Of a DNA stretch of 64,000 bases, positions 1 through 64,000 are shown piece after piece. Position numbers and translations under genes: made by a program. Within the stretch, counting starts at the first letter, position 1, and each line of letters starts with the position of its first letter. This DNA comes from Brucella rhizosphaerae (GTDB lineage Bacteria; Pseudomonadota; Alphaproteobacteria; Rhizobiales; Rhizobiaceae), in NCBI RefSeq assembly GCF_002252475.1, contig NZ_NNRK01000022.1:1-64000 (forward strand). Direction: 5' to 3'. The notes under the pieces are model-generated. The model was given only the letters and a program-made list of their open reading frames with translations. It searched no databases and was not told the origin of the DNA.

Positions 1-73
1 CGAATACCCCATCTGTTGCATGTAAACTGAACTGCAATCACGTTCGACGCCAACTCCAGACTAAAGAGATCTC

Positions 74-1141
74 ATGTCCGTCCAGCGCGTAAGTTTTTAT
101 ATTCTTCTGGCTCTGGTCACTATAGCTTTCGCTTGGCTGCTCATTCCTTATTATTCCGCCGTTCTTTGGGGCGTCATTCTGGCGGTCATTTTTTACCCGG
201 TTCAGCAATGGCTGCTGCGGGTATTGAAGGGGCGGCGCAATGTTGCAGCGCTGCTCTCGGTATTGATGTGTATCTGCCTTGTGATCATTCCAACGCTTTT
301 GATTTTTGGATCGCTGGTTCAGGAAGGCAACTCGCTCTACCAGCGGTTAAGCACACGCGAATTCGATCTCAACAGATACATCACCAGCATTCTGGGGGCG
401 TTGCCCGACTCCCTTGAAGAATGGATGGTTCGTTTTGAACTCGGAAGTTTTGCGGAATGGCGCTCGCGAATTTCATCCGCTATTTTGCAGGGCAGTCAGC
501 TTTTTGCTGGCCGACTGGTAAGTCTGGGGCAAAACACGCTCCAGTTCTTCATAAGCTTTGGCATTATGATTTATCTGCTGTTTTTCTTGTTCCGCGATGG
601 TGCTGAGCTGGGCGCAAAAATTCGCCAGGCCATTCCGCTTAGCGATGAATATACGGGCCAAATTCTGGAAAAATTTACAGCAGTCATCCGCGCGACTGTT
701 AAGGGCAACATCATAATAGCGCTTATTCAGGGAACGCTTGGCGGCGTCACCTTCTGGTTTCTTGGCATCGAAGCCGCGTTGCTCTGGGGCGTGATGATGA
801 CAATTTTTTCATTGCTTCCGGTGGTCGGCGCGTCCCTTGTATGGGGACCGGCAGCGATCTGGTTTATGGTCAACGGCATCTGGATCAAAGCGACAATCCT
901 GATATTCGTAGGGGTTTTCGTAATCGGCCTGATCGACAACTTCTTGCGCCCACCGCTGGTTGGCAAAGGCACGCGTATGCCAGATTTCGTCGTACTCATT
1001 TCAACAATCGGCGGTATTTCGCTGGTGGGCATCAATGGCTTTGTAGTTGGTCCCATGATTGCAGCCATGTTTATCGCTGGCTGGTCTCTTCTCGCTCAAG
1101 AGCAGAAAACAGAGATTGCCCCTGAGAAGCAATCTGACTGA
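74..1141 (+). CDS. AI-2E family transporter (PerM-like membrane protein)
   Basis: Predicted inner-membrane permease of the AI-2E/PerM family (355 aa, normal family length). Hydrophobic segments lie at about residues 8-45, 60-82, 150-175 and in a long C-terminal block from 210 to 335, the usual family layout with a soluble loop at about 85-150. The ATG at 74 follows AAAGAG. Family members include AI-2 exporters and Na+/H+ antiporters, so the substrate cannot be assigned. It stands alone; the minus-strand RNA genes that follow converge on its 3' end. Confidence 0.85.
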   Translation: MSVQRVSFYILLALVTIAFAWLLIPYYSAVLWGVILAVIFYPVQQWLLRVLKGRRNVAALLSVLMCICLVIIPTLLIFGSLVQEGNSLYQRLSTREFDLNRYITSILGALPDSLEEWMVRFELGSFAEWRSRISSAILQGSQLFAGRLVSLGQNTLQFFISFGIMIYLLFFLFRDGAELGAKIRQAIPLSDEYTGQILEKFTAVIRATVKGNIIIALIQGTLGGVTFWFLGIEAALLWGVMMTIFSLLPVVGASLVWGPAAIWFMVNGIWIKATILIFVGVFVIGLIDNFLRPPLVGKGTRMPDFVVLISTIGGISLVGINGFVVGPMIAAMFIAGWSLLAQEQKTEIAPEKQSD

Positions 1142-1167
1142 CAAAATACTCGGGAAGTGCAGGGGGC

Positions 1168-1292
1168 CTTAAAACGAGAAAGCCCGCTGCACTGGGAGGA
1201 GGAGTGTGCAGCGGGCTGATCTGGAAAGCGCGACTGGGAGGAGGAGTGCCGCGCTTCGAGTTCAGTTTCTGGGAGGAGGAGTGAAACTGAAC
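1168..1292 (-). ncRNA. Triple-hairpin small RNA with anti-Shine-Dalgarno loops (cuckoo/CcsR/alpha-r14-like)
   Basis: On the minus strand three hairpins follow each other. Their arms are 1284-1292/1260-1268 (9 bp), 1250-1256/1226-1232 (7 bp) and 1207-1217/1181-1191 (11 bp). All three loops contain the same 15-mer (plus strand CTGGGAGGAGGAGTG at 1192, 1234 and 1269), read in the RNA as CACUCCUCCUCCCAG. The arms differ completely in sequence, so the loop is what is conserved. The last stem is followed by TTTCTCGTTTT, making it a rho-independent terminator. CCUCCUCCC loops are the hallmark of alphaproteobacterial cuckoo-type sRNAs, thought to pair with ribosome-binding sites. Family membership is by motif only. 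Confidence 0.75.
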
Positions 1293-1298
1293 AACCCC

Positions 1299-1327
1299 AA
1301 AATAGGAGCATGGCCCGCCACTTACAA
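1299..1327 (-). promoter_or_regulatory. Sigma-70-type promoter of the triple-hairpin RNA
   Basis: Minus strand: -35 TTGTAA (1327-1322), a 17-bp spacer and -10 TATTTT (1304-1299). This places transcription start close to 1292, exactly at the first hairpin of the RNA, so the transcript would be almost entirely the three hairpins. Confidence 0.6.
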
Positions 1328-1368
1328 GAGGCGATGCTGCAAGGCAGTTATGCATTTATGAATAGCTT

Positions 1369-1434
1369 AAAAAAGAAACCGCCCCGCAGCGATATACGCG
1401 CTGGGGCGGCTCTATCCTCCTCCAAGTGGAGCCG
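1369..1434 (-). ncRNA. Second terminated RNA with a GGAGGAGG loop, possible decoy
   Basis: Minus strand: hairpin CGGCTC/GAGCCG (1434-1429 with 1412-1407) exposes a 16-nt loop containing GGAGGAGG. It is followed by a strong terminator (arms 1409-1403 and 1385-1379 plus inner pairs) ending in TTTCTTTTTT. No start codon follows the SD-like motif within a usable distance, so it is not an obvious ribosome-binding site. The loop is complementary to the CCUCCUCC loops of the RNA just downstream. The bases at 1407-1409 are shared by both stems, so the two folds compete at the base. The 5' end is not defined. Confidence 0.45.
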
Positions 1435-1483
1435 ACAATAACGGCAAGCTGTTAAAAAGCAACCCCTTAATATCCGCCGTCGA

Positions 1484-1503
1484 TTTTCAGAAATTACTGA
1501 AAA
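1484..1503. promoter_or_regulatory. 20-bp palindromic operator candidate, also found before the cyd regulator
   Basis: Perfect inverted repeat TTTTCAG-AAATTA-CTGAAAA. Its central 18 bases equal the reverse complement of the palindrome at 38730-38747 upstream of the GbsR/MarR gene. It lies about 50 bp upstream, on the minus strand, of the GGAGGAGG-loop RNA, and some 330 bp before the heme receptor. Confidence 0.5.
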
Positions 1504-1739
1504 TAATGTATGTTTAAGTGCTGTTATATAATAGTGAACAAGCCTTAACTGAACAATTTTCATTCCTCATCTGTATTGAGTAATTTTTTCGTTCTTCTGT
1601 AAAATTTTACACGCACTAACCTCGGTTACATCTTGAAGAAACTGGCTAAGCACTCAATTCTTTAATCGATTGAAGCTTTGTAAAGCCGAGCATTTTGCAA
1701 CCCTGCACATAGCCATACTCACATTCATATAATTAAAGT

Positions 1740-1754
1740 TGACTAATTATATCA
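1740..1754 (+). promoter_or_regulatory. Iron-responsive (RirA-type) box before the heme receptor
   Basis: TGA-CTAATTATA-TCA matches the TGA-N9-TCA iron-responsive operator recognised by RirA in Rhizobiales. It sits in an AT-rich stretch about 80 bp before the heme receptor, where promoter elements are expected. A box of the same form precedes the second TonB receptor at 9681. The consensus is short, so this is an inference from motif plus context. Confidence 0.5.
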
Positions 1755-1835
1755 TGATTAATATAGCCTCCCATTTAATATGAGTCTTTTTATCATCTTA
1801 GTGGCATGACGGCGGAAGCCAATACGGGGGTTGCA

Positions 1836-3950
1836 ATGAAAGTGAAGTCAAAACGCGGTGGCTATCTGTTGGAAACAACAGTTCTGGGCGGGGCAATTGG
1901 TTTGGGTCTTCTGGCGGCAATGCCCGCTTTTGGACAAACTGTTCAGAATCAGAAGACAGCAGAGGAAGGTCAGCAAGCTCAAAAGAAAGAGCAGGCACTT
2001 CAGCTCGATACAATCACCATTTCGCCAACCATCCAGAACCAGGCTGCTATTGATGCCATGGCATCGACAAGCGTCATCACGCAGCAGCAGCTTGATCGCA
2101 TTCAGGCAACCACTGCCGCTGACATTTTCCGTTCCACACCCGGCGTACATGCGTCCCTGAATGGTGATGATCCTGCGACATCCATCAATATTCGCGGCCT
2201 TCAGGAATACGGTCGTGTCGCAGTAACTATTGACGGCGCACGTCAGGATTATTGGCGCGTCGGTCACGGCTCAGGCTCATTCTATATCGACCCGGAAATG
2301 CTCAAGCAGGTAACGGTCATTCGCGGACCTGTTTCCAATGCCTATGGTTCTGGTGGCATCGGCGGTCTTGTTGCTTTTGAAACCAAGGATGCGGGCGATT
2401 TCCTTCGCGATGATGAAACATGGGCGTTAAGCGAAAAGCTGCGCTATGAAAGCAATGGAAACGGCTGGATGACCAGCACGGTGGGCGCCTATCGCTTGAA
2501 CCCCAATTTCGATGTCATCGGCAATATCAACTATCGTGACAGCGATGCTTACAAGAATGGTGATGGCGATGTCGTTCGCTGGACTGGCGAACGTGTGGTC
2601 AGCGGACTTGGTAAAGTCACAATCCGACCGGCTGATGGTCACGAAATAAAACTCGGTTTCCAGCGCCAGAAATATAATGACATTATGACAGGCAGCAGCG
2701 GATCAACGTCCAGCACATTGTCGCGTTATAATGCCGAAACGATTGTCAGCACTTATACAGGTAACTACACCTATAAGCCGGACGATAATCCGTTCTGGGA
2801 CCTGTCGGTCAATGCCTATTATAGTGACACCGACAATGACCAGTATCAGGTCTGGCCAAAGGCCAACATCGGCAAGAGCCGTTATTACGATGTTTCGACG
2901 GCTGGTTTCCGCGCCTATAACAGTTCACGCTTTGAGACAGCTGCCATGAGCCACACGCTCACCTATGGCGTGGACTATTACAAAATGCGCGGTGAATCTG
3001 ACACCGACAATTTTGGTAATGGCGAGCAACAGGCTTACGGCGGCGTTATTCAGTGGCAGGGCGATTATCAGAAGTGGCTCGAACTGATCGGGGCTCTACG
3101 GTACGATGGCTACCGTCTCGACGGCACAACCAAGGCTACCAATGTTTTGCCATCCGACGACGTAAGCGTGGACGGCAATCGCGTTTCCCCGCGTTTCAGT
3201 GTTGGTGTAACGCCTTGGGATGGTGTGCAATTTTATGGCCTTTATTCGCAGGGCTATCGCGTTCCACATATGCAGGACATGTTCAGGCAGAATGGCGCGC
3301 ACGGCTCAGGTTATGAACCGAACCTGCTTCTTAAGCCAGAAGTCGCAACCTCGTATGAATTTGGTATCAATCTGCGTCAGGACGGTGTTCTGGATGGGGG
3401 TGATCAAGTCCGCGCGAAGCTCAATTTCTTCCATACCGACGTCAAGAACTACATCAATACCGTCAAAACCGGCAATGTAACGACATCCGAAAATGTCGGC
3501 GATGCGCGCCTGCGCGGCGTCGAACTCGAAGGTACCTATGACAATTGGTGGGGCTATGTGAACCTTGGTGCTTCTTATACTGCCGCAGAGATGAAGGATG
3601 GCGTTTACAAGGGTGAAAGCCTGAGCAATACACCGCTCAACAACTTCAGTGCAACACTTGGACTCAAGGCGTTTGAAGAAAAACTTGTCTACGGTGTCGA
3701 ATATGAAAGTGTCGGCAAGGTCAATCGGGCGCTTACAACGGGCGGAGTCAAAGTTTATCCGCGCGTTGATCTCGTGAATGTATTCGCCAACTGGCAAGTC
3801 ACCGACAATGTGAAGCTCGACTTTGGCGTCGATAACCTCTTCAACAAAGCCTACACCGACGCGCAGACCGGCTGGGCTACCAGCACAGATATCGAACAGG
3901 CGAAGGGGCGCACCTTCAAGGTTGCCATCACCGGTCGCATCGGCGGCTGA
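1836..3950 (+). CDS. bhuA: TonB-dependent heme/hemoglobin-type outer-membrane receptor
   Basis: Outer-membrane TonB-dependent receptor of the hemoglobin/transferrin/lactoferrin family, likely importing heme like Brucella BhuA. The start at 1836 (after GGGGG) gives a signal peptide with a hydrophobic run ending in AMPAFGQ. A plug domain follows (about residues 50-170, with the TonB-box-like LDTITISP before it and the RGLQEYGR and VIRGPVSNAYG motifs). A 22-strand barrel region comes next, ending in a TonB C-terminal segment (FGVDNLFNKAY). An in-frame ATG at 1806 would add 10 residues but has no clear SD. A RirA-type box lies upstream. The gene symbol is by similarity to BhuA as I recall it; the exact ligand is not proven. 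Confidence 0.8.
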   Translation: MKVKSKRGGYLLETTVLGGAIGLGLLAAMPAFGQTVQNQKTAEEGQQAQKKEQALQLDTITISPTIQNQAAIDAMASTSVITQQQLDRIQATTAADIFRSTPGVHASLNGDDPATSINIRGLQEYGRVAVTIDGARQDYWRVGHGSGSFYIDPEMLKQVTVIRGPVSNAYGSGGIGGLVAFETKDAGDFLRDDETWALSEKLRYESNGNGWMTSTVGAYRLNPNFDVIGNINYRDSDAYKNGDGDVVRWTGERVVSGLGKVTIRPADGHEIKLGFQRQKYNDIMTGSSGSTSSTLSRYNAETIVSTYTGNYTYKPDDNPFWDLSVNAYYSDTDNDQYQVWPKANIGKSRYYDVSTAGFRAYNSSRFETAAMSHTLTYGVDYYKMRGESDTDNFGNGEQQAYGGVIQWQGDYQKWLELIGALRYDGYRLDGTTKATNVLPSDDVSVDGNRVSPRFSVGVTPWDGVQFYGLYSQGYRVPHMQDMFRQNGAHGSGYEPNLLLKPEVATSYEFGINLRQDGVLDGGDQVRAKLNFFHTDVKNYINTVKTGNVTTSENVGDARLRGVELEGTYDNWWGYVNLGASYTAAEMKDGVYKGESLSNTPLNNFSATLGLKAFEEKLVYGVEYESVGKVNRALTTGGVKVYPRVDLVNVFANWQVTDNVKLDFGVDNLFNKAYTDAQTGWATSTDIEQAKGRTFKVAITGRIGG

Positions 3951-4056
3951 CTTTGCGGGAGGCGAGGCATCTGTTTTGCCTCGCTTGCCAACTTCCATCC
4001 ATAACGACAAAACTTTTCAAGAATACTCATGTTTATGCTAGAGGTTCTTTAGATTT

Positions 4057-4110
4057 CGACATTTGTCCAACGCCGATATCCGTGGGATGCAAATGTCGGA
4101 ATCAGACCAC
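4057..4110 (+). repeat. Palindromic repeat A, copy 1
   Basis: Inverted repeat CGACATTTG (4057-4065) / CAAATGTCG (4090-4098) with a 24-nt loop, followed by the conserved tail GAATCAGACCACT. A second copy lies at 51377-51432 and an inverted copy at 32101-32144. All three abut gene 3' ends. Confidence 0.7.
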
Positions 4111-4134
4111 TCGTGAGATTCTGGAAAACTCAGA

Positions 4135-5244
4135 TTGAGAAAAGCCGTGTCCAAGCTGTCATCAGAACTGACCTCCAAGCTGACAAGCCATTCCCACATC
4201 AGCCTTCAGAAAGGCGAGACTTACCTGCCGAACATTATTGATCGGCTGAACTCCTATCAGGCGCAATATGATAGCCACAAAGGCCGCCATGCTTTCCGGT
4301 ACCACTTCGGCCGGATTGAAATTGATGCGGCAGATAGTGGATATCGCGTTTCACTTTTCGCTGATGAAGATATTGGGCTGCATCGTCTCAAGGACCTCGC
4401 AGCCGTCGCTATCAAGCTTTACACCAAGGAAGAAGCACCAGAAATCGTGTGGCAGGGTGACCGCGCTGGCGAACAGGTCTTGCCGCAGTTTCGACTGATG
4501 CGTGTTTTGTCCGCGAGCCATTTCACACCGCATATGATGCGGGTACGGCTTGCTGGTGAAGATTTGAAGCGCTTTTCGCTTTTTGGAGCGATGCATGTGC
4601 GTCTACTACTACCCACGGAAGAAGCACCTCAGCCAGTATGGCCAATAATGGGGCCGAACGGTTTGCCATTCTGGCCTGATGAAGCCCGCAGACCGGCTTC
4701 CCGCGCCTATACGATCCGTGGTCTGGATATCGATGCGGGCTGGCTTGAAATTGACTTCTATCTTCATGACGTGGAAGGCTTGGCCTGCAAATGGGCCAAA
4801 GGCGCACAGATTGGTGATATTGTGGGCCTGATGGGACCAGTGGGACGTCCGTTGCGCCAGGCAAGTCGTTACCTGATTGGGGCCGATGCCACTGGATTGC
4901 CAGCTATCGGACGTATGCTGGAGGAGTTTTCCCCGGACGTAACGGGCCGCGTTATAATCGCTGTTGATAGTGAAAAAGACGTACAGCCTTTGCAGCATCC
5001 CCAAGGTATTTCCGTCGACTGGATTATCGATCCAGATCAAAGGCGCGCTGCGGAAACATTGACGCAAGTTCTCTGCGAAGCCGATTGGCCAGAAGGCCCG
5101 GATAGTTTCGGCTGGTTTGCAGGCGAGGCGGATCAGGCCAAGATTATTCGACAATATTGGCGACAGACACTCGGCAAGAGCCGAGAGAACACGCTTGTCG
5201 CTGGTTATTGGCACAAGGATGCAGTGGGTTTCATGGCAGGATAA
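4135..5244 (+). CDS. Siderophore-interacting protein (FAD-dependent ferric-siderophore reductase) with N-terminal DUF2218 domain
   Basis: Cytoplasmic flavoprotein expected to reduce ferric siderophores and release iron. Residues of about 20-105 match a DUF2218-type domain (HAFRYHFGRIEIDA), a known fusion partner in this family. About 115-260 is the FAD-binding barrel, with RAYTIR as the flavin motif. About 265-365 is the SIP C-terminal NAD(P)H domain, ending in the typical VAGYWHKD. At 369 aa it fits the DUF2218-SIP architecture. The start is uncertain: TTG at 4135, or GTG at 4147 preceded by GAGAAAA. It lies 185 bp after the heme receptor, separated by repeat A, and supports an iron-acquisition role for the locus. 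Confidence 0.85.
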   Translation: MRKAVSKLSSELTSKLTSHSHISLQKGETYLPNIIDRLNSYQAQYDSHKGRHAFRYHFGRIEIDAADSGYRVSLFADEDIGLHRLKDLAAVAIKLYTKEEAPEIVWQGDRAGEQVLPQFRLMRVLSASHFTPHMMRVRLAGEDLKRFSLFGAMHVRLLLPTEEAPQPVWPIMGPNGLPFWPDEARRPASRAYTIRGLDIDAGWLEIDFYLHDVEGLACKWAKGAQIGDIVGLMGPVGRPLRQASRYLIGADATGLPAIGRMLEEFSPDVTGRVIIAVDSEKDVQPLQHPQGISVDWIIDPDQRRAAETLTQVLCEADWPEGPDSFGWFAGEADQAKIIRQYWRQTLGKSRENTLVAGYWHKDAVGFMAG

Positions 5245-5317
5245 AAGCCTGTCGTGGCTAAAGACCATAATAACCTGCACCACCATGCAGTCCTCAAAGC
5301 AAGATAGTGGGTCTTTC

Positions 5318-5371
5318 GAATTTGACGTTTGAAACAGAATTTTTGATGGTCGGGATTCAAACGTCAAATTC
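5318..5371 (+). repeat. Palindromic repeat B, copy 1
   Basis: Perfect 16-bp arms GAATTTGACGTTTGAA (5318-5333) and TTCAAACGTCAAATTC (5356-5371) with a 22-nt loop. The flanks GTGG and CCAC extend the stem. A second copy is at 32180-32247. It fills most of the 271-bp gap before the ABC transporter. Confidence 0.7.
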
Positions 5372-5515
5372 AATCCACCACAGCGGACAGTGAGTATACT
5401 ATGGTTGAAACAACCATTTCCGAAAGAATGCTGACTTAGAAAGTCATAATAACCTTTCGCTTGCAAACAGAATGCGCTAGGCACCCTACTAATTGTGATT
5501 AGAAGGAGCCGCGCC

Positions 5516-7273
5516 ATGGCCGATTTGTTGAAACGCTTTGCCAGCTATTACCGACCGCATCGTGGTTTGTTTATACTGGACTTTTCAAGCGCTGTGGCAG
5601 CCGGTCTTCTGGAACTGGCTTTTCCAATTGCTGTAACACTATTCATCGACAGGCTGCTGCCGACTGGCCAACTTGGCCTTATTTCGCTGGCGGCTTTAGG
5701 TTTACTTGGGATCTATCTGGTCAACGCGTTCCTACAGGTTATTGTAACCTATTGGGGCCACATGCTCGGTATCAACATTGAGACCGAGATGCGCCGCAAG
5801 GCTTTCGATCACTTGCAAAAGCTGTCATTTGGCTTTTTCGATAATCAAAAAACCGGTCATCTGGTCGCCAGATTGACCAAGGATCTCGAAGAGATCGGCG
5901 AAGTCGCCCACCACGGGCCGGAAGATCTGTTCATTGCCATCATGACGCTGATAGGCGCGTTCTGTCTGATGATGTGGGTTCACGTGCCGCTGGCAATTAT
6001 AACGGCTGTGATCGTGCCGCTTTGTGCCTATGTGACGCTCCGCTATGGTGGGCGCATGACGACTACATGGCACGCGCTCTATCGCCGTGTCGGCGATTTT
6101 AATGCCCGTATTGAAGAGAATGTAGGTGGTATCCGCGTCGTCCAGGCCTTCACCAATGAAGACCACGAACGCAAACTCTTTGCAGAAAGCAACGAGAACT
6201 ATCAAAAAACAAAGCTCGCCGCCTACAAGATCATGGCAGCCTCGATGTCGCTGTCTTATCTCTCCATGCGCTTCGTGCAGGTGGTGGTTATGCTTGCTGG
6301 TGCATGGTTTGTCTTGCGCGGTGAGCTGACTGCAGGTGGCTTTGTCGGCTTCCTTTTGCTCGTGAACGTCTTCTTCCGGCCCATCGATAAGATCAATTCG
6401 GTTATCGAGACTTATCCGAAGGGCATTGCTGGTTTTCAACGCTATATACAGTTTCTCGATACGCGGCCTGATATTGCCGATCGCCCGAGTGCGACTTCGG
6501 TCGCACGCCTCAAAGGTGACATCGATTACCGCAATGTTGGCTTCGGTTATACTTCAGAGCGACCGATATTCGATGGTCTGAATATGACAATCAATGCAGG
6601 CGAAACAATCGCTTTCGTTGGCTCTTCCGGGGCAGGCAAGACGACGATCTGTTCCTTGCTGCCACGTTTCTACGAAGTTAGTGGCGGAGCAATTCTGGTC
6701 GACGGTATCGATATTCGCGACATGACCTTGAAGTCACTCCGTTCCAATATCGGAATTGTCAGTCAGGACGTATTTCTGTTCGCGGGAACCATCCGCGAAA
6801 ACATTGCCTATGGCCGCTTAGACGCAAGTGATCAGGACATTGCCGATGCGGCCCGGCGTGCTCGTCTCGACGCAGTCATCGCTGCAATGCCTGAAGGTTA
6901 TGACACAGTTATTGGCGAGCGTGGCGTCAAGCTTTCCGGCGGACAGAAGCAGCGCCTCGCTATCGCACGAATTTTCCTGCGAAACCCACCGATCCTGATC
7001 CTCGACGAGGCGACCTCTGCTCTCGATACGGAAACCGAGCGCGCTATCCAGCAGTCTTTGTCGGAACTTTCGATTGGTCGAACGACACTGGTAATCGCGC
7101 ATCGTCTGGCGACCATCGTCAATGCAGACCGAATTATGGTTGTCGAGGGCGGTCAGATTGTCGAGCAGGGAAACCATGCGGAACTATTGTCTGTAAAGAA
7201 TGGGCGCTACAAGCGCCTTCATGCGGCACAGGCGGGCTCATCAGGGGACGGCTTGTTTTCGGCCGCAGGCTGA
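5516..7273 (+). CDS. ABC transporter, fused permease-ATPase (MsbA-like exporter)
   Basis: Half-size ABC exporter acting as a homodimer. The N-terminal six-helix membrane domain spans about residues 18-300. The nucleotide-binding domain is at about 330-575, with Walker A GSSGAGKTT, Q-loop VSQDVFLF, signature LSGGQKQR, Walker B ILILDEATSALD and H-loop IAHRL. The ATG at 5516 follows AAGGAG (5503-5508); an upstream ATG at 5495 is less likely. Placed between a ferric-siderophore reductase and a siderophore receptor, it may move a siderophore (export, or import as in YbtPQ-type pairs). That is inference from position; lipid or drug export is equally compatible with the sequence. Confidence 0.8.
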   Translation: MADLLKRFASYYRPHRGLFILDFSSAVAAGLLELAFPIAVTLFIDRLLPTGQLGLISLAALGLLGIYLVNAFLQVIVTYWGHMLGINIETEMRRKAFDHLQKLSFGFFDNQKTGHLVARLTKDLEEIGEVAHHGPEDLFIAIMTLIGAFCLMMWVHVPLAIITAVIVPLCAYVTLRYGGRMTTTWHALYRRVGDFNARIEENVGGIRVVQAFTNEDHERKLFAESNENYQKTKLAAYKIMAASMSLSYLSMRFVQVVVMLAGAWFVLRGELTAGGFVGFLLLVNVFFRPIDKINSVIETYPKGIAGFQRYIQFLDTRPDIADRPSATSVARLKGDIDYRNVGFGYTSERPIFDGLNMTINAGETIAFVGSSGAGKTTICSLLPRFYEVSGGAILVDGIDIRDMTLKSLRSNIGIVSQDVFLFAGTIRENIAYGRLDASDQDIADAARRARLDAVIAAMPEGYDTVIGERGVKLSGGQKQRLAIARIFLRNPPILILDEATSALDTETERAIQQSLSELSIGRTTLVIAHRLATIVNADRIMVVEGGQIVEQGNHAELLSVKNGRYKRLHAAQAGSSGDGLFSAAG

Positions 7274-7336
7274 TTAGAGCCTCAACTTAAATTAACATTT
7301 AAATAAATCTCATCATCTGTTTGTAATATATAATTT

Positions 7337-7370
7337 AAAGCGCCCTGAATTTGATAATTCGGGGCGCTTT
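7337..7370. terminator. Bidirectional terminator between convergent ABC exporter and TonB receptor
   Basis: AAAGCGCCC (7337-7345) pairs with GGGCGCTTT (7362-7370), with further GAATT/AATTC pairing inside. The arms end in A and T runs, so it can serve both converging genes. Confidence 0.75.
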
Positions 7371-7401
7371 ATCTATCAGAATTATGCTTTGAATTCTAAT
7401 T

Positions 7402-9564
7402 CTACCACTTGGTATGAACCTTCAGCAGAGCCTTTCGACCTTCGCCATATCCACAGACGAAGACACCCTGACATCCTGCAACATAATTCTTATCGAACAG
7501 GTTGGTCACATTGAGGTCAACACCCCAATTATCCTTCTCATAACCCAGCTTCAAATCAGCAAGAGCTACGGCAGGAACCTTGAGTGTATTTTCTTCGTCC
7601 GCATAGGATGAGCCGACATAGCGGACACCGCCACCCAAAGTGATACCTTCGAGCGCACCTTCAGGTACTTTGTATTGGACAAAGACGGAGGCTTGCTGTT
7701 CAGGCAGGAGATACGGCCGCTTGCCAATGAGTGCTTCGTTGCTGTCATTTTCCTTGATCTTCAGATCGTAGGCGGTCACAGAAGCGGTCACTTTCCAAGC
7801 GTCATTGATATTGGCCTGAACTTCCAGTTCGAAACCACGCGAATTAACCTTGCCAAGCTGTTCGCGGGCGAAGCTGGAACCGGTCAGCGCATTTTCTTTG
7901 GTCAGATCAAACAGTGATGCAGTAATCAGACCATCAAAGAGTTCAGGGCGATATTTCACGCCCACTTCATATTGCGTGCCTGTTTCGGGCTGAGCGTAGC
8001 TGCCGTCAAAAAGCGTCTCAATAATCGGATTAAAGAACGTTGCAACACTCAAATAAGGCGTGATGCCATTGTCAAACTGATAGCCCACACCGGCACGACC
8101 CGACAGGCGACCCGTATTGTATTCATATGCAGGCAGGCCGGTTGCATCCGTCCAGACATAGTCATAGCGACCATTCGCCGTCACGATCCAACCGTCGCCA
8201 AACTCGAGACGATCCTGCGCATAGACGCCAAGCTGATGTCGGCGCAAATCCTGATCAATATACGGGTCCCACATCGGCCCCTGCGGCTCACCATAAACCG
8301 GATCATATGGATTGATAGGCGTTGCTCCGCCGGTTTGCTGCATCTGATTGATGCGGAAATACCGATATTCGGCGCCGAACAGCAGATTATGAGTGAGAGC
8401 GCCGGTCGTCACAGCACCTTCGAGCTGATTATCCGCCTGAAAGGTATGGACCGTCGTGTCGTGCTTGAAATTGATGCGAGCAACACTCGGATCGCCGGGC
8501 GCAGGCTGTGCGAGATAGTTATAGCCGTAAGCATAAAGGCTATGTTCTGTGACATGTGAAAAGCCATAACGAACGTTTTGACGCACAGTCCAGTCATTGT
8601 CGAACTGGTGTTCGAACTCGTAGCCAATCTGGGCCTGCTCTCGCTTATAATCGTCCAATCCAGGTTCGGTCAGATTGGTCTTACGTGAGATCTTGCCAAA
8701 CTCCGTAGGTACGACAGTGCCATAATAAGGGAGGAAGCCACCACCATCATGCGTCAGGTCGAGGTGAGTATAATTGGCAAGAATTGTAAGACGTGTCGAT
8801 TCATCCGGCTTATATTCAATACTCGGTGAAATGACGCCGCGAAATTCCTTGGAAAAGTCAGTGTAGTTGTCGCCACCCTGAATTTTGCCGTTGATGCGAT
8901 AGTTGATCGTATCTGTCGCCTTATCGCCAATATCGAAACCAAGGTAACCGTTACCGTAACTATTAATGCCGGCTTCCAGATAGCGGATGCGCTCACCAGT
9001 CGGACGCTTGCTGATATAGTTGACGATACCGCCTGGATTGGACCCGCCATAAAGCGCCGAGGAAGCGCCGCGCAGAACATCAATGCGCTCGATATCGAAG
9101 CTGTCGATAAGGAAGCCACCAAAACCATAGCTGAAGTTTTGAAGGCCGTTGAGATACGTACCATACTGCGTCGCTTCAAAGCCGCGAATATAGATCCAGT
9201 TTGTATCATTATCGACGCCGAAAGGTTGGCCGAGCACGCCGGGGGTATAGCGCAGCGCTTCATCAAGTTTCTGCGCACCGATGGCATCCATCTGGTCTCG
9301 ACCAACGACGGAAACAGATTGCGGGATTTTTTCGATAGCCACGCTGCTTTTCGAACCGGTTGTCGTTGCGGCAGGCACAAAACCATCGACCGGTGCCGTA
9401 CCATCAGAAGGTTTGCCAGCTCCGGTCTGCACGACAACGGGGTCAAGACGTATCGATGTATTGGAATCCTGTGCATAAGCTGGATTACCCGTGAGCGGAA
9501 GCAGGGCAAGCGCAGTTCCGCTCGCCAGCAGCGTCATCATTTTGTGCTTCATCGATATCGTCAT
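7402..9564 (-). CDS. TonB-dependent siderophore receptor (FhuA/FoxA-type)
   Basis: Outer-membrane ferric-siderophore receptor, about 720 aa. The start at 9564 is favoured because GAGGGG lies 10-15 bases upstream; ATGs at 9582 and 9552 are alternatives. The signal peptide ends near NPAYAQD. The plug domain follows (about residues 60-200: IPQSVSVVGRDQMD, YTPGVLG, IDVLRGASSALYG, PGGIVNYISKRP), then the barrel, ending in VTNLFDKNYVAGC and a terminal aromatic residue (W). These motifs are typical of hydroxamate (ferrichrome/ferrioxamine) receptors. Upstream are a RirA-type box and TTGCAA direct repeats, and an AraC regulator gene reads in the same direction. Confidence 0.85.
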   Translation of the reverse strand: MTISMKHKMMTLLASGTALALLPLTGNPAYAQDSNTSIRLDPVVVQTGAGKPSDGTAPVDGFVPAATTTGSKSSVAIEKIPQSVSVVGRDQMDAIGAQKLDEALRYTPGVLGQPFGVDNDTNWIYIRGFEATQYGTYLNGLQNFSYGFGGFLIDSFDIERIDVLRGASSALYGGSNPGGIVNYISKRPTGERIRYLEAGINSYGNGYLGFDIGDKATDTINYRINGKIQGGDNYTDFSKEFRGVISPSIEYKPDESTRLTILANYTHLDLTHDGGGFLPYYGTVVPTEFGKISRKTNLTEPGLDDYKREQAQIGYEFEHQFDNDWTVRQNVRYGFSHVTEHSLYAYGYNYLAQPAPGDPSVARINFKHDTTVHTFQADNQLEGAVTTGALTHNLLFGAEYRYFRINQMQQTGGATPINPYDPVYGEPQGPMWDPYIDQDLRRHQLGVYAQDRLEFGDGWIVTANGRYDYVWTDATGLPAYEYNTGRLSGRAGVGYQFDNGITPYLSVATFFNPIIETLFDGSYAQPETGTQYEVGVKYRPELFDGLITASLFDLTKENALTGSSFAREQLGKVNSRGFELEVQANINDAWKVTASVTAYDLKIKENDSNEALIGKRPYLLPEQQASVFVQYKVPEGALEGITLGGGVRYVGSSYADEENTLKVPAVALADLKLGYEKDNWGVDLNVTNLFDKNYVAGCQGVFVCGYGEGRKALLKVHTKW

Positions 9565-9649
9565 ATGGCTTTGGCCCCTCATATAAACTGATAAGTGCCT
9601 GCTTAACTGACGGAAACATCCACTTCAGGTGTATTCTCAGGCACAATCA

Positions 9650-9673
9650 TTGCAAACTCTGATCAAGTTGCAA
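9650..9673. promoter_or_regulatory. TTGCAA direct repeats, candidate AraC regulator site
   Basis: Two identical TTGCAA hexamers (9650-9655 and 9668-9673), 18 bp apart start to start, lie 86-109 bp before the receptor start. AraC-family siderophore regulators usually bind direct repeats in the receptor promoter. The hexamer is short and self-complementary, so this is a suggestion only. Confidence 0.3.
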
Positions 9674-9680
9674 GTTAATA

Positions 9681-9695
9681 TGAGTATTTACATCA
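9681..9695 (-). promoter_or_regulatory. Iron-responsive (RirA-type) box before the siderophore receptor
   Basis: TGA-GTATTTACA-TCA, the TGA-N9-TCA form, is about 117 bp upstream of the receptor start. It matches in form the box at 1740 before the heme receptor. The paired occurrence before the two iron receptors is the main support. Confidence 0.45.
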
Positions 9696-9776
9696 AGATA
9701 TGATCTGAAGATTGATCATTATTCCGCTGAATTGAACGATATTTGGCTAATATCACCAAGCAATCAAATGATGGGT

Positions 9777-10658
9777 TTACAACTGCAAACGCAGCCATGC
9801 CGCTGGCGTAATACCGGTCAACCGTTTGAATACGCGTGTAAAATGGGCTTGATCTGAAAAGCCTGTAATTGTCGCTATATGAGGGAGTGAGGCGCGAGGC
9901 TGCAAGAGAAATATCTGCGCATGTTCAATACGCCGCTTCATCTGCCATGCATGCGGCGAAACACCAGTCGACGCTTTGAATGCGCTGCAGAAGTAGGATT
10001 CTGATAGTTCCGCTAAGGTAGCAAGCTCCTGAAGGCGGATAATTCGATAGTAATTATCCTCAATGAAATCGGTGACCCGACGCAATTGCCATGGTGACAG
10101 CTTGCTTGCGCGCGCCGCCTTTTCGGGGCGGGCTTCAAACAACTCGCTGACAAGCGCATTGATCAGCCCTTCGCCATAAAGCCCATGCAAAGGTGCATCA
10201 GACAGGCATTCCTCCGCAAGGAGAGTACCAATCTGTTCTATCCTGGTGTTGGAGAAGAGAAGGCGCGGACGCTCCATGGCAGTGACGTCAAGCGCATTGC
10301 CAAAGCGCTGTTGGAGCACGCGCGTATCGAGATGCAAATCGAGATGTTTCAACTTTCCCGGTCTGGTGACACGGCTCCAGATTGTCATGCCTGCCGGTAT
10401 ATAGCACAGTTTCGGCTGTTCCGCTGTTTGTGCAATTGCGCGGGAGCTTAGCTCAGGTCTGATCGCCAGTTCGCCGCGACTTTCAAGGACCAGAAAAAGG
10501 CGTGGCGCCTGAGAAACATATTCTCCACGTGCACCCGGGCCGCATTCAACTGACCACACATCAGCAATAGCGCCATTCCAGACGCGATAATGAAGATCGT
10601 CCAGCAAGCGGACGTCTTCAATGCGGCTTTTCATGTGCGGATGGAAGCCCAATGGCAT
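9777..10658 (-). CDS. AraC family transcriptional regulator
   Basis: Cytoplasmic regulator of about 293 aa. The last 100 residues form the AraC double helix-turn-helix (RRVTDFIEDNYYRI, LATLAELSESYFCSAFKAST, then TITGFSDQAHFTRVFKRLTG). The N-terminal half is the ligand-sensing region. The start at 10658 has AGGA four bases upstream; the frame extends to 10739 but that adds an unlikely leader. The downstream gene on the same strand is the siderophore receptor, and the divergent gene is a FhuC-like ATPase, so by analogy to PchR/YbtA-type proteins it probably activates siderophore uptake. The ligand is unknown. Confidence 0.85.
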   Translation of the reverse strand: MPLGFHPHMKSRIEDVRLLDDLHYRVWNGAIADVWSVECGPGARGEYVSQAPRLFLVLESRGELAIRPELSSRAIAQTAEQPKLCYIPAGMTIWSRVTRPGKLKHLDLHLDTRVLQQRFGNALDVTAMERPRLLFSNTRIEQIGTLLAEECLSDAPLHGLYGEGLINALVSELFEARPEKAARASKLSPWQLRRVTDFIEDNYYRIIRLQELATLAELSESYFCSAFKASTGVSPHAWQMKRRIEHAQIFLLQPRASLPHIATITGFSDQAHFTRVFKRLTGITPAAWLRLQL

Positions 10659-10679
10659 TTTTCCTGATGAAACAATTTT

Positions 10680-10702
10680 AACATGTATATATTCGTCATG
10701 TT
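10680..10702. promoter_or_regulatory. Palindrome in the AraC/fhuC divergent promoter region
   Basis: AACATG (10680-10685) and CATGTT (10697-10702) form an interrupted inverted repeat in the 107-bp divergent intergenic region. It could be an operator for either gene. The evidence is symmetry and place only. Confidence 0.3.
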
Positions 10703-10765
10703 TTGCTATCAACCAGCCAAATGCAGCTTTAACGCACACCTGCTATCCGAAAACGGAATAAATTG

Positions 10766-11545
10766 ATGACTTCCGCATTGTTCGAACTTGAGAATGTCAG
10801 CTTCGCAGTTCCAAGGCGCACCTTGTTGCAGCCTTTGACCATGTCGATCCCAGCAGCAAGCCTGACAGCACTCATCGGACATAATGGATCGGGGAAATCG
10901 ACACTTTTGAAAATTCTGGCCCGACAGCATCCCGCATCAGGCGGAACAGTGCGCTTTGCCGGCAAGCCGCTAAACGATTGGGGCGATCGAGAGTTTGCGC
11001 GCAAACTGGCTTATCTGCCGCAACAAACGGCGGCAGCTTCAGGTATGTTGGTCAAGGAGCTGGTGGCACTGGGCCGATATCCATGGCACGGCGCACTTGG
11101 TCGCTTTAGTGCAATCGACCGTCAGAAAGTCGAAGAAGCTATCGAATTAACAGGCATCGCGCCTTTTGCGGATCGCATGGTCGATACGCTTTCGGGCGGT
11201 GAACGTCAGCGCGTTTGGCTCGCGATGCTGGTCGCACAGGATGCAGAATGCCTGCTGCTGGACGAACCGACATCGGCGCTCGATATTGCGCATCAGATCG
11301 AAGTTCTTTCACTTGTGCAGAAACTCTCGCATGAAAAGAACCTGAGCGTATTCGTCGTCCTCCACGACGTGAATATGGCAGCTCGCTTCTGCGATGCGGT
11401 GTTCGCATTGCACAGCGGGCGTCTGATCGCACAATCGACGCCGACTGGTATTATGGTTCCTGAACAGCTTGAAGAGATTTACGGCATCCAGATGGACGTC
11501 ATGCAACACGCATCAACGGGCCACCTGATAGCCGCGCCTAGATAA
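10766..11545 (+). CDS. Iron-siderophore ABC transporter ATP-binding protein (FhuC/FecE-like), orphan
   Basis: About 259 aa, the usual size of FhuC/FecE/BtuD ATPases that energise uptake of ferric siderophores or cobalamin. Motifs in order: Walker A GHNGSGKST, Q-loop LPQQTAA, signature LSGGERQR, Walker B CLLLDEPTSALD and the switch histidine in VVLHDVNMA. The likely start is the ATG at 10766; a TTG just before it at 10763 is also in frame. No permease or periplasmic binding protein follows: the next gene is dctD in the opposite direction. It must therefore work with subunits encoded elsewhere, or be a remnant of a fuller cluster. Confidence 0.85.
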   Translation: MTSALFELENVSFAVPRRTLLQPLTMSIPAASLTALIGHNGSGKSTLLKILARQHPASGGTVRFAGKPLNDWGDREFARKLAYLPQQTAAASGMLVKELVALGRYPWHGALGRFSAIDRQKVEEAIELTGIAPFADRMVDTLSGGERQRVWLAMLVAQDAECLLLDEPTSALDIAHQIEVLSLVQKLSHEKNLSVFVVLHDVNMAARFCDAVFALHSGRLIAQSTPTGIMVPEQLEEIYGIQMDVMQHASTGHLIAAPR

Positions 11546-11554
11546 AAGCGAAAC

Positions 11555-12895
11555 TCAGCCTTCAGATTTGTAATCCGCCCGGTTTATCCCGTGGCGTTGC
11601 ATCTTGTCATAAAAGGTCTTGCGCGGAATACCGAGTGCTTCGAGCGTTTGCTGAACATCACCATTATTCGTCGCAAGCGTCTCACGGATCAGCGTCGCTT
11701 CATAAAGCTCCAGCCGTTTAGGCAGTGTCGTTTGCTCGTCCAGAAGAGGTGCTGACTTGGCAGGCGTGGAGACGCCCAGCGAAAACCTCTCGGCAAAATG
11801 TACCAGCTCGCGAACATTGCCCGGCCAATTATGCTCCATAAGATGCCGATGGGTGGCAGCATCCAGCACAGGAATATCCCGATTAAACCGCCGCGCAGCA
11901 CGCGCAAGAAAATGCGAGAAGAGCAGGGGAATATCCTCACGGCGTTCCCGTAAAGGCGGAATGGTCAATGTGACGACATTCAACCGATAATAGAGGTCTT
12001 CGCGAAAATCACCGCGTTGTTCAGGACTACCGAGATCAATCTTGGCTGCGGCAACCACGCGCAGATCAACTGGCCGGATTTCATTCGTTCCGAGCGGCGT
12101 AATCTCGCGCATTTCCAGCACGCGCAACAGCTTCACCTGTGTTGCGGCTGGCATACTTTCTATCTCATCGAGAAACAACGTGCCGCCGCTTGCATGTTCG
12201 ATGCGTCCGACCCGCTTTTTCTGTGCGCCGGTAAAGGCTCCCGCCTCATGACCGAACAATTCACTTTCGATAACGGTTTCCGGCAATGCCCCACAGTTAA
12301 GTGCAACGAAATTTCCTCGCCGCCGCCGTCCCCAATCATGAAGCAATTGAGCCACAACTTCCTTGCCGCTACCGGTCTCACCTGCAATCAGCACGTCCAC
12401 ATCTGTATCCGCAATGTCGCGTATAGTGCGCCGAAGATTTTCGATAGCTGGCGTTTGACCTATCAGCGGCATATCGTTCTGTGCTTCATTTGCAAGCTGC
12501 CTCAGGCTGCGATTTTCCAGAACAAGCTTTCGCCGTTCTCCAGCTCTCAGCACGCTGTGAACCAGCCTGTCAGTCGCAAACGGCTTAGCGATAAAATCGT
12601 ACGCGCCGTCCTGGATTGCCTGAACCGCCATAGGAATATCACCATGACCGGTAATCAGGATAACTGGCAGGTCCGCGTCAATTTCGCGAATGCGGGAAAA
12701 GAGCTCGAGCCCGTCAATCTGGGGCATCCGCACATCTGTAACAATAACGCCCTCGAAAGACGGCACAATTGCCATTAACGCTTCACTGGCGCTTCCAAAA
12801 TCCAGAACTTCATAGCCTGCCAGCTCCAGTGTCTGTCTGGTTGCGCGGCGTAGCGCCTTGTCATCATCAACGAGTATGACCGGAATATTCATCAT
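11555..12895 (-). CDS. dctD: C4-dicarboxylate response regulator DctD (sigma-54 activator)
   Basis: NtrC-family response regulator (446 aa) that activates dctA with sigma-54 RNA polymerase. The receiver domain has DDD near the N-terminus and the phospho-acceptor Asp54 (VTDVRMP). The AAA+ domain has Walker A GETGSGKE, the sigma-54 contact loop GAFTGAQ and the Walker B region [11 protein letters not shown] Fis-type helix-turn-helix lies at the C-terminus ([18 protein letters not shown]). Its start overlaps the dctB stop by 4 bases, so the pair is translationally coupled. Two palindromic sites suited to DctD lie in the dctB-dctA intergenic region. Confidence 0.93.
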
Positions 12896-14748
12896 GCCTT
12901 CTTAAATTCCACACGAAATACAGTGCTGTTGGCACTGCTCTTAACTGAAATCTTGCCGCCATAATCCGTAAGAATTTCCTTGACGATCACCAGACCAAGC
13001 CCAAGGCCTCTTTCTTTCGACGTATTGAATGGCGTGAAAAGATTATCCAGAATATGCTGCGGGATGCCGGGACCATTATCAGAAACGGTCAGCACAACGC
13101 TCTTCGACAAAGCTTTGGTTCGGACTTTAATCTGACCTTCACTACCTTTATTTTCAACAGCTTCCAGCGCATTTTGAAACAGGTTTATCAGCACCTGTTC
13201 AAGCCGGATCGAATGTCCGGTCACACAGAGATCAGGGGTGGGCAGTTCAATACTGAGTTGATCCATGCTGCCTGCAAACCGGCTACGCAGCAGCACCAAC
13301 GCGCCTGAAATCACCTGCGCAAGCGGCACAGCTTCGGAAGCACGGTGACCTTTGCGCGCAAAGGCACGCAAATCGCCGGTAATTGTTCCGATGCGCTCTG
13401 TGAGCGATGCAATTTCCGCCAGATTATCCGCTGCTGCATCCAATCGCTTTCGATCAAGGAAGGTGCGGGCATTGTCCGCATAAGCACGGATTGTCGCGAC
13501 CGGCTGGTTGATTTCATGTGCTACACCCGCCGCAACTTGCCCCATGATGGCAAGTCTGTTCGCATGTACGAGATCCTGCTGAACACCTTGCAACATAGTC
13601 TCAGTTTTATGGTGATCATTGATTTCGGATTCGAGACGGTCACGCGCGCTCATGAGATCGCGGGTTCGCTCATCCACACGCTGCTCCAGTTCGATCTGCC
13701 GGCGTTGCGCGTCAGCAATTCGCGCCACGACACGCTGACGGCGACGCAACAGAATACCAGCAACGGTGGCGATGCTCGCGATCAGAATGAAAGCAATCAG
13801 ACGCGCCTCCCGCATTGCGGCTTCGACTGGCTGCCTGATGGGTGCAAGGCTATACATCAACCATGGTGTGCTTGGTACATGGGAGCGAATAGCCAGAAAG
13901 TCCGTACTGCGTGCCGAGCCGGGGAGAATGGCATCGACCAGCACCATATCGTCACCAGCCACAGGTTTGAGCGAAAGGGGTAATGGCTTTAAAGGCGCAT
14001 CGCCAAACTGGAGGCTATTGCGGATGGTTTCAACATTCTGAGGCTGTAGTTCGCCAATGGTCATAAACCGCCAGGACGGCATAGTCGTGATCAGTACGAT
14101 ATTTCGATTGTCGGTCACGAAAGTCGGGCGACCGGTTTCGTTCCAGTCGCTTTCAAGCTGATCGAAAGACAGTTTCACCACAACAACGCCAAGCGGTCCA
14201 TTTGGCCCATCTACCCGACGCGAGATGTAAAGCCCTGGACGAAGGCTAACGTTACCAAGCGCAAAATACTCGGCATTGGTATTTTTCAGAGCATCATTGA
14301 AATAGGGCCGGAATTTATAGTCATTGCCAACGAAACTATCCGGCTCGCGCCAGTTACTGGCCGATATGGCATAACCGTGCAGACCCACGAGATAGATCAC
14401 GGCTGCTTGTGTGCCTTCGGCCAGCGCTTCCAGTTTGCGATTAAGTTGATCAACAGCCACATTGCTGGGCATTGCAAGCGCATCGGCCAGTTCCTTGTCT
14501 TTGGACAAGACCAGTGGAAGCGCGCGCTGTTTCTCCAGAACCGTGCGGAGGAGGGCGGTGTTGAGATTAGCATCAATCTGCGTCTGCTTGCCCAATGAAA
14601 GCAACGCACGATCACGCGCCGCATTTCCCACAATCCAGAAAGCCAATGCAAATATGACAGCGCAAATCACGCCAAATACCCACCATGTGCGGTGATTACT
14701 GGCAAATGGTGGGTTCGTTTCGATTGTAGAACCGTCCGCTTCATTCAT
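12892..14748 (-). CDS. dctB: C4-dicarboxylate sensor histidine kinase DctB
   Basis: Membrane sensor kinase of about 618 aa that detects external dicarboxylates and phosphorylates DctD. A transmembrane helix at about residues 26-45, a periplasmic sensor domain at 46-310 and a second helix near 318-335 are followed by a coiled coil ([17 protein letters not shown]). The kinase core has the H-box AHEINQP (His near 411), N-box [11 protein letters not shown]1 SDNGPGIP and G2 GLGLGLVIV. The ATG at 14748 is preferred over a TTG three codons upstream. It is divergent from dctA, the classical rhizobial arrangement. Confidence 0.93.
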
Positions 14749-14756
14749 AGAACGCA

Positions 14757-14775
14757 ATGTGCATTATTTCGCACT
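14757..14775. promoter_or_regulatory. DctD upstream activator site, imperfect copy
   Basis: TGTGCA-TTATTT-CGCACT has the same half-sites and 6-bp spacer as the perfect palindrome 30 bp further on. Tandem DctD sites, one weaker than the other, are the known arrangement at rhizobial dctA. This copy touches the dctB start. Confidence 0.65.
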
Positions 14776-14787
14776 TCATGAAAAGAT

Positions 14788-14811
14788 ACTTGTGCGATAA
14801 ATCGCACAAGT
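14788..14811. promoter_or_regulatory. DctD upstream activator site, perfect palindrome
   Basis: 11-base arms ACTTGTGCGAT and ATCGCACAAGT around AA form a perfect inverted repeat. It lies 71 bp before the -24 element of dctA, the usual distance for a sigma-54 enhancer. Confidence 0.8.
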
Positions 14812-14881
14812 TGAACAATTCTCACAGCGATGAAATAATATAATTATTATATTTCAGTAAGTTAATTCATTTGCCATCAAC

Positions 14882-14897
14882 TGGCACGAACCTTGCA
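14882..14897 (+). promoter_or_regulatory. Sigma-54 (-24/-12) promoter of dctA
   Basis: TGGCACGAACCTTGCA is a near-consensus RpoN promoter with GG-N10-GC spacing. It lies about 95 bp before the dctA start and downstream of two DctD palindromes. Confidence 0.9.
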
Positions 14898-14992
14898 AAT
14901 CATGATGTGAGCGGCGGCGAGGGCCGCCGAACAAGAGGACGAAAGGCTCGGGAGGCTGGACGCGTTCCAGATAGAGCCGAACGGAGGACATC

Positions 14993-16339
14993 ATGATTGC
15001 CGTACCAAATGGTGCCGTGGCAGAACCACGCCGCCCGATCCCATTCTACAAGCAGCTTTACGTGCAGGTTCTGTTTGCGATTGCAGCGGGTATTCTGCTC
15101 GGGCATTTTAATCCTGATCTCGGCACGCAGCTCAAGCCTCTGGGCGATGCCTTTATCAAACTCGTGAAGATGATCATCGCTCCGGTGATCTTCCTGACGG
15201 TCGCAACCGGTATTGCCGGCATGACCGACATGAGGAAAGTCGGGCGTGTAGCTGGCAAGGCCATGATCTACTTCCTGACCTTCTCTACCCTTGCGCTGAT
15301 CATTGGCTTGATTGTTGCCAATGTTGTGCAGCCGGGCGCAGGAATGCATATCGATCCCGCCTCGCTTGATCCAAGCGCCGTCGCAAATTACGCCGAAAAG
15401 GCGCATGAGCAGACCATCACGGGCTTCCTGTCCAACATCATCCCAACCACAATCGTTGGCGCGTTTGCGTCAGGCGACATCCTTCAGGTCCTGTTCTTTT
15501 CGGTCCTGTTCGGTGTGTCTCTTGCCATGGTCGGCGATAAGGGCAAGCCGGTAACCGACTTCTTACAGATGCTGACTGCGCCTGTTTTCAAGCTGGTTTC
15601 TATCCTGATGAAGGCTGCGCCAATCGGTGCTTTCGGCGCGATGGCATTCACTATCGGCAAGTATGGCATCGGCTCCATTGCCAATCTGGCAATGCTGATA
15701 GCGACCTTCTACATCACGGCATTGCTGTTCGTTCTCGTCGTACTGGGTGCCGTTGCTCGCTATAACGGGTTCTCGATCCTCGCGCTCATTCGTTATATCA
15801 AGGAAGAGCTACTGCTCGTGCTTGGCACGTCATCATCAGAAGCTGCTTTGCCCAGCCTTATGGACAAGATGGAAAAGGCAGGTTGCAAGCGCTCCGTCGT
15901 TGGTCTCGTTATTCCAACGGGCTACTCCTTCAACCTTGACGGCACCAATATCTATATGACGCTTGCAGCGCTCTTCATCGCACAGGCGACAGATATTCCC
16001 CTGTCATTGACGGACCAGATTCTGCTTCTGCTGGTTGCGATGCTGAGCTCGAAGGGCGCAGCGGGTATCACAGGTGCAGGCTTCATCACGCTTGCCGCAA
16101 CGCTGTCAGTTGTACCGGCAGTTCCCGTTGCCGGCATGGCACTGATCCTTGGAATTGACCGCTTTATGTCGGAATGCCGTGCTTTGACCAACCTTGTCGG
16201 CAATGCAGTTGCGACCATCGTTGTTGCGCGTTGGGAAAACGAACTCGATACGGAACGTCTCAATGCCGCGATGAATGGTAAGCCGATGGCGATCGAACCC
16301 GAGCCAATGGGCGAGCCCATCTTGCAGCCAGCCGAATAA
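14993..16339 (+). CDS. dctA: C4-dicarboxylate:cation symporter DctA
   Basis: Inner-membrane symporter importing succinate, fumarate and malate (448 aa, normal). It belongs to the dicarboxylate/amino-acid:cation symporter family. Membrane helices run from about residue 18 to 400, with the re-entrant serine-rich loop ([13 protein letters not shown], about residue 280) and the substrate motif [15 protein letters not shown] at about 310. The ATG at 14993 follows CGGAGG. It is driven by the sigma-54 promoter at 14882 and controlled by the divergently encoded DctB/DctD. Confidence 0.95.
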
Positions 16340-16341
16340 GA

Positions 16342-16450
16342 TTCAGAGCGTTTTTCCGTAACAAAGTCTTGAGAAAAACGCTCTGAATATCTCTTTGTGG
16401 AATTATCCCACGCAAAGCCGTTACGCATTTTCGCAGGAAATGCCCAAATC
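16342..16450 (+). repeat. Rhizobiales-type intergenic palindromic repeat (AGAGCG family)
   Basis: A 15-bp inverted repeat TTCAGAGCGTTTTTC / GAAAAACGCTCTGAA (16342-16388) is followed by a segment (CGCAAAGCCGTTACGCA to GCAGGAAATGCCC) that recurs in altered form at 26996-27050. It lies just after the dctA stop. Confidence 0.6.
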
Positions 16451-16465
16451 TCTCAGGCAACAGAA

Positions 16466-16500
16466 ACGGCCCGCTTTTGGCGGGCCGTTTTGTTTTATTT
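16466..16500 (+). terminator. Rho-independent terminator after dctA
   Basis: ACGGCCCGC / GCGGGCCGT 9-bp stem (16466-16474 with 16480-16488), 5-nt loop, then TTTTGTTTT on the plus strand. It touches the stop codon of the convergent ndh gene. Confidence 0.8.
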
Positions 16501-17769
16501 ATTATCTTCTGCGGCTTTTCCCTGCGTAATCAGGCGGGCGCTATGTTGACCCGATATGAAGGTCCAGAGCCAGCTCCAGGCCACAGCCGCGCGACTGCGC
16601 GTACCAATAAGAAAGAAGATATGGGCAATACCCCATACCCACCAGGCGATTGCACCCTTGAGCTTGATACGCCCCATATCGACCACCGCAGCCCCTCGAC
16701 CAATAGTCGCAAGGTTTCCCTGATGGCGATAGCGAAACGGTCCCGGAACTGCTGTCCCAGCGGTGCGGCTGCGAATGACCTTGGCAACATAGGCTCCCTG
16801 TTGCTTGGCTGCTGGCGCAATTCCCGGCACAGGTTTTCCATCCGGCCCTTCAACCCAAGCCGTATCGCCGATCACAAAGATATTCTCATGGCCGGGCACA
16901 GTCAGGTCTGGCAGAACGCGAGCACGGCCAGCGCGGTCGCTTTCAGCACCCAACCATGCGGCTGCGGGCGATGCAGCAACGCCAGCCGCCCAGATGGCCG
17001 TTTTGCAAGGGATAAACTCCTCACCAACTGTCACGCCATCTTCCGTAATTTCCTTGACCGGCACACCGAGGCGCACTTCGACACCGATTTTCTGCAATGC
17101 ATTCTGCGCATAAGTGGAAAGATCTTCCGGGAACGCCGCAAGAATACGTGGTCCCGCTTCAACCAGCAGGATGCGGGCTTGCCTTGTGTCAATGTTCCGG
17201 AATTCCGGCCACATGGTCTGTTTGGCCAACTCAGCAATGATACCCGCCAGTTCCACGCCAGTCGGCCCTCCACCAACTATCGAGAATGTGAGCAAGGCCT
17301 GCTGTTTTGCCGGATCGGTTTCGCGTTCGGCGCGTTCAAATGCAAGAAGCAAACGGCGGCGAATGGTCGTGGCGTCCTCCAGCGCTTTCAGACCGGGTGC
17401 AACCTTTTCCCAACGATCATTGCCAAAATAGGCATGGCGCGCACCGGTAGCGAGTACAAGCGTATCATAGGCAATCTCCGCACCATTTTCGAGCCGCACT
17501 TTCTGAGTGGCAGTATCCACACCGACAACGGTACCAAGTAAGGTTGTTACGTCCTTGCGATCGCGAAACAGGTGGCGGATCGGCCAGGCAATTTCAGAAG
17601 TTGCGAGGATTGTCGTCGCAACCTGATAAAGCAGGGGCTGGAAAAGATGATGGTTGCGTTGATCAACAAGCGTAATGCGGACATTAGCACCTTTCAGATC
17701 ATGGATAAATTGCAGGCCGCCGAAGCCTGCACCAACGACGAGGATATGGGGGGTATCCGGTTCGTTCAT
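16495..17769 (-). CDS. ndh: Type II NADH dehydrogenase (NDH-2)
   Basis: Single-subunit, non-proton-pumping NADH:quinone oxidoreductase at the inner face of the membrane, about 424 aa. The FAD-binding Rossmann motif is near the N-terminus (ILVVGAGFGGLQF) and the NAD-binding motif near residue 165 (FSIVGGGPTGVELAG). A FAD-contact segment (NIFVIGDTAW) and a C-terminal amphipathic/hydrophobic membrane anchor (AIAWWVWGIAHIFFLIG) follow. The start at 17769 places the Rossmann motif close to the N-terminus, as usual; an extension to 17817 is unlikely. Other FAD/NAD oxidoreductases share the fold, but the C-terminal anchor favours NDH-2. Confidence 0.85.
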   Translation of the reverse strand: MNEPDTPHILVVGAGFGGLQFIHDLKGANVRITLVDQRNHHLFQPLLYQVATTILATSEIAWPIRHLFRDRKDVTTLLGTVVGVDTATQKVRLENGAEIAYDTLVLATGARHAYFGNDRWEKVAPGLKALEDATTIRRRLLLAFERAERETDPAKQQALLTFSIVGGGPTGVELAGIIAELAKQTMWPEFRNIDTRQARILLVEAGPRILAAFPEDLSTYAQNALQKIGVEVRLGVPVKEITEDGVTVGEEFIPCKTAIWAAGVAASPAAAWLGAESDRAGRARVLPDLTVPGHENIFVIGDTAWVEGPDGKPVPGIAPAAKQQGAYVAKVIRSRTAGTAVPGPFRYRHQGNLATIGRGAAVVDMGRIKLKGAIAWWVWGIAHIFFLIGTRSRAAVAWSWLWTFISGQHSARLITQGKAAEDNK

Positions 17770-17866
17770 TGAAATTATACACCTGCGTTTGGCGTGAGAC
17801 TGAGTCACGCTCGTCAAAAATAGCTACGCTTTGCAAACTAACGCTAACAGGTGGATGGTAAAGAGC

Positions 17867-18319
17867 CTAACGGCAAAGCGCCACTAATTCCTGACGAAAT
17901 AATTCAAGGTTGCCGCCAGGAAACGTGCTTTCAAGTTTTGCGTGGGCTGCGGTCCAGATTGGGACAGCAGAAGCAAGCACTGCTTGACCTTCGGATGTGA
18001 GACAAAGCAGTCGCTCACGACGATCCTTCGGATTGACAATGACTTCAATCCAGCCGTTGCGCTGCAAGGGTTTCAATGCAGCGGTGAGGGTAGTCTGATC
18101 CATGGCGAGAAGCTCAGCAACCGGCTTCATAGGGGGAGGACTAGGGCGGTTAAGCGACATGAGCAGGGAGAATTGGCCATTGTTCAGGCCTGACTGTCGC
18201 AATTCATCATCAAAATAGCGCGCAAGCGCACGCGCTGCACGCTGAACATGCAGACATAAGCAGGTGTCACGCACAAGAAGCGTGGTTTCAAACGGAACGT
18301 CGCGACTTTCTGGCATCAC
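17867..18319 (-). CDS. MarR family transcriptional regulator
   Basis: Winged-helix regulator of 150 aa. The central MarR domain is visible: ARYFDDELRQSGLNNGQFSLL, then the recognition region LAMDQTTLTAALKPLQRNGW and the wing NPKDRRERLLCLT. A cysteine-containing N-terminus (RDTCLCLHVQRA) could in principle sense redox state or metals. It reads toward ndh with a gap of about 100 bp; the gene upstream on the same strand encodes a 33-aa membrane protein. The effector and targets are not evident. Confidence 0.85.
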   Translation of the reverse strand: MMPESRDVPFETTLLVRDTCLCLHVQRAARALARYFDDELRQSGLNNGQFSLLMSLNRPSPPPMKPVAELLAMDQTTLTAALKPLQRNGWIEVIVNPKDRRERLLCLTSEGQAVLASAVPIWTAAHAKLESTFPGGNLELFRQELVALCR

Positions 18320-18384
18320 CTAGTAATGTTGATATCAATCTATTTCGTCAAGCCAGTTAGTTCGCCTCATCACTAAAATACCAG

Positions 18385-18486
18385 TTAGAAATCATCACCG
18401 TGATGCATGTGACGAAGATAGGCGAACGCGGTTCCTGCCAGAATCGGCAGAATGACAAGTGCCATCCAGAAAATGATGTTGCTCAT
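18385..18486 (-). CDS. Small single-span membrane protein, 33 aa
   Basis: A 33-codon reading frame starts at an ATG with the strong SD GGGAGGG five bases upstream. The product has one hydrophobic helix (FWMALVILPILAGTAFAYL, about residues 6-24) and a short, His- and Asp-rich tail (RHMHHGDDF). Such a layout recalls small subunits or regulators of membrane enzymes, but I do not recognise a named family. It lies 65 bp upstream of the MarR gene on the same strand and could be co-transcribed with it and ndh. Confidence 0.6.
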   Translation of the reverse strand: MSNIIFWMALVILPILAGTAFAYLRHMHHGDDF

Positions 18487-18754
18487 GTTTCCCTCCCTTT
18501 TTTTGCCAGTTTAACATATCCGGCGGATAAAGGAAAAACGCGCAAAGTTGCGGCTTGTTCCCGAGATATGGATTGCGAGCTTTCCGCCCGGAAGTGCTTA
18601 CTTGCCCTGGAAGACAGTTCATTTCGTCTTCGGACTGAAATACCAATCCGGCAACCTCGATCAGCCCAAAGATTAGAATGAAATCCCACTGAGCTGAATC
18701 GCACGACGTTTAATCACTATTGCCAGCGAGCATCAGTTTGAGTAAAAGTATCGT

Positions 18755-18833
18755 CACATCAAGAGTTGGGGCGACGCCCAACGCCAACCTGCCTTTCCGG
18801 GCAAGGTGGTACTTCCTTAAAAGGAAGGATGTG
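18755..18833 (+). promoter_or_regulatory. SAM-I-clan riboswitch upstream of metA
   Basis: P1 is CACATC (18755-18760) with GATGTG (18828-18833). Inside are the SAM-I core strings ATCAAGAG (18758-18765), GCCAACC (18783-18789) and AGGTGGTA, each in its normal position relative to the helices. P2 (GTTGGG/CCCAAC), P3 (TGCC/GGCA) and a short P4 (CTTCC/GGAAG) are present. P2 lacks the usual long kink-turn arm, so it resembles the compact SAM-I/IV variants. No U-run terminator follows. Instead CGCGTC (18865-18870) and GACGCG (18893-18898) bracket the metA SD, so translational control is likely. Confidence 0.7.
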
Positions 18834-18900
18834 GCCAACCGGCAAATATACGGATGAAGCCACGCGCGTCTGCTCTGACACAACGAAGGACCGACGCGAC

Positions 18901-19821
18901 ATGCCTATCAAGATTCCTGACGATCTGCCCGCAACCAGTGTTCTCGAAGCCGAGGGCGTTATGGTCATGCGTGAGGCGGACGCCATCCGTCAGGATATCA
19001 GGCCGCTCAAGATTGGCCTTCTCAATCTCATGCCGAATAAGGCTACAACAGAAACGCAGATTGCGCGGCTGTTGGGGGCGACACCTCTGCAACTTGAGTT
19101 GACGCTCGTGCGTATAACCAATCATGTTGCGCGTCACACGTCTGCTGATCACATGCTCTCCTTCTACCGCCCGTGGGAAGAAGTTCGCGATGAGCGCTTT
19201 GATGGCTTTGTTGTTACTGGTGCACCGGTTGAACGCATGCCATTCGAGGAAGTTACCTATTGGGATGAAATGCAGCGTGTTTTTGACTGGACCCAGACGC
19301 ACGTCCATCGCACACTCAATATCTGCTGGGCAGCACAAGCGGCAGTGCATCATTTTCACGGTATGGGGAAATATGATTTGCCAGGTAAAGCTTCCGGCGT
19401 TTTCAGCCAACAGAATCTGGCACCGTCGTCACCCTATCTGCGCGGGTTCTCCGATGACTTTGCAATTCCCGTCTCTCGCTGGACAGAAGTGCGCAAAGAC
19501 GACATCCCGTCAGAAAGCAGCCTGAAGGTTCTCGTTGACAGCCCGGAAAGTGGCCTTTGCCTGCTGGAAGATCCTCAGCACCGTGCGCTGCACATGTTCA
19601 ACCATGTTGAATATGATACGACATCGCTTGCTGATGAGTATTTCCGGGATATCCAGCTTCAACCGGAAACGCCCCTACCTGCGAACTATTTTCCAAATAA
19701 TGATGCAAGCCGCAAGCCACAGAATTGCTGGCGTGGCCACGCGCATCTTCTTTTTGGCAACTGGATCAATGAGATGTACCAGTCAACGCCTTATGATCTC
19801 GAAAATATCGGTAAGTTCTGA
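18901..19821 (+). CDS. metA: Homoserine O-acyltransferase MetA (probably acetyl-CoA specific, MetAA)
   Basis: First committed step of methionine synthesis: acylation of the homoserine hydroxyl. The 306-aa product matches the MetA family. The catalytic nucleophile is Cys142 (NICWAAQA), with His235 and Glu237 (MFNHVEYD) completing the site. Residue 111 is Glu (GAPVERMPF); published work on MetA links Glu111 to acetyl-CoA use and Gly111 (Escherichia coli) to succinyl-CoA, so acetylation is inferred. The start is the ATG at 18901 after AAGGA; the frame runs upstream into the riboswitch but that part is not coding. It is probably repressed by S-adenosylmethionine. Confidence 0.93.
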
Positions 19822-19888
19822 CTGCTGCATTGTTCCTGAAATTTGCATCAGTCCAGTGTAAAATTATGCATGAAATTTAAACTGTTAG

Positions 19889-19917
19889 AGCCAATCCCCA
19901 AAAGGGATTGGCTTTTT
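19889..19917 (+). terminator. Rho-independent terminator after metA
   Basis: AGCCAATCCC (19889-19898) pairs with GGGATTGGCT (19904-19913) around CAAAA, followed by TTTT. The segment before it (19830-19888) resembles the repeat at 52420-52490. Confidence 0.8.
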
Positions 19918-19922
19918 CATTA

Positions 19923-20978
19923 TCATGATTGGCTGGCAAAGCGATCAACCCATTTGTGCCATTGATCTTCGCTTCCGTGGAAAACGTTCAGGTCGATCTT
20001 GCCATTCACACCCTGAGACAGACCTGAGCCGGAATACTGCCAGAAGACCCAGCGACGGCCCGGATAGACCTTGGAAGGGTGCTGGGCGACTGCACGCAGC
20101 CAGAATGGATAATCTGTAAACGCGCCCTTCAAATTATCATCATAGAAATCCGGGGCGGTGTAGATGACTGGACGCTTGCCATAATGGCGCTCCAGCGCAT
20201 CCATAAACACCTGCATCTTTTCACGCACCTGCGCCGGTGATGGACGGCGCTTGCAAGATGAATCGCCATTCCACTCGACATCGATCACAGGGGGCAGCGC
20301 ATCGGGGTCGACCGGCACGTTACGGATAAACCAATCAGCCTGTTGGCTGGCTACACGGCACCAATAGAAGAAATGATAAGCACCACGCTTCAAGCCTGCT
20401 GCCTTCGCATCGCGCCAATTCTTGCGGAACATCGGATCGAGGTGATCGCCACCATCTGTTGCCTTGATATAAGCGAAGTTTGCACCATTTTTGCGCAGCG
20501 TTGCCCAATCGATATTACCCTGCCAGCGTGAGACATCGACGCCATGCACGGCATGTCTGCGTGGAGAGACGCTACCGAAGTTAATGGGCTTCGCATCACG
20601 GAAACGCTGGCTGTAGACACGCGAACGTTCTTGCGGCGCAAGACGTACAGGTGGATAGGCCGCAACTTCTGGCTTCGGAACGGAAATGGGAGCGGCCACA
20701 CTCTGTTCCGGGCGCTGCGTCAAGGGAGCGGGAGGCTCACTTTTAAAAGGGCCCGCATCGGGCACAGGACCTGCCCATGCAAGAACTTCTTCCTGCGGCG
20801 CGGTGGGCATCGATTGCGGCGCCCTCGCTGTTTCCATCACAGGTGCAGATGGCCGCACCACGGAGCTGGTCAGCTCAGCAGATGGCTGCGGCATAAGACC
20901 GTCGATGCCGGAACTTGACGTGCAACCCGCCAGAGCGGTGCAGGCAAGGGCAATTGCTGACACAACTGAAAAACGCAT
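19923..20978 (-). CDS. GH25 family lysozyme-like lipoprotein
   Basis: Peptidoglycan-cleaving N-acetylmuramidase of glycoside hydrolase family 25, about 351 aa. A lipoprotein signal peptide ends at the lipobox LAGC (residue 19 with the start at 20978). A proline-rich linker spans about residues 25-140. The GH25 domain follows, with GVDVSRWQGNIDW at its start, the repeated Tyr/Lys motif FAYIKATDGG and the acidic DVEWN catalytic segment. Lipidation suggests it is tethered in the envelope. Possible roles are wall remodelling or making space for envelope complexes; the neighbours give no further hint. Confidence 0.85.
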   Translation of the reverse strand: MRFSVVSAIALACTALAGCTSSSGIDGLMPQPSAELTSSVVRPSAPVMETARAPQSMPTAPQEEVLAWAGPVPDAGPFKSEPPAPLTQRPEQSVAAPISVPKPEVAAYPPVRLAPQERSRVYSQRFRDAKPINFGSVSPRRHAVHGVDVSRWQGNIDWATLRKNGANFAYIKATDGGDHLDPMFRKNWRDAKAAGLKRGAYHFFYWCRVASQQADWFIRNVPVDPDALPPVIDVEWNGDSSCKRRPSPAQVREKMQVFMDALERHYGKRPVIYTAPDFYDDNLKGAFTDYPFWLRAVAQHPSKVYPGRRWVFWQYSGSGLSQGVNGKIDLNVFHGSEDQWHKWVDRFASQS

Positions 20979-21271
20979 GATACCCGTACACAAACTCAGG
21001 CGCTCTACAGCCAAACAAAAAAGGTTGCAGAAAAGCCATCAACCAACACTCGCAATGCTCCTCCCGAGCAAATTGCTAACCAAAGATTACCGCACAAAGC
21101 TGAATCCAAAGTTTACGAAAGGCTTAAAGGTTCTGGAATGACAGGCCGAGCTATAAGCAGGTACTATGAAGTAAAAACAGTATGTTACGTCTCTGATTTA
21201 GTAAATCATCTGAATATGCAGATTCTCGGCGATTGATTGTCCATAAATTTTTTGGAATTTCATCGAAGACG

Positions 21272-21553
21272 TCAGGCCGTTCTGGCGGCGCGGTCCAAAT
21301 CCTGCTCGAACACCTGTTCTGCAAAAGGTTTTGGTTTTACGCTTTCAATTTGCATCATGAGATCGGCTATTTTGTCGGGATTTGAAATACCGCATTCATA
21401 AATCTGGATGATTTCGTGCGCCATTTCATCTTTCTGAGGAGAGGTTATGGGGCAACGCCCAAGACGTTGGCACGTCTCTACAAATGCCGCCTGCAACTGT
21501 TCCAGTTCAGCGGGCTTAAAACGCTTAAAGTAATAATCTCTCGAAAACGGCAT
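21272..21553 (-). CDS. Small conserved-type protein, paralogue of the protein at 21787-22011
   Basis: 93 aa, no signal peptide or membrane segment. It opens with MPF and a Tyr-rich patch, then FKPAELEQLQAAFVETCQRL, GRCP and a helical tail with DEMAHEIIQIYECG. The adjacent 74-aa protein shares MPF, F-P-x-x-L-Q-x-x-QAA, C-x-x-L-x-RCP, and the acidic/II motif, so the two are tandem duplicates that have diverged. I do not recognise a functional family. Confidence 0.65.
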   Translation of the reverse strand: MPFSRDYYFKRFKPAELEQLQAAFVETCQRLGRCPITSPQKDEMAHEIIQIYECGISNPDKIADLMMQIESVKPKPFAEQVFEQDLDRAARTA

Positions 21554-21617
21554 ATCAATTCATTCGCAGTTTGGTCGTGATTGACCGAATTTCATAACCT
21601 GGACGATCATCCGGAGC

Positions 21618-21725
21618 GCGTTTCAATCTGATTATACCAGATCGGCGCTCCAATAGTTTGTCTTAACGCGCATCTTATCCAAAAACCGGTTCACACTTTT
21701 CGGGGATGCGCTCTTAAAGCATGTC
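21618..21725. repeat. Rhizobiales-type intergenic palindromic repeat
   Basis: Contains GCGCTCCAATAGTTTGTCTTAACGCGCATCTTATCC and CACACTTTTCGGGGATGCGCTCT in order (shown here by ends 21644-21725). The same mosaic occurs at 27813-27912 and, reversed, at 52320-52440. It resembles RIME/ABC-type intergenic elements of Rhizobiales and separates the two small paralogues. Confidence 0.6.
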
Positions 21726-21786
21726 CTTAGTAAATCTGAACGTATTACTATCATACATCGCGATAGTTTACATTCAGTAACTGGTT

Positions 21787-22011
21787 TCAACTGCGCATAA
21801 GCTCTACTCGCGCTGCGATTGCAGCAATTTTTCCTGGATCGCACTCACCGGATTGAAATGTCCTGATAATGGCGCGTGCGAGATCATTTTTTGCCTCATG
21901 TGTCGTCGGACAACGGTCCAACAAGGCACAGCTTTGATTATAAGCGGCTTGCATCAACTGCAAGTCTTGGGGCGTGAACGTTCCGTGATACTGGCTGCCT
22001 CTGAATGGCAT
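21787..22011 (-). CDS. Small conserved-type protein, paralogue of the protein at 21272-21553
   Basis: 74 aa, soluble, starting MPFRGSQYHGTFTPQDLQLM. It shares with its neighbour the spacing of F-P-x-x-L-Q, QAA, C-x-x-L-x-RCP and a II motif followed by G-x-x-x-P-x-K-I-A. The conserved Cys pair (about residues 28 and 34 here) could bind metal or form a disulfide, but nothing nearby proves this. A purine-rich stretch (GGGGAAAACACC) precedes the ATG. Function unknown. Confidence 0.65.
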   Translation of the reverse strand: MPFRGSQYHGTFTPQDLQLMQAAYNQSCALLDRCPTTHEAKNDLARAIIRTFQSGECDPGKIAAIAARVELMRS

Positions 22012-22187
22012 GGTGTTTTCCCCTTGAATTTTTCGATTGAAGCTCGAATTTCAAAGGAAAGCAACAGCATTTTAAGCGGAACTCGATAAACAGTGTTCGG
22101 GATATGTCCGCTTAGAACCGAAACCTTCACAAGCGTTAGAGGCGGCTGTATAAGCCACGCTAAAAGTTCAATGAAAAGGATGCGATA

Positions 22188-22706
22188 GTGAAAATCGGCG
22201 TCGTTACAGTTTCCGACCGTGCAAGCCGCGGCGAATACGAAGATTTGAGCGGGCCGACAATAGAATCCTGGCTAAGAAGCGCGATTGTGACACCGTATGA
22301 GATCGTCAAACGCGTCGTTCCAGACGGCATGGAATCCGTGCGTGATACACTGATGGATCTTGCCGATAATGTCGGATGCGATTTGATACTCACGACAGGT
22401 GGCACAGGCCCCAGTCCACGTGATGAAACACCGGAAGCGATGAAGGCTGTTTTACATAAAGAGTTGCCGGGCTTTGGCGAACAGATGCGCCGGGCAAGCC
22501 TTGAGCAGACACCGACAGCAATCCTCTCACGTCAAACTGCTGGCAGTCGTGGTAAGAGCTTCATACTCAACCTCCCAGGAAAACCTGCATCCATTGCAAT
22601 GACCTTGCAGGCTATTTTCCCAGCTGTGCCTTATTGCCTTGATCTGATTGGAGCAGGGCGCATCGAGACCGATCCTTCAGTTGTGAAAGCCCATCGCCCG
22701 GGTTGA
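22188..22706 (+). CDS. mog: MogA/MoaB-type molybdopterin adenylyltransferase
   Basis: 172-aa protein of the MoaB/Mog family, which adenylylates molybdopterin before molybdenum insertion. Visible motifs are VVTVSDRASRGEYEDLSGP at the N-terminus, the MPT-binding LTTGGTGPSPRDETPEA near residue 70, and the C-terminal NLPGKPASIAMTL. The GTG start at 22188 has AAGGA seven bases upstream. DLSGP and RDxTPEA favour Mog over MoaB, but the two are hard to separate by eye. It is monocistronic here. Confidence 0.85.
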   Translation: MKIGVVTVSDRASRGEYEDLSGPTIESWLRSAIVTPYEIVKRVVPDGMESVRDTLMDLADNVGCDLILTTGGTGPSPRDETPEAMKAVLHKELPGFGEQMRRASLEQTPTAILSRQTAGSRGKSFILNLPGKPASIAMTLQAIFPAVPYCLDLIGAGRIETDPSVVKAHRPG

Positions 22707-22840
22707 GATTAGCGGCGTCACGGTTCATTCGCGAAATTTGCATCTCTCGATGCAAATCCCTGCATGATTTATAAGAAATACCGTCACAAAATGGACGGCG
22801 CTGATCATGTGACGCCATATTTTTAAACCAGAATTATAAG

Positions 22841-22872
22841 TTCCCGGCACTAAATATTGTTAGTGCCGGGAA
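22841..22872. terminator. Long perfect hairpin between mog and the cupin gene
   Basis: TTCCCGGCACTAA (22841-22853) / TTAGTGCCGGGAA (22860-22872), 13 bp with a 6-nt loop. There is no clean U-run on either side, but its place between convergent gene ends suggests termination or mRNA protection. Confidence 0.55.
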
Positions 22873-22884
22873 TAAGCATACCAG

Positions 22885-23337
22885 TTACTTATCTGCACTG
22901 GGCTCGGACAACGGCAGGCCTTTCGCTCCAGCATAAAATACAATGAGAGTAACAGGCTTATCTCCAGTTACGCCCCTATGAATCTGTCCGACTGTCTCAG
23001 CTATTGCTTGTCCTTCGGTAAAATGCCTGGTTTCTCCTGTCGCCTTTTTTTCAAGAGTGATTTCACCTGACAGAATATACCCAGCATTGATCATTGGATG
23101 AGTATGCCACGGTAACTTGGTATGTGGTGGTATTGTAATTTTTACCATTGATATCTCCGGAGCTACATCGGGATACGATTTGTAAGCAGTTCCCTCCCAA
23201 GATGAGCCAGTGCTTAGCAATTTTTCAACCTTGACGGTTGGTAGCTCTTTGGCACTAACCAAACCACTTGGCGCTAATATGAAAGTGCACATTGTCAAAC
23301 TCAAATAAAACAATTTATCTTTATTAATTAATATCAA
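22885..23337 (-). CDS. Exported cupin-domain protein
   Basis: 150 aa with a signal peptide (hydrophobic run FYLSLTMCTFILAPSGLVSA). A single cupin barrel follows, with motif 1 PWHTHPMINAGYILSGE and motif 2 around GQIHRGVTG supplying His ligands for a metal. The substrate is unknown; periplasmic cupins of this size include quercetinase-like and uncharacterised proteins. The gene and its AT-rich upstream region (23338-23420) look poorer in G+C than their neighbours, compatible with acquisition by transfer. Confidence 0.75.
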   Translation of the reverse strand: MILINKDKLFYLSLTMCTFILAPSGLVSAKELPTVKVEKLLSTGSSWEGTAYKSYPDVAPEISMVKITIPPHTKLPWHTHPMINAGYILSGEITLEKKATGETRHFTEGQAIAETVGQIHRGVTGDKPVTLIVFYAGAKGLPLSEPSADK

Positions 23338-23678
23338 AAATATACTCCTAATTTATTGTATTAAATGTATTAATGTAATTTATATTTCGTATTATTGTGT
23401 TTAAATATTGACTCTGTCAGTCAAAGTGAAATTTATACGTATAAAAAGCGGTTCTCCGGCTGCGGTCCAATTTGCAATCAAGCCACGCCAGACACAGTTA
23501 AAACATCGGATTGGTTCAATAAAATCTGTGCTTTAAGCCTATTCAGAATGGATTAGAAACCATCGCCAATTCGCTGTCGCGACGAAATTGCGCAACCCAG
23601 CCTTGCGCTTTTGCATGACGTGCACACTTGCATTTCTCTGATTTGAAGCTGAATATTAGCGAAAAGAAGGGGAATTAA
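23338..23678. other. 341-bp gap before the ATP-grasp/Anbu cassette
   Basis: No convincing gene. The first 90 bp are strongly AT-rich (promoter side of the cupin gene). TTGACT-CTGTC-AGTCAA, an interrupted palindrome, lies near 23408. The rest must hold the cassette promoter, which I could not place. Confidence 0.4.
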
Positions 23679-25091
23679 GTGAAGCCATTCGATGAGATGC
23701 TCAATCATGGCGGGGGTGTCCGCCAACCATACGAATTTCTCAAGCAGTGGCTCGACCAGCAGGATCAACACAAACTTCTGCAGAAAACGCAGGATGCCGA
23801 AAGCGTCTTTCGCAAGACCGGTATTACATTTGCGGTTTATGGCGATCAGGATGCAGCCGAGCGACTGATCCCGTTCGATATCATTCCGCGCATTATTTCG
23901 GGTCAGGAATGGCGACGACTTTCGCAAGGTATTGAGCAGCGTGTCATGGCGCTCAATGCTTTTCTTGACGATATCTATCATCGTCAGGAAATTGTCCGGG
24001 CAGGGCGCATCCCCAAGGAACTCATTACCAATAATGAGGCGTTCTTGCCGGAAATGATCGGTTTTCGTCCACCCGGCAATGTCTATACGCACATCATCGG
24101 CGTCGATATCGTCCGCACTGCTGAAAATCAGTTTTACGTGCTCGAAGACAATGCACGTACTCCTTCCGGTGTTTCCTATATGCTGGAAAACCGCGAAACC
24201 ATGATGCAGCTCTTTCCGGAATTGTTTCAGAATGTGAAGGTTCGCCCGGTTGAAAATTATCCGCAATTGCTGCGCCAGTCATTAGCCAGTGTCGCACCTC
24301 CCGGCACGCAAGGTGTGCCGACGGTGGCTGTGCTGACGCCCGGCATCTACAACTCGGCCTATTTCGAACACGCCTTCCTCGCAGATCAAATGGGTGTAGA
24401 ACTTGTAGAAGGGAGTGACCTACGCGTTGTGGATGGGCGTGTCGCAATGCGCACAACGAAAGGATATCGTGCCATCGACGTGCTTTATCGTCGTGTGGAC
24501 GATGAATTTCTTGATCCTCTGACATTCAGACCAGATTCAACCCTTGGCGTCGCTGGCATCATGGATGTCTATCGCGCCGGAAACATCACCATCGCCAATG
24601 CGCCGGGGACGGGAATTGCCGATGACAAGGCAATCTACTCCTATATGCCTGAGATCATCGAGTTCTATACGGGCCGCAAAGCGATCCTTGAGAACGTTCC
24701 GACCTGGCGTTGTTCTGAACCGGACAGCCTGGCCTATGTTCTCGATAATCTGGCCGACCTCGTCGTCAAGGAAGTACATGGTTCAGGCGGCTACGGCATG
24801 CTGGTAGGCCCAGCTGCGACCAGGGCTGAACGCGATACTTTTGCAGAAAAGCTTAAAGCGCGTCCGCGTAACTACATTGCGCAACCGACATTGGCGCTTT
24901 CAACAACGCCTATCTTCACTGAAAGCGGCCTTGCACCACGCCACGTTGATCTCAGGCCATTTGTACTGGTCTCAGACCGCATTCGTATTACACCCGGCGG
25001 TTTGACGCGCGTGGCACTGAAGGAAGGCTCACTCGTTGTGAATTCCAGTCAGGGCGGCGGCACGAAAGACACTTGGGTACTTGACGACTAA
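23679..25091 (+). CDS. Circularly permuted ATP-grasp protein (DUF404/DUF407 family)
   Basis: 470-aa predicted amide-bond-forming ligase of the circularly permuted ATP-grasp type. Characteristic strings are RRLSQGIEQRVMALNAFLDDIYH, GVDIVRTAENQFYVLEDNARTPSG, PGIYNSAYFEHAFLADQMGV, the ATP-site loop VVKEVHGSGGYGMLVGP and RPFVLVSDRI. Each is shown here only by its ends at about residues 80, 145, 220, 365 and 430. The GTG start at 23679 follows GAAGGGG. It is the first of a four-gene set with alpha-E, transglutaminase and Anbu proteins, a combination proposed to make and remove a peptide tag. The substrate is unknown. Confidence 0.9.
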   Translation: MKPFDEMLNHGGGVRQPYEFLKQWLDQQDQHKLLQKTQDAESVFRKTGITFAVYGDQDAAERLIPFDIIPRIISGQEWRRLSQGIEQRVMALNAFLDDIYHRQEIVRAGRIPKELITNNEAFLPEMIGFRPPGNVYTHIIGVDIVRTAENQFYVLEDNARTPSGVSYMLENRETMMQLFPELFQNVKVRPVENYPQLLRQSLASVAPPGTQGVPTVAVLTPGIYNSAYFEHAFLADQMGVELVEGSDLRVVDGRVAMRTTKGYRAIDVLYRRVDDEFLDPLTFRPDSTLGVAGIMDVYRAGNITIANAPGTGIADDKAIYSYMPEIIEFYTGRKAILENVPTWRCSEPDSLAYVLDNLADLVVKEVHGSGGYGMLVGPAATRAERDTFAEKLKARPRNYIAQPTLALSTTPIFTESGLAPRHVDLRPFVLVSDRIRITPGGLTRVALKEGSLVVNSSQGGGTKDTWVLDD

Positions 25092-25159
25092 TGGAATGAA
25101 TTTGGAATTGCGCATCAAAGCCGGCAACAAGACCGGAGCGCGAGAAGGGGAATGAATTT

Positions 25160-26101
25160 ATGCTTCTTGGCCGTACGGCAAACGGGCTTTACTGGATGTT
25201 CCGCTATATCGAGCGCGCCGAAAACATGGCACGTCTCGTGGATGCGGGCTTGCGTATGGCACTTACAAAAACATCGGATGCACCGGAAGAGTGGTCTTCT
25301 GTGGTGGTATCGGCAGGTGCAAGCCAGACATTCTCAGCAAAATATCACGCATATAATGCTGCCAATGTCGCCGATTTTCTGTTGCGTGACATGGACAATT
25401 CGTCAAGCGTCATGTCCTGCATAGAAACTGCGCGTTCCAACGGACGTATGGTGCGAACAGCACTGACGCGCGAAGCGTGGGAAAGCGTCAATGAAGCATG
25501 GATGGTGCTTAAAAAGTCGCTCTGCAAACCGCTGAAAGAAGCAGATTTGCCGCCACTGCTCGATCAGATCAAACGCGAGACAGCACTGATCCGCGGTGCC
25601 TTTCACGGCACGATGTTGCGCAACGAGATCTTCGATTTTGCCGGGCTTGGCACTTTTATTGAGCGCGCAGACAATACCGCCCGTATCCTCGACGTAAAAT
25701 ACTATGTGCTTCTTCCAGCTGTTTCCTATGTGGGAACCACGCTCGATAATTATCAGTGGGAGTCGATCCTCAGATCAGTTTCAGCACATCGCTCTTACCG
25801 CTGGGTCTATGATGGCGACTATCGTCCTGCGCATGTCGCAGACTATCTGATCCTCAATGGACGTATGCCGCGATCGCTCAATTATTGCTATCAGAGCATC
25901 AACGGACATCTGAACTATCTGGCGAAGGATTATGGCGATAGCGCCATTTGTCACCAGACGGGGGATAAAATCTATGCAACCCTGCAAAATCAGGACATTG
26001 GTGCGATCTTCGATGTCGGCTTGCACGAGTTCCTGACGGATTTTATTTCACGCAACAACCGGCTCGGCAACGAGATCGCGGAAAACTACAATTTTTATTG
26101 A
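25160..26101 (+). CDS. Alpha-E domain protein (DUF403)
   Basis: 313-aa all-helical protein of the alpha-E (DUF403) family, starting MLLGRTANGLYWMFRYIERAE, the signature region, and containing TFIERADNTARILDVKYY near residue 175. It nearly always accompanies circularly permuted ATP-grasp and transglutaminase genes and may be a scaffold or carrier. The ATG at 25160 has GAGAAGGGG upstream; a nearby ATG at 25152 is out of frame. It is spaced 68 bp after the ATP-grasp gene and 9 bp before the transglutaminase gene, so the three form one operon. Confidence 0.9.
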   Translation: MLLGRTANGLYWMFRYIERAENMARLVDAGLRMALTKTSDAPEEWSSVVVSAGASQTFSAKYHAYNAANVADFLLRDMDNSSSVMSCIETARSNGRMVRTALTREAWESVNEAWMVLKKSLCKPLKEADLPPLLDQIKRETALIRGAFHGTMLRNEIFDFAGLGTFIERADNTARILDVKYYVLLPAVSYVGTTLDNYQWESILRSVSAHRSYRWVYDGDYRPAHVADYLILNGRMPRSLNYCYQSINGHLNYLAKDYGDSAICHQTGDKIYATLQNQDIGAIFDVGLHEFLTDFISRNNRLGNEIAENYNFY

Positions 26102-26110
26102 GGTGATCGC

Positions 26111-26908
26111 TTGTTGCTCAATATCCGGCACGTTTCGCATTATCGCTACGAAAATCCGGTTCCCTATGCGGTCCAGCGCCTGCGTTTACGTCCACCGACG
26201 TTGCCCGGCCAAGTGGTCAAGCACTGGGAACTGAAGATTGAAGGTGGAGAGCCTGAAGTCTCCTACATCGATGGTTTTGGCAACAAGACCGATCTGGTAC
26301 AGCACGCGCGCAACGTTAATGAGATCATCATTACGGCGAGTGGAAGCATTGAGGTGGAAGATCGCGTTGGCGTTCTGGGGCCGGTCTACGGCTATGCGCC
26401 ACTGTGGTTGTATGAACGCGAAACGCACCTGACCATGCCCGGCGAACGCATTCAGTCACTTGCCGGTGACTTGAGGAAAGACCAGGAACGCCTCGCATTG
26501 TTGCATGAGCTGATGAATTCTATTCATACGTCAGTTGCCTATATGCCCGGTACGACGAGCGTTGCAACCAATGCCGAAAGTGCACTGGAAGCAGGCAGTG
26601 GCGTTTGTCAGGATCACAGTCAGATATTCCTGTCAGCGGCTCGGCTGCTTAAAATTCCGGCCCGTTACGTCTCCGGCTATCTGTTGATGGAAGGTATCGA
26701 GGAACAGACGGCAAGCCATGCATGGGTGGAAGCGCATGTTGATGGGCTTGGCTGGGTCGGATTTGATGCCGCGAATAATGTCTGTCCCAATGATCGTTAT
26801 GTTCGTCTGGCGACAGGTCTTGACTATCGCGATGCCGCGCCAATTTCCGGGGTAAGGATGGGAGGGGCTATCGAAAGTCTTGCGGTCCACATCAATGTAG
26901 GGCAGTGA
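26111..26908 (+). CDS. Transglutaminase-like cysteine protease family protein
   Basis: 265 aa. The N-terminal beta domain (about residues 1-90, opening LNIRHVSHYRYENPV) is followed by a transglutaminase-like core. The catalytic Cys is in GSGVCQDHSQIF (about residue 165), His in ASHAWVEAHV (about 205) and Asp in GFDAANN (about 220), the expected triad order. The TTG start at 26111 follows GAGGTGATCGC. Bacterial members usually act as peptidases or peptide transferases. It is the third gene of the ATP-grasp/alpha-E operon. Confidence 0.9.
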   Translation: MLLNIRHVSHYRYENPVPYAVQRLRLRPPTLPGQVVKHWELKIEGGEPEVSYIDGFGNKTDLVQHARNVNEIIITASGSIEVEDRVGVLGPVYGYAPLWLYERETHLTMPGERIQSLAGDLRKDQERLALLHELMNSIHTSVAYMPGTTSVATNAESALEAGSGVCQDHSQIFLSAARLLKIPARYVSGYLLMEGIEEQTASHAWVEAHVDGLGWVGFDAANNVCPNDRYVRLATGLDYRDAAPISGVRMGGAIESLAVHINVGQ

Positions 26909-26911
26909 TTG

Positions 26912-27050
26912 TTCAGAGCATTGCGCTTCATGAATGAATAAGAAGCAATACCCAGATGATCGGGGCTCTAAGTGTTTGTTTTGTCGCATTGTCCTATGCA
27001 AAACCGCTTCGCACTTTTGCTGGAAATGCTCACGATTTTAAAGTGCCCGC
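26912..27050. repeat. Rhizobiales-type intergenic repeat between transglutaminase and Anbu genes
   Basis: TTCAGAGCATTGCG at the left end and GCAAAACCGCTTCGCACTTTTGCTGGAAATGCTC at the right (by ends 27000-27033) match the element after dctA at 16342-16450. Its presence splits an otherwise compact cassette. Confidence 0.5.
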
Positions 27051-27062
27051 CGGAAACTGCAG

Positions 27063-27797
27063 ATGACTTATTGCGTTGGAATGAAAATTGATCGCGGCCT
27101 CGTATTTATGTCCGATACAAGGACAAATGCAGGACTCGATAATATCTCGACATTCTCGAAAATGCGTAGCTGGAACAAGGACGGCGAACGCGTAATCGTG
27201 CTTTTATCAGCGGGTAATCTCGCCACTACACAAGCCGTTGCCAGCCTGCTTGAAGAGCGCATGAAAGCGCCGGAAGACAGGCACCCGTCAGTATTTGATG
27301 CACCGTCCATGTTTCAGGTGGCTCGCCTTATCGGCGATACCGTCAAAGAAGTAATCATAAATTCAGCGACTGGCGGACAGAGTGCAGACGCATTCGGAGC
27401 ATCGTTCATTCTGGGTGGGCAGATCAAGGGCGGACAGCCACGGCTGTTCTATATCTATCCTGAAGGCAATTTCATTGAAAGCTCGGTCGATACGCCGTTT
27501 TTCCAGATTGGTGAAAACAAATACGGCAAACCAATTCTGGTGCGTGCCTATCACGAGACAATGAGTTTCGAGGAAGCGGTCAAGCTGCTGCTGGTTTCTT
27601 TCGACTCCACCTTGAAGGCAAACCTCTCAGTAGGTTTACCGCTCGATATGCAGATTTACGAGACCGACAGTCTGGAACTCGGCGAACACAGGCGCTTTGA
27701 AGCAAGCGACCCTTATTATCAGACGGTTTCGGAAAGCTGGTCTGAGGCGCTGAAATCGGCACTCGAGCAACTGCCGCCGTTCAGCTTCGACAAGTAA
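27063..27797 (+). CDS. Anbu-type proteasome-like peptidase
   Basis: 244 aa, Ntn-hydrolase fold of the bacterial Anbu (HslV-related) family. The sequence opens MTYCVGMKIDRGLVFMSDTR: removal of Met would expose Thr2 as the nucleophile, and Asp and Lys residues typical of the proteasome site follow at about 18 and 34. GYG/GAS-type loops (GASFILGGQ) are present near residue 115. There is no ATPase gene beside it, as is usual for Anbu. The fixed association with ATP-grasp, alpha-E and transglutaminase genes is known from genome surveys; the physiological substrate is not. Confidence 0.9.
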   Translation: MTYCVGMKIDRGLVFMSDTRTNAGLDNISTFSKMRSWNKDGERVIVLLSAGNLATTQAVASLLEERMKAPEDRHPSVFDAPSMFQVARLIGDTVKEVIINSATGGQSADAFGASFILGGQIKGGQPRLFYIYPEGNFIESSVDTPFFQIGENKYGKPILVRAYHETMSFEEAVKLLLVSFDSTLKANLSVGLPLDMQIYETDSLELGEHRRFEASDPYYQTVSESWSEALKSALEQLPPFSFDK

Positions 27798-27812
27798 AGA
27801 GAATCCCGGATG

Positions 27813-27912
27813 GTTTAGTGCAGACCGATTTGATTCAATCTGATCGGTACACCAAACCCTTGTTTTAACGCGCATCCCGAAAATCGTTTCATACTTTTCG
27901 GGATGCGCTCTG
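27813..27912. repeat. Rhizobiales-type intergenic palindromic repeat
   Basis: Ends with the hairpin GCGCATCCCGAAAA (27871-27884) / TTTTCGGGATGCGC (27895-27908), 14 bp, preceded by CTTGTTTTAACGC. Same mosaic as 21618-21725. It may also terminate the convergent Anbu and binding-protein genes. Confidence 0.65.
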
Positions 27913-27930
27913 ACATCCGGCCTATGTGTT

Positions 27931-29610
27931 TTAGTCTTTGGTCACGGTCGCTACATAATTCGCATCAGCAACCATATTGAAGTTGTGAACGTTGGACGCT
28001 GTCACAGCAGTTTCGATCTGCTGATAAATGACTGCAAACGGGCTTTCTTCCTGAAATTTCTTCTGAAGGTCACGATACATGGCCTCACGCTTGGACGTAT
28101 CGCGTTCCTCTGCGGCCGCCATAGTTTCCGCGGTTAGTTCTGGAATATCCCACGACGCCTGCCACGCGGTTGTGCGCAAGTTGACGTCATCTCCATTGTT
28201 CGGATTGTTGGTGAATGTGACGGCGTTGGTGTGCGGATCCCAATAATCCGGGCCCCAGATACCCAATGCGAGCTGATGTTTGCGTGCGCGAACCTTGGTA
28301 GTCGTAAGCTTGCCGTCACCTTGCAGGATTTCAACATTGACCCCGGCTTTGCCCATAGTCTGCTGAATGCTTTCAGCAATGCCGACATATGGCTGGTTAT
28401 TGCGAACATCGAGTGTAATGTTGAATCCGTCCTTTAGCCCTGCTTTTTCAAGCAGTTCCTTTGCTTTCTCAACATCATACTTGAAAGGTTTGTCATCCAC
28501 CGCTCCAAACATGCCCACAGGCAGGAACGACTGGTGCTTGCGACCAATGCCTTTAATCAGTGTGGCTTCGATAGTGTCATAATCGACCAGATATTTCAGC
28601 GCCTGACGCACTTCGGGCTTCGCCAATTCCGGCACATTCTGATTTGCAACGAGATAGTAGATACGGCCCTTCGGCGCGTTGATCACGCTGAACTTGGCAT
28701 CTTTGCCCAGTTCTTGAATGTCGCCCGGTTCGAGATTGCGTGCAATATCAATATCGCCAGCCTGAAGCAGCAGGCGCTGCGAAACACCTTCCTTAATGTG
28801 ACGATAGATAATGCGCTTCATAGCGGGCTTGGCGTCAGTATAGTTCTCATTGCGTTCAAGAAGCATAACCTCATTGGCACGCCACTGTTTCAATGCGAAT
28901 GGACCAGAACCGGCATAATTGTTTTTCAGCCACTCATAGCCGAAGTCAGTGTCATAAGCATAAGTGTCCGTCTTCTCGGTCTTCTGCTCGTGTTCCTTCA
29001 CCAGTTTGCTGTCGACAATCGATGCAACGCTGGAGGTCAGGCAGTTCATAACAAAACTCGGCGCAAAGGCCTTGCCAGTGGTAAAAACGAATGTCTTGTC
29101 ATCCGTCGCAACGACATTCTGGTCAACGTTTTCGGCCGTGATGCCAAACTGGCTCAGAATAAATGCAGGGCTTTTGTCGAGCTTGATTGCACGTTGGAGC
29201 GAATAGGCGGCGTCATGCGCCGTAATCGGGTTGCCTGAGGCAAACTTAAGACCATCACGGATTTTAAACGTGATCGATTTTCCGTCCTCAGAAAAGGTCC
29301 AGCTCTCAGCGATCTGTGGAATGATCCTGGTTGGATCTTTCGTATCTGTGGTCACCAGTCGTTCATAGGTACTGGTCAGCATCTCGGATGTTGTGATTTC
29401 AAAGATTTCCGCCGGATCGAGCGAAATGATATCGTCGATACTCATTGCGATCACGAGCGTGTCGGAGGGCGTAGCAGCTTCCACGGCCTTTGGTGAGGCT
29501 GACAGGCAAAGAGCAAATGCCAGCGCTGCAGGAATGGATACACGCAACAGTCTGGTGGTGAGCGCCCCATGCTGCCAAGCAAGAACAGGTAATGCAGTTC
29601 CGAATTTCAT
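27931..29610 (-). CDS. ABC transporter substrate-binding protein, family 5 (peptide/opine/nickel type), orphan
   Basis: Periplasmic binding protein of about 559 aa with a signal peptide (hydrophobic run ending ASPKAVEAATP). The SBP_bac_5 body opens SDTLVIAMSIDDIISLDPAE and contains the family signatures AESWTFSEDGKSITFKIRDG and NPNNGDDVNLRTTAWQ. The start at 29610 has GAGGGG upstream; the frame extends to 29637. No permease or ATPase gene lies beside it, so the rest of the transporter is elsewhere. The ligand cannot be told from sequence; dipeptides and related compounds are most common. Confidence 0.85.
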   Translation of the reverse strand: MKFGTALPVLAWQHGALTTRLLRVSIPAALAFALCLSASPKAVEAATPSDTLVIAMSIDDIISLDPAEIFEITTSEMLTSTYERLVTTDTKDPTRIIPQIAESWTFSEDGKSITFKIRDGLKFASGNPITAHDAAYSLQRAIKLDKSPAFILSQFGITAENVDQNVVATDDKTFVFTTGKAFAPSFVMNCLTSSVASIVDSKLVKEHEQKTEKTDTYAYDTDFGYEWLKNNYAGSGPFALKQWRANEVMLLERNENYTDAKPAMKRIIYRHIKEGVSQRLLLQAGDIDIARNLEPGDIQELGKDAKFSVINAPKGRIYYLVANQNVPELAKPEVRQALKYLVDYDTIEATLIKGIGRKHQSFLPVGMFGAVDDKPFKYDVEKAKELLEKAGLKDGFNITLDVRNNQPYVGIAESIQQTMGKAGVNVEILQGDGKLTTTKVRARKHQLALGIWGPDYWDPHTNAVTFTNNPNNGDDVNLRTTAWQASWDIPELTAETMAAAEERDTSKREAMYRDLQKKFQEESPFAVIYQQIETAVTASNVHNFNMVADANYVATVTKD

Positions 29611-29749
29611 GTGTTTTCCCCTCGAGATCATGTCCATTCCCCGGACATGCTCATCAACTCTCTATTCGTTCCGGTTACGACTCTCCTGAACGTGAAAGTA
29701 TTAGATTCCGTTTTTTAAGGGGGCACAATGGTAGGGGATATTTAGCCGC

Positions 29750-29781
29750 AAAATAAAAACGGCTGGAAAAATCCAGCCGTT
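29750..29781 (-). terminator. Rho-independent terminator of the nitroreductase gene
   Basis: Minus strand: AACGGCTGGA / TCCAGCCGTT 10-bp stem (29781-29772 with 29767-29758), followed by TTTATTT. It lies 22 bp after the nitroreductase stop. Confidence 0.8.
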
Positions 29782-29802
29782 TCACAAGTCAATCGAGAAG
29801 GA

Positions 29803-30402
29803 TTATGCGAAGACTTTGAAGCGTTCAGCGTCATCCATGAATGCCTTATCGCCAAAATCCTGCTCGTTGGAACCGAATGGCATCTGGGCGCGCAGCTTCC
29901 ATGACGATGGAATGTTCCAGGTTCTGGCAACTTCAGCATCAATCAGGGGATTATAGTGCTGAAGGCTAGCGCCGATATTTTCATTGGCAAGCGCCGACCA
30001 AACCGAAAGCTGTGCCATGCCGCCGGCCTGTTCTGACCAGACAGGGAAATTGTCTGCATAGAGTGCAAAGTTTTCCTGCAAGCCCTTAACGACATTCTGG
30101 TCTTCAAAGAAAAGTACCGTACCGGCACCTGCAGCAAAGCTGTCAAGCTTGGCTTCAGTTTGTGCAAACGCATCAGCAGGAATGATCTTGTGGAGCGTTT
30201 CCTTGGCGATGTTCCAGAGCTTGTCGCTCTCTTCGCCGAAAAGAATAATGGCGCGCGAGCTTTGCGAATTGAAAGAAGATGGCGAATGCTTGATTGCTTC
30301 ACGGATCAACTCAGCTGTTGCATCCTGGGAGAGAGGAAGGTTCTTGCCGAGTGCATACTGTGTACGACGCTTCTTGAGGGCGGCGATATAGCTATTGCTC
30401 AT
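29803..30402 (-). CDS. Nitroreductase family protein (Frm2/Hbn1-like)
   Basis: About 199 aa, FMN-dependent nitroreductase fold. It opens with YIAALKKRRTQYALGK, the arginine-rich FMN-binding start typical of the short Frm2/Hbn1-like subgroup. SSFNSQSSRAIILFG near residue 45 and NIGASLQHYNPL near 145 follow. The C-terminus ends DDAERFKVFA. ATG at 30402 has AGGA about nine bases upstream; ATG at 30408 is an alternative. Members reduce nitroaromatics or quinones with NAD(P)H and are often stress-induced; the real substrate is unknown. Confidence 0.85.
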   Translation of the reverse strand: MSNSYIAALKKRRTQYALGKNLPLSQDATAELIREAIKHSPSSFNSQSSRAIILFGEESDKLWNIAKETLHKIIPADAFAQTEAKLDSFAAGAGTVLFFEDQNVVKGLQENFALYADNFPVWSEQAGGMAQLSVWSALANENIGASLQHYNPLIDAEVARTWNIPSSWKLRAQMPFGSNEQDFGDKAFMDDAERFKVFA

Positions 30403-30408
30403 AATCAT

Positions 30409-30760
30409 TGTCCTGTTTTTACAGCGATTCTTTGCTGCGAACTTATTGCAGCTTGCAGAGATCGGGAAAATCTTATGTAAAATATTGCGATTTTTGAGCA
30501 GGAAGCCAGCCCATGTTTCTGAAACACACTGTCAACAGATAATGCGGTTTTCGGTTTCATTGTTTCAGCTTGCTGAACTAATCGATCGGGATTTTTTGGA
30601 TAATTTAGCTTTTTCCTTTCGTTTATAATCAATATCTGACAAAATTTATCGGAATATGGGAACCCCAAAACGCGTTGCGGAAAACGCGACATGCTTTCAA
30701 GAAAAGGTCAGTGTGAGCCGCCGGTTCATAACGGACTATGGACTATGAGGTTACAACAGT
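30409..30760. other. 352-bp divergent intergenic region
   Basis: Separates the nitroreductase gene (minus) from the FAD/NAD(P)-binding protein gene (plus) and must hold both promoters. I see no repeat, hairpin or recognisable operator that stands out. Confidence 0.4.
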
Positions 30761-32098
30761 TTGAAGTCATTTATCATTATCGGGGGCGGTGCGAGCGGTG
30801 TTCTCATGGCGTTACAATTGCTTGTCCGATCGCCAGAAGCCACGGTTCGTATTTTCGAGCGATCAGGTAGTTTGGGCGCGGGGATCGCTTACTCAACGCA
30901 AAATCCCAACCATTTGTTGAATGTCCGTGCGAGCAATATGAGTGCATTTCCGGATCAACCCGAACATTTTTTTAACTGGCTTAGCACCAACTCTCACGCA
31001 GCCAGTGAAGGCGGATGGCAGCCGCAATCTTTTGCACCACGTGCGCTCTATCGACTCTATCTGAATGATCTGCTCAAGCCATATCTTGAGAGTGATAACC
31101 CACGTATTACTATCGAAAATGCAGATGTTTCGGACGTGGCCTTTAATGCCCTCCGACCGCAGGTAACAAGCTCATCAGGAGAGAGCTTTTCAGCAGATGC
31201 TATTATTGTCGCCACAGGCAATGAGGCTGCAATTGCGACCTCAGGCAGCCATGTGACAGAATACTGGTCCAGCAACGGCTACTTCGATATTCCCTCAGAT
31301 CATTCGGTCGCAATTCTCGGGACCGGACTGTCGATGATCGATAGCGTGATTTCACTGCTCGATAAGGGACATAAGGGGCAGATTCATGCAATTTCGCGGC
31401 GTGGCCTGCTTCCTGCACGCCACGAACCAGCAGAACCGTTCCCAATCGAAGCAAGTGCGCTGCCCGTGGCAGATGGATTACCTAAGCTTTTGCATATTGT
31501 GCGTAAGATGATTGATCAATGCGAAGCAGAGGGCAAAAGCTGGCGCAGCGTGATTGACGGATTGCGGCCGCACACAAAAAACATCTGGAACAGATTACCA
31601 TTGAGGCAACGCCGTAGCTTCCTTCGACACTTGCGGCCATGGTGGGATGTACATCGTCACCGGATGGCCCCGGCAATCGCTGATCGGATCGAATTTGCCC
31701 AACAATCAGGGCAACTCACTATCACCGCTGCCCATCTTGCCTCGGTTAAAAACAAGGCTGAATACATCGCAATCCGTTATCATAAACGAGCCGGCGAGGG
31801 CCTTGAAGAGCTTGATGTTCAATCCATCATTGATTGTCGAGGAGGAAGCTCGCGGTTTTCGACAACGCGCAATCTCGCACTGATTAGCCTCATGGAGCGT
31901 GGTCTGGCAAAGCCAGACGCACTTGATCTTGGTCTGGATGTTACAGCCGATCTGCAGGTCCTGAATGCCCGTGGCGAGCCTTCAGGACCAATCTTCGCAA
32001 TTGGGCCGGTAACAAAGGGCATTTTCTGGGAAGTGACGGCAGTGCCTGATATTCGTGTTCAGACGGAAAAACTCGCCAAAACGCTTCTGGTGGTCTGA
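30761..32098 (+). CDS. FAD/NAD(P)-binding protein (NAD_binding_9 family)
   Basis: 445-aa flavoprotein. The dinucleotide-binding motif is at the very N-terminus (FIIIGGGASGVLMALQLL), followed by GIAYSTQNPNHLLNVRASNM, the conserved segment of the NAD_binding_9 family, and a second Rossmann motif (VAILGTGLSMIDSVISLL) near residue 180. The C-terminal IFAIGPVTKG closes the FAD site. The TTG start at 30761 has GAGG about 11 bases upstream. Some members are linked to N-hydroxylation or amino-acid metabolism; no function can be fixed here. Confidence 0.8.
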   Translation: MKSFIIIGGGASGVLMALQLLVRSPEATVRIFERSGSLGAGIAYSTQNPNHLLNVRASNMSAFPDQPEHFFNWLSTNSHAASEGGWQPQSFAPRALYRLYLNDLLKPYLESDNPRITIENADVSDVAFNALRPQVTSSSGESFSADAIIVATGNEAAIATSGSHVTEYWSSNGYFDIPSDHSVAILGTGLSMIDSVISLLDKGHKGQIHAISRRGLLPARHEPAEPFPIEASALPVADGLPKLLHIVRKMIDQCEAEGKSWRSVIDGLRPHTKNIWNRLPLRQRRSFLRHLRPWWDVHRHRMAPAIADRIEFAQQSGQLTITAAHLASVKNKAEYIAIRYHKRAGEGLEELDVQSIIDCRGGSSRFSTTRNLALISLMERGLAKPDALDLGLDVTADLQVLNARGEPSGPIFAIGPVTKGIFWEVTAVPDIRVQTEKLAKTLLVV

Positions 32099-32100
32099 TT

Positions 32101-32144
32101 CCGACTTTTACATCCCTCGGTTACAGGCGCTGGACAAATGTCAG
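32101..32144 (-). repeat. Palindromic repeat A, copy 3 (inverted orientation)
   Basis: Reads as the reverse complement of the copy at 51377-51420, including the internal CATCCCTCGGTTACAGGCGCTG. It starts two bases after the stop of the FAD-binding protein gene. Confidence 0.65.
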
Positions 32145-32179
32145 AATCAAAAGGGCCATTAACAAGTTTATGAATTGAG

Positions 32180-32247
32180 TGGATTTTTCGAATTTTACGT
32201 TTGAAACAGCAGTGTGGGTTGGGATTCAAACGTCAAATTCAATCCAC
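32180..32247 (+). repeat. Palindromic repeat B, copy 2
   Basis: GTGGATT and AATCCAC form the outer stem. Inside, GAATTTTACGTTTGAA (32190-32205) pairs with TTCAAACGTCAAATTC (32225-32240) with one mismatch. The loop differs from copy 1 at 5318, as expected for a mobile or folded element. The rest of the 487-bp gap to the mrp operon (32248-32585) holds no gene I can support. Confidence 0.7.
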
Positions 32248-32585
32248 CAGAAGGTTAGGAATCACTAATTTAATTAGCCGATGCAAACAGAGGCATGTTG
32301 TCATTCGGCTGCAAAAATTACGCGTCAATATGTCCGATAAAAAGTGGTTGTGTGGACAGCTGGCCCCAAGGAAGCAGTTTTCTCGGGCGTTTGTAGAATA
32401 AAATGATTCAAAATATCGCGATAAGCCATTGAAAGCTATTGCCATAATAACCGCTAGCCGGTCATAATAAAGACATCGGAATATATGATTCCTCTCGACA
32501 TCTTACCGGAGCGTTCCTGTTACTGTTTTCATGAGCGGTGCCTGCTTCGGATCAACCCTGATTACGGAATGGAGGCCTGTGGCGC

Positions 32586-35501
32586 ATGACGATGGACGGC
32601 AGAATGCTTTTCTTGCTTGTCCTTCTACCGTTTCTTGGCAGCGCTGTAACAGGTCTATTCAGGGGTGTAGATCGCACCGGATCGGCATGGTTTACAGCTG
32701 CCATAGCGCTCGTTGCCTTTGTCATCACAGCAAGTCTTTATCCTATCGTATCGAATGGCGGCGTTGTTCGCGGATCGATTGATTGGCTTCCGAACTACGG
32801 TCTGAATGTAACGTTCCGAATGGACGGCTTTGCATGGCTTTTTGCCATGCTCATTACCGGCATTGGCCTTTTGGTCGTCATTTACGCGCGCTATTACATG
32901 TCGCCGGAAGACCCGGTCCCGCGTTTTTTCTCGTTCCTCCTATCCTTCATGGGGTCGATGCTCGGCGTTGTTCTGTCGGGTAATATCGTTCTGCTCGCAG
33001 TTTTCTGGGAGCTGACCAGCATCTTCTCGTTCCTGCTCATCGGCTACTGGTATCACAATGCCAGCGCGCGTGATGGCGCACGTATGGCTTTGACAGTGAC
33101 TGGTATCGGCGGCTTCTGTTTGCTCGCAGGCGTGCTTTTGCTCGGTCACATCGTCGGTAGCTACGATCTCGACAAGGTGCTTGAAGCAGGAAACATTGTT
33201 CGTGCGCATCCACTTTATACGGTCGCGCTTGTTCTCATTCTAATGGCGGCTTTCACCAAGTCGGCACAGTTTCCATTCCATTTCTGGCTTCCCAATGCAA
33301 TGGCAGCGCCCACGCCGGTTTCGGCCTATTTGCATTCTGCCACCATGGTGAAAGCAGGCGTCTTCCTGCTTGCACGCTTGTGGCCAGTATTTGCCGGTAC
33401 TGAAGAATGGTTCTGGATTTTAGGGCTTGCAGGTCTGACGACTTTGTTGATCGGCAGCTTCTTTGCTGTTTTCCAGCAAGATCTTAAAGGCTTGCTAGCC
33501 TATTCAACCATCAGCAACCTTGGCCTGATCACCGCATTGTTGAGCCTCGGCAGTCCGCTCGCAGCAGTCGCAGCCATCTTCCATATGGTCAACCACGCCA
33601 TCTTCAAGGCATCGTTGTTCATGGCAGCAGGCATCATCGACCATGAAACCGGCACGCGTGACATGCGCAAGCTAAGTGGTCTTGCACGCGCCATGCCTTA
33701 CACTGCAACACTTGCCATGGTTGCGAGTGCATCCATGGCTGGTGTTCCGCTGCTCAACGGCTTTCTATCCAAGGAAATGTTCTTTGCTGAAGCGGTTGAA
33801 ACGCATATGGCATCGTCATTGGATACGATCACACCATATATCGCGACACTGGCTGGTGTATTCACAGTCGCATATTCGATACGTTTCATTTATTCGACCT
33901 TCTTTGGTCCTGCACCGCATGATCTACCAAAAAAACCGCACGAACCTCCGCACTGGATGCGTCGCCCCATCGAACTTCTGGTTTTGCTCTGCCTGTTGAT
34001 CGGCATCATTCCAAATATTGCAATCGGGCCTTTCCTTCACTCGGCCGTGGTTTCTGTACTCGGTGATGCAACACCGCAATATAGCCTTTCAGTCTGGCAC
34101 GGATTCAACCTTCCGTTGATGATGAGTATAGTTGCGATGATTGGCGGTATCATTCTGCATTGGGCGCTGAAAAACTATCTTGCGACCAGTGAAGATGGAC
34201 CACCTTTCTTCCGTCATTTGCAGGGACAGCGTATTTTCGAGCGCGTGCTTGTCACTGTTTCCTGGAACTGGGCACGTAAGGCTGAAAACTTCTTCAGCAC
34301 GCGTCGTCTCCAGCCACAGCTTCGCATTGTTGTAGCCGTTGCACTTGTTGCTGCTGCATGGCCAATTTTTGAAGATGGCATCCATGCAGGCATGCTTGGC
34401 GTACAACCTGTCGATCCGATTTTTGCCGGTCTTTGGATTTTGGGCGGAGCCTGTGCGATTGGTGCTGCTTATCAGGCGAAATATCACCGTCTAGCAGCTT
34501 TGATCCTGCTTGGCGGGGCGGGGCTTATCACCTGCATTACGTTTGTCTGGCTCTCCGCACCCGATCTTGCCGTGACGCAGTTGCTGGTAGAAATCGTGAC
34601 CACCGTTCTGCTTTTGCTCGGGCTGCGCTGGCTGCCCAAGCGTTGGGAAGATCCAGATCCCATTCCTGTGAAATTCGGCCCGAGATTGCGCCGTTATCGC
34701 GATTTCGCGCTGGCTATCGGCAGTGGCGTTGGCGTGTTCATCATTTCATATGCCATGATGACCCGCCCATCACCGGTCAGCATTGGAGACTATTTCCTGC
34801 AAAACGCCTATTCGGGCGGCGGCGGCAAGAATGTCGTCAACGTCACTCTGGTCGACTTCCGCGCTTTCGATACATTTGGTGAGATTGCGGTTCTTGGTAT
34901 CGTTGGTCTTACGGTCTTCGCGCTGTTGCGTCGTTTCCGTCCGGCACCAGACAGCACTGGCTCAACTGCACAGCAGAAGATTCAGGATGCCTATGATGAG
35001 GCCATGGAAGATCGCGAAAAAGGTGAGACGCTCGCCGATTATCTGGCAGTTCCTTCTGTGATCATGCAGTGGTTGTTCCCTGTCATCATCGTGCTTGCGG
35101 TTCATCTGATCTTGCGCGGTCACGATCTGCCAGGTGGCGGTTTTGCGGCCGGTATTACCCTAGCGGTTGCGTTCATCCTGCAATATCTCGCGGCTGGCAC
35201 GCGCTGGGTTGAAGATCACCTGCGTATTCTGCCTGTTCGCTGGATCGGCTTTGGCTTGTTAATTGCAGCGGCAACTGGTGCGGGTGCATGGATATTCGGT
35301 TATCCGTTCATGACCACATTCTTCCAGTATGCAGATATTCCATATGTAGGAAAAATGCCCGTTGCGAGCGCGTTGATCTTCGATATCGGCGTCTTCGCTC
35401 TGGTCGTGGGTGCCACTGTTCTGATGTTGATTGCGTTGGCCCACCAGTCAATCCGTAAACACCGTGTTGAAAAACTTGCCGCTGCGAAGGAGGAGAACTG
35501 A
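32586..35501 (+). CDS. mrpA: Na+(K+)/H+ antiporter subunit A with fused MrpB domain
   Basis: 971-aa main subunit of the Mrp/Mnh/Pha multisubunit monovalent cation/proton antiporter in the inner membrane. It has many membrane helices. The complex-I-like proton-translocation domain is at about residues 60-420 (FWELTSIFSFLLIGYW, AFTKSAQFPFHFWLPNAMAAPTPVSAYLHS by position). The C-terminal MnhB-like domain after about 820 contains AVHLILRGHDLPGGGFAAG. No separate mrpB gene follows, which makes this a group-2 operon. The ATG at 32586 has TGGAGG nine bases upstream. It overlaps mrpC by one base. Confidence 0.92.
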   Translation: MTMDGRMLFLLVLLPFLGSAVTGLFRGVDRTGSAWFTAAIALVAFVITASLYPIVSNGGVVRGSIDWLPNYGLNVTFRMDGFAWLFAMLITGIGLLVVIYARYYMSPEDPVPRFFSFLLSFMGSMLGVVLSGNIVLLAVFWELTSIFSFLLIGYWYHNASARDGARMALTVTGIGGFCLLAGVLLLGHIVGSYDLDKVLEAGNIVRAHPLYTVALVLILMAAFTKSAQFPFHFWLPNAMAAPTPVSAYLHSATMVKAGVFLLARLWPVFAGTEEWFWILGLAGLTTLLIGSFFAVFQQDLKGLLAYSTISNLGLITALLSLGSPLAAVAAIFHMVNHAIFKASLFMAAGIIDHETGTRDMRKLSGLARAMPYTATLAMVASASMAGVPLLNGFLSKEMFFAEAVETHMASSLDTITPYIATLAGVFTVAYSIRFIYSTFFGPAPHDLPKKPHEPPHWMRRPIELLVLLCLLIGIIPNIAIGPFLHSAVVSVLGDATPQYSLSVWHGFNLPLMMSIVAMIGGIILHWALKNYLATSEDGPPFFRHLQGQRIFERVLVTVSWNWARKAENFFSTRRLQPQLRIVVAVALVAAAWPIFEDGIHAGMLGVQPVDPIFAGLWILGGACAIGAAYQAKYHRLAALILLGGAGLITCITFVWLSAPDLAVTQLLVEIVTTVLLLLGLRWLPKRWEDPDPIPVKFGPRLRRYRDFALAIGSGVGVFIISYAMMTRPSPVSIGDYFLQNAYSGGGGKNVVNVTLVDFRAFDTFGEIAVLGIVGLTVFALLRRFRPAPDSTGSTAQQKIQDAYDEAMEDREKGETLADYLAVPSVIMQWLFPVIIVLAVHLILRGHDLPGGGFAAGITLAVAFILQYLAAGTRWVEDHLRILPVRWIGFGLLIAAATGAGAWIFGYPFMTTFFQYADIPYVGKMPVASALIFDIGVFALVVGATVLMLIALAHQSIRKHRVEKLAAAKEEN

Positions 35502-35839
35502 TGGAACTGGTTCTCGCTATTGCAATCGGCGTGTTGATGTCGTCTGGTGTCTGGCTGATCCTGCGTCCGCGCACGTTTCAGGTCGCCATCGGTCTGGCGC
35601 TTGTGTCTTATGCGGTTAATCTGTTCATCTTCTCGATGGGCCGTTTGCGCACCAACGCACCTCCCTTGCTTGATTCCGGCATCAATGTTCAGGCCGCGCA
35701 ATATACCGATCCTGTGCCTCAGGCACTGGTTCTGACTGCTATCGTTATTGGCTTTGCAATGACTGCGCTTTTCCTTGTCGTGTTGCTCGCATCGCGCGGA
35801 ATGACACGCACCGACCATGTCGACGGCAAGGAGAATTGA
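35501..35839 (+). CDS. mrpC: Na+/H+ antiporter subunit C (MrpC/NuoK-like)
   Basis: 112-aa NuoK-like subunit with three predicted helices (residues 3-22, 28-47 and 72-100). GLALVSYAVNLFIFSMG and DPVPQALVLTAIVIGFA are family signatures. The ATG shares its A with the mrpA stop (TGATG), and its own stop overlaps the mrpD start in the same way, so translation is coupled. Confidence 0.92.
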   Translation: MELVLAIAIGVLMSSGVWLILRPRTFQVAIGLALVSYAVNLFIFSMGRLRTNAPPLLDSGINVQAAQYTDPVPQALVLTAIVIGFAMTALFLVVLLASRGMTRTDHVDGKEN

Positions 35840-37470
35840 TGATGGATTGGAAATCACACCTCATCGTTGCGCCCATTCTCTTGCCGCTGGTAACTGCTGC
35901 ATTGTTGCTGATGTTCGATGAACGCAAGCGCAAGCTCAAAATGGCGATCAATACGATCTCCATCATCGGCCTGATTTACATCGCGTTCACGCTGCTCGGT
36001 GTTGCAAGCGAAAAAGCGCCTGAAGCATCAGTTTATCTGATCGGCAACTGGCCTGCACCATTTGGCATCGTGCTGGTTCTCGACAGGCTCGCTGCGCTGA
36101 TGCTCATGTTGACCAGTGTGCTCGCTCTGGCAGCTCTCAGCTTTGCGCTTGCCCATTGGCACAAAGCGAGCCCGAATTTCCATACGATTTTCCAGCTCCT
36201 GCTCATGGGCCTTAATGGCGCGTTTCTGACAGGCGATCTGTTCAACCTATTTGTTTTCTTTGAGGTTATGCTCGCAGCCTCTTACGGTCTGGCGCTCCAT
36301 GGTTCAGGACCGGCGCGTGTAAAAGCTGGCATGCATTACATCGCGGTCAATCTGGTTGCTTCATCGCTGTTCCTGATCGGCGTCAGTCTGATCTACGGCG
36401 TAACGGGTACGCTCAATATGGCGGATCTGGCGCAGAAGATTTCACAGGTTGCGCCAGAAGATCGTATGCTCCTTGAGGCAGGTGCGGCCATTCTTGCCGT
36501 TGCATTCCTCGTAAAAGCAGGCATGTGGCCGCTCAACTTCTGGCTTGTTCCTGCTTACACGGCAGCAGCCGCTCCGATTGCGGCGATTTTCGCGATCATG
36601 AGTAAAGTCGGCATTTACGTTCTTCTGCGTCTATCGCCGCTCATGTTCGGTATTGGGGCTGGCGAATCCTACGGTTTTGGTAACGACTGGCTCTACTACG
36701 GCGGCATGGTCACGCTGGCCTTCGGCCTGATTGGCGTCGTCGCGTCACAGGCGATGGGTCGCCTCGCAAGCTACAGTATTCTGGTGTCATCCGGCACGTT
36801 GCTTGCAGCCATCGGTAGCGGCAACACCGCGATGACCGGTGCAGCACTCTTCTATATGGTCAGCTCTACACTGACGATTGCAGCTTTCTTCCTCCTGATT
36901 GAACTTGTTGAACGCGGTCAGGATGCGGCGGCAAACGTTCTTGCCGTTACCATGGAAGCCTATGGTGACGACGAAGAGGAGGAAGAGGAAGAAGAAGTTG
37001 GCGTGGTACTGCCTGCCACCCTGGCCATTCTCGGCACCTGTTTTGCCGTGGTCGCAATTCTTCTCATTGGCTTGCCGCCATTTTCCGGCTTTATCGCAAA
37101 GTTCCTGATCCTTGCAGCCGTATTCAACGGCGACGGCGCAGCACCGACATTAGCCATGCCGGTCAGCCCGGCAAGTTGGACACTGATCGCACTTATCCTG
37201 TTGTCAGGTCTGTCGGCGCTGATTGCAATGACACGCACAGGCATTCGTACGTTCTGGGCTTCGCTTGAGGGTAATGTGCCTCGCGTTCTGGTGCGCGAAG
37301 TGGTGCCAATTGCCGGTCTTCTGGCTGTCTGTCTGGCACTGACAATCGCAGCAGGCCCGGCCATGCAATATATGGATGCAACCGCTCGTTCGCTGCACAA
37401 TCCAAAAGACTACATTAACAGTGTCCTGAATACGCCACGCGTGGGCGGAGAAACGGTGGAGGTAAAATGA
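35839..37470 (+). CDS. mrpD: Na+/H+ antiporter subunit D (MrpD/NuoN-like)
   Basis: 543-aa antiporter-like subunit with about 14 membrane helices and the family motif VKAGMWPLNFWLVPAYTAAA (about residue 220). The start is taken at 35839 (TGATG overlap), although TTG at 35836 is also open. A striking run of acidic residues, DDEEEEEEEE (about residues 376-385), interrupts the sequence between two helices. It is not a usual feature of MrpD as I know it. Essential for antiport in studied Mrp systems. Confidence 0.9.
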   Translation: MMDWKSHLIVAPILLPLVTAALLLMFDERKRKLKMAINTISIIGLIYIAFTLLGVASEKAPEASVYLIGNWPAPFGIVLVLDRLAALMLMLTSVLALAALSFALAHWHKASPNFHTIFQLLLMGLNGAFLTGDLFNLFVFFEVMLAASYGLALHGSGPARVKAGMHYIAVNLVASSLFLIGVSLIYGVTGTLNMADLAQKISQVAPEDRMLLEAGAAILAVAFLVKAGMWPLNFWLVPAYTAAAAPIAAIFAIMSKVGIYVLLRLSPLMFGIGAGESYGFGNDWLYYGGMVTLAFGLIGVVASQAMGRLASYSILVSSGTLLAAIGSGNTAMTGAALFYMVSSTLTIAAFFLLIELVERGQDAAANVLAVTMEAYGDDEEEEEEEEVGVVLPATLAILGTCFAVVAILLIGLPPFSGFIAKFLILAAVFNGDGAAPTLAMPVSPASWTLIALILLSGLSALIAMTRTGIRTFWASLEGNVPRVLVREVVPIAGLLAVCLALTIAAGPAMQYMDATARSLHNPKDYINSVLNTPRVGGETVEVK

Positions 37471-37982
37471 GAAAAATTCTACCATTCCCGCTGCTCTTCC
37501 TATCGTTGATCGTGTTTTGGCTCTTGTTGAATGGCTTCACACGCGCGCAATTGATACTGGGCATCTTTATTTCGCTCTTTGCCTGTCATGCGATGACGGC
37601 GCTGCAGCCGCAGAAAAACCATCTGCGCTCGATTCCAACCATGTTGTGGTTGTTTGGTGCGGTCAGTATCGACATTCTTATGTCGAACATTGCGGTGGTG
37701 AAACTCATCCTTTCCAGACGTAAAGAACGTCATCCGGGCTTCGTGGTTATACCGCTCGATCTCGAAAATCGCACAGGACTGGCAGTCCTTGCGTGCATTA
37801 TCACAACAACGCCCGGGACCGCCTGGGTTGACTACAATGTGGCCCGCAAGGCGCTGACAATCCATGTGCTTGATCTCGAAGATGCGAAAACCTGGCGAAC
37901 GACGATCAAGCAGCGCTATGAACAGCCGCTTATCCGCATATTCGGAGCCAGAGACGTGATGAAAGAGGAGCAATCGGCATGA
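37467..37982 (+). CDS. mrpE: Na+/H+ antiporter subunit E
   Basis: 171 aa. Two N-terminal helices (about residues 7-48) are followed by a third hydrophobic stretch and a cytoplasmic domain. PGFVVIPLDLENRTGLAVLA and ITTTPGTAWVDY are the typical MrpE strings. Its start overlaps the mrpD stop by 4 bases and its end overlaps mrpF by 4. Confidence 0.92.
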   Translation: MRKILPFPLLFLSLIVFWLLLNGFTRAQLILGIFISLFACHAMTALQPQKNHLRSIPTMLWLFGAVSIDILMSNIAVVKLILSRRKERHPGFVVIPLDLENRTGLAVLACIITTTPGTAWVDYNVARKALTIHVLDLEDAKTWRTTIKQRYEQPLIRIFGARDVMKEEQSA

Positions 37983-38260
37983 GCGCAGTTATTCTTTTCT
38001 GGTCACTGCTGGCTGCACAGATCATGCTCGTCGCCGCTATGGGCTGTGTGGTTTATCGATTGCTCATCGGGCCACGCGCGCAGGATCGTGTTCTGGCGAC
38101 TGACGCTCTTTATCTCAATGCGCTTCTTCTGTTGCTCACTTTTGGCATGCGTACAGGCAGCGTTATCTATTTTGAAGCCGCACTCATCATTTCACTGCTC
38201 GGTTTTGTCGCCACGGTGGCGCTTGCCAAATTCCTGATGCGCGGGGAGGTGATCGAATGA
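37979..38260 (+). CDS. mrpF: Na+/H+ antiporter subunit F
   Basis: 93-aa hydrophobic subunit with three helices and the signature YRLLIGPRAQDRVLATDAL in the first loop. Coupled to both neighbours by 4-base overlaps. Confidence 0.92.
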   Translation: MSAVILFWSLLAAQIMLVAAMGCVVYRLLIGPRAQDRVLATDALYLNALLLLLTFGMRTGSVIYFEAALIISLLGFVATVALAKFLMRGEVIE

Positions 38261-38610
38261 TCGGAGCAGCTGATCTGCCCGTCTGGGCCGCAATCGTCAT
38301 TTCATTTTTTCTTGTTGCCGGTGCCTTCCTGACACTTGTCGGTTGTATCGGACTTGTTCGTTTTAAGAGTTTTTATGAACGCATTCACGCGCCGACAATT
38401 GGTTCTTCGTTCGGTGCCGGTGGAATCTTGATCGCTTCCATCATGTTTTTCTCCATCTTGCAATCCAAGCCGATTCTGCATGAAGTGTTGATTACCGTCT
38501 TTGTGGTCATCACAACGCCGGTAACGCTCATGTTGCTAAGCCGTGCGGTGATTCATCGTGATCAAACGCAGGACAGCAAAGAGCTTCCTTCATCTTCCGA
38601 CCAGAAATAA
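38257..38610 (+). CDS. mrpG: Na+/H+ antiporter subunit G
   Basis: 117 aa, three helices and the MrpG signature VGCIGLVRFKSFYERIHAPT. The hydrophilic C-terminus ends SSSDQK. Last gene of the mrpA(B)CDEFG operon; no clear terminator is seen in the 162 bp before the next gene. Confidence 0.92.
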   Translation: MIGAADLPVWAAIVISFFLVAGAFLTLVGCIGLVRFKSFYERIHAPTIGSSFGAGGILIASIMFFSILQSKPILHEVLITVFVVITTPVTLMLLSRAVIHRDQTQDSKELPSSSDQK

Positions 38611-38724
38611 TGGTTGGAAGCATCGGCTTGAGGCATTTGGAGGAGTGCTGAAGGCTGCGGCCAATTGTCCATATGCGCCATGCATCCAGACATGCGGATT
38701 GAAGATTGAGGCCATTTGAATTAT

Positions 38725-38753
38725 CTGAATTTCAGTAATTTCTGAAAGTTCAG
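38725..38753. promoter_or_regulatory. Nested palindromic operator candidate before the cyd regulator
   Basis: Core TTTCAGTAATTTCTGAAA (38730-38747), with outer CTGAA/TTCAG arms (38725-38729 and 38749-38753). The nested inverted repeat ends 20 bp before the regulator start, a good place for autorepression. The core also occurs at 1485-1502 on the other strand. Confidence 0.6.
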
Positions 38754-38772
38754 AATTTACGGGAGAGAGAAC

Positions 38773-39357
38773 TTGGAATTATCGCCAATTGTTCAGTCGT
38801 TTGTACTCCACTTCGGAGAGATGGGTAGCCGCTGGGGTATCAATCGTACGGTTGGACAGATTTATGCGCTGCTCTATCTATCGTCTGAACCCTTGTGTGC
38901 GGATGATATCGTTGATGCGCTTGGTGTTTCGCGCTCCAACGTCTCGATGGGTATCCGCGAATTACAGGGCTGGAATCTTGTACTGCTAAAGCACATACCC
39001 GGTGATCGTCGTGACTTTTTCACGACCCCCGGCGACGTATGGCTGATTTTGCGAACGCTTGCAGAAGAACGCAAGAAGCGCGAAATCGATCCGACCCTGA
39101 CCGTACTTCGCGAAGTGCTGATGGAACAGCCGGAGAGCGACAGCGACCGATTTGCGCAAGATCGCATGAAGGACATGTACGCACTCATCGAGCGGCTGAC
39201 CAACTGGTACGACGACGTCAAGAAACTCGATACAGACAGATTGACCAGCCTTCTGGCGCTTGGCGCCAAGGTAACCCGCTTCCTGGAAACCACAGACAAG
39301 ATCGTGGCGCTGGGACGTGGGAGAGCATCGGCCAAAAAGGAGCCTAAACGAGAGTGA
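38773..39357 (+). CDS. GbsR/MarR family transcriptional regulator of the cyd operon
   Basis: 194-aa winged-helix regulator of the GbsR subgroup. The DNA-binding region is GINRTVGQIYALLYLSSEPL, then DDIVDALGVSRSNVSMGIREL and the wing GDRRDFFTTPGDVW, all in the first 90 residues. The C-terminal half is helical and probably a dimer/effector domain. The TTG start at 38773 has GGGAGAGAGA upstream. Its stop overlaps the cydD GTG start, so regulator and cyd genes form one operon. The palindrome at 38725 is a likely binding site; the signal is unknown. Confidence 0.85.
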   Translation: MELSPIVQSFVLHFGEMGSRWGINRTVGQIYALLYLSSEPLCADDIVDALGVSRSNVSMGIRELQGWNLVLLKHIPGDRRDFFTTPGDVWLILRTLAEERKKREIDPTLTVLREVLMEQPESDSDRFAQDRMKDMYALIERLTNWYDDVKKLDTDRLTSLLALGAKVTRFLETTDKIVALGRGRASAKKEPKRE

Positions 39358-41093
39358 AACCCGTTGCCCCCCGAACGGAAGACGCGGCACAACAAGACGG
39401 CGAAACATCTGGCGACAAACGTCGCCCGCGTCGGCGTCCAGTTCCGTCTCTGCTCAAAACGGGGGCAAGGCTTCAGGCCGTGGCAGCGCTTCTATGGCTG
39501 CCACAGGCCGCACTTCTCGCCTACGGGGTAGGTTATCTCGCCAATACTGGTTTTGATGCCACAATCTATTATCTTGCTGCTGGGTTGTTTCTTCTTGGTT
39601 GTTTACGCAGCCTTCTGGATGCGCGCGGCGCGACAATGGCTTTCGATGCCGCACGAAGCGAATTGGCCAGCCTGCGCGAAAAGGCAGTAACGGCATTATC
39701 GCAGCGCTCACCTCTTGATACATTCCGCCCATCTTCAGGGGAGGCGGCCAGCATACTCGCCGAACAGGCCGAGATGGTCGTTCCATATCTCTCTCGTTTT
39801 GTACCTGTTCGCATTCGCGTCATGCTGGTTCCACTGGCAATTCTCGTAGTTGTCTTGTGGTTTTCCTGGATTGCAGCGCTCATCCTGCTGATTGCAGCAC
39901 CTTTGATCCCAATTTTCATGGCACTGATCGGCTGGCGCGCAAAAGCGGCCAGTGAAAAACAGCTTGTTGCATTGGGCGATATGAATGGTTTTCTGCTTGA
40001 TCGCCTGCGGGGACTGGCAACAATTCGTAGCTTTAACGCCGTCGATATGACCGCCACGCGTCTTCGCGATAATGCCGAGACGTTGCGCAGAAAGACAATG
40101 ATTGTTCTGCGTATCGCTTTCCTGTCATCTGCTGTTCTTGAACTCTTCGCGGCCCTTGGGGTTGCGATGGTGGCTGTTTACATTGGCTTTCATCTGCTCG
40201 GCCCGCTGGGCTTTGGAGCATGGGGACATCAGCTAAGCCTCGCTGAAGGCTTGTTCATTCTGCTGCTTGCACCCGCATTCTTTGAACCTCTGCGCGATCT
40301 GTCCGCCGTTTGGCATGACAGAGCATCTGGTGAAGCAGCCATTGATGCACTGGAAGAACTCGCAAAGCATGAAATGCCGGTTGTAGGCAGCAGCATCGCC
40401 GCCGAAGAAGTCAACAACGCACCTTCGCTGATGTTGCGGGATATCCGCTTTCGTTATTCCACTGGAGAGGATGTCTTCAGCGGCTTTAATCTGGATATTG
40501 AGCCAGGCGAGCATGTGGCACTTCTTGCGCCAAGTGGTTTTGGTAAGTCGACATTGCTCGCGCTAATTGCCGGACTAGCTGCACCGCAAGAAGGCCAGAT
40601 CACGATTGGCGGTGTGACACTTCAGAATGAAACCGCCGCAACCCTTCGGGCAAGAATGCGTTGGGTCGGTCAGAAGCCGCATATTTTTGCTGGCAGCGCG
40701 CGACACAATATAACGCTTGGCCGTCATGCTGATGCTGAGAAGACCGCGTCAATCATCAACCAGATGGCCTTGAGCCATGTCGCCGGCATTACCGGAACCG
40801 GTGTGATTGGTGAAAATGGTGCAGGACTTTCTGGCGGTGAAGCACTTCGATTGGCCTTGGCACGCATTGCTGTGGATCAAAACGCTGACATCATTCTCGC
40901 TGATGAACCAACTGCACATCTTGACCACGAAACGGCGGACCGCATTGCTGATAGTTTGATCAGCCTCGCCAAAGGCAAGACGCTCATCATCTCAACCCAT
41001 GACGAGAAACTTGCAGGTCGGATGGACCGCATCGTTCGGCTCAATGATTTGAGTGGTAACGCGCAAATCTGGCAGAAGAGGGCAGCAGAATGA
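39354..41093 (+). CDS. cydD: Thiol reductant ABC exporter subunit CydD
   Basis: 579-aa half of the CydDC heterodimer, which exports glutathione/cysteine to the periplasm and is needed to assemble cytochrome bd. Six membrane helices lie between about residues 40 and 320. The nucleotide-binding domain has Walker A APSGFGKST, Q-loop VGQKPHIF, signature LSGGEALR and Walker B IILADEPTAHLD. The N-terminal 35 residues are charged and probably cytoplasmic. The GTG start overlaps the regulator stop by 4 bases. Confidence 0.9.
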   Translation: MKPVAPRTEDAAQQDGETSGDKRRPRRRPVPSLLKTGARLQAVAALLWLPQAALLAYGVGYLANTGFDATIYYLAAGLFLLGCLRSLLDARGATMAFDAARSELASLREKAVTALSQRSPLDTFRPSSGEAASILAEQAEMVVPYLSRFVPVRIRVMLVPLAILVVVLWFSWIAALILLIAAPLIPIFMALIGWRAKAASEKQLVALGDMNGFLLDRLRGLATIRSFNAVDMTATRLRDNAETLRRKTMIVLRIAFLSSAVLELFAALGVAMVAVYIGFHLLGPLGFGAWGHQLSLAEGLFILLLAPAFFEPLRDLSAVWHDRASGEAAIDALEELAKHEMPVVGSSIAAEEVNNAPSLMLRDIRFRYSTGEDVFSGFNLDIEPGEHVALLAPSGFGKSTLLALIAGLAAPQEGQITIGGVTLQNETAATLRARMRWVGQKPHIFAGSARHNITLGRHADAEKTASIINQMALSHVAGITGTGVIGENGAGLSGGEALRLALARIAVDQNADIILADEPTAHLDHETADRIADSLISLAKGKTLIISTHDEKLAGRMDRIVRLNDLSGNAQIWQKRAAE

Positions 41094-42772
41094 ACGGACT
41101 TCAATCGCTCCGCCCGATCCTGCAACTCTTCTTCCGTACAAAAGGGATGATGCTCTATGCGGGTATTGCAGCTGCAACGGCGACGGTTCTTGCCGGGATT
41201 GCGCTGCTCGGTCTGTCCGGATGGTTTATCACAGCCACTGCCATCGCTGGCTTGAGTTTGGCAACCGCCGTTGTATTCGATGTTTTCGCACCAGCTGCCG
41301 GCATTCGTCTTCTTGCAATTTTAAGAACAGGCGCACGTTATCTGGAGCGCCTTGTAACTCATGACGCAACGCTCGCCATTCTTGCAGCGCTTCGCGAAAA
41401 GCTGTTCCGCAGCTGGGCTCGTCCCGCAGCAGCAAGTGCGTTGCTCAAACGACCAGCACGACTTCTGTTCAGGTTAACCGCTGATATCGATGCGCTTGAT
41501 TCACTTTATCTCCGCGTTCTCGTGCCAGCAGGTGCAGCTTTCGCCACAGCGCTCGTTGCGGGTGTGGCACTTGGGCTAATGCATCCGCTTTTTGGTCTGA
41601 TTATCGCTTTGACACTGCTTGTTGTCGGACTGGGACTACCGCTCAATGCAGCCAAGCGTGCTGAAAAACCGATGCGTCGGCGTGCCAAGGGTACCGAAGC
41701 ATTGCGGGCGCGAACGGTTGATCTGGTTGCAGGACAGACCGAACTCATCATGGCTGGCCGCATGGACAGTCAGAATGCGAGCATCATACGCGCCGACAAT
41801 TACATTGCATCGAGCGACCGCGTTCTCAACCGCATTGAAATTTCGGCGGGTGCCGGTCTGGGCATTCTTCATGCGGGTCTTCTCGCCGGTGGACTGGTTG
41901 GTGCCGGTCTGCTCATGCAAGCCGGACTGATCAATGCCCCGGTAGCGGCGCTCGCATTGCTGATCATCCTCGGCGCGATGGAGCCATTTGCAGCACTGCG
42001 CCGTGGTGCGATGGAACTTGGCCGCACAATACTTGCCGCGCGCCGTGTGGCTCCGGCACTTGAAGCAACTGATACATTCCAGTCGCTGCCATCGCCCGCA
42101 AAGGGCAATGCAGTAAACCTCGAACAGGTTACCGTTCGCCATGAGGGTTCTACTGCGAAAGCGCTGGATGCGATCGACTTGAACATTGCCGTAGGTGATC
42201 GCGTCGCGATCATTGGCACCAGCGGTGCAGGCAAGTCTACACTTTTCAATGTGCTGGCAGGCGAGATCAATGCCGAAGACGGCAATGTCCGAGTTCTGCC
42301 AGCACGACTTCTGACCCAGCGAACTGAGCTTTTCAAAGATAGTCTTCGTAACAATCTCAGGCTCGCAAAGTCAGATGCAAGCGATGCGGAGTTAAACGCC
42401 GCATTGGAAGCCGCCGGTTTAGGCGACTTCATGAAAGCCCAGACCGAGGGACTGGATACGGTTTTGGGTGAGGGGGGACTTGGGCTCTCTGGCGGTCAGG
42501 CCAGACGCCTTGCTTTGGCTCGCTTGTTCCTGACTGACGCTCCTTTATGGCTCCTTGATGAGCCCACTGAAGGACTCGATCAGGCAACAGCAGAAGATGT
42601 GCTTTGCCGCCTCAATGAACAGGCCAAAGGCCGTACCTTGTTGATAGCAACGCATATTCAGCGTGAAGCACGCGTTTGTGATCGTGCAATTGTTTTGGAT
42701 CAAGGCGCGATCGTTCAATCGATGACCAAAAAAGAAGCCTCTTTCGACGACGTCCTCAAATTCTTGAGGTGA
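41090..42772 (+). CDS. cydC: Thiol reductant ABC exporter subunit CydC
   Basis: 560-aa partner of CydD with the same fused layout: helices to about residue 310 (LGLSGWFITATAIAGL is a CydC signature near the start), then an ATPase domain with Walker A GTSGAGKST, signature LSGGQARR and Walker B LWLLDEPTEGLD. The Q-loop region is short (LTQRTELFKDS). It overlaps cydD by 4 bases and is separated from cydA by 84 bp, which hold a GC-rich GCCGGAC-TTGCCGGC inverted element near 42830. Confidence 0.9.
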   Translation: MNGLQSLRPILQLFFRTKGMMLYAGIAAATATVLAGIALLGLSGWFITATAIAGLSLATAVVFDVFAPAAGIRLLAILRTGARYLERLVTHDATLAILAALREKLFRSWARPAAASALLKRPARLLFRLTADIDALDSLYLRVLVPAGAAFATALVAGVALGLMHPLFGLIIALTLLVVGLGLPLNAAKRAEKPMRRRAKGTEALRARTVDLVAGQTELIMAGRMDSQNASIIRADNYIASSDRVLNRIEISAGAGLGILHAGLLAGGLVGAGLLMQAGLINAPVAALALLIILGAMEPFAALRRGAMELGRTILAARRVAPALEATDTFQSLPSPAKGNAVNLEQVTVRHEGSTAKALDAIDLNIAVGDRVAIIGTSGAGKSTLFNVLAGEINAEDGNVRVLPARLLTQRTELFKDSLRNNLRLAKSDASDAELNAALEAAGLGDFMKAQTEGLDTVLGEGGLGLSGGQARRLALARLFLTDAPLWLLDEPTEGLDQATAEDVLCRLNEQAKGRTLLIATHIQREARVCDRAIVLDQGAIVQSMTKKEASFDDVLKFLR

Positions 42773-42856
42773 AATTTAAGTAGGGGGGCTGTGAGCCGAC
42801 GCAGTGTCGGGAACAGCTCGTAACATCAGGAGGGCCGGACTTGCCGGCTTAAAGAG

Positions 42857-44434
42857 ATGGAATTCGATATTGTCTCCCTGTCGAGATTGCAGTTTGCAAT
42901 CACGGCACTTTATCACTTCCTTTTCGTACCTCTGACATTGGGTCTATCCGTGTTGCTTGCCATCATGGAGACCGTTTATGTCATGACCGGACGGCTCATC
43001 TGGCGGCAGATGACCAAATTCTGGGGTACGCTGTTTGGTATCAACTTCGTTATGGGTGTTGCGACCGGCATTGTGATGGAATTTCAGTTCGGTATGAACT
43101 GGAGCTATTACAGCCATTATGTCGGCGACATTTTCGGAGCGCCGCTGGCCATTGAAGGCATGATGGCCTTCTTCCTGGAAGCGACCTTTGTCGGCCTGTT
43201 CTTCTTTGGCTGGGATCGGCTTTCCAAGGTTGGCCACCTCATGGCGACCTATGCGGTTGCTGCCGGTTCTAACTTCTCAGCGCTATGGATTCTGATCGCT
43301 AATGGCTGGATGCAAAATCCGGTTGGTTCGGCTTTCAATCCTGAAACCATGCGCATGGAAATCACCGACTTCTTTGCGGTTCTGATGAACCCGGTTGCTC
43401 AGGCGAAATTCGTGCACACGGTTTCGGCGGGCTATGTAACGGCTTCGATTTTCGTACTCGGCGTTTCAGCCTGGTATCTGTTGAAAGGGCGCTCAACCGA
43501 ACTTGCCAAACGGTCGATGACTGTCGCGGCATCTTTCGGTCTTGCCGCTTCTCTCTCAGTGGTCGTTCTCGGCGATGAAAGCGGTTATCTCGCAAACGAA
43601 CATCAGAAGATGAAAATCGCGGCCATTGAAGCCATGTGGGAAACAGAGCCAGCTCCGGCTTCCTTCACCGTCTTCGGTTTTCCAAATCAGGAAGCCCGTG
43701 AAACCCACTATGCCGTGCATATTCCCTGGGTCATGGGTCTGATCGGCACACGCTCGCTCACAACGCCTATCGAAGGCATTGAGCAGCTTGTCGAAAATGC
43801 GCAGGGACATATCCGCAAGGGTATCATCGCTTATGACGCGCTACAGAAAATCCGTGCAGCAGGCGATACAAGCGTTGTGCCGCAGGACGTGAAAGATCTG
43901 TTCGCCGATAACAGCCAATGGATGGGCTATGCGCTGCTTCTGAAGCGTTACGTCGATGATCCCCGTCAGGCGACGGATGCGCAGATCACGCAGGCTGCCA
44001 ATGATACAGTTCCCGGTGTACTGCCATTATTCTGGGCCTTCCGCATCATGGTCGGCATCGGCTTCTTCTTGATCCTGTTGACGGGCACATTCTTCGTGCT
44101 GTCGGCAAGACGCAAGCTGGATCGCCATCCATTCCTGCTCAAAGTCGCGGTCTTTGCAATTCCGTTGCCATGGATTGCCGCAGAAATGGGCTGGATAGTT
44201 GCCGAGTTCGGGCGACAGCCATGGATTATCGAAGGCATTCTGCCGACAGCAGTTGCTGTCTCCAATCTTGGTGCTTCTACGGTTCTTCTCACCATCGTCG
44301 GATTTGTCGCGATCTATACGGTCCTGTTCGTTATTGAAATGGGCCTGATGTTGCGCGCTATCAAAGCTGGTCCTGAACCGGACAGCAAACCAGAAGCAAA
44401 GCTTGCACCTGTAAGCATTGCGCCAGCGGAGTAA
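42857..44434 (+). CDS. cydA: Cytochrome bd ubiquinol oxidase subunit I
   Basis: 525-aa catalytic subunit that oxidises ubiquinol and carries hemes b558, b595 and d. Helices are visible throughout. His20 (TALYHFLFVP) fits the b595/d-site ligand, GTLFGINFVMGVATGIVMEF and MAFFLEATFVGLFFFGWDR by position are core signatures, and the Q-loop (about residues 240-330) is of the shorter type. Presence of cydDC and cydX beside it supports a true bd oxidase rather than a CioAB-type cyanide-insensitive oxidase. Confidence 0.95.
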   Translation: MEFDIVSLSRLQFAITALYHFLFVPLTLGLSVLLAIMETVYVMTGRLIWRQMTKFWGTLFGINFVMGVATGIVMEFQFGMNWSYYSHYVGDIFGAPLAIEGMMAFFLEATFVGLFFFGWDRLSKVGHLMATYAVAAGSNFSALWILIANGWMQNPVGSAFNPETMRMEITDFFAVLMNPVAQAKFVHTVSAGYVTASIFVLGVSAWYLLKGRSTELAKRSMTVAASFGLAASLSVVVLGDESGYLANEHQKMKIAAIEAMWETEPAPASFTVFGFPNQEARETHYAVHIPWVMGLIGTRSLTTPIEGIEQLVENAQGHIRKGIIAYDALQKIRAAGDTSVVPQDVKDLFADNSQWMGYALLLKRYVDDPRQATDAQITQAANDTVPGVLPLFWAFRIMVGIGFFLILLTGTFFVLSARRKLDRHPFLLKVAVFAIPLPWIAAEMGWIVAEFGRQPWIIEGILPTAVAVSNLGASTVLLTIVGFVAIYTVLFVIEMGLMLRAIKAGPEPDSKPEAKLAPVSIAPAE

Positions 44435-44439
44435 AGATC

Positions 44440-45594
44440 ATGATACTCAGCGACTTGTTGGACTATGAAACACTCCGCATCATCTGGTGGGTACTGCTCG
44501 GCGTATTGCTGATCGCCTTTGCTGCGATGGACGGTTTCGATCTTGGTGTCGGCATTCTGTTGCCGTTCGCCGGTAGAACGGATGTGGAGCGTCGTGTCGT
44601 CATAAACACCATCGGTCCCATTTGGGAAGGCAATCAGGTGTGGCTCATCCTTGGCGGCGGCGCTATCTTCGCCGCGTGGCCACCGCTTTATGCCGTATCG
44701 TTCTCAGGCTTCTATCTGGCAATGTTCCTCATATTGTTTGCCCTGATCCTGCGTCCGGTTGGCTTCAAATATCGTTCCAAGCGCGATAGCGTTGCTTGGC
44801 GTACCGGCTGGGACTGGGCTTTGTTCATCGGCGGTTTTGTGCCTTCGCTGATCTTCGGCGTTGCGGTCGGAAACGTACTGCAAGGCGTGCCATTCCGTTT
44901 CAACGACGATCTCCAGATCTTCTATGACGGAACATTCTTCGGCCTGCTCAATCCGTTCGCACTGCTTTGCGGCCTGCTTTCGGTCGCAATGCTGACGATG
45001 CTCGGCGCGGGATGGCTTGTACTGAAGACCACTGGCGAGGTGCAGGCAAGGGCGCGTTCATATGGCAGCATCGCAGCGCTGCTGACGACCGTACTCTACG
45101 TGTTGGCAGGTATCGTCAGCTGGCTCTGGGTGTCGGGTTATACGATCACAAGTGCTGTTGTCACGGGTGGACCATCGAACCCATTGCGCAAGGCGGTTGA
45201 ACTGGATCACGGTGCATGGTTCGTCAATTATACGAACTATCCGATCCTGCTGATCGCGCCTGCACTTGGTATTCTTGGTCCGCTGCTGCTTTTCATCACG
45301 CTTCGCAGCAAACGAGAGATAGCACCAATACTTATCGGTCAGCTATCGATCTTCGGCATCATCGCCTCGGTTGGTGTTTCGATGTTCCCGTTCATTCTGC
45401 CATCTTCGATCGATCCACGTTCGAGCCTGACAGTATGGGATTCATCGTCGAGCCATATGACCTTGTTCATCATGCTTGTTGTGACGCTGATCTTCCTTCC
45501 ACTCATCGTTGCGTATACCTCATGGGTCTACAAAGTTCTCTGGGGCAAGGTTGAGAAGGAAATGATCGAAGACGAAAGCAACCACGCTTATTAA
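44440..45594 (+). CDS. cydB: Cytochrome bd ubiquinol oxidase subunit II
   Basis: 384-aa membrane subunit pairing with CydA. The N-terminal MDGFDLGVGILLPF and WEGNQVWLILGGGAIFAAWP regions are family signatures, with eight to nine helices predicted. It starts 5 bp after the cydA stop. Confidence 0.95.
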   Translation: MILSDLLDYETLRIIWWVLLGVLLIAFAAMDGFDLGVGILLPFAGRTDVERRVVINTIGPIWEGNQVWLILGGGAIFAAWPPLYAVSFSGFYLAMFLILFALILRPVGFKYRSKRDSVAWRTGWDWALFIGGFVPSLIFGVAVGNVLQGVPFRFNDDLQIFYDGTFFGLLNPFALLCGLLSVAMLTMLGAGWLVLKTTGEVQARARSYGSIAALLTTVLYVLAGIVSWLWVSGYTITSAVVTGGPSNPLRKAVELDHGAWFVNYTNYPILLIAPALGILGPLLLFITLRSKREIAPILIGQLSIFGIIASVGVSMFPFILPSSIDPRSSLTVWDSSSSHMTLFIMLVVTLIFLPLIVAYTSWVYKVLWGKVEKEMIEDESNHAY

Positions 45595-45631
45595 GCGCCC
45601 GAAAAACCTGAACTGAGAAAGGAAAAGCAAG

Positions 45632-45787
45632 ATGTGGTATTTCTCCTGGCTTCTGGGACTTCCGCTTGCTGTAGCCTTCGCCGTATTGAACGCCATGTGG
45701 TATGAGTTAATGGATGACAGGGCACGCAAGCGCCTTGCTGGCGACCCGACCGCTGAACTGGCACGCGAAGGCACCAGGCATCATTGA
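45632..45787 (+). CDS. cydX: Cytochrome bd subunit CydX
   Basis: 51-aa protein starting MWYFSWLLGLPLAVAFAV, a single membrane helix followed by NAMWYE and a charged tail, the standard CydX/YbgT form. It stabilises the heme site of the bd oxidase. An SD-like GAAAGGAAAAG lies upstream. It is the last gene of the cyd operon, followed at once by a strong terminator. Confidence 0.9.
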   Translation: MWYFSWLLGLPLAVAFAVLNAMWYELMDDRARKRLAGDPTAELAREGTRHH

Positions 45788-45799
45788 TGCTATGAAGTG

Positions 45800-45830
45800 A
45801 AATGGCCCGGAAACGGGCCATTTCCTTTTT
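45800..45830 (+). terminator. Rho-independent terminator of the cyd operon
   Basis: AAATGGCCCG (45800-45809) / CGGGCCATTT (45814-45823) with a GAAA tetraloop, then CCTTTTT. Confidence 0.9.
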
Positions 45831-45993
45831 CAAGCACCCATTTCCTTTTTAAAACGCCCAAGCCGGATTGATTCCGGGAGTTGGGTTGGCCCGCAAAGCT
45901 GCTGTGCCTATGTTTTCGCGTGTGTCAGGCCTGTGGACAAAATGCCTCATGCATCGGTAAGACCTGAAGTTTATTTTTCATTTTCATTACAAT

Positions 45994-46030
45994 AGTACCG
46001 AAAAGTACTGACCTTATCGTCAACGATAAG
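45994..46030. promoter_or_regulatory. Two adjacent palindromes upstream of the bkd operon
   Basis: AGTAC-CGAAAA-GTACT (45994-46009) is followed 3 bp later by the perfect palindrome CTTATCGTCAACGATAAG (46013-46030). They lie about 345-380 bp before the first bkd gene in an AT-rich promoter-like region (45831-46373, otherwise without a gene). They are candidate operators; the regulator is not in this window. Confidence 0.45.
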
Positions 46031-46217
46031 TAATAATATTGCGCGACGCACATCCAATCTTATCATAAAAAACGTATACGAAATCAGTTGTATAAGCTTG
46101 TTTCGATCGCACATTTCCACGATCCGTATTTCTATTGGGAACCAACCGGCTTTTCGCGCTTATCGACCCAAGAAGAATAATCTTGCTTTATTTCTGAAGC
46201 CGTTCCACCCTGAATGA

Positions 46218-47606
<1,389 letters not shown>

Positions 47607-47609
47607 GAC

Positions 47610-48632
47610 ATGACCAAGACGACAAAAATGAGCATGATCGAGGCCATTCAGAACGCCCATGACATTGCAATGGAGCGTGATCAGAAGGTTGTCGTGTTCG
47701 GTGAGGATGTGGGCTATTTTGGCGGTGTATTTCGTTGCACTGCCGGCTTGCAGAAAAAATATGGCAAAGAGCGCTGCTTCGACGCGCCTATCAGCGAGCT
47801 TGGCATTGTTGGCACAGCCATCGGCATGGCAACCTATGGGCTGCGGCCCTGTATCGAAGTGCAGTTCGCGGATTATGTCTATCCGGCTTATGATCAGATT
47901 GTCTCCGAAGCGGCACGCTTGCGTTATCGCTCGGCGGGTGAATTTACCTGCCCTCTGGTGATCCGTATGCCTTCGGGCGGCGGCATCTATGGAGGACAAA
48001 CGCACAGCCAGAGCCCGGAGGCACTTTTCACCCACGTTTCGGGTTTGAAAACGATAATGCCCTCAACGCCGGCCGACGCGAAAGGCTTGCTGCTGGCAGC
48101 CATCGAAGACCCTGATCCAGTTATCATGTTTGAGCCGAAGCGGCTTTATAACGGCCCGTTCGATGGCCACCACGATAAGCCGGTTACATCCTGGAAAAAG
48201 CATGATCTGGGCGATGTGCCCGAAGGCTATTACACTGTACCGCTCGGCAAGGCGGCAATCCGTCGTGAAGGCAATGATGTAACCGTGCTCGCATACGGCA
48301 CCATGGTGCATGTGGCTTTGGCCGCAGCAGAAGAAACAGGAGTCGATGCTGAAATCATTGATCTGCGTACGCTTCTGCCGCTTGATACCGACACCATCAT
48401 GGCTTCTGTCAAAAAGACCGGGCGCTGTGTGATCGTTCATGAGGCAACGCTTACCTGTGGCTACGGTGCTGAACTCGCAGCCCTCGTGCAACGCGACTGC
48501 TTCTATCATCTCGAAGCGCCAATCGTTCGTGTGACCGGCTGGGACACGCCGTACCCACATGCGCAGGAATGGGCTTATTTCCCTGGCCCTGAACGGGTAG
48601 GCCGCGCACTCACATCAATCATGGAGGCCTGA
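47610..48632 (+). CDS. bkdA2: Branched-chain 2-oxoacid dehydrogenase E1 beta subunit
   Basis: 340-aa partner of E1 alpha. Visible motifs: VVVFGEDVGYFGGVFRCT, SELGIVGTAIGMATYGLRP, VRMPSGGGIYGGQTHSQSPE by position, and the C-terminal transketolase-C domain with VHEATLTCGYGAEL. It starts 3 bp after the E1 alpha stop. Confidence 0.93.
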   Translation: MTKTTKMSMIEAIQNAHDIAMERDQKVVVFGEDVGYFGGVFRCTAGLQKKYGKERCFDAPISELGIVGTAIGMATYGLRPCIEVQFADYVYPAYDQIVSEAARLRYRSAGEFTCPLVIRMPSGGGIYGGQTHSQSPEALFTHVSGLKTIMPSTPADAKGLLLAAIEDPDPVIMFEPKRLYNGPFDGHHDKPVTSWKKHDLGDVPEGYYTVPLGKAAIRREGNDVTVLAYGTMVHVALAAAEETGVDAEIIDLRTLLPLDTDTIMASVKKTGRCVIVHEATLTCGYGAELAALVQRDCFYHLEAPIVRVTGWDTPYPHAQEWAYFPGPERVGRALTSIMEA

Positions 48633-48644
48633 GGGGAGAGAAGC

Positions 48645-49946
48645 ATGGCTCATTTTACAATCAAGCTCCCCGATGTTGGCGAAGGTGTTGCTGAGGCCGA
48701 ACTTGTCGAATGGCACGTGAAGGTTGGCGATATTGTTCGCGAGGATGATCTGCTTGCTGCCGTCATGACTGATAAGGCGACGGTAGAAATTCCATCGTCG
48801 CGTGCAGGCAAGGTTTTGCTGACAAACGGCGAAATCGGTGAAAAAATTGCCGTAGGCTCCGAACTCGTACGTCTTGAAATTGAAGGTGCTTCGGATAGCA
48901 AGGCCGAACCGGCTAAGGCGGAGACATCGGCTTCTGTCGAGCCTCCAAAGGCAAAAGCCGCAGAAGATGCACCGGTTCTTTTGCAAACACCAGTGCCAGA
49001 AAAACCTGCCGCACCCAAACGCGAAACGGTAAATCGAGCCTTCGCGGGAGCCGGTCCGGTGCGAGCGGAGGGAGAAAAGCCGGTCGCGACACCTTCGGTC
49101 AGGCTGCGAGCACGGGATGCAGGCATTGATCTCAGACGTGTGCGTGGCACAGGCCCAGCAGGGCGTATCACGCATGAGGATATGGATGCATATTTCAAGC
49201 TGGAGGCGGGCGGTGCGCCGCAATCTGCTGGATACGTTGCCGATACGTCTATCAATGAAATCAAAGTAATCGGACTTCGGCGTAAAATCGCCGAACGTAT
49301 GGCGGAAGCCAAACGTCATATCCCGCATATCACCATCGTCGAAGAAGTCGACGTCACGCAGCTTGAAGAACTACGCGCAGGCCTTAACAATGAAAAGAAG
49401 GAAGGGCGTCCGAGGTTGACGCTATTGCCTTTCGTCATCCGCACAATCGTCAAGGCTGTGAAAGAGCAGCCAGGACTGAATGCACATTTTGACGACGAGG
49501 CTGACATTATCCGTCAGTTCGGCGGCGTGCACGTGGGGATTGCCACGCAAACGCCCAACGGGCTGATCGTTCCGGTGGTACGTCATGCCGAAAGCATGAG
49601 CGTCTTTGCAGCAGCGACCGAACTGGCACGCGTTACGGAAGCTGCACGCAATGGCACCGCAAAGCGTGAAGAACTGTCCGGTTCCACAATCACAATCACA
49701 TCGCTGGGACCACTTGGCGCAATCGCCACGACACCGATCATCAATCGACCGGAAGTGGCGATTGTCGGCATCAACAAGATGGCTATCCGCCCGATGTGGG
49801 ACGGCACACAGTTTGTGCCGCGCAAGATGATGAACCTTTCGTGCAGCTTCGACCATCGCGTGATCGACGGCTGGGACGCAGCTGTTTTTGTGCAGAAGCT
49901 AAAGGGCCTGCTCGAAACGCCTGCGATGATCTTTGTGGAAGGCTGA
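48645..49946 (+). CDS. bkdB: Branched-chain 2-oxoacid dehydrogenase E2 (dihydrolipoyl acyltransferase)
   Basis: 433-aa core subunit. An N-terminal lipoyl domain (lipoyl-Lys in VMTDKATVEIPS, about residue 45), an Ala/Pro-rich linker, a peripheral subunit-binding domain (RLRARDAGIDLRRVRGTGP, about 150-170) and a C-terminal catalytic domain with DHRVIDGWDAA (His about residue 403). One lipoyl domain, normal for BCKDH E2. Confidence 0.93.
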   Translation: MAHFTIKLPDVGEGVAEAELVEWHVKVGDIVREDDLLAAVMTDKATVEIPSSRAGKVLLTNGEIGEKIAVGSELVRLEIEGASDSKAEPAKAETSASVEPPKAKAAEDAPVLLQTPVPEKPAAPKRETVNRAFAGAGPVRAEGEKPVATPSVRLRARDAGIDLRRVRGTGPAGRITHEDMDAYFKLEAGGAPQSAGYVADTSINEIKVIGLRRKIAERMAEAKRHIPHITIVEEVDVTQLEELRAGLNNEKKEGRPRLTLLPFVIRTIVKAVKEQPGLNAHFDDEADIIRQFGGVHVGIATQTPNGLIVPVVRHAESMSVFAAATELARVTEAARNGTAKREELSGSTITITSLGPLGAIATTPIINRPEVAIVGINKMAIRPMWDGTQFVPRKMMNLSCSFDHRVIDGWDAAVFVQKLKGLLETPAMIFVEG

Positions 49947-49950
49947 CACT

Positions 49951-51345
49951 ATGAGTGAAATTTCATGCAAGCTTCTGATCATTGGTGGTGGTCCGGGCGG
50001 ATATATTTGTGGCATCCGCGCGGGTCAGCTCGGTATTGATACAGTGCTGGTCGAAAAAAAGCGTCTCGGCGGCACATGCCTTAATGTCGGCTGTATTCCA
50101 TCCAAAGCGCTGATACACGCAGCAGATGAGTTTCATCGCCTCACAACATTCGCAGACAAGGGCGCGCTTGGCATTACGGCACAAAGCCCCGCGATTGATT
50201 TTGCCAAAACGCTTGACTGGAAAGACGGTATAGTCAATCGCCTTAACAGCGGCGTGGCAGGGCTCTTAAAACGCTCACATGTGCGTATGTTTCAGGGACA
50301 GGCGCGGTTCATTGATGGCAAGACCGTGCTGGTCGATACCGATACCGGACGCCAGACAATCCACGCTGAGAATATCGTTATTGCGACGGGTTCAGTGCCA
50401 GTAGAAATTACCTCGTTGCCGTTTGCTGGTAACATCATTTCATCGACCGAGGCACTCGCGCTCGAAAAAATACCCGAAAAACTGGCAATCGTTGGCGGCG
50501 GTTACATCGGGCTCGAAATAGGCACAGCCTTTGCCAAGCTCGGCTCGAAAGTCACGATCGTTGAAGCAGCTGACCGTATCCTGCCCCAATATGATGTGGA
50601 ACTGACACGGCCGGTCATGGCGCGACTGAAGCAGCTGGGTGTTGAGGTACTAACCAGCACCTCCGCCAAAGGCATGAATTCGGACGGAAGGGCCTTGGAA
50701 GTCACGACATCTGACGGCGCAACCCGTGCCATTGATGCCGACAAGGTTCTGGTAACAGTCGGCCGTAAGCCGCAGACCGATGGCTGGGGTTTGAGTGAAA
50801 TCAGGCTCGATATGGAAGGGCGTTTCATCCGCATTGACGATAAGTGTCGCACCTCGATGCGCGGTGTTTATGCGATTGGGGATGTGACCGGCGAACCGAT
50901 GCTTGCTCACAGAGCGATGGTGCAAGGCGAAATGGTGGCAGAGATTATTGCGGGTGGTAAAAATGCCTGGGACAAGCGCTGCATTCCTGCCGTCTGCTTT
51001 ACCGATCCAGAAATCGTGACGGTCGGTTTGTCACCCGATGAGGCACGCAAGGCTGGGCACAATATCCAGACCGGCGTTTTTCCTTTTCAGGCCAATGGTC
51101 GCGCAATGACCATCGAGAGAGAGGACGGCATGATCCGCGTTGTGGCGCGGGCTGACAATCATGTCATCCTTGGTATTCAGGCGGTCGGTGTGGGCACTTC
51201 GGAACTATCAGCAGCTTTTGCTCAGGCGGTCGAAATGGGCGCGCGTCTGGAAGATATTGCAGGCACCATCCATGCTCACCCAACGCTGAGTGAAGGCTTT
51301 GCCGAAGCCAGCATGAAGGCGCTCGGCCACGCACTGCATATCTAG
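49951..51345 (+). CDS. lpdV: Dihydrolipoyl dehydrogenase (E3) of the branched-chain complex
   Basis: 464-aa flavoprotein regenerating oxidised lipoamide. FAD motif LLIIGGGPGGYICGIRAGQ, redox-active disulfide GGTCLNVGCIPSKAL, NAD motif LAIVGGGYIGLEIGTAFAKL, and the C-terminal dimer-interface His-Glu pair (HAHPTLSEGF). The ATG at 49951 is 4 bp after the E2 stop; an upstream frame extension overlaps E2 and is unlikely. Being in the bkd operon suggests it is the dedicated E3 (LpdV type). Confidence 0.93.
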   Translation: MSEISCKLLIIGGGPGGYICGIRAGQLGIDTVLVEKKRLGGTCLNVGCIPSKALIHAADEFHRLTTFADKGALGITAQSPAIDFAKTLDWKDGIVNRLNSGVAGLLKRSHVRMFQGQARFIDGKTVLVDTDTGRQTIHAENIVIATGSVPVEITSLPFAGNIISSTEALALEKIPEKLAIVGGGYIGLEIGTAFAKLGSKVTIVEAADRILPQYDVELTRPVMARLKQLGVEVLTSTSAKGMNSDGRALEVTTSDGATRAIDADKVLVTVGRKPQTDGWGLSEIRLDMEGRFIRIDDKCRTSMRGVYAIGDVTGEPMLAHRAMVQGEMVAEIIAGGKNAWDKRCIPAVCFTDPEIVTVGLSPDEARKAGHNIQTGVFPFQANGRAMTIEREDGMIRVVARADNHVILGIQAVGVGTSELSAAFAQAVEMGARLEDIAGTIHAHPTLSEGFAEASMKALGHALHI

Positions 51346-51376
51346 GCTATTGGCCTTTCTGGTGATCCTTTTGATG

Positions 51377-51432
51377 CCGACATTTGTTCAGCGCTTGTAA
51401 TCGAGGGATGCAAATGTCGGAATCAGACCACT
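51377..51432 (+). repeat. Palindromic repeat A, copy 2
   Basis: CCGACATTTG (51377-51386) / CAAATGTCGG (51411-51420), followed by AATCAGACCACT as in copy 1. Its last bases run into the stop codon of the convergent SURF1 gene, so the element marks the very end of that gene. Confidence 0.7.
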
Positions 51433-52189
51433 AGTCGTTTGCCTTCCGCTCGTGCCGCCAGACAAAAATGGCGGCACCTGCAACCATGGCTGCTAATGCG
51501 AACCATGTAATCGCATAAGAAAGGTGGTTGTTGCGGAAAGTCACAACAGTCAGACCACCAATTGGCGAATTACCCGTATTTGACTGCGCATCAGCATCGA
51601 TGAAATAGGGGGCTACAGTGCCAAGGTTTTCCTTGATCGCAAAAGCCGCTACGTCGCGTGAGTTCCATTCGTTGCGCTCTGGATCATTTGGGCGAAGGAA
51701 AAACCCATCGGGCTCAGGCATACGCAGCAGACCATTCACAGTCGTTTCACCGGCGACCTGCATTTCGGTCCGCGCTGCGGGATCACGCTTGGCGTCAGGT
51801 ATAAAGCCGCGGTTGATGAACATCAGAGCACCATCATCCGAACGCATTGGGGTCAGGACCCAGAAACCAGAACCTCGCTCAGTCAATGCACGAACGAGTA
51901 CTTCCTTATCGTTGAGATAAGTTCCGGTCAGTGCCACGTGCCTGTATTCATCTTCGGCCTGATTAACATTGGCCCAGTCATCACGCCCAGGCGCTGCAAC
52001 GGGTTCTGCATGCACACGAGCATCGACACGCGCAATGAGATCCAGCTTCCATTGCAACCGTTCTATCTGCCAAATTCCCAGACCAAGAAACAAGGCGAAG
52101 AAACCGAGAGCCAGAACTGACAAAAAGCCGAGAAATATGCGCGACTTCTTTGTGTGAGGGGCTTCATTCGTTTCAGCCGGGGCGGACAT
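51431..52189 (-). CDS. SURF1 family protein
   Basis: About 252-aa membrane protein of the SURF1/Shy1 family, which helps insert heme a into heme-copper oxidases. Typical layout: a helix near the N-terminus (ALGFFALFLGLGIWQIERLQWK, shown by ends), a large periplasmic domain with FINRGFIPD and GLLRMPEPDGFFLRPNDP, and a second helix near the C-terminus (YAITWFALAAMVAGAAIFVW). The start at 52189 has AGGAAA upstream; the frame runs to 52246. No oxidase genes lie beside it here. Confidence 0.88.
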   Translation of the reverse strand: MSAPAETNEAPHTKKSRIFLGFLSVLALGFFALFLGLGIWQIERLQWKLDLIARVDARVHAEPVAAPGRDDWANVNQAEDEYRHVALTGTYLNDKEVLVRALTERGSGFWVLTPMRSDDGALMFINRGFIPDAKRDPAARTEMQVAGETTVNGLLRMPEPDGFFLRPNDPERNEWNSRDVAAFAIKENLGTVAPYFIDADAQSNTGNSPIGGLTVVTFRNNHLSYAITWFALAAMVAGAAIFVWRHERKAND

Positions 52190-52993
52190 GGCAGTTTCCT
52201 GATCTTGGGAGGGACAAGTTGCCCTGAGATACCCCTGATGTCGCAATTAAGAAAGAGCAGTGACCGGCAAAAGAACGTGATTGGAGTATTTCCAGCGAAA
52301 ACACGAGAGATAATCAGCCAGAGCATATCCCGAAAAGTGGGAACCGGTTTTCGAAAAAGATGTGCTTAAAAACAAAAGATAGATCATTTCGAATGGTTCA
52401 ACTTAATCCAGAAATGCTCTACTGCATAATTCCTTAAACTTGAATCAGTTTAAGGTAAAATTATGCAGCAAATTTAATCTGTTAGAGCGACCTTTGTGCG
52501 CCCAAGAGGGCGCACGGCGCTCTAGTTGAGCCAAAAGATGGCGTCACTCAAAAAAACAGCGCCGAATGTCCTCTGAACAGACATGGCGCTGACACGTATA
52601 GGTTGGGTTATGCGCTTTTATGAACTCTACGTCTGCGATGCGAATAACCGCCTTTGGAAAGACGCAAGACATTGCAAACCTGTGTCCGATCTTCGGACGG
52701 CTTTTCCATTTGTGATTTTACGCTTTGCAATACCTGCTGCGAGACCACTCGATCTCTGTCGCTAGGTCCAACAATTATGCTTCTCATCGATCATTCTCCC
52801 TGTTTTTGGGGCGGCGGCAGCTTTGAAAGCCACACCGACCAGTAGTCAAGAATGTACGAATAAACCGATTATTAACCTAAATGGATAACTTGACAAGCAC
52901 CGTTTTACAACCCTGCGTAAGCCTTTGGCCATACGCATGAAAAAGCCGGACCGCTCTCGCGACCCGGCTTTTTGAAGCTCAAATTTCTGTCAA
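52190..52993. other. 804-bp gap with intergenic repeats and hairpins
   Basis: Holds a reversed copy of the AGAGCAT/CCCGAAAAGTG mosaic (52320-52440), then a GCATAATTCC to GTTAGAGCGACC element (52420-52490) and the hairpin TGTGCGCCC/GGGCGCAC (52495-52515). A strong hairpin AGCGCC-GA-ATGTC / GACAT-GGCGCT is at 52558-52590, and a small stem GTCCGA/TCGGAC followed by GGCTTTT at 52684-52708. The last two could bound a short RNA of unknown strand use. A 51-codon frame from 52610 is open but unsupported. Confidence 0.5.
52940..52973. terminator. Rho-independent terminator of ftsK
   Basis: AAAAAGCCGG (52940-52949) / CCGGCTTTTT (52964-52973), symmetric, so usable on both strands. It lies 21 bp beyond the ftsK stop. 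Confidence 0.8.
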
Positions 52994-55531
52994 TTAATCG
53001 CGATTGCCGCTCAGAATTTCACGCTTGCCCACATGATTGGCAGCACCAACCAGGCCTTCCTGTTCCATACGTTCAACGAGTGAGGCAGCGCGGTTATAAC
53101 CGATACCCAATCGGCGCTGGATATAGGAAGTGGAGCATTTCTTGTCGCGCATCACAACCTTGACGGCCTGTTCGTAAACATCGTCGCTATCTTCCGAGCC
53201 CATTGCAGAGCTGTCAAAAACGGCCGTGTCCTGTCCGGTGTCGTCATCGTCTTCATCTTCGGTCACGGTCGCCAGATAGTCTGGGCGTCCCTGTTCTTTG
53301 AGATGATTGACGACCTTTTCGACTTCCTCATCGGAAACGAACGGTCCATGAACACGGACGATACGACCGCCACCGGCCATATGCAGCATGTCACCCTGAC
53401 CGAGAAGCTGCTCTGCTCCCATTTCACCGAGGATCGTACGGCTGTCGATCTTGGATGTGACCTGGAATGAAATGCGGGTCGGGAAGTTCGCCTTGATCGT
53501 GCCGGTGATGACATCAACGGAAGGACGCTGGGTTGCCATGATGAGATGAATACCGGCAGCACGAGCCATCTGTGCGAGACGCTGAACAGCACCTTCTATG
53601 TCCTTGCCGGCAACCATCATCAGATCGGCCATTTCGTCGATAATTACGACAATATATGGCATTGGCGTCAGATCGAGCTCTTCCTGAACGTAAGTTGGCT
53701 CGCCTGTTTCCTTGTCAAAGCCCGACTGCACCGTGCACATCACGGTTTCGCCCTTGCCCTTGGCGGATGCTGCACGCTGATTGAAGCCCTCAATATTGCG
53801 AACACCGAGACGCGCCATCTTGCGGTAACGATCTTCCATTTCGCGCACGGCCCATTTGAGAGCCACAACGGCCTTCTTCGGGTCGGTAACGACAGGTGTC
53901 AGCAGGTGCGGGATACCATCATAGATAGAGAGTTCCAGCATCTTGGGGTCAACCATGATCAGGCGGCATTCTTCCGGCTTGAAGCGGTAGAGCAGCGACA
54001 GAATCATCGTGTTGATGGCAACTGACTTACCAGAGCCGGTTGTGCCAGCAACGAGCAGGTGAGGCATTTTCGCCAGTTCGGCAATGATCGGCTCACCACC
54101 GATGCCTTTGCCCAAGCAAAGCGGCAGACGATAATTCGAAGATTCGAACGTGCGGGAGTCGATCATTTCGCGCAGGTAAACAGTTTCGCGGTTGGCATTC
54201 GGTAGTTCGATGCCGATGACATTGCGACCTGGAACGACCGCGACGCGAGCAGACAATGCCGACATGGAGCGGGCAATATCATCCGCAAGTCCGATGACAC
54301 GAGAAGATTTTACACCCGGTGCAGGTTCGAATTCATAGAGCGTGACGACAGGGCCGGGACGAACATGGATGATCTCGCCACGAACGCCAAAATCTTCCAG
54401 CACGCTTTCAAGCAAGCCAGCGCTACGCTCCAGCATTTCCTGCGTAATTACGTTGCCCTCAAGCGAAGGCGGCTCCTGAAGCAGATCACGTGGCGGAAAT
54501 TCATAGTCGCCATGCATGACGACGGCTTCTGTCCGGGGGAGGGGCTGAGGCTGATAAAGTGCAATAGAAGGCGCAGCTTTTGCAGGAGCGGCAACGGGTG
54601 CTGGCTCTGCTACTTCTTCGACAATCGGGTCTTCGGCGACACTGAGGACCGCTTCCGCTTTGATCACTTCTTCAGCAACCGCGACGACTTGCTCAACCTT
54701 CGGTGCGTTGGCTACAACTGGACGTGATGCCACTGCTTCAACCTGAACAGCGACGGGTTCAGGCACGACAGGAGCCTCAATCTTTACCTCTGCAACAGGT
54801 GCAACAACAGGCTGTGGTGCAGGTTCGGCCACGACTGGCTGCGCGACGGCTGCAACCAGCACCTCTTCAGTTTTCTGCTTGTTCCACTCGACAGTACGGA
54901 ACTGGGAAATGATGGATTCAACTGTGGGAGCAGGGCGCTTTGGTGCCTCTGGAACGACTGAGACAACGGGCTGCACCGGTGCTGAATCGAAGTCAAAGCT
55001 TTCCCAGAATGCAAAATCCGACAGGAGTGCGAATGCCGAAACATTTGCATTGCTGACTGAGCTGACTGAGCTGACTGGGCTGACCGGTTCAACGTCCAGC
55101 GTCACAGCGGCCTGTACTGGTGGTGCAACTTCAACCGTCTGTACGACGGGTGCGACTGGAGCCGCTATTACTACAGGCGGAACAGGCGCTATGGGCGAGC
55201 GGACCATATTCTGTGATACTGACTGCTGGAGAGCCGCGACAGCCATTGGCTGGGCTTCTGCGGCTTCCGCAACTTCAGTAGAAGACGCTTCCGGCGCGAC
55301 AGCCTTCGCACGACCATTGATGTCTGGGAGATCTTCACCACGACGCCGAACGAGTTCAACCTCAGGCGTACGGGTAAAGCGAACATTGGCACCCAGCGCA
55401 AAATGCGCTTTCCATGCTCCGTCCGAATCCGGTGAATGCGCACCCAACGGGTCGCGTGGTGGCTTCTGCTCTGAAGCAGATTCAGCACGATTGCCATCAG
55501 TATGGGGAAGATTTTCTCTCAAATTACGCAT
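52994..55531 (-). CDS. FtsK/SpoIIIE-type DNA translocase without N-terminal membrane domain
   Basis: 845 aa. Residues of about 1-90 are hydrophilic, and about 90-360 form a Pro/Ala/Val/Glu-rich linker with repeated PVV/APV strings. Then comes the motor: alpha/beta domains with Walker [12 protein letters not shown] (about residue 495), Walker [12 protein letters not shown] and [15 protein letters not shown]-terminal gamma winged helix ([21 protein letters not shown]) would read KOPS/dif-proximal DNA. No transmembrane helices are visible at the N-terminus, where canonical FtsK has four. It probably moves chromosome termini, but without its own septal anchor. Confidence 0.9.
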
Positions 55532-56048
55532 GATACCTGAACCATAGATATGTCGCCCGAATGAGCCTTAGTAATAAAAAATGAAGGTTAACAACCCCCT
55601 TCACAATTCACTCAAAACTGACAAATTTCTTGGATCAGGCAAACAATCATTGGAGCTGGAAAAAGCCTTATTATCTGATATTATCATATATAATCAATGC
55701 TATATTACGTAATATTAATTCCAAATATTAAAACCATAGCGCCCCACTGTAAGGTTTACAGCCTCCGCTGCGATTACATGCGTGCCCCGCTACGAGACTC
55801 AGTGAGAAGCCACTTCTTCGAGTCGTGCGCCAGTGAGCAACGACTGCCTCGGTTAGGAATGCCGAAGCAGAAATCAATTTCTGCACCGAAGCCCTTTAAG
55901 AGTGTCCTGAAAGCCGCACCCGTGGGTTACTTATGCTCACTTTAAGCAAAAGTCTGGATTTTTCACTGAACTCTCATTGACAGATGCCATTCGGAGGCGC
56001 AGCAAAAGCACCGTAGAATTTCGGCCGGAAAGAGGGGATCAGCGCGGC
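55532..56048. other. 517-bp gap with a GC-richer folded segment
   Basis: After an AT-rich ftsK promoter side (to about 55740), the segment 55750-55945 is richer in G+C and dense in inverted repeats. These are ACGA-ACTC / GAGT-CGT around GAAG/CTTC (55792-55826), the perfect palindrome GCAGAAATCAATTTCTGC (55867-55884), and AGTGAGC (55832-55838) with GCTCACT (55935-55941) closing about 95 nt. I do not recognise a known RNA family, and an 82-codon frame here has no protein character I can name. Confidence 0.4.
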
Positions 56049-57359
56049 ATGAAAGTTACTATCGAACAAACGCTCGATCAGGCCGGAGCCGGCCGCTTCC
56101 AGCGCAACCTTCTCGGTGTATTTGGACTGGTGTGGGCAGCAGATGCCATGCAGGTACTTGCGGTGGGCTTCACCGCCGCGTCAATCGCCATGACCTTTGG
56201 CCTGACTGTACCGCAAGCCTTGCAGACAGGAACATTGTTCTTTCTGGGCATGTTGATCGGTGCCGCTCTCTTTGGCAGGCTCGCTGATAAATATGGCCGT
56301 CGCCGTGTGCTTTTGATTACAGTTGCCTGCGATGCCGTATTCGGCCTGCTCTCGGCTTTCTCTCCCAATTTTGCCATTCTGCTCGGACTGCGCTTTCTGA
56401 CGGGGATTGCTGTTGGCGGCACGCTGCCTGTCGATTATGCGATGATGGCAGAATTCCTTCCCTCCAAGAACCGCGGCCGCTGGCTGGTGATGCTTGAAGG
56501 TTTCTGGGCCGTTGGCACCGTGATCATTGCGCTGGCTGCATGGGCTGCTAGCCTCGCAGGCGTTGCCGATGCATGGCGTTATATCTTTGTAGTGACTGCT
56601 GCTCCTGCTTTGATTGGGATCTGGCTGCGCTTCTGGGTGCCGGAATCGCCAATGCATCTGCTCAAGACAGGCCAGACCAAAGAAGCCAAGGCTGTCATGA
56701 ACCGCGTTCTGCGCAAGAACGGTAAGCCTGAACTGCCGCCCAAGGCAATGCTTGAAGCGCCGCTTATGGTGACCAACGAGAGGCTGTTATCGCCTAATTT
56801 ACGGCAGCGGACGCTGACCACTCTGGCGATCTGGTTTCTGGTATCAGTCTCTTATTACGGCATTTTCACGTGGATACCGGCGAAGCTTGCCGGTGATGGT
56901 TTCGGCTTCGTGCGCGGATATGGCTTTCTGGTTATCGTCGCTCTGGCGCAATTGCCTGGCTATGCGCTCGCAGCCTATGGTGTTGAAGCATGGGGGCGCA
57001 AGAAGACGCTGATCGGCTTCCTCTTCATCAGCGCGGCTGCCTGTGCGCTCTTCACGGTTGCGGGAAGCTCTGCTCTGGTTGGCGCGTCTATTCTGATCAT
57101 GAGTTTTGCTCTGCTTGGCACATGGGGCGCACTCTATGCCTTCACACCTGAGCTTTACCCAACGGCCTTGCGCGCAAGCGGAATGGGAGCGGCAGGCGCT
57201 ATGGCTCGTCTTGGTGGTCTGCTCGCGCCGTCTGCCCTCGCTCTGGTCATCAGCCAAAGCTTCAATATGGCCGTAGCAATGTTTGCTGGACTGCTGGCAT
57301 TGGCCGGGATCATCGCGTTTTTCATCAATGTGGAAACACGTGACAAGGCGCTCAACTGA
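56049..57359 (+). CDS. MFS transporter (metabolite:H+ symporter, NiaP/SV2-like)
   Basis: About 436-aa permease with 12 predicted helices. The conserved loop 2-3 motif is GRLADKYGRRR, and the counterpart in the second half is AYGVEAWGRKK. The N-terminal DQAGAGRFQ and the charged loop 4-5 (YAMMAEFLPSKNRGRWL) resemble niacin- or aromatic-acid-type MFS proteins; the substrate is not determined. Start taken at 56049, with GAGGGG 13 bases upstream; the frame opens at 55977. Confidence 0.8.
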   Translation: MKVTIEQTLDQAGAGRFQRNLLGVFGLVWAADAMQVLAVGFTAASIAMTFGLTVPQALQTGTLFFLGMLIGAALFGRLADKYGRRRVLLITVACDAVFGLLSAFSPNFAILLGLRFLTGIAVGGTLPVDYAMMAEFLPSKNRGRWLVMLEGFWAVGTVIIALAAWAASLAGVADAWRYIFVVTAAPALIGIWLRFWVPESPMHLLKTGQTKEAKAVMNRVLRKNGKPELPPKAMLEAPLMVTNERLLSPNLRQRTLTTLAIWFLVSVSYYGIFTWIPAKLAGDGFGFVRGYGFLVIVALAQLPGYALAAYGVEAWGRKKTLIGFLFISAAACALFTVAGSSALVGASILIMSFALLGTWGALYAFTPELYPTALRASGMGAAGAMARLGGLLAPSALALVISQSFNMAVAMFAGLLALAGIIAFFINVETRDKALN

Positions 57360-57368
57360 TAAATGATG

Positions 57369-57400
57369 GCCCGGACTTCAGATGTGAAATCCGGGCTTCT
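57369..57400 (+). terminator. Terminator between MFS gene and rhamnose operon
   Basis: GCCCGG-A-TTCA / TGAA-T-CCGGGC (57369-57396) with a GATG loop, then TTCT. It lies between convergent genes; the U-run is weak. Confidence 0.6.
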
Positions 57401-57414
57401 AGTAAACTATTTTC

Positions 57415-58776
57415 TTAATTAGATAGTTTTATCCATTGTTTTTTATATGATTTATACACTTCAACATTAGCTGGATATCGCTGATTATGCAGTATTGGAC
57501 TCACTGCGCCCGCCAATAATCCCGCACCGGATGCTGTGCCGGTCGTGCCAGAAACCGCAATCACATCACGCCCTGAAAATCCGGCCAAAGCGGCGAGATA
57601 GAAACTATTTGCAGCAAATGGCCCCTCGACAATAATCGGCCCGTCCGCGCCCAAAAGTTCCAGGCATGCTTGCGTCATCAACCCGGCATAAAGACAGGCG
57701 GCAACATAACGCTCTTCCGAGCTGACATTCTCCGTATTAACCCAACGCAGACTGGTGTCAGGATAAGGCCCGCAGCCCGGAACCGCAGACGGCAGCGCCA
57801 TGATACTGCGCTTCAGAACCTCGTCGAGTATTCTGACACCCTCCTGCAATGAAGGTGCCTTCAGCCCGTCGGTCATCAGGTCAAATTCCCGCCCACCCAT
57901 ATAGCGTGCAGAAGGAACGGCGCGTCCATAGGCGTCGACATTGGCCAGTGCATCACGCTTCGGATTAAGCCCGTTAAGATCGCCACCCACTGCAAAGCTC
58001 ACCACCCATGTCCCGGTTGAGACGACTGAGAACGGCGGCTCGCGGCCCATGAGATGTGACAGCAGCGATGCATTGGAATCATGGATTCCACAGTGAACCT
58101 GCACGGGTTCAGACAGGCCGATTTCGTCAGCGAGTGCCGGGGTCAACGTTCCGAGCGCATCGAATGCGGAGCGCAAAGGGGGAAACTTGCCTTCAAGGCC
58201 CAGCGTTTCGACCAGCGATGAGTAGGTACCGCTTTTCGGAAGCCACAGATCAGTGTGACAACCAAGCGATGTCACTTCTACAGAGGCAATGCCGGTAAGC
58301 CGATATGCCCAATATTGTGGGTAGGTCAGAATGGTGTGCACATCGGCGAAATTATCTGGAAATTCGGTTTTCAGGTAATGAAGTTGCGCACCGATATTCA
58401 GCCCCAGCGATAATGTCGGTGAGAACGTTTCTTCAAAACGAGGCTTTATACGAGCATAAGCTGCGCGAATTTCAGGCCCAAAATCATGCTCATAGTCGAG
58501 CACCAGCATAGCAAGTTCGCCGTTCTCATCAAGCAGGACAGCACTGGCACCATGGGTTGTAATTGATATGGTGTCAAAACCCGGCTCTTTCGCAAATGCT
58601 TTCAGGCTCTGGATGAAAAACTTCCATAGGGCCTCAATGTCGTAATGCGGATAGGGGCCATCGCGCCGTACAATGTTCGGCGTACGACGAACTGCAATCT
58701 CTTCACCCGTTTCTGCGTTGAGAAGAACGGCCTTGGCATTGGTTTTGCCGATATCGAGAATGGCAATACGCTTCAT
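57415..58776 (-). CDS. rhaK: Rhamnulose kinase-type FGGY carbohydrate kinase RhaK
   Basis: 453-aa sugar kinase of the FGGY family. The N-terminal phosphate-binding motif is [14 protein letters not shown] (a DxGKTN form), [15 protein letters not shown] lies near residue 95, and the C-terminal [14 protein letters not shown] near 425. As the last gene of the minus-strand rha cluster it matches rhizobial RhaK, reported in Rhizobium leguminosarum to be needed both for catabolism and for transport activity of the rhamnose ABC system. It overlaps rhaU by 4 bases. Confidence 0.88.
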
Positions 58777-59093
58777 GACATATGAAATACAAGCTTGAGG
58801 TCGGGGGCAATTGGCGAGTTATCTGGATTGGTTTCCATGATGTCCGCCATATGCGCCCACCACTTTTTCATCACAGGATGATCAGGCAGAGCTGCCATGC
58901 CATGCGACCTCAAACGCGTCAGCACACCAAACAGAATATGCGTTTCCTCATCCAGCCATATTGAATAATCAGACACTCCTGCCTCATGCAGAAGATCAAC
59001 AAGTTCGGGCCAGATTTCATCATGGCGACGACGATACTCAGCCTCCATACCGGGATGAAGCTGCATCCGGAAAGCATAGCGCTCAGTCGTCAT
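58773..59093 (-). CDS. rhaU: L-rhamnose mutarotase RhaU (RhaM)
   Basis: 106-aa dimeric enzyme interconverting alpha and beta L-rhamnose. Length and strings [21 protein letters not shown] and [20 protein letters not shown] (shown by position) are typical, with the conserved His in [10 protein letters not shown]. Overlaps both neighbours by 4 bases. Confidence 0.93.
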
Positions 59094-60091
59094 GCTCTGT
59101 GCCTCGCCTTGAACTTTCGGCCAAGGATTGGAAGTGAAATGGTAATGATCAGCAGAAGGCCAATGAAGATTGACATCACAATGCCGGGCACATTGAGTAG
59201 CCCAAGCCCGAAGGTCACAAGCCCCATAACGAAAGCAGCAATCACCACGCCAATTATGCTGCCAGCTCCGCCAAGGATCGACACACCACCCAGCACCACC
59301 ATTGTCACAACCTCAAGTTCCCATCCCTGCGCGATCGATGGGCGAGTGGAGCCAAGGCGAGAGGTAAGACAGACAGCTGCAATGCCACTCATGATGCCGG
59401 TCAGCAAAAACAGGGTGAATTTCATACGCTCTACCGGAATTCCGGAAAACCGTGCTGCGAATTCATTGTTGCCAATGGCATAGACCCGGCGACCAAAGCT
59501 TGTGCAGTGGAGCAGAACGCCGAAAATGATGGCGACGACGATAAACAGCACAAATTCAAAAGAGAATACCCAGAAGACATAGCCCTGTCCGAAATAGGCG
59601 AAGCTTGCCGGATAGCCGCCATAGGCTTTATCGCCAAGCACAATATAGGAAAGGCCGCGAAAGAGGCTCATCGTGCCGATGGTGACGACAATGGAGGGGA
59701 GTTTCAGCCCGGCAACAAGACCACCATTGATCGCTCCACAGACAAGGCCTGTGCCAATACCGATGAGGACCAAGCCGGGGGTGCCGACGCCTGCTTGCGC
59801 TGCCGCCCCCATCGCTGTGGATGCCAGTGCAATAATGGCCGCTACCGACAGATCAATCTCACCGGAGATGATCAAGAGCGTCATGGCAAAGGCGATGAGT
59901 GCTTTTTCCGTAAAATTGAATGTTGCATCCGACAAGTTCCACGCGTTCAGGAAAAACGGCGAGGCAAAGGCATTCGCAATGAAAATTGCAATTGCGACGC
60001 CTAGCAGCAGCATTTCCCAGCTTGCGAACAGGCGGGTATAGGAAGTTCCCAGCCGATCAGGGATTTGGCGGCGTTCGGTTATATCGCTCAC
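59090..60091 (-). CDS. rhaQ: Rhamnose ABC transporter permease RhaQ
   Basis: 333-aa RbsC-type permease. Hydrophobic segments run from about residue 28 to 320. The family motifs [16 protein letters not shown] near residue 95 and [16 protein letters not shown] near residue 275 are present. It is one of two related permeases in the operon. Confidence 0.92.
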
Positions 60092-61092
60092 GCGGCGGGC
60101 TCCTCATAAGTCTTTGCAGCTTTCTCACGCAGAATGATGCGTCCGCCGCGCTTTTCCTGTCGGGCATTGAAGATCACCGCTGCGATGATCACCGCGCCAG
60201 AAATTGCCATCTGCCAGAAAGGAGAAATGTCGATGACGGGCAGGGCATTCTTGATTACGCCCAGAAACAAAGCGCCGAGCACCGCACCAACTGCCGTTCC
60301 AATGCCACCCACAATGGAAATACCGCCAATGACACACGCGGCGACACTGTCAAGTTCGAACCCATTGGCGATATCGACATAGGCAACCGCATAGCGCGAT
60401 ACCCAAAGATAACCGCACAGCCCAGCCAGTGAACCAGAGAGCACGAAGGCCAGAAAGCGAGTGCGCCCCACGTCAATTCCTGCATAGACTGCTGCTGTGG
60501 GATTGCCGCCGGAGGCATAAAGCGCGCGACCGAAGAAACTACGCGTTAACAGCACAAAGACCAGCGCAACAATTACAATAGCCGTCCAGCCAAGCAGAGG
60601 CAGGCCGAGGAAAATCGTGCGCGGCGTATTCAGAAACGGTGCCGTCATCTGATGAGCATTCACCCATGCCCCCCCAGAAAGCACAAATGCCATGCCGCGA
60701 TAGATGGTGAGAGTGCCGAGCGTGACCACAATCGCCGGGATATCAAGCTTCCAGACAAGAATACCATTGATCGCGCCAAGAGCCGCACCGATACCAATCG
60801 CCGCTATGATCAAGAAGAATAGCGGGATATCCGGGAAGGTCGCATTAAGCATCGCTACGGCCATACCGGTAAAAGCGAGGTTGGCTGCGACGGAAAGATC
60901 AATGGACTTGGTGAGGATTACGGACATCTGACCCAAAGCCAGAATGATCAGGATCGATGTATCATTAAAGATATTTGCAAGATTGCCCGGCGACGCGAAG
61001 CCCGGTGCGCGCAACGAAAACAGCCCGATCATAATCGCGATGATAACAAAGAGCAGGAGTTCACGCTGTTTGAGAAGCTGCTTCATATTCAT
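60088..61092 (-). CDS. rhaP: Rhamnose ABC transporter permease RhaP
   Basis: 334-aa RbsC-type permease homologous to RhaQ, with TKSIDLSVAANLAFTG near residue 60 and GGISIVGGIGTAVGAVLGAL near 245. It overlaps rhaT by 4 bases and rhaQ by 4 bases. Order and overlap match the rhizobial rhaSTPQUK operon, which is why P and Q are assigned by position. Confidence 0.92.
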   Translation of the reverse strand: MNMKQLLKQRELLLFVIIAIMIGLFSLRAPGFASPGNLANIFNDTSILIILALGQMSVILTKSIDLSVAANLAFTGMAVAMLNATFPDIPLFFLIIAAIGIGAALGAINGILVWKLDIPAIVVTLGTLTIYRGMAFVLSGGAWVNAHQMTAPFLNTPRTIFLGLPLLGWTAIVIVALVFVLLTRSFFGRALYASGGNPTAAVYAGIDVGRTRFLAFVLSGSLAGLCGYLWVSRYAVAYVDIANGFELDSVAACVIGGISIVGGIGTAVGAVLGALFLGVIKNALPVIDISPFWQMAISGAVIIAAVIFNARQEKRGGRIILREKAAKTYEEPAA

Positions 61093-62642
61093 TCCGCATT
61101 CCCCGTAGCAGCACGCACCAGCACTTCTGCATCAAGCCCTGCGCGATCAAAAATACCTTCCATCAAGCCTTCGCGCATGACCATGACACGATCCGACATT
61201 CCAATGATTTCAGGTAGTTCTGATGAAATCATGATAATGCTGAGCCCTTCGGCAGCGAGCTCACTGATAAATTCATGAACGGCGGCTTTGGAGCCGATAT
61301 CGATGCCTTTGGTCGGCTCATCGAGAATGATGACCTTAGGATTGGTCGCAAGCCATTTGCCAATAACGACCTTCTGTTGATTGCCACCGGAAAGCGTTCC
61401 GACAGGTACGGATAATGCTGCGGCACGCAGATCAAAACGCTCGGCATATTTACGCGCGAGCTTGAACTCTTCCGCCATGCGCAGAAACCCATTGCGCGAG
61501 GTGCGTCCGAGCGAGGGCAGGGAGACGTTCTGGAAAATTGGCATTTGCAAAACTGCGCCATGCCGCCCGCGTTCTTCAGGCACATAGACAATGCCGTGCG
61601 CAATGGCTTCGCCGGAGCGGCGTATTTTGATTTCTTTGCCTTCTAAGGTTACGCGTCCCTCAGATGGTGTTGTCATGCCAAACAATGATTGTGCAAACTC
61701 CGAGCGACCTGCACCGACAAGCCCATAAATGCCAAGGATTTCGCCGCGCCTAAGATCGAAAGAAATGTCGCGAAACTCGGTCGGATGCGAATAATTCACT
61801 ACGCTGAGAACTGTGTCGCCAAGCCCAACGTCCTGCTTGGGAAAAGCTTTGTCCACGGAACGTCCAACCATCAGCCGGACGATTTCTTTCTCATTCATTT
61901 CAGAGAGAAGTCCGTGCCCAACTGCACAACCATCGCGGAACACCGCATAATGATCGGCAATTTCATAAACTTCATCAAACTTGTGGCTGATGAACAGGAT
62001 CGCTTTGCCTTGCGCCTTCAAGCGCTCGACGATCCGAAAAAGATCGTCGACCTCCTTGCGCGAAAGTGCTGCCGTTGGCTCGTCCATGATAACAATTTGA
62101 GCATCAACGGACAGTGCACGTGCGATGGCCACCAGATGTCGTTGTGCAATCGAAAGCTCTTTGAGCTTGATGCGGGCATCCACAGTGATTTCAAGTGAGG
62201 AGAGCAGGGCCTGTGCCCGCGCATAAACGGCAGTCCAGTTCACAAAACCAAGTTTTGTACGCGGCGAATGACCAAGATAGATATTTTCACCGACAGATAA
62301 TTCGTCGAAAAGTACTGTCTCCTGATGAATTGCTGTAACGCCCGCATTGGTCGCATCCTGCGCGGTCGCAAAATGCAATGCTTTGCCGTCGATAAGGATT
62401 TCGCCTTCATCAGGCTGATAGATCCCGGTCAGGATTTTAACGAGGGTGGATTTGCCTGCACCATTTTCGCCAATCAGTGCAGTTACCTTGCCGGGGTAAA
62501 GCGCAATATTGACATTATCTAGCGCGCGGACGCCAGGAAATGTCTTGGCGATGCCGCGCATTTCCAGCAACGGTTGAACTGTTCCGTCAGCAGGCCCCGC
62601 AGACAAGGTCGATTGCCCGCTTTTTTGCAAAGCTGCATTCAT
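61089..62642 (-). CDS. rhaT: Rhamnose ABC transporter ATP-binding protein RhaT
   Basis: 517-aa double-cassette sugar ATPase of the RbsA/MglA type. First cassette: Walker A GENGAGKST (about residue 60), signature LSIAQRHLVAIARAL and Walker B IVIMDEPTAALS. Second cassette: GLVGAGRSEFAQ in place of a canonical Walker A, signature LSGGNQQKV and IILDEPTKGIDIG. The second degenerate Walker A is normal for this family. The start follows rhaS by 87 bp with a hairpin between. Confidence 0.93.
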   Translation of the reverse strand: MNAALQKSGQSTLSAGPADGTVQPLLEMRGIAKTFPGVRALDNVNIALYPGKVTALIGENGAGKSTLVKILTGIYQPDEGEILIDGKALHFATAQDATNAGVTAIHQETVLFDELSVGENIYLGHSPRTKLGFVNWTAVYARAQALLSSLEITVDARIKLKELSIAQRHLVAIARALSVDAQIVIMDEPTAALSRKEVDDLFRIVERLKAQGKAILFISHKFDEVYEIADHYAVFRDGCAVGHGLLSEMNEKEIVRLMVGRSVDKAFPKQDVGLGDTVLSVVNYSHPTEFRDISFDLRRGEILGIYGLVGAGRSEFAQSLFGMTTPSEGRVTLEGKEIKIRRSGEAIAHGIVYVPEERGRHGAVLQMPIFQNVSLPSLGRTSRNGFLRMAEEFKLARKYAERFDLRAAALSVPVGTLSGGNQQKVVIGKWLATNPKVIILDEPTKGIDIGSKAAVHEFISELAAEGLSIIMISSELPEIIGMSDRVMVMREGLMEGIFDRAGLDAEVLVRAATGNAE

Positions 62643-62674
62643 CAGAAATACCTGAAATAAATTCGGAAGATGAT

Positions 62675-62703
62675 GGCGATGTCAGGTGCTGCCTGACACC
62701 GCC
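62675..62703 (-). promoter_or_regulatory. Intercistronic hairpin between rhaS and rhaT
   Basis: GGCG/CGCC and GTCAGG/CCTGAC form a stem (62675-62686 with 62692-62703) without a U-run. Hairpins after binding-protein genes commonly stabilise the upstream mRNA and raise binding protein over transporter levels. Inference from place. Confidence 0.45.
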
Positions 62704-62729
62704 AACCTCAATCAAGTTTCAATCTGAAA

Positions 62730-63725
62730 TCAGAAGACCTTGGAGAACGCGTCGATGTTCGAAGCATCATAAACGAACGGATCGCTCATCGCCGCTTCAC
62801 CGTTTTCGCCAATCTTGATCTTGCCCATGCGGCCAGCTTCGATTTCCGAGCCAGGCTTGCCATCTGCATCACCCTTTACGAGGTGATAGGCAATCTGCGT
62901 TGCAGAATAGCCAAGATCAATCGGGTTCCAGATCGCAAATTCCTTGGTCGCACCCGATTTGATGGCGCCGGCCATTTCAGATGGAAGGCCAAGGCCGGTC
63001 ACGTAAACATCGCCGATCTTGCCTGCGTCTTTGACTGCCTGCGAGGCTGCAAGCACGCCAACGGTGGTCGGCGCGACAATCACCTTCACATTTGGATTGG
63101 AGGTGAGGAGGCCCTGCGCTTCGCGATAGCTCTTGTCGGCAAGGTCATCACCATAAACGGTGGTTACGAGATTGAGGCCCGGAAAATCCTTGAGCTGCTT
63201 CTTCATCTCGTCAATCCAGATATTCTGGTTTGTCGAGGTGGTCGTTGCTGACAGGATTGCGAAGTCACCTTTGCCATCTGGCAGATGGTGTGCCGCAAGC
63301 GTCAGGCACATCTTGCCGATCAGATCATTGGACGACGGATTAAGATGAACAATGCGACCTTCGGCAGCGACACCGGAATCCCATGAGATAACCTTGATGC
63401 CACGCTGTGCTGCTTTTTTAAGAGCTGGCACCACTGCATCCGGATCGTTTGCCGAGATGGCAATTGCATCGACACCCTGAGCGATCAACGAATTGATGAC
63501 TTCGATCTGGCCTTCGGCTGTGGTTGTTGTCGGGCCTGTGTAGATGACCTCAACGCCGCCAAGTTCCTTGGCGGCTTCCTGTGCGCCTTTATTGGCAGCT
63601 TCGAAAAAGCCATTGCCAAGCGATTTGGCAACAAGTGCGATCTTCATGTCGGCAGCCTGTGCAGCTGTCGCCATGAAGGCAACAGCCAATGCTGTACTCA
63701 TTGCCAGTTTCTTGAAAAGTTTCAT
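62730..63725 (-). CDS. rhaS: Rhamnose ABC transporter substrate-binding protein RhaS
   Basis: 331-aa periplasmic sugar-binding protein of the type I (ribose-like) fold. Signal peptide with MSTALAVAFMATAAQAADM and cleavage after AQA. The body opens KIALVAKSLGNGFFEAANKG, with AIAISANDPDAVVPALKKA near residue 90 and YVTGLGLPSEMAGAIKSG near 240. First structural gene of the operon after the regulator. Confidence 0.92.
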   Translation of the reverse strand: MKLFKKLAMSTALAVAFMATAAQAADMKIALVAKSLGNGFFEAANKGAQEAAKELGGVEVIYTGPTTTTAEGQIEVINSLIAQGVDAIAISANDPDAVVPALKKAAQRGIKVISWDSGVAAEGRIVHLNPSSNDLIGKMCLTLAAHHLPDGKGDFAILSATTTSTNQNIWIDEMKKQLKDFPGLNLVTTVYGDDLADKSYREAQGLLTSNPNVKVIVAPTTVGVLAASQAVKDAGKIGDVYVTGLGLPSEMAGAIKSGATKEFAIWNPIDLGYSATQIAYHLVKGDADGKPGSEIEAGRMGKIKIGENGEAAMSDPFVYDASNIDAFSKVF

Positions 63726-63770
63726 GTCCTATTCCTCCCGATTAAGAACATTAAGATTGATAAATCCGGT

Positions 63771-64000
63771 TCAGGCTACTTCCGTGGTTTCCCCCCGTTC
63801 GCTGCCTTTACCGGCATTCGCAGAAACCTGAGCCACGATGAGCTTGATGCCTGCATTTTCCACCATCCGCCGCGCCTCGTCCGAAATGCCGTCATCAGTA
63901 ATCAGTGTGCTGATACGGTCGAGAGGACAGAGAATAAGACTGGAGCGACGGGTGAATTTCGATGAATCAACCATCAGAACAATATCGTCTGCCTGGCCCA
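63771..64000 (-). CDS. rhaR: DeoR family rhamnose regulator RhaR, C-terminal part (cut by window edge)
   Basis: Only the last 75 or so residues are in the window; the gene continues beyond base 64000. The visible part (DDIVLMVDSSKFTRR, then DRISTLITDDGISDEARRMV) is the end of a DeoR effector domain, where sugar phosphates bind. It lies 45 bp upstream of rhaS on the same strand, as in rhizobial rha loci. Confidence 0.85.
   Translation of the reverse strand, partial: GQADDIVLMVDSSKFTRRSSLILCPLDRISTLITDDGISDEARRMVENAGIKLIVAQVSANAGKGSERGETTEVA

What the first reader, a model, noticed from the sequence alone, without database searches (positions are those of the whole stretch)
1168..1327. Small RNA made of three hairpins with one shared anti-Shine-Dalgarno loop
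Three minus-strand hairpins have unrelated stems but an identical 15-nt loop with CCUCCUCCC. The last doubles as a terminator, and a promoter (TTGTAA-N17-TATTTT) starts right at the first hairpin. Conserved loops on divergent stems mean selection on the loop. CCUCCUCCC hairpins are known from alphaproteobacterial cuckoo RNAs. Three copies in one compact transcript of about 125 nt suggest a multivalent binder of ribosome-binding sites or an mRNA titrator.
Basis: partly seen in the sequence, partly recalled or inferred. Interest (0 to 1): 0.75.

Follow-up and report, generated by a model that had tools for sequence, protein, structure and literature searches.

The report
Cuckoo small RNA with paired decoy
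The three-hairpin RNA is one copy of a known bacterial regulator family that blocks ribosome-binding sites, but beside it sits what looks like a small RNA gene that could act as its decoy, with a DNA site resembling that of the switch for the respiratory enzyme cytochrome bd.

Summary
The hairpin cluster is real and is a copy of the known αr14 ("cuckoo") sRNA family (RF02344, window 1177-1296 minus, 83.8 bits, cut-off 58.8). This design was in print by 2011, so the object itself is ordinary.

What seems new lies beside it. About 70 nt upstream, same strand, is a short conserved unit without Rfam match, here called SDm (1369-1433): promoter-like boxes, a G-rich core (ACUUGGAGGA in 25 of 25 aligned loci) and a strong terminator. 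The core plus two bases pairs with the αr14 loop region at 12 of 13 positions. A model built only from close copies found 22 diverged copies in the genus, 22 of 22 just upstream of an αr14 gene. The palindrome before SDm occurs without mismatch twice in the 4.9-Mb genome: here and before a GbsR-type regulator heading cydDCAB; it nearly equals the footprinted site of CydE, cytochrome bd repressor of Alishewanella.

Best reading: a CydE-controlled decoy of αr14, analogous to Caulobacter CrfA. Transcription and binding are inferred.

The parts
1177..1296 (-). αr14 / cuckoo sRNA (RF02344), three hairpins with CCUCCUCCC loops
   Evidence: cmscan 83.8 bits, gathering 58.8; fold z -8.5
1260..1292 (-). 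αr14 hairpin 1 (loop motif 1271-1279)
1225..1257 (-). αr14 hairpin 2 (loop motif 1236-1244)
1181..1217 (-). αr14 hairpin 3, terminator-like (loop motif 1194-1202)
1299..1327 (-). αr14 promoter-like boxes TTGTAA-N17-TATTTT
   Evidence: well conserved in 25 aligned loci
1369..1433 (-). SDm: proposed small RNA with Shine-Dalgarno-like core and terminator (5' end estimated)
   Evidence: close copies in 29 of 35 genus genomes; alignments
1417..1427 (-). core ACTTGGAGGAG of SDm
   Evidence: first 10 nt in 25 of 25 loci not selected for it; complementarity
1369..1409 (-). SDm terminator: CCGCCCC..GGGGCGG hairpin and TTTCTTTTTT
1436..1466 (-). SDm promoter-like boxes GGGGTTGC..GTTATTG (TTGC and TTATT invariant in 25 loci)
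1485..1502 (.). palindrome TTTCAGTAATTTCTGAAA, putative CydE operator, 57 bp before the SDm core
   Evidence: two exact sites in the genome; 55-57 bp spacing in 28 of 28 loci
38730..38747 (.). the other exact copy of the palindrome in the genome
38773..39357 (+). GbsR/MarR-type regulator, CydE-like
   Evidence: Pfam MarR_2; heads cydDCAB
39354..45594 (+). cydD, cydC, cydA, cydB (cytochrome bd operon)
   Evidence: TIGR02857, TIGR02868 and TIGR00203 over cut-off; NF011677 (CydA) below its cut-off

Best explanation
The reported RNA is one of five αr14 (cuckoo) anti-Shine-Dalgarno sRNAs of this Brucella (ex-Ochrobactrum) genome; its three loops would block ribosome-binding sites of mRNAs, as shown elsewhere for NfeR1. 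Directly upstream is a separate sRNA gene, SDm (about 60-65 nt), whose core mimics a Shine-Dalgarno sequence without a conserved start codon after it. SDm most likely base-pairs with αr14 loops (9 contiguous pairs in this species) and titrates or destabilises αr14 RNAs, including copies elsewhere in the genome. Its promoter carries an operator-like palindrome whose only other exact copy precedes the regulator gene of the cytochrome bd operon, so the decoy is probably controlled by a CydE-like protein: when cyd is switched, translation of αr14 targets is adjusted. Shown by sequence: family membership, loop invariance, the conserved upstream unit, its linkage to αr14, the complementarity, the shared palindrome. 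Inferred: transcription, RNA-RNA binding, decoy action, CydE binding and its direction.
For: αr14. SDm: the core's first 10 nt are kept in 25 of 25 aligned loci chosen by their αr14, not by the core; the 23-copy alignment was collected with a pattern containing those 10 nt, so its invariance there is partly by construction. Linkage: model R1, trained on close copies only, gives 51 genus hits at E<=0.01; 28 of 29 close and 22 of 22 diverged hits precede αr14 on the same strand. With R2, trained on both kinds, 56 of 58 hits at E<1e-4 lie 54-210 nt upstream of αr14. Co-decay in G019: SDm 28.0 bits, αr14 39.6 bits. SDm kept where the adjacent αr14 is absent (L042, L094), as a trans-acting RNA allows. 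Pairing: 12 of 13 positions, three of them (AGU) at or in the stem of hairpins 2 and 3; -18.9 kcal/mol to the loop, -12.0 to a 16S tail; none of 51 crude ORF leaders better, the best -18.8; about -10 to -13 after opening cost. Operator; footprinted CydE site TATTTCAGAAATTTCTGAAAGTTCA (passages of PMC6096048). Precedent: CrfA inactivates the anti-SD αR8 sRNAs SisA-D (PMC12559287).
Against: No expression or interaction data. Complementarity is not unique: in a scan of both window strands (25-nt pieces, step 5) SDm ranks tenth, two of the nine above it being antisense of αr14 itself. For the 19 type 1 copies 0-21 of 200 shuffles pair as well (window copy 5). For types 2 and 3 the exposed loop UUGGGGGCUU pairs modestly (-9.4, -9.5), type 2 less well than with the 16S tail (-11.7), and for 12 of those 14 copies 23-120 of 200 shuffles do as well. 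Type 1 has no single conserved 5' hairpin. Types 4 and 5 also fit the αR8 10-mer (-14.2 to -16.0). About 127 of 183 genus αr14 copies have no strong SDm hit in front (my count), and 3 of 35 genus genomes have αr14 but no SDm hit (G010, G017, G032). Outside the genus: in 247 family genomes the 5 with a match are all of this genus (strict filters); of 39 other-genus genomes two gave weak hits, E 0.03-0.04, not followed (strict filters). The palindrome lies about 60-65 bp before the estimated start, unusual for a simple repressor. A third place in the genome (C27:27322) has it with one mismatch. The linkage could be inherited from one ancestral unit.
Confidence: 0.55

Rival explanations
1. SDm is a real sRNA but its main partners are other RNAs: CU-rich mRNAs or other anti-SD sRNAs (αR8/MmgR, AbcR). 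The αr14 neighbourhood reflects shared ancestry.
For: Types 4 and 5 pair with the αR8 10-mer almost as well as with αr14. CrfA, the closest precedent, acts on αR8. Two of 58 SDm copies stand without αr14.
Against: Type 1 of the window pairs far better with the αr14 loop (-18.9) than with the αR8 motif (-11.6). 56 of 58 copies are next to αr14.
Confidence: 0.18
2. SDm is not a trans-acting RNA but a cis leader: a CydE-controlled promoter runs through a terminator that gates read-through into αr14, so it sets αr14 transcription.
For: Same strand, 54-210 nt ahead of αr14 in 56 of 58 cases; terminator in between.
Against: αr14 keeps its own conserved promoter-like boxes; SDm with core, terminator and palindrome is kept where αr14 is absent (L042, L094); a leader does not explain the conserved core.
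Confidence: 0.12
3. SDm acts on the ribosome: a Shine-Dalgarno mimic that binds 30S, or an mRNA for a tiny peptide.
For: Core GGAGGAG resembles a strong SD; the type 2 loop pairs better with the 16S tail than with αr14; four type 2 copies have an ATG behind the G-rich stretch.
Against: 34 of 43 copies tested have no ATG/GTG/TTG at a usable distance; the terminator begins a few nt behind the core; the 19 type 1 copies tested pair better with the αr14 loop than with the 16S tail.
Confidence: 0.08
4. Only the αr14 copy matters; the upstream element is an inactive remnant, e.g. an inverted αr14 hairpin module.
For: The core differs by one base from the antisense of the αr14 loop, so such an origin is plausible.
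Against: Core, terminator and palindrome are conserved over the genus, with palindrome-core spacing of 55-57 bp in 28 of 28 loci, while other bases of the stretch drift.
Confidence: 0.05

Closest known systems
αr14 / cuckoo RNA family (RF02344; SmelA075; NfeR1 of Sinorhizobium meliloti)
   Same: Three hairpins, identical CCUCCUCCC loops, variable stems, several copies per genome, sigma-70-like promoter.
   Different: I saw no difference in the RNA itself; this copy has an SDm unit in front, which the passages read do not mention.
CrfA sponge of Caulobacter crescentus (PMC12559287; abstract, section 7, passages, first part of discussion)
   Same: G/A-rich element complementary to the shared anti-SD motif of a multi-copy alphaproteobacterial sRNA family.
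   Different: CrfA acts on αR8 sRNAs, is Hfq-dependent and induced by carbon starvation; SDm is linked to αr14 genes and has a CydE-type palindrome. Common descent not tested.
QrrX sponge of Vibrio cholerae (PMC9732341, two passages)
   Same: One RNA counteracting a family of sibling sRNAs.
   Different: qrrX lies between vca0830 and vca0832; the passages read describe no tandem with a qrr gene. Sequences were not compared.
CydE (GbsR-type repressor of the cytochrome bd operon, Alishewanella sp. WH16-1, PMC6096048, passages)
   Same: GbsR-type regulator of the cyd genes; footprinted site TATTTCAGAAATTTCTGAAAGTTCA, almost the palindrome here.
   Different: The passages read describe only the cyd promoter; here the site also precedes SDm. 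Sulfate derepression and protein similarity to Alishewanella CydE not tested.

Membership tests
αr14 (RF02344) | score above the family's curated cut-off | tested here: met
   83.8 bits, cut-off 58.8
αr14 (RF02344) | three hairpins each with an unpaired CCUCCUCCC motif, variable stems | tested here: met
αr14 (RF02344) | several copies per genome | tested here: met
   5 over the cut-off in the own genome; 3-8 matches in each of 35 genus genomes
αr14 (RF02344) | expressed, silences mRNAs at the ribosome-binding site | not testable with these tools
   shown for NfeR1 in papers seen in passages
RNA sponge (CrfA/QrrX type), for SDm | complementary to the seed shared by the sibling sRNAs | tested here: met
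   type 1: 12 of 13 positions, -18.9 kcal/mol; weak for types 2 and 3
RNA sponge (CrfA/QrrX type), for SDm | direct binding and loss of the siblings' activity | not testable with these tools
   needs experiment
CydE-type regulator | GbsR/MarR-type protein, gene heading the cyd operon | tested here: met
   Pfam MarR_2 and HTH_5 over cut-off, cydDCAB follow; no NCBIfam model over its cut-off, best CudC 45.4 of 218 bits
CydE-type regulator | binds the TTTCAG..CTGAAA site | not testable with these tools
   site resembles the published footprint

The most novel reading that the evidence does not exclude
A lineage of alphaproteobacteria has paired its anti-Shine-Dalgarno cuckoo RNAs with purpose-built Shine-Dalgarno-mimic decoys in tandem units. 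Decoy paralogues have different promoters and operators but the same target loops, so several signals, one being the cytochrome bd switch CydE, converge on one translational brake: a genus-wide RNA-RNA rheostat linking respiration to translation.
Probability: 0.35. Interest if true: 0.82.

Novelty: new variant of a known kind. Interest (0 to 1): 0.6.

Why it matters
αr14 RNAs were found in 106 of 111 family genomes sampled (100 over the cut-off), and the copies share one seed, so how such a seed is kept in check is a natural question. A dedicated decoy encoded beside the RNA, under the operator of a respiratory-oxidase regulator, would be a concrete, testable answer and would extend the newly found idea of sponges for anti-SD sRNAs (CrfA) to a second family.

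Tried and rejected
Rejected: SDm as an Rfam family (best chance matches 13.6-15.1 bits against cut-offs of 40-90); SDm as a peptide gene (no conserved start codon); SDm as a general Rhizobiaceae feature; a single conserved 5' hairpin for type 1 (RNAalifold pairs the core with the U-run, 0 of 18 pairs with compensatory change; folds differ among copies). R2's automatic structure is imperfect because type 3 is shifted by a base. Types 2-5 were named by eye. The alignment of type 2/3 hairpins (14 copies) shows UUGGGG kept in 14 of 14 on different stems, but I ran no formal covariation count on it, and L066, whose loop reads UUAGGGG, was not in it. In plasmid records only the αr14 part matched, in Rhizobium and Neorhizobium. 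The idea that αr14 also represses the cydE leader (-14.0 kcal/mol) is left as a lead. The type 4 palindrome has one site in the genome, so nothing was learned about its regulator.

Literature: the listings were scanned; none showed an RNA like SDm by title or abstract start. The Brucella sRNA review PMC9751625 was searched by term only: 'Shine', 'sponge', 'NfeR', 'r14' and 'cyd' each 0. sRNA catalogues in supplements were not searched, so an unlabelled earlier listing is possible. CydE was met through the reference list of PMC8225038.

Rows left out: of 30 loci L046-L075, 25 entered the alignment; L073 and L074 lack SDm, L075 has it farther upstream, L066 and L068 were missed by my αr14 pattern. 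L058 and L061 of the 25 were left out of A5 (length shifts). The αr14 coordinates were typed from part of the printed rows, whose list the tool had cut; five SDm hits without a typed partner were checked by sequence. Of seven weaker R2 hits (E 0.002-0.05) only G019:C6 was followed. G012's type 1 site misses the strict palindrome pattern by a base.

Full report
WHAT WAS CLAIMED AND WHAT IS THERE. The window comes from a Brucella (ex-Ochrobactrum) species: of eight named loci found with its haem-receptor protein, B. pituitosa, B. grignonensis and B. pseudogrignonensis are closest at 95-96% identity (the tool may leave out the window's own record). The three minus-strand hairpins exist as described. 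The region matches Rfam RF02344, αr14, at 83.8 bits against a cut-off of 58.8. The genome has five copies over the cut-off: this one; a second with the same kind of upstream element (C8:187514); one free-standing (C27:691806); and two whose upstream sequence reads as the end of a small ORF of the DUF1127 type (C18:295118, C8:292214; the DUF1127 label is my recognition, not a profile result). In the genus 35 of 35 genomes carry αr14, 183 matches when the table is summed; in a family sample 106 of 111 do.

LOOPS AGAINST STEMS. On 23 distinct orthologues of this copy, 0 of 39 loop columns vary, 26 of 64 stem columns vary and 12 of 18 other columns vary. 98.9% of stem cells form standard pairs against 93.9% in shuffles; 57 cells carry changes on both sides against 21.0, and sliding the partners destroys the signal; the number of further pair types (21) does not exceed shuffles (21.8). 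It is also the published description of the family: three hairpins with CCUCCUCCC loops and variable stems in PMC3927594 (passages, section 2.7 among them), 'ultraconserved' in PMC10746234 (abstract and passages). The Sinorhizobium member NfeR1 silences mRNAs with three redundant anti-SD motifs (passages of PMC7143759 and PMC8844928). As an object, then, the finding is a further copy of a known kind.

A SECOND CONSERVED UNIT. Aligning 25 orthologous loci, chosen by their αr14, showed that conservation does not stop at the αr14 promoter. Upstream on the same strand come, in order of transcription, an 18-bp palindrome, boxes with invariant TTGC and TTATT, the core ACTTGGAGGA (25 of 25), and a GC-rich hairpin with T-run. 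A set of 23 distinct copies was then collected with a pattern that contains those ten bases, so the full invariance of the core in its alignment is partly by construction; one search is the fair test. The terminator hairpin is also nearly invariant. No Rfam family comes near its cut-off there. I call this unit SDm, for Shine-Dalgarno mimic. It has no conserved start codon behind the core: 34 of 43 copies tested lack one at a usable distance; four type 2 copies do have an ATG.

PARALOGUES AND LINKAGE. A covariance model built only from these 23 copies (R1) was run on 35 genus genomes. It returned 51 hits at E<=0.01: 29 close copies, one in each of 29 genomes, and 22 diverged ones at 30.7-43.2 bits. 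Compared with αr14 positions (typed rows; the remainder checked by sequence), 28 of 29 close copies and 22 of 22 diverged copies lie just upstream of an αr14 gene on the same strand. A wider model (R2), trained on both kinds, gives 58 hits at E<1e-4 in 32 of 35 genomes; 56 of 58 are followed by αr14 after 54-210 nt (51, five). The two exceptions are informative: in B. gallinifaecis (L042; the unnamed-genome locus L094 reads the same) no αr14 follows but SDm with core, terminator and palindrome is kept, and G028:C59 has a lone type 3 copy with its loop intact. In G019 a second unit has decayed in both members (SDm 28.0 bits, αr14 39.6). Ten genomes carry two units back to back (coordinates). 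Outside the genus: of 247 family genomes the five with a match are all of this genus; of 39 other-genus genomes two gave weak hits that I did not follow; both searches ran with strict filters. Upstream of the αr14 copies that my pattern found in loci L104-L133 I saw by eye no such unit; a few G-rich words occur there.

WHAT THE DIVERGED COPIES KEEP. Most type 2 and type 3 copies fold into a strong 5' hairpin whose stems differ while the loop keeps UUGGGG (14 of 14; L066, not included there, reads UUAGGGG). Types 4 and 5 mostly show UGGGAG, often closed by short stems. All are G-rich and partly complementary to CCUCCUCCCAG. For type 1 the pairing is striking: the core plus two bases, ACUUGGAGGAGGA, matches UCCUCCUCCCAGU at 12 of 13 positions, where AGU lies at or in the stem of hairpins 2 and 3. 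It is predicted at -18.9 kcal/mol against -12.0 for the 16S tail, and none of 51 crude ORF leaders of the window does better (best -18.8). Opening the SDm core costs 3.3-7.0 kcal/mol and the αr14 loops cost nothing. Against this, a scan of the window puts SDm only tenth, the isolated type 2 and 3 loops pair modestly (-9.4, -9.5) and type 2 pairs better with the 16S tail (-11.7), and for 12 of the 14 type 2 and 3 copies 23-120 of 200 shuffles do as well. Complementarity therefore supports the decoy reading well for type 1, fairly for types 4 and 5, weakly for types 2 and 3.

THE OPERATOR. The palindrome TTTCAGTAATTTCTGAAA occurs without mismatch at two places in the 4.9-Mb genome, both in this window: 1485-1502 and 38730-38747; a third place, C27:27322, has one mismatch. 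The second is 25 bp upstream of a 194-aa GbsR/MarR-type regulator gene (38773-39357) that heads cydD, cydC, cydA and cydB. Across the genus (pattern TTTCAGTANTTNNTGAAA, backwards control 0 in all 35 genomes), 33 of 35 genomes have a site 25-26 bp before this regulator gene (14, 19), 28 have one before type 1 SDm, and there are two further sites (G001:C11, G025:C334); G022 and G026 have none. Four genomes without type 1 SDm (G010, G017, G028, G032) have only the regulator site; so has G012 by the strict pattern, its SDm site being one base off. The palindrome-core distance is 55-57 bp in 28 of 28 loci. In Alishewanella the GbsR-type repressor CydE of cytochrome bd protects TATTTCAGAAATTTCTGAAAGTTCA (passages of PMC6096048), which is almost the same sequence. 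So type 1 SDm looks like the second target of a CydE-like regulator. The position, about 60-65 bp before the estimated start, would suit an activator as well as a repressor; the direction is open. The type 4 copy of this genome has a different palindrome, found once in the genome (C8:187311-187337), so SDm paralogues may answer to different signals.

MECHANISM. Most likely (0.55) SDm is a trans-acting decoy of the αr14 family: transcribed alone, stopped by its own terminator, pairing with αr14 loops and so lifting the brake on αr14-controlled mRNAs when CydE allows. The direct precedent is CrfA of Caulobacter, whose G/A-rich stem loop inactivates the anti-SD αR8 sRNAs SisA-D (PMC12559287: abstract, section 7, passages and the first part of the discussion). 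Rivals are other partners (0.18), a cis leader gating αr14 (0.12), a ribosome-directed SD mimic or tiny mRNA (0.08) and an inactive remnant (0.05). Nothing here shows a transcript or an interaction.

NOVELTY. αr14: already known. SDm with αr14 under a CydE-type operator: I met no description in the held literature by the searches listed under Tried and rejected; it is best called a new variant of a known kind (RNA sponge), with the tandem arrangement and the operator as the new elements.

Noticed in passing
window 18751-18859 +: SAM-I/IV riboswitch aptamer (RF01725, 60.3 bits).
   Followed up: no
L002 and L005 (own genome C18:295118 and C8:292214): Two αr14 copies directly behind small ORFs that I read as DUF1127 type (for other genera); CcsR sRNAs of Rhodobacter are likewise cotranscribed with the small protein gene ccaF1 (passage).
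   Followed up: partly
L003 (own genome C8:187311-187337): 27-bp palindrome ATAATCATACAAAAAGAGTATGATTAT ahead of the type 4 SDm, one site in the genome; its regulator is unknown.
   Followed up: partly
window 38745-38775 +: The leader of the CydE-like gene (GGGAGAGAGAA before a TTG start) pairs with the αr14 loop at -14.0 kcal/mol; only two of the 51 crude leaders of longer ORFs are lower (the gene itself, 194 aa, is not among the 51). A possible feedback target.
   Followed up: no
window 1806-3950 +: TonB-dependent haem receptor (TIGR01785 over cut-off) divergent from SDm and the palindrome; αr14/SDm and cyd lie 37 kb apart on one contig.
   Followed up: partly
L143 826-908 -: Group II intron match (RF00029, 55.1 bits) next to an SDm-αr14 unit in another genome of the genus.
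   Followed up: no
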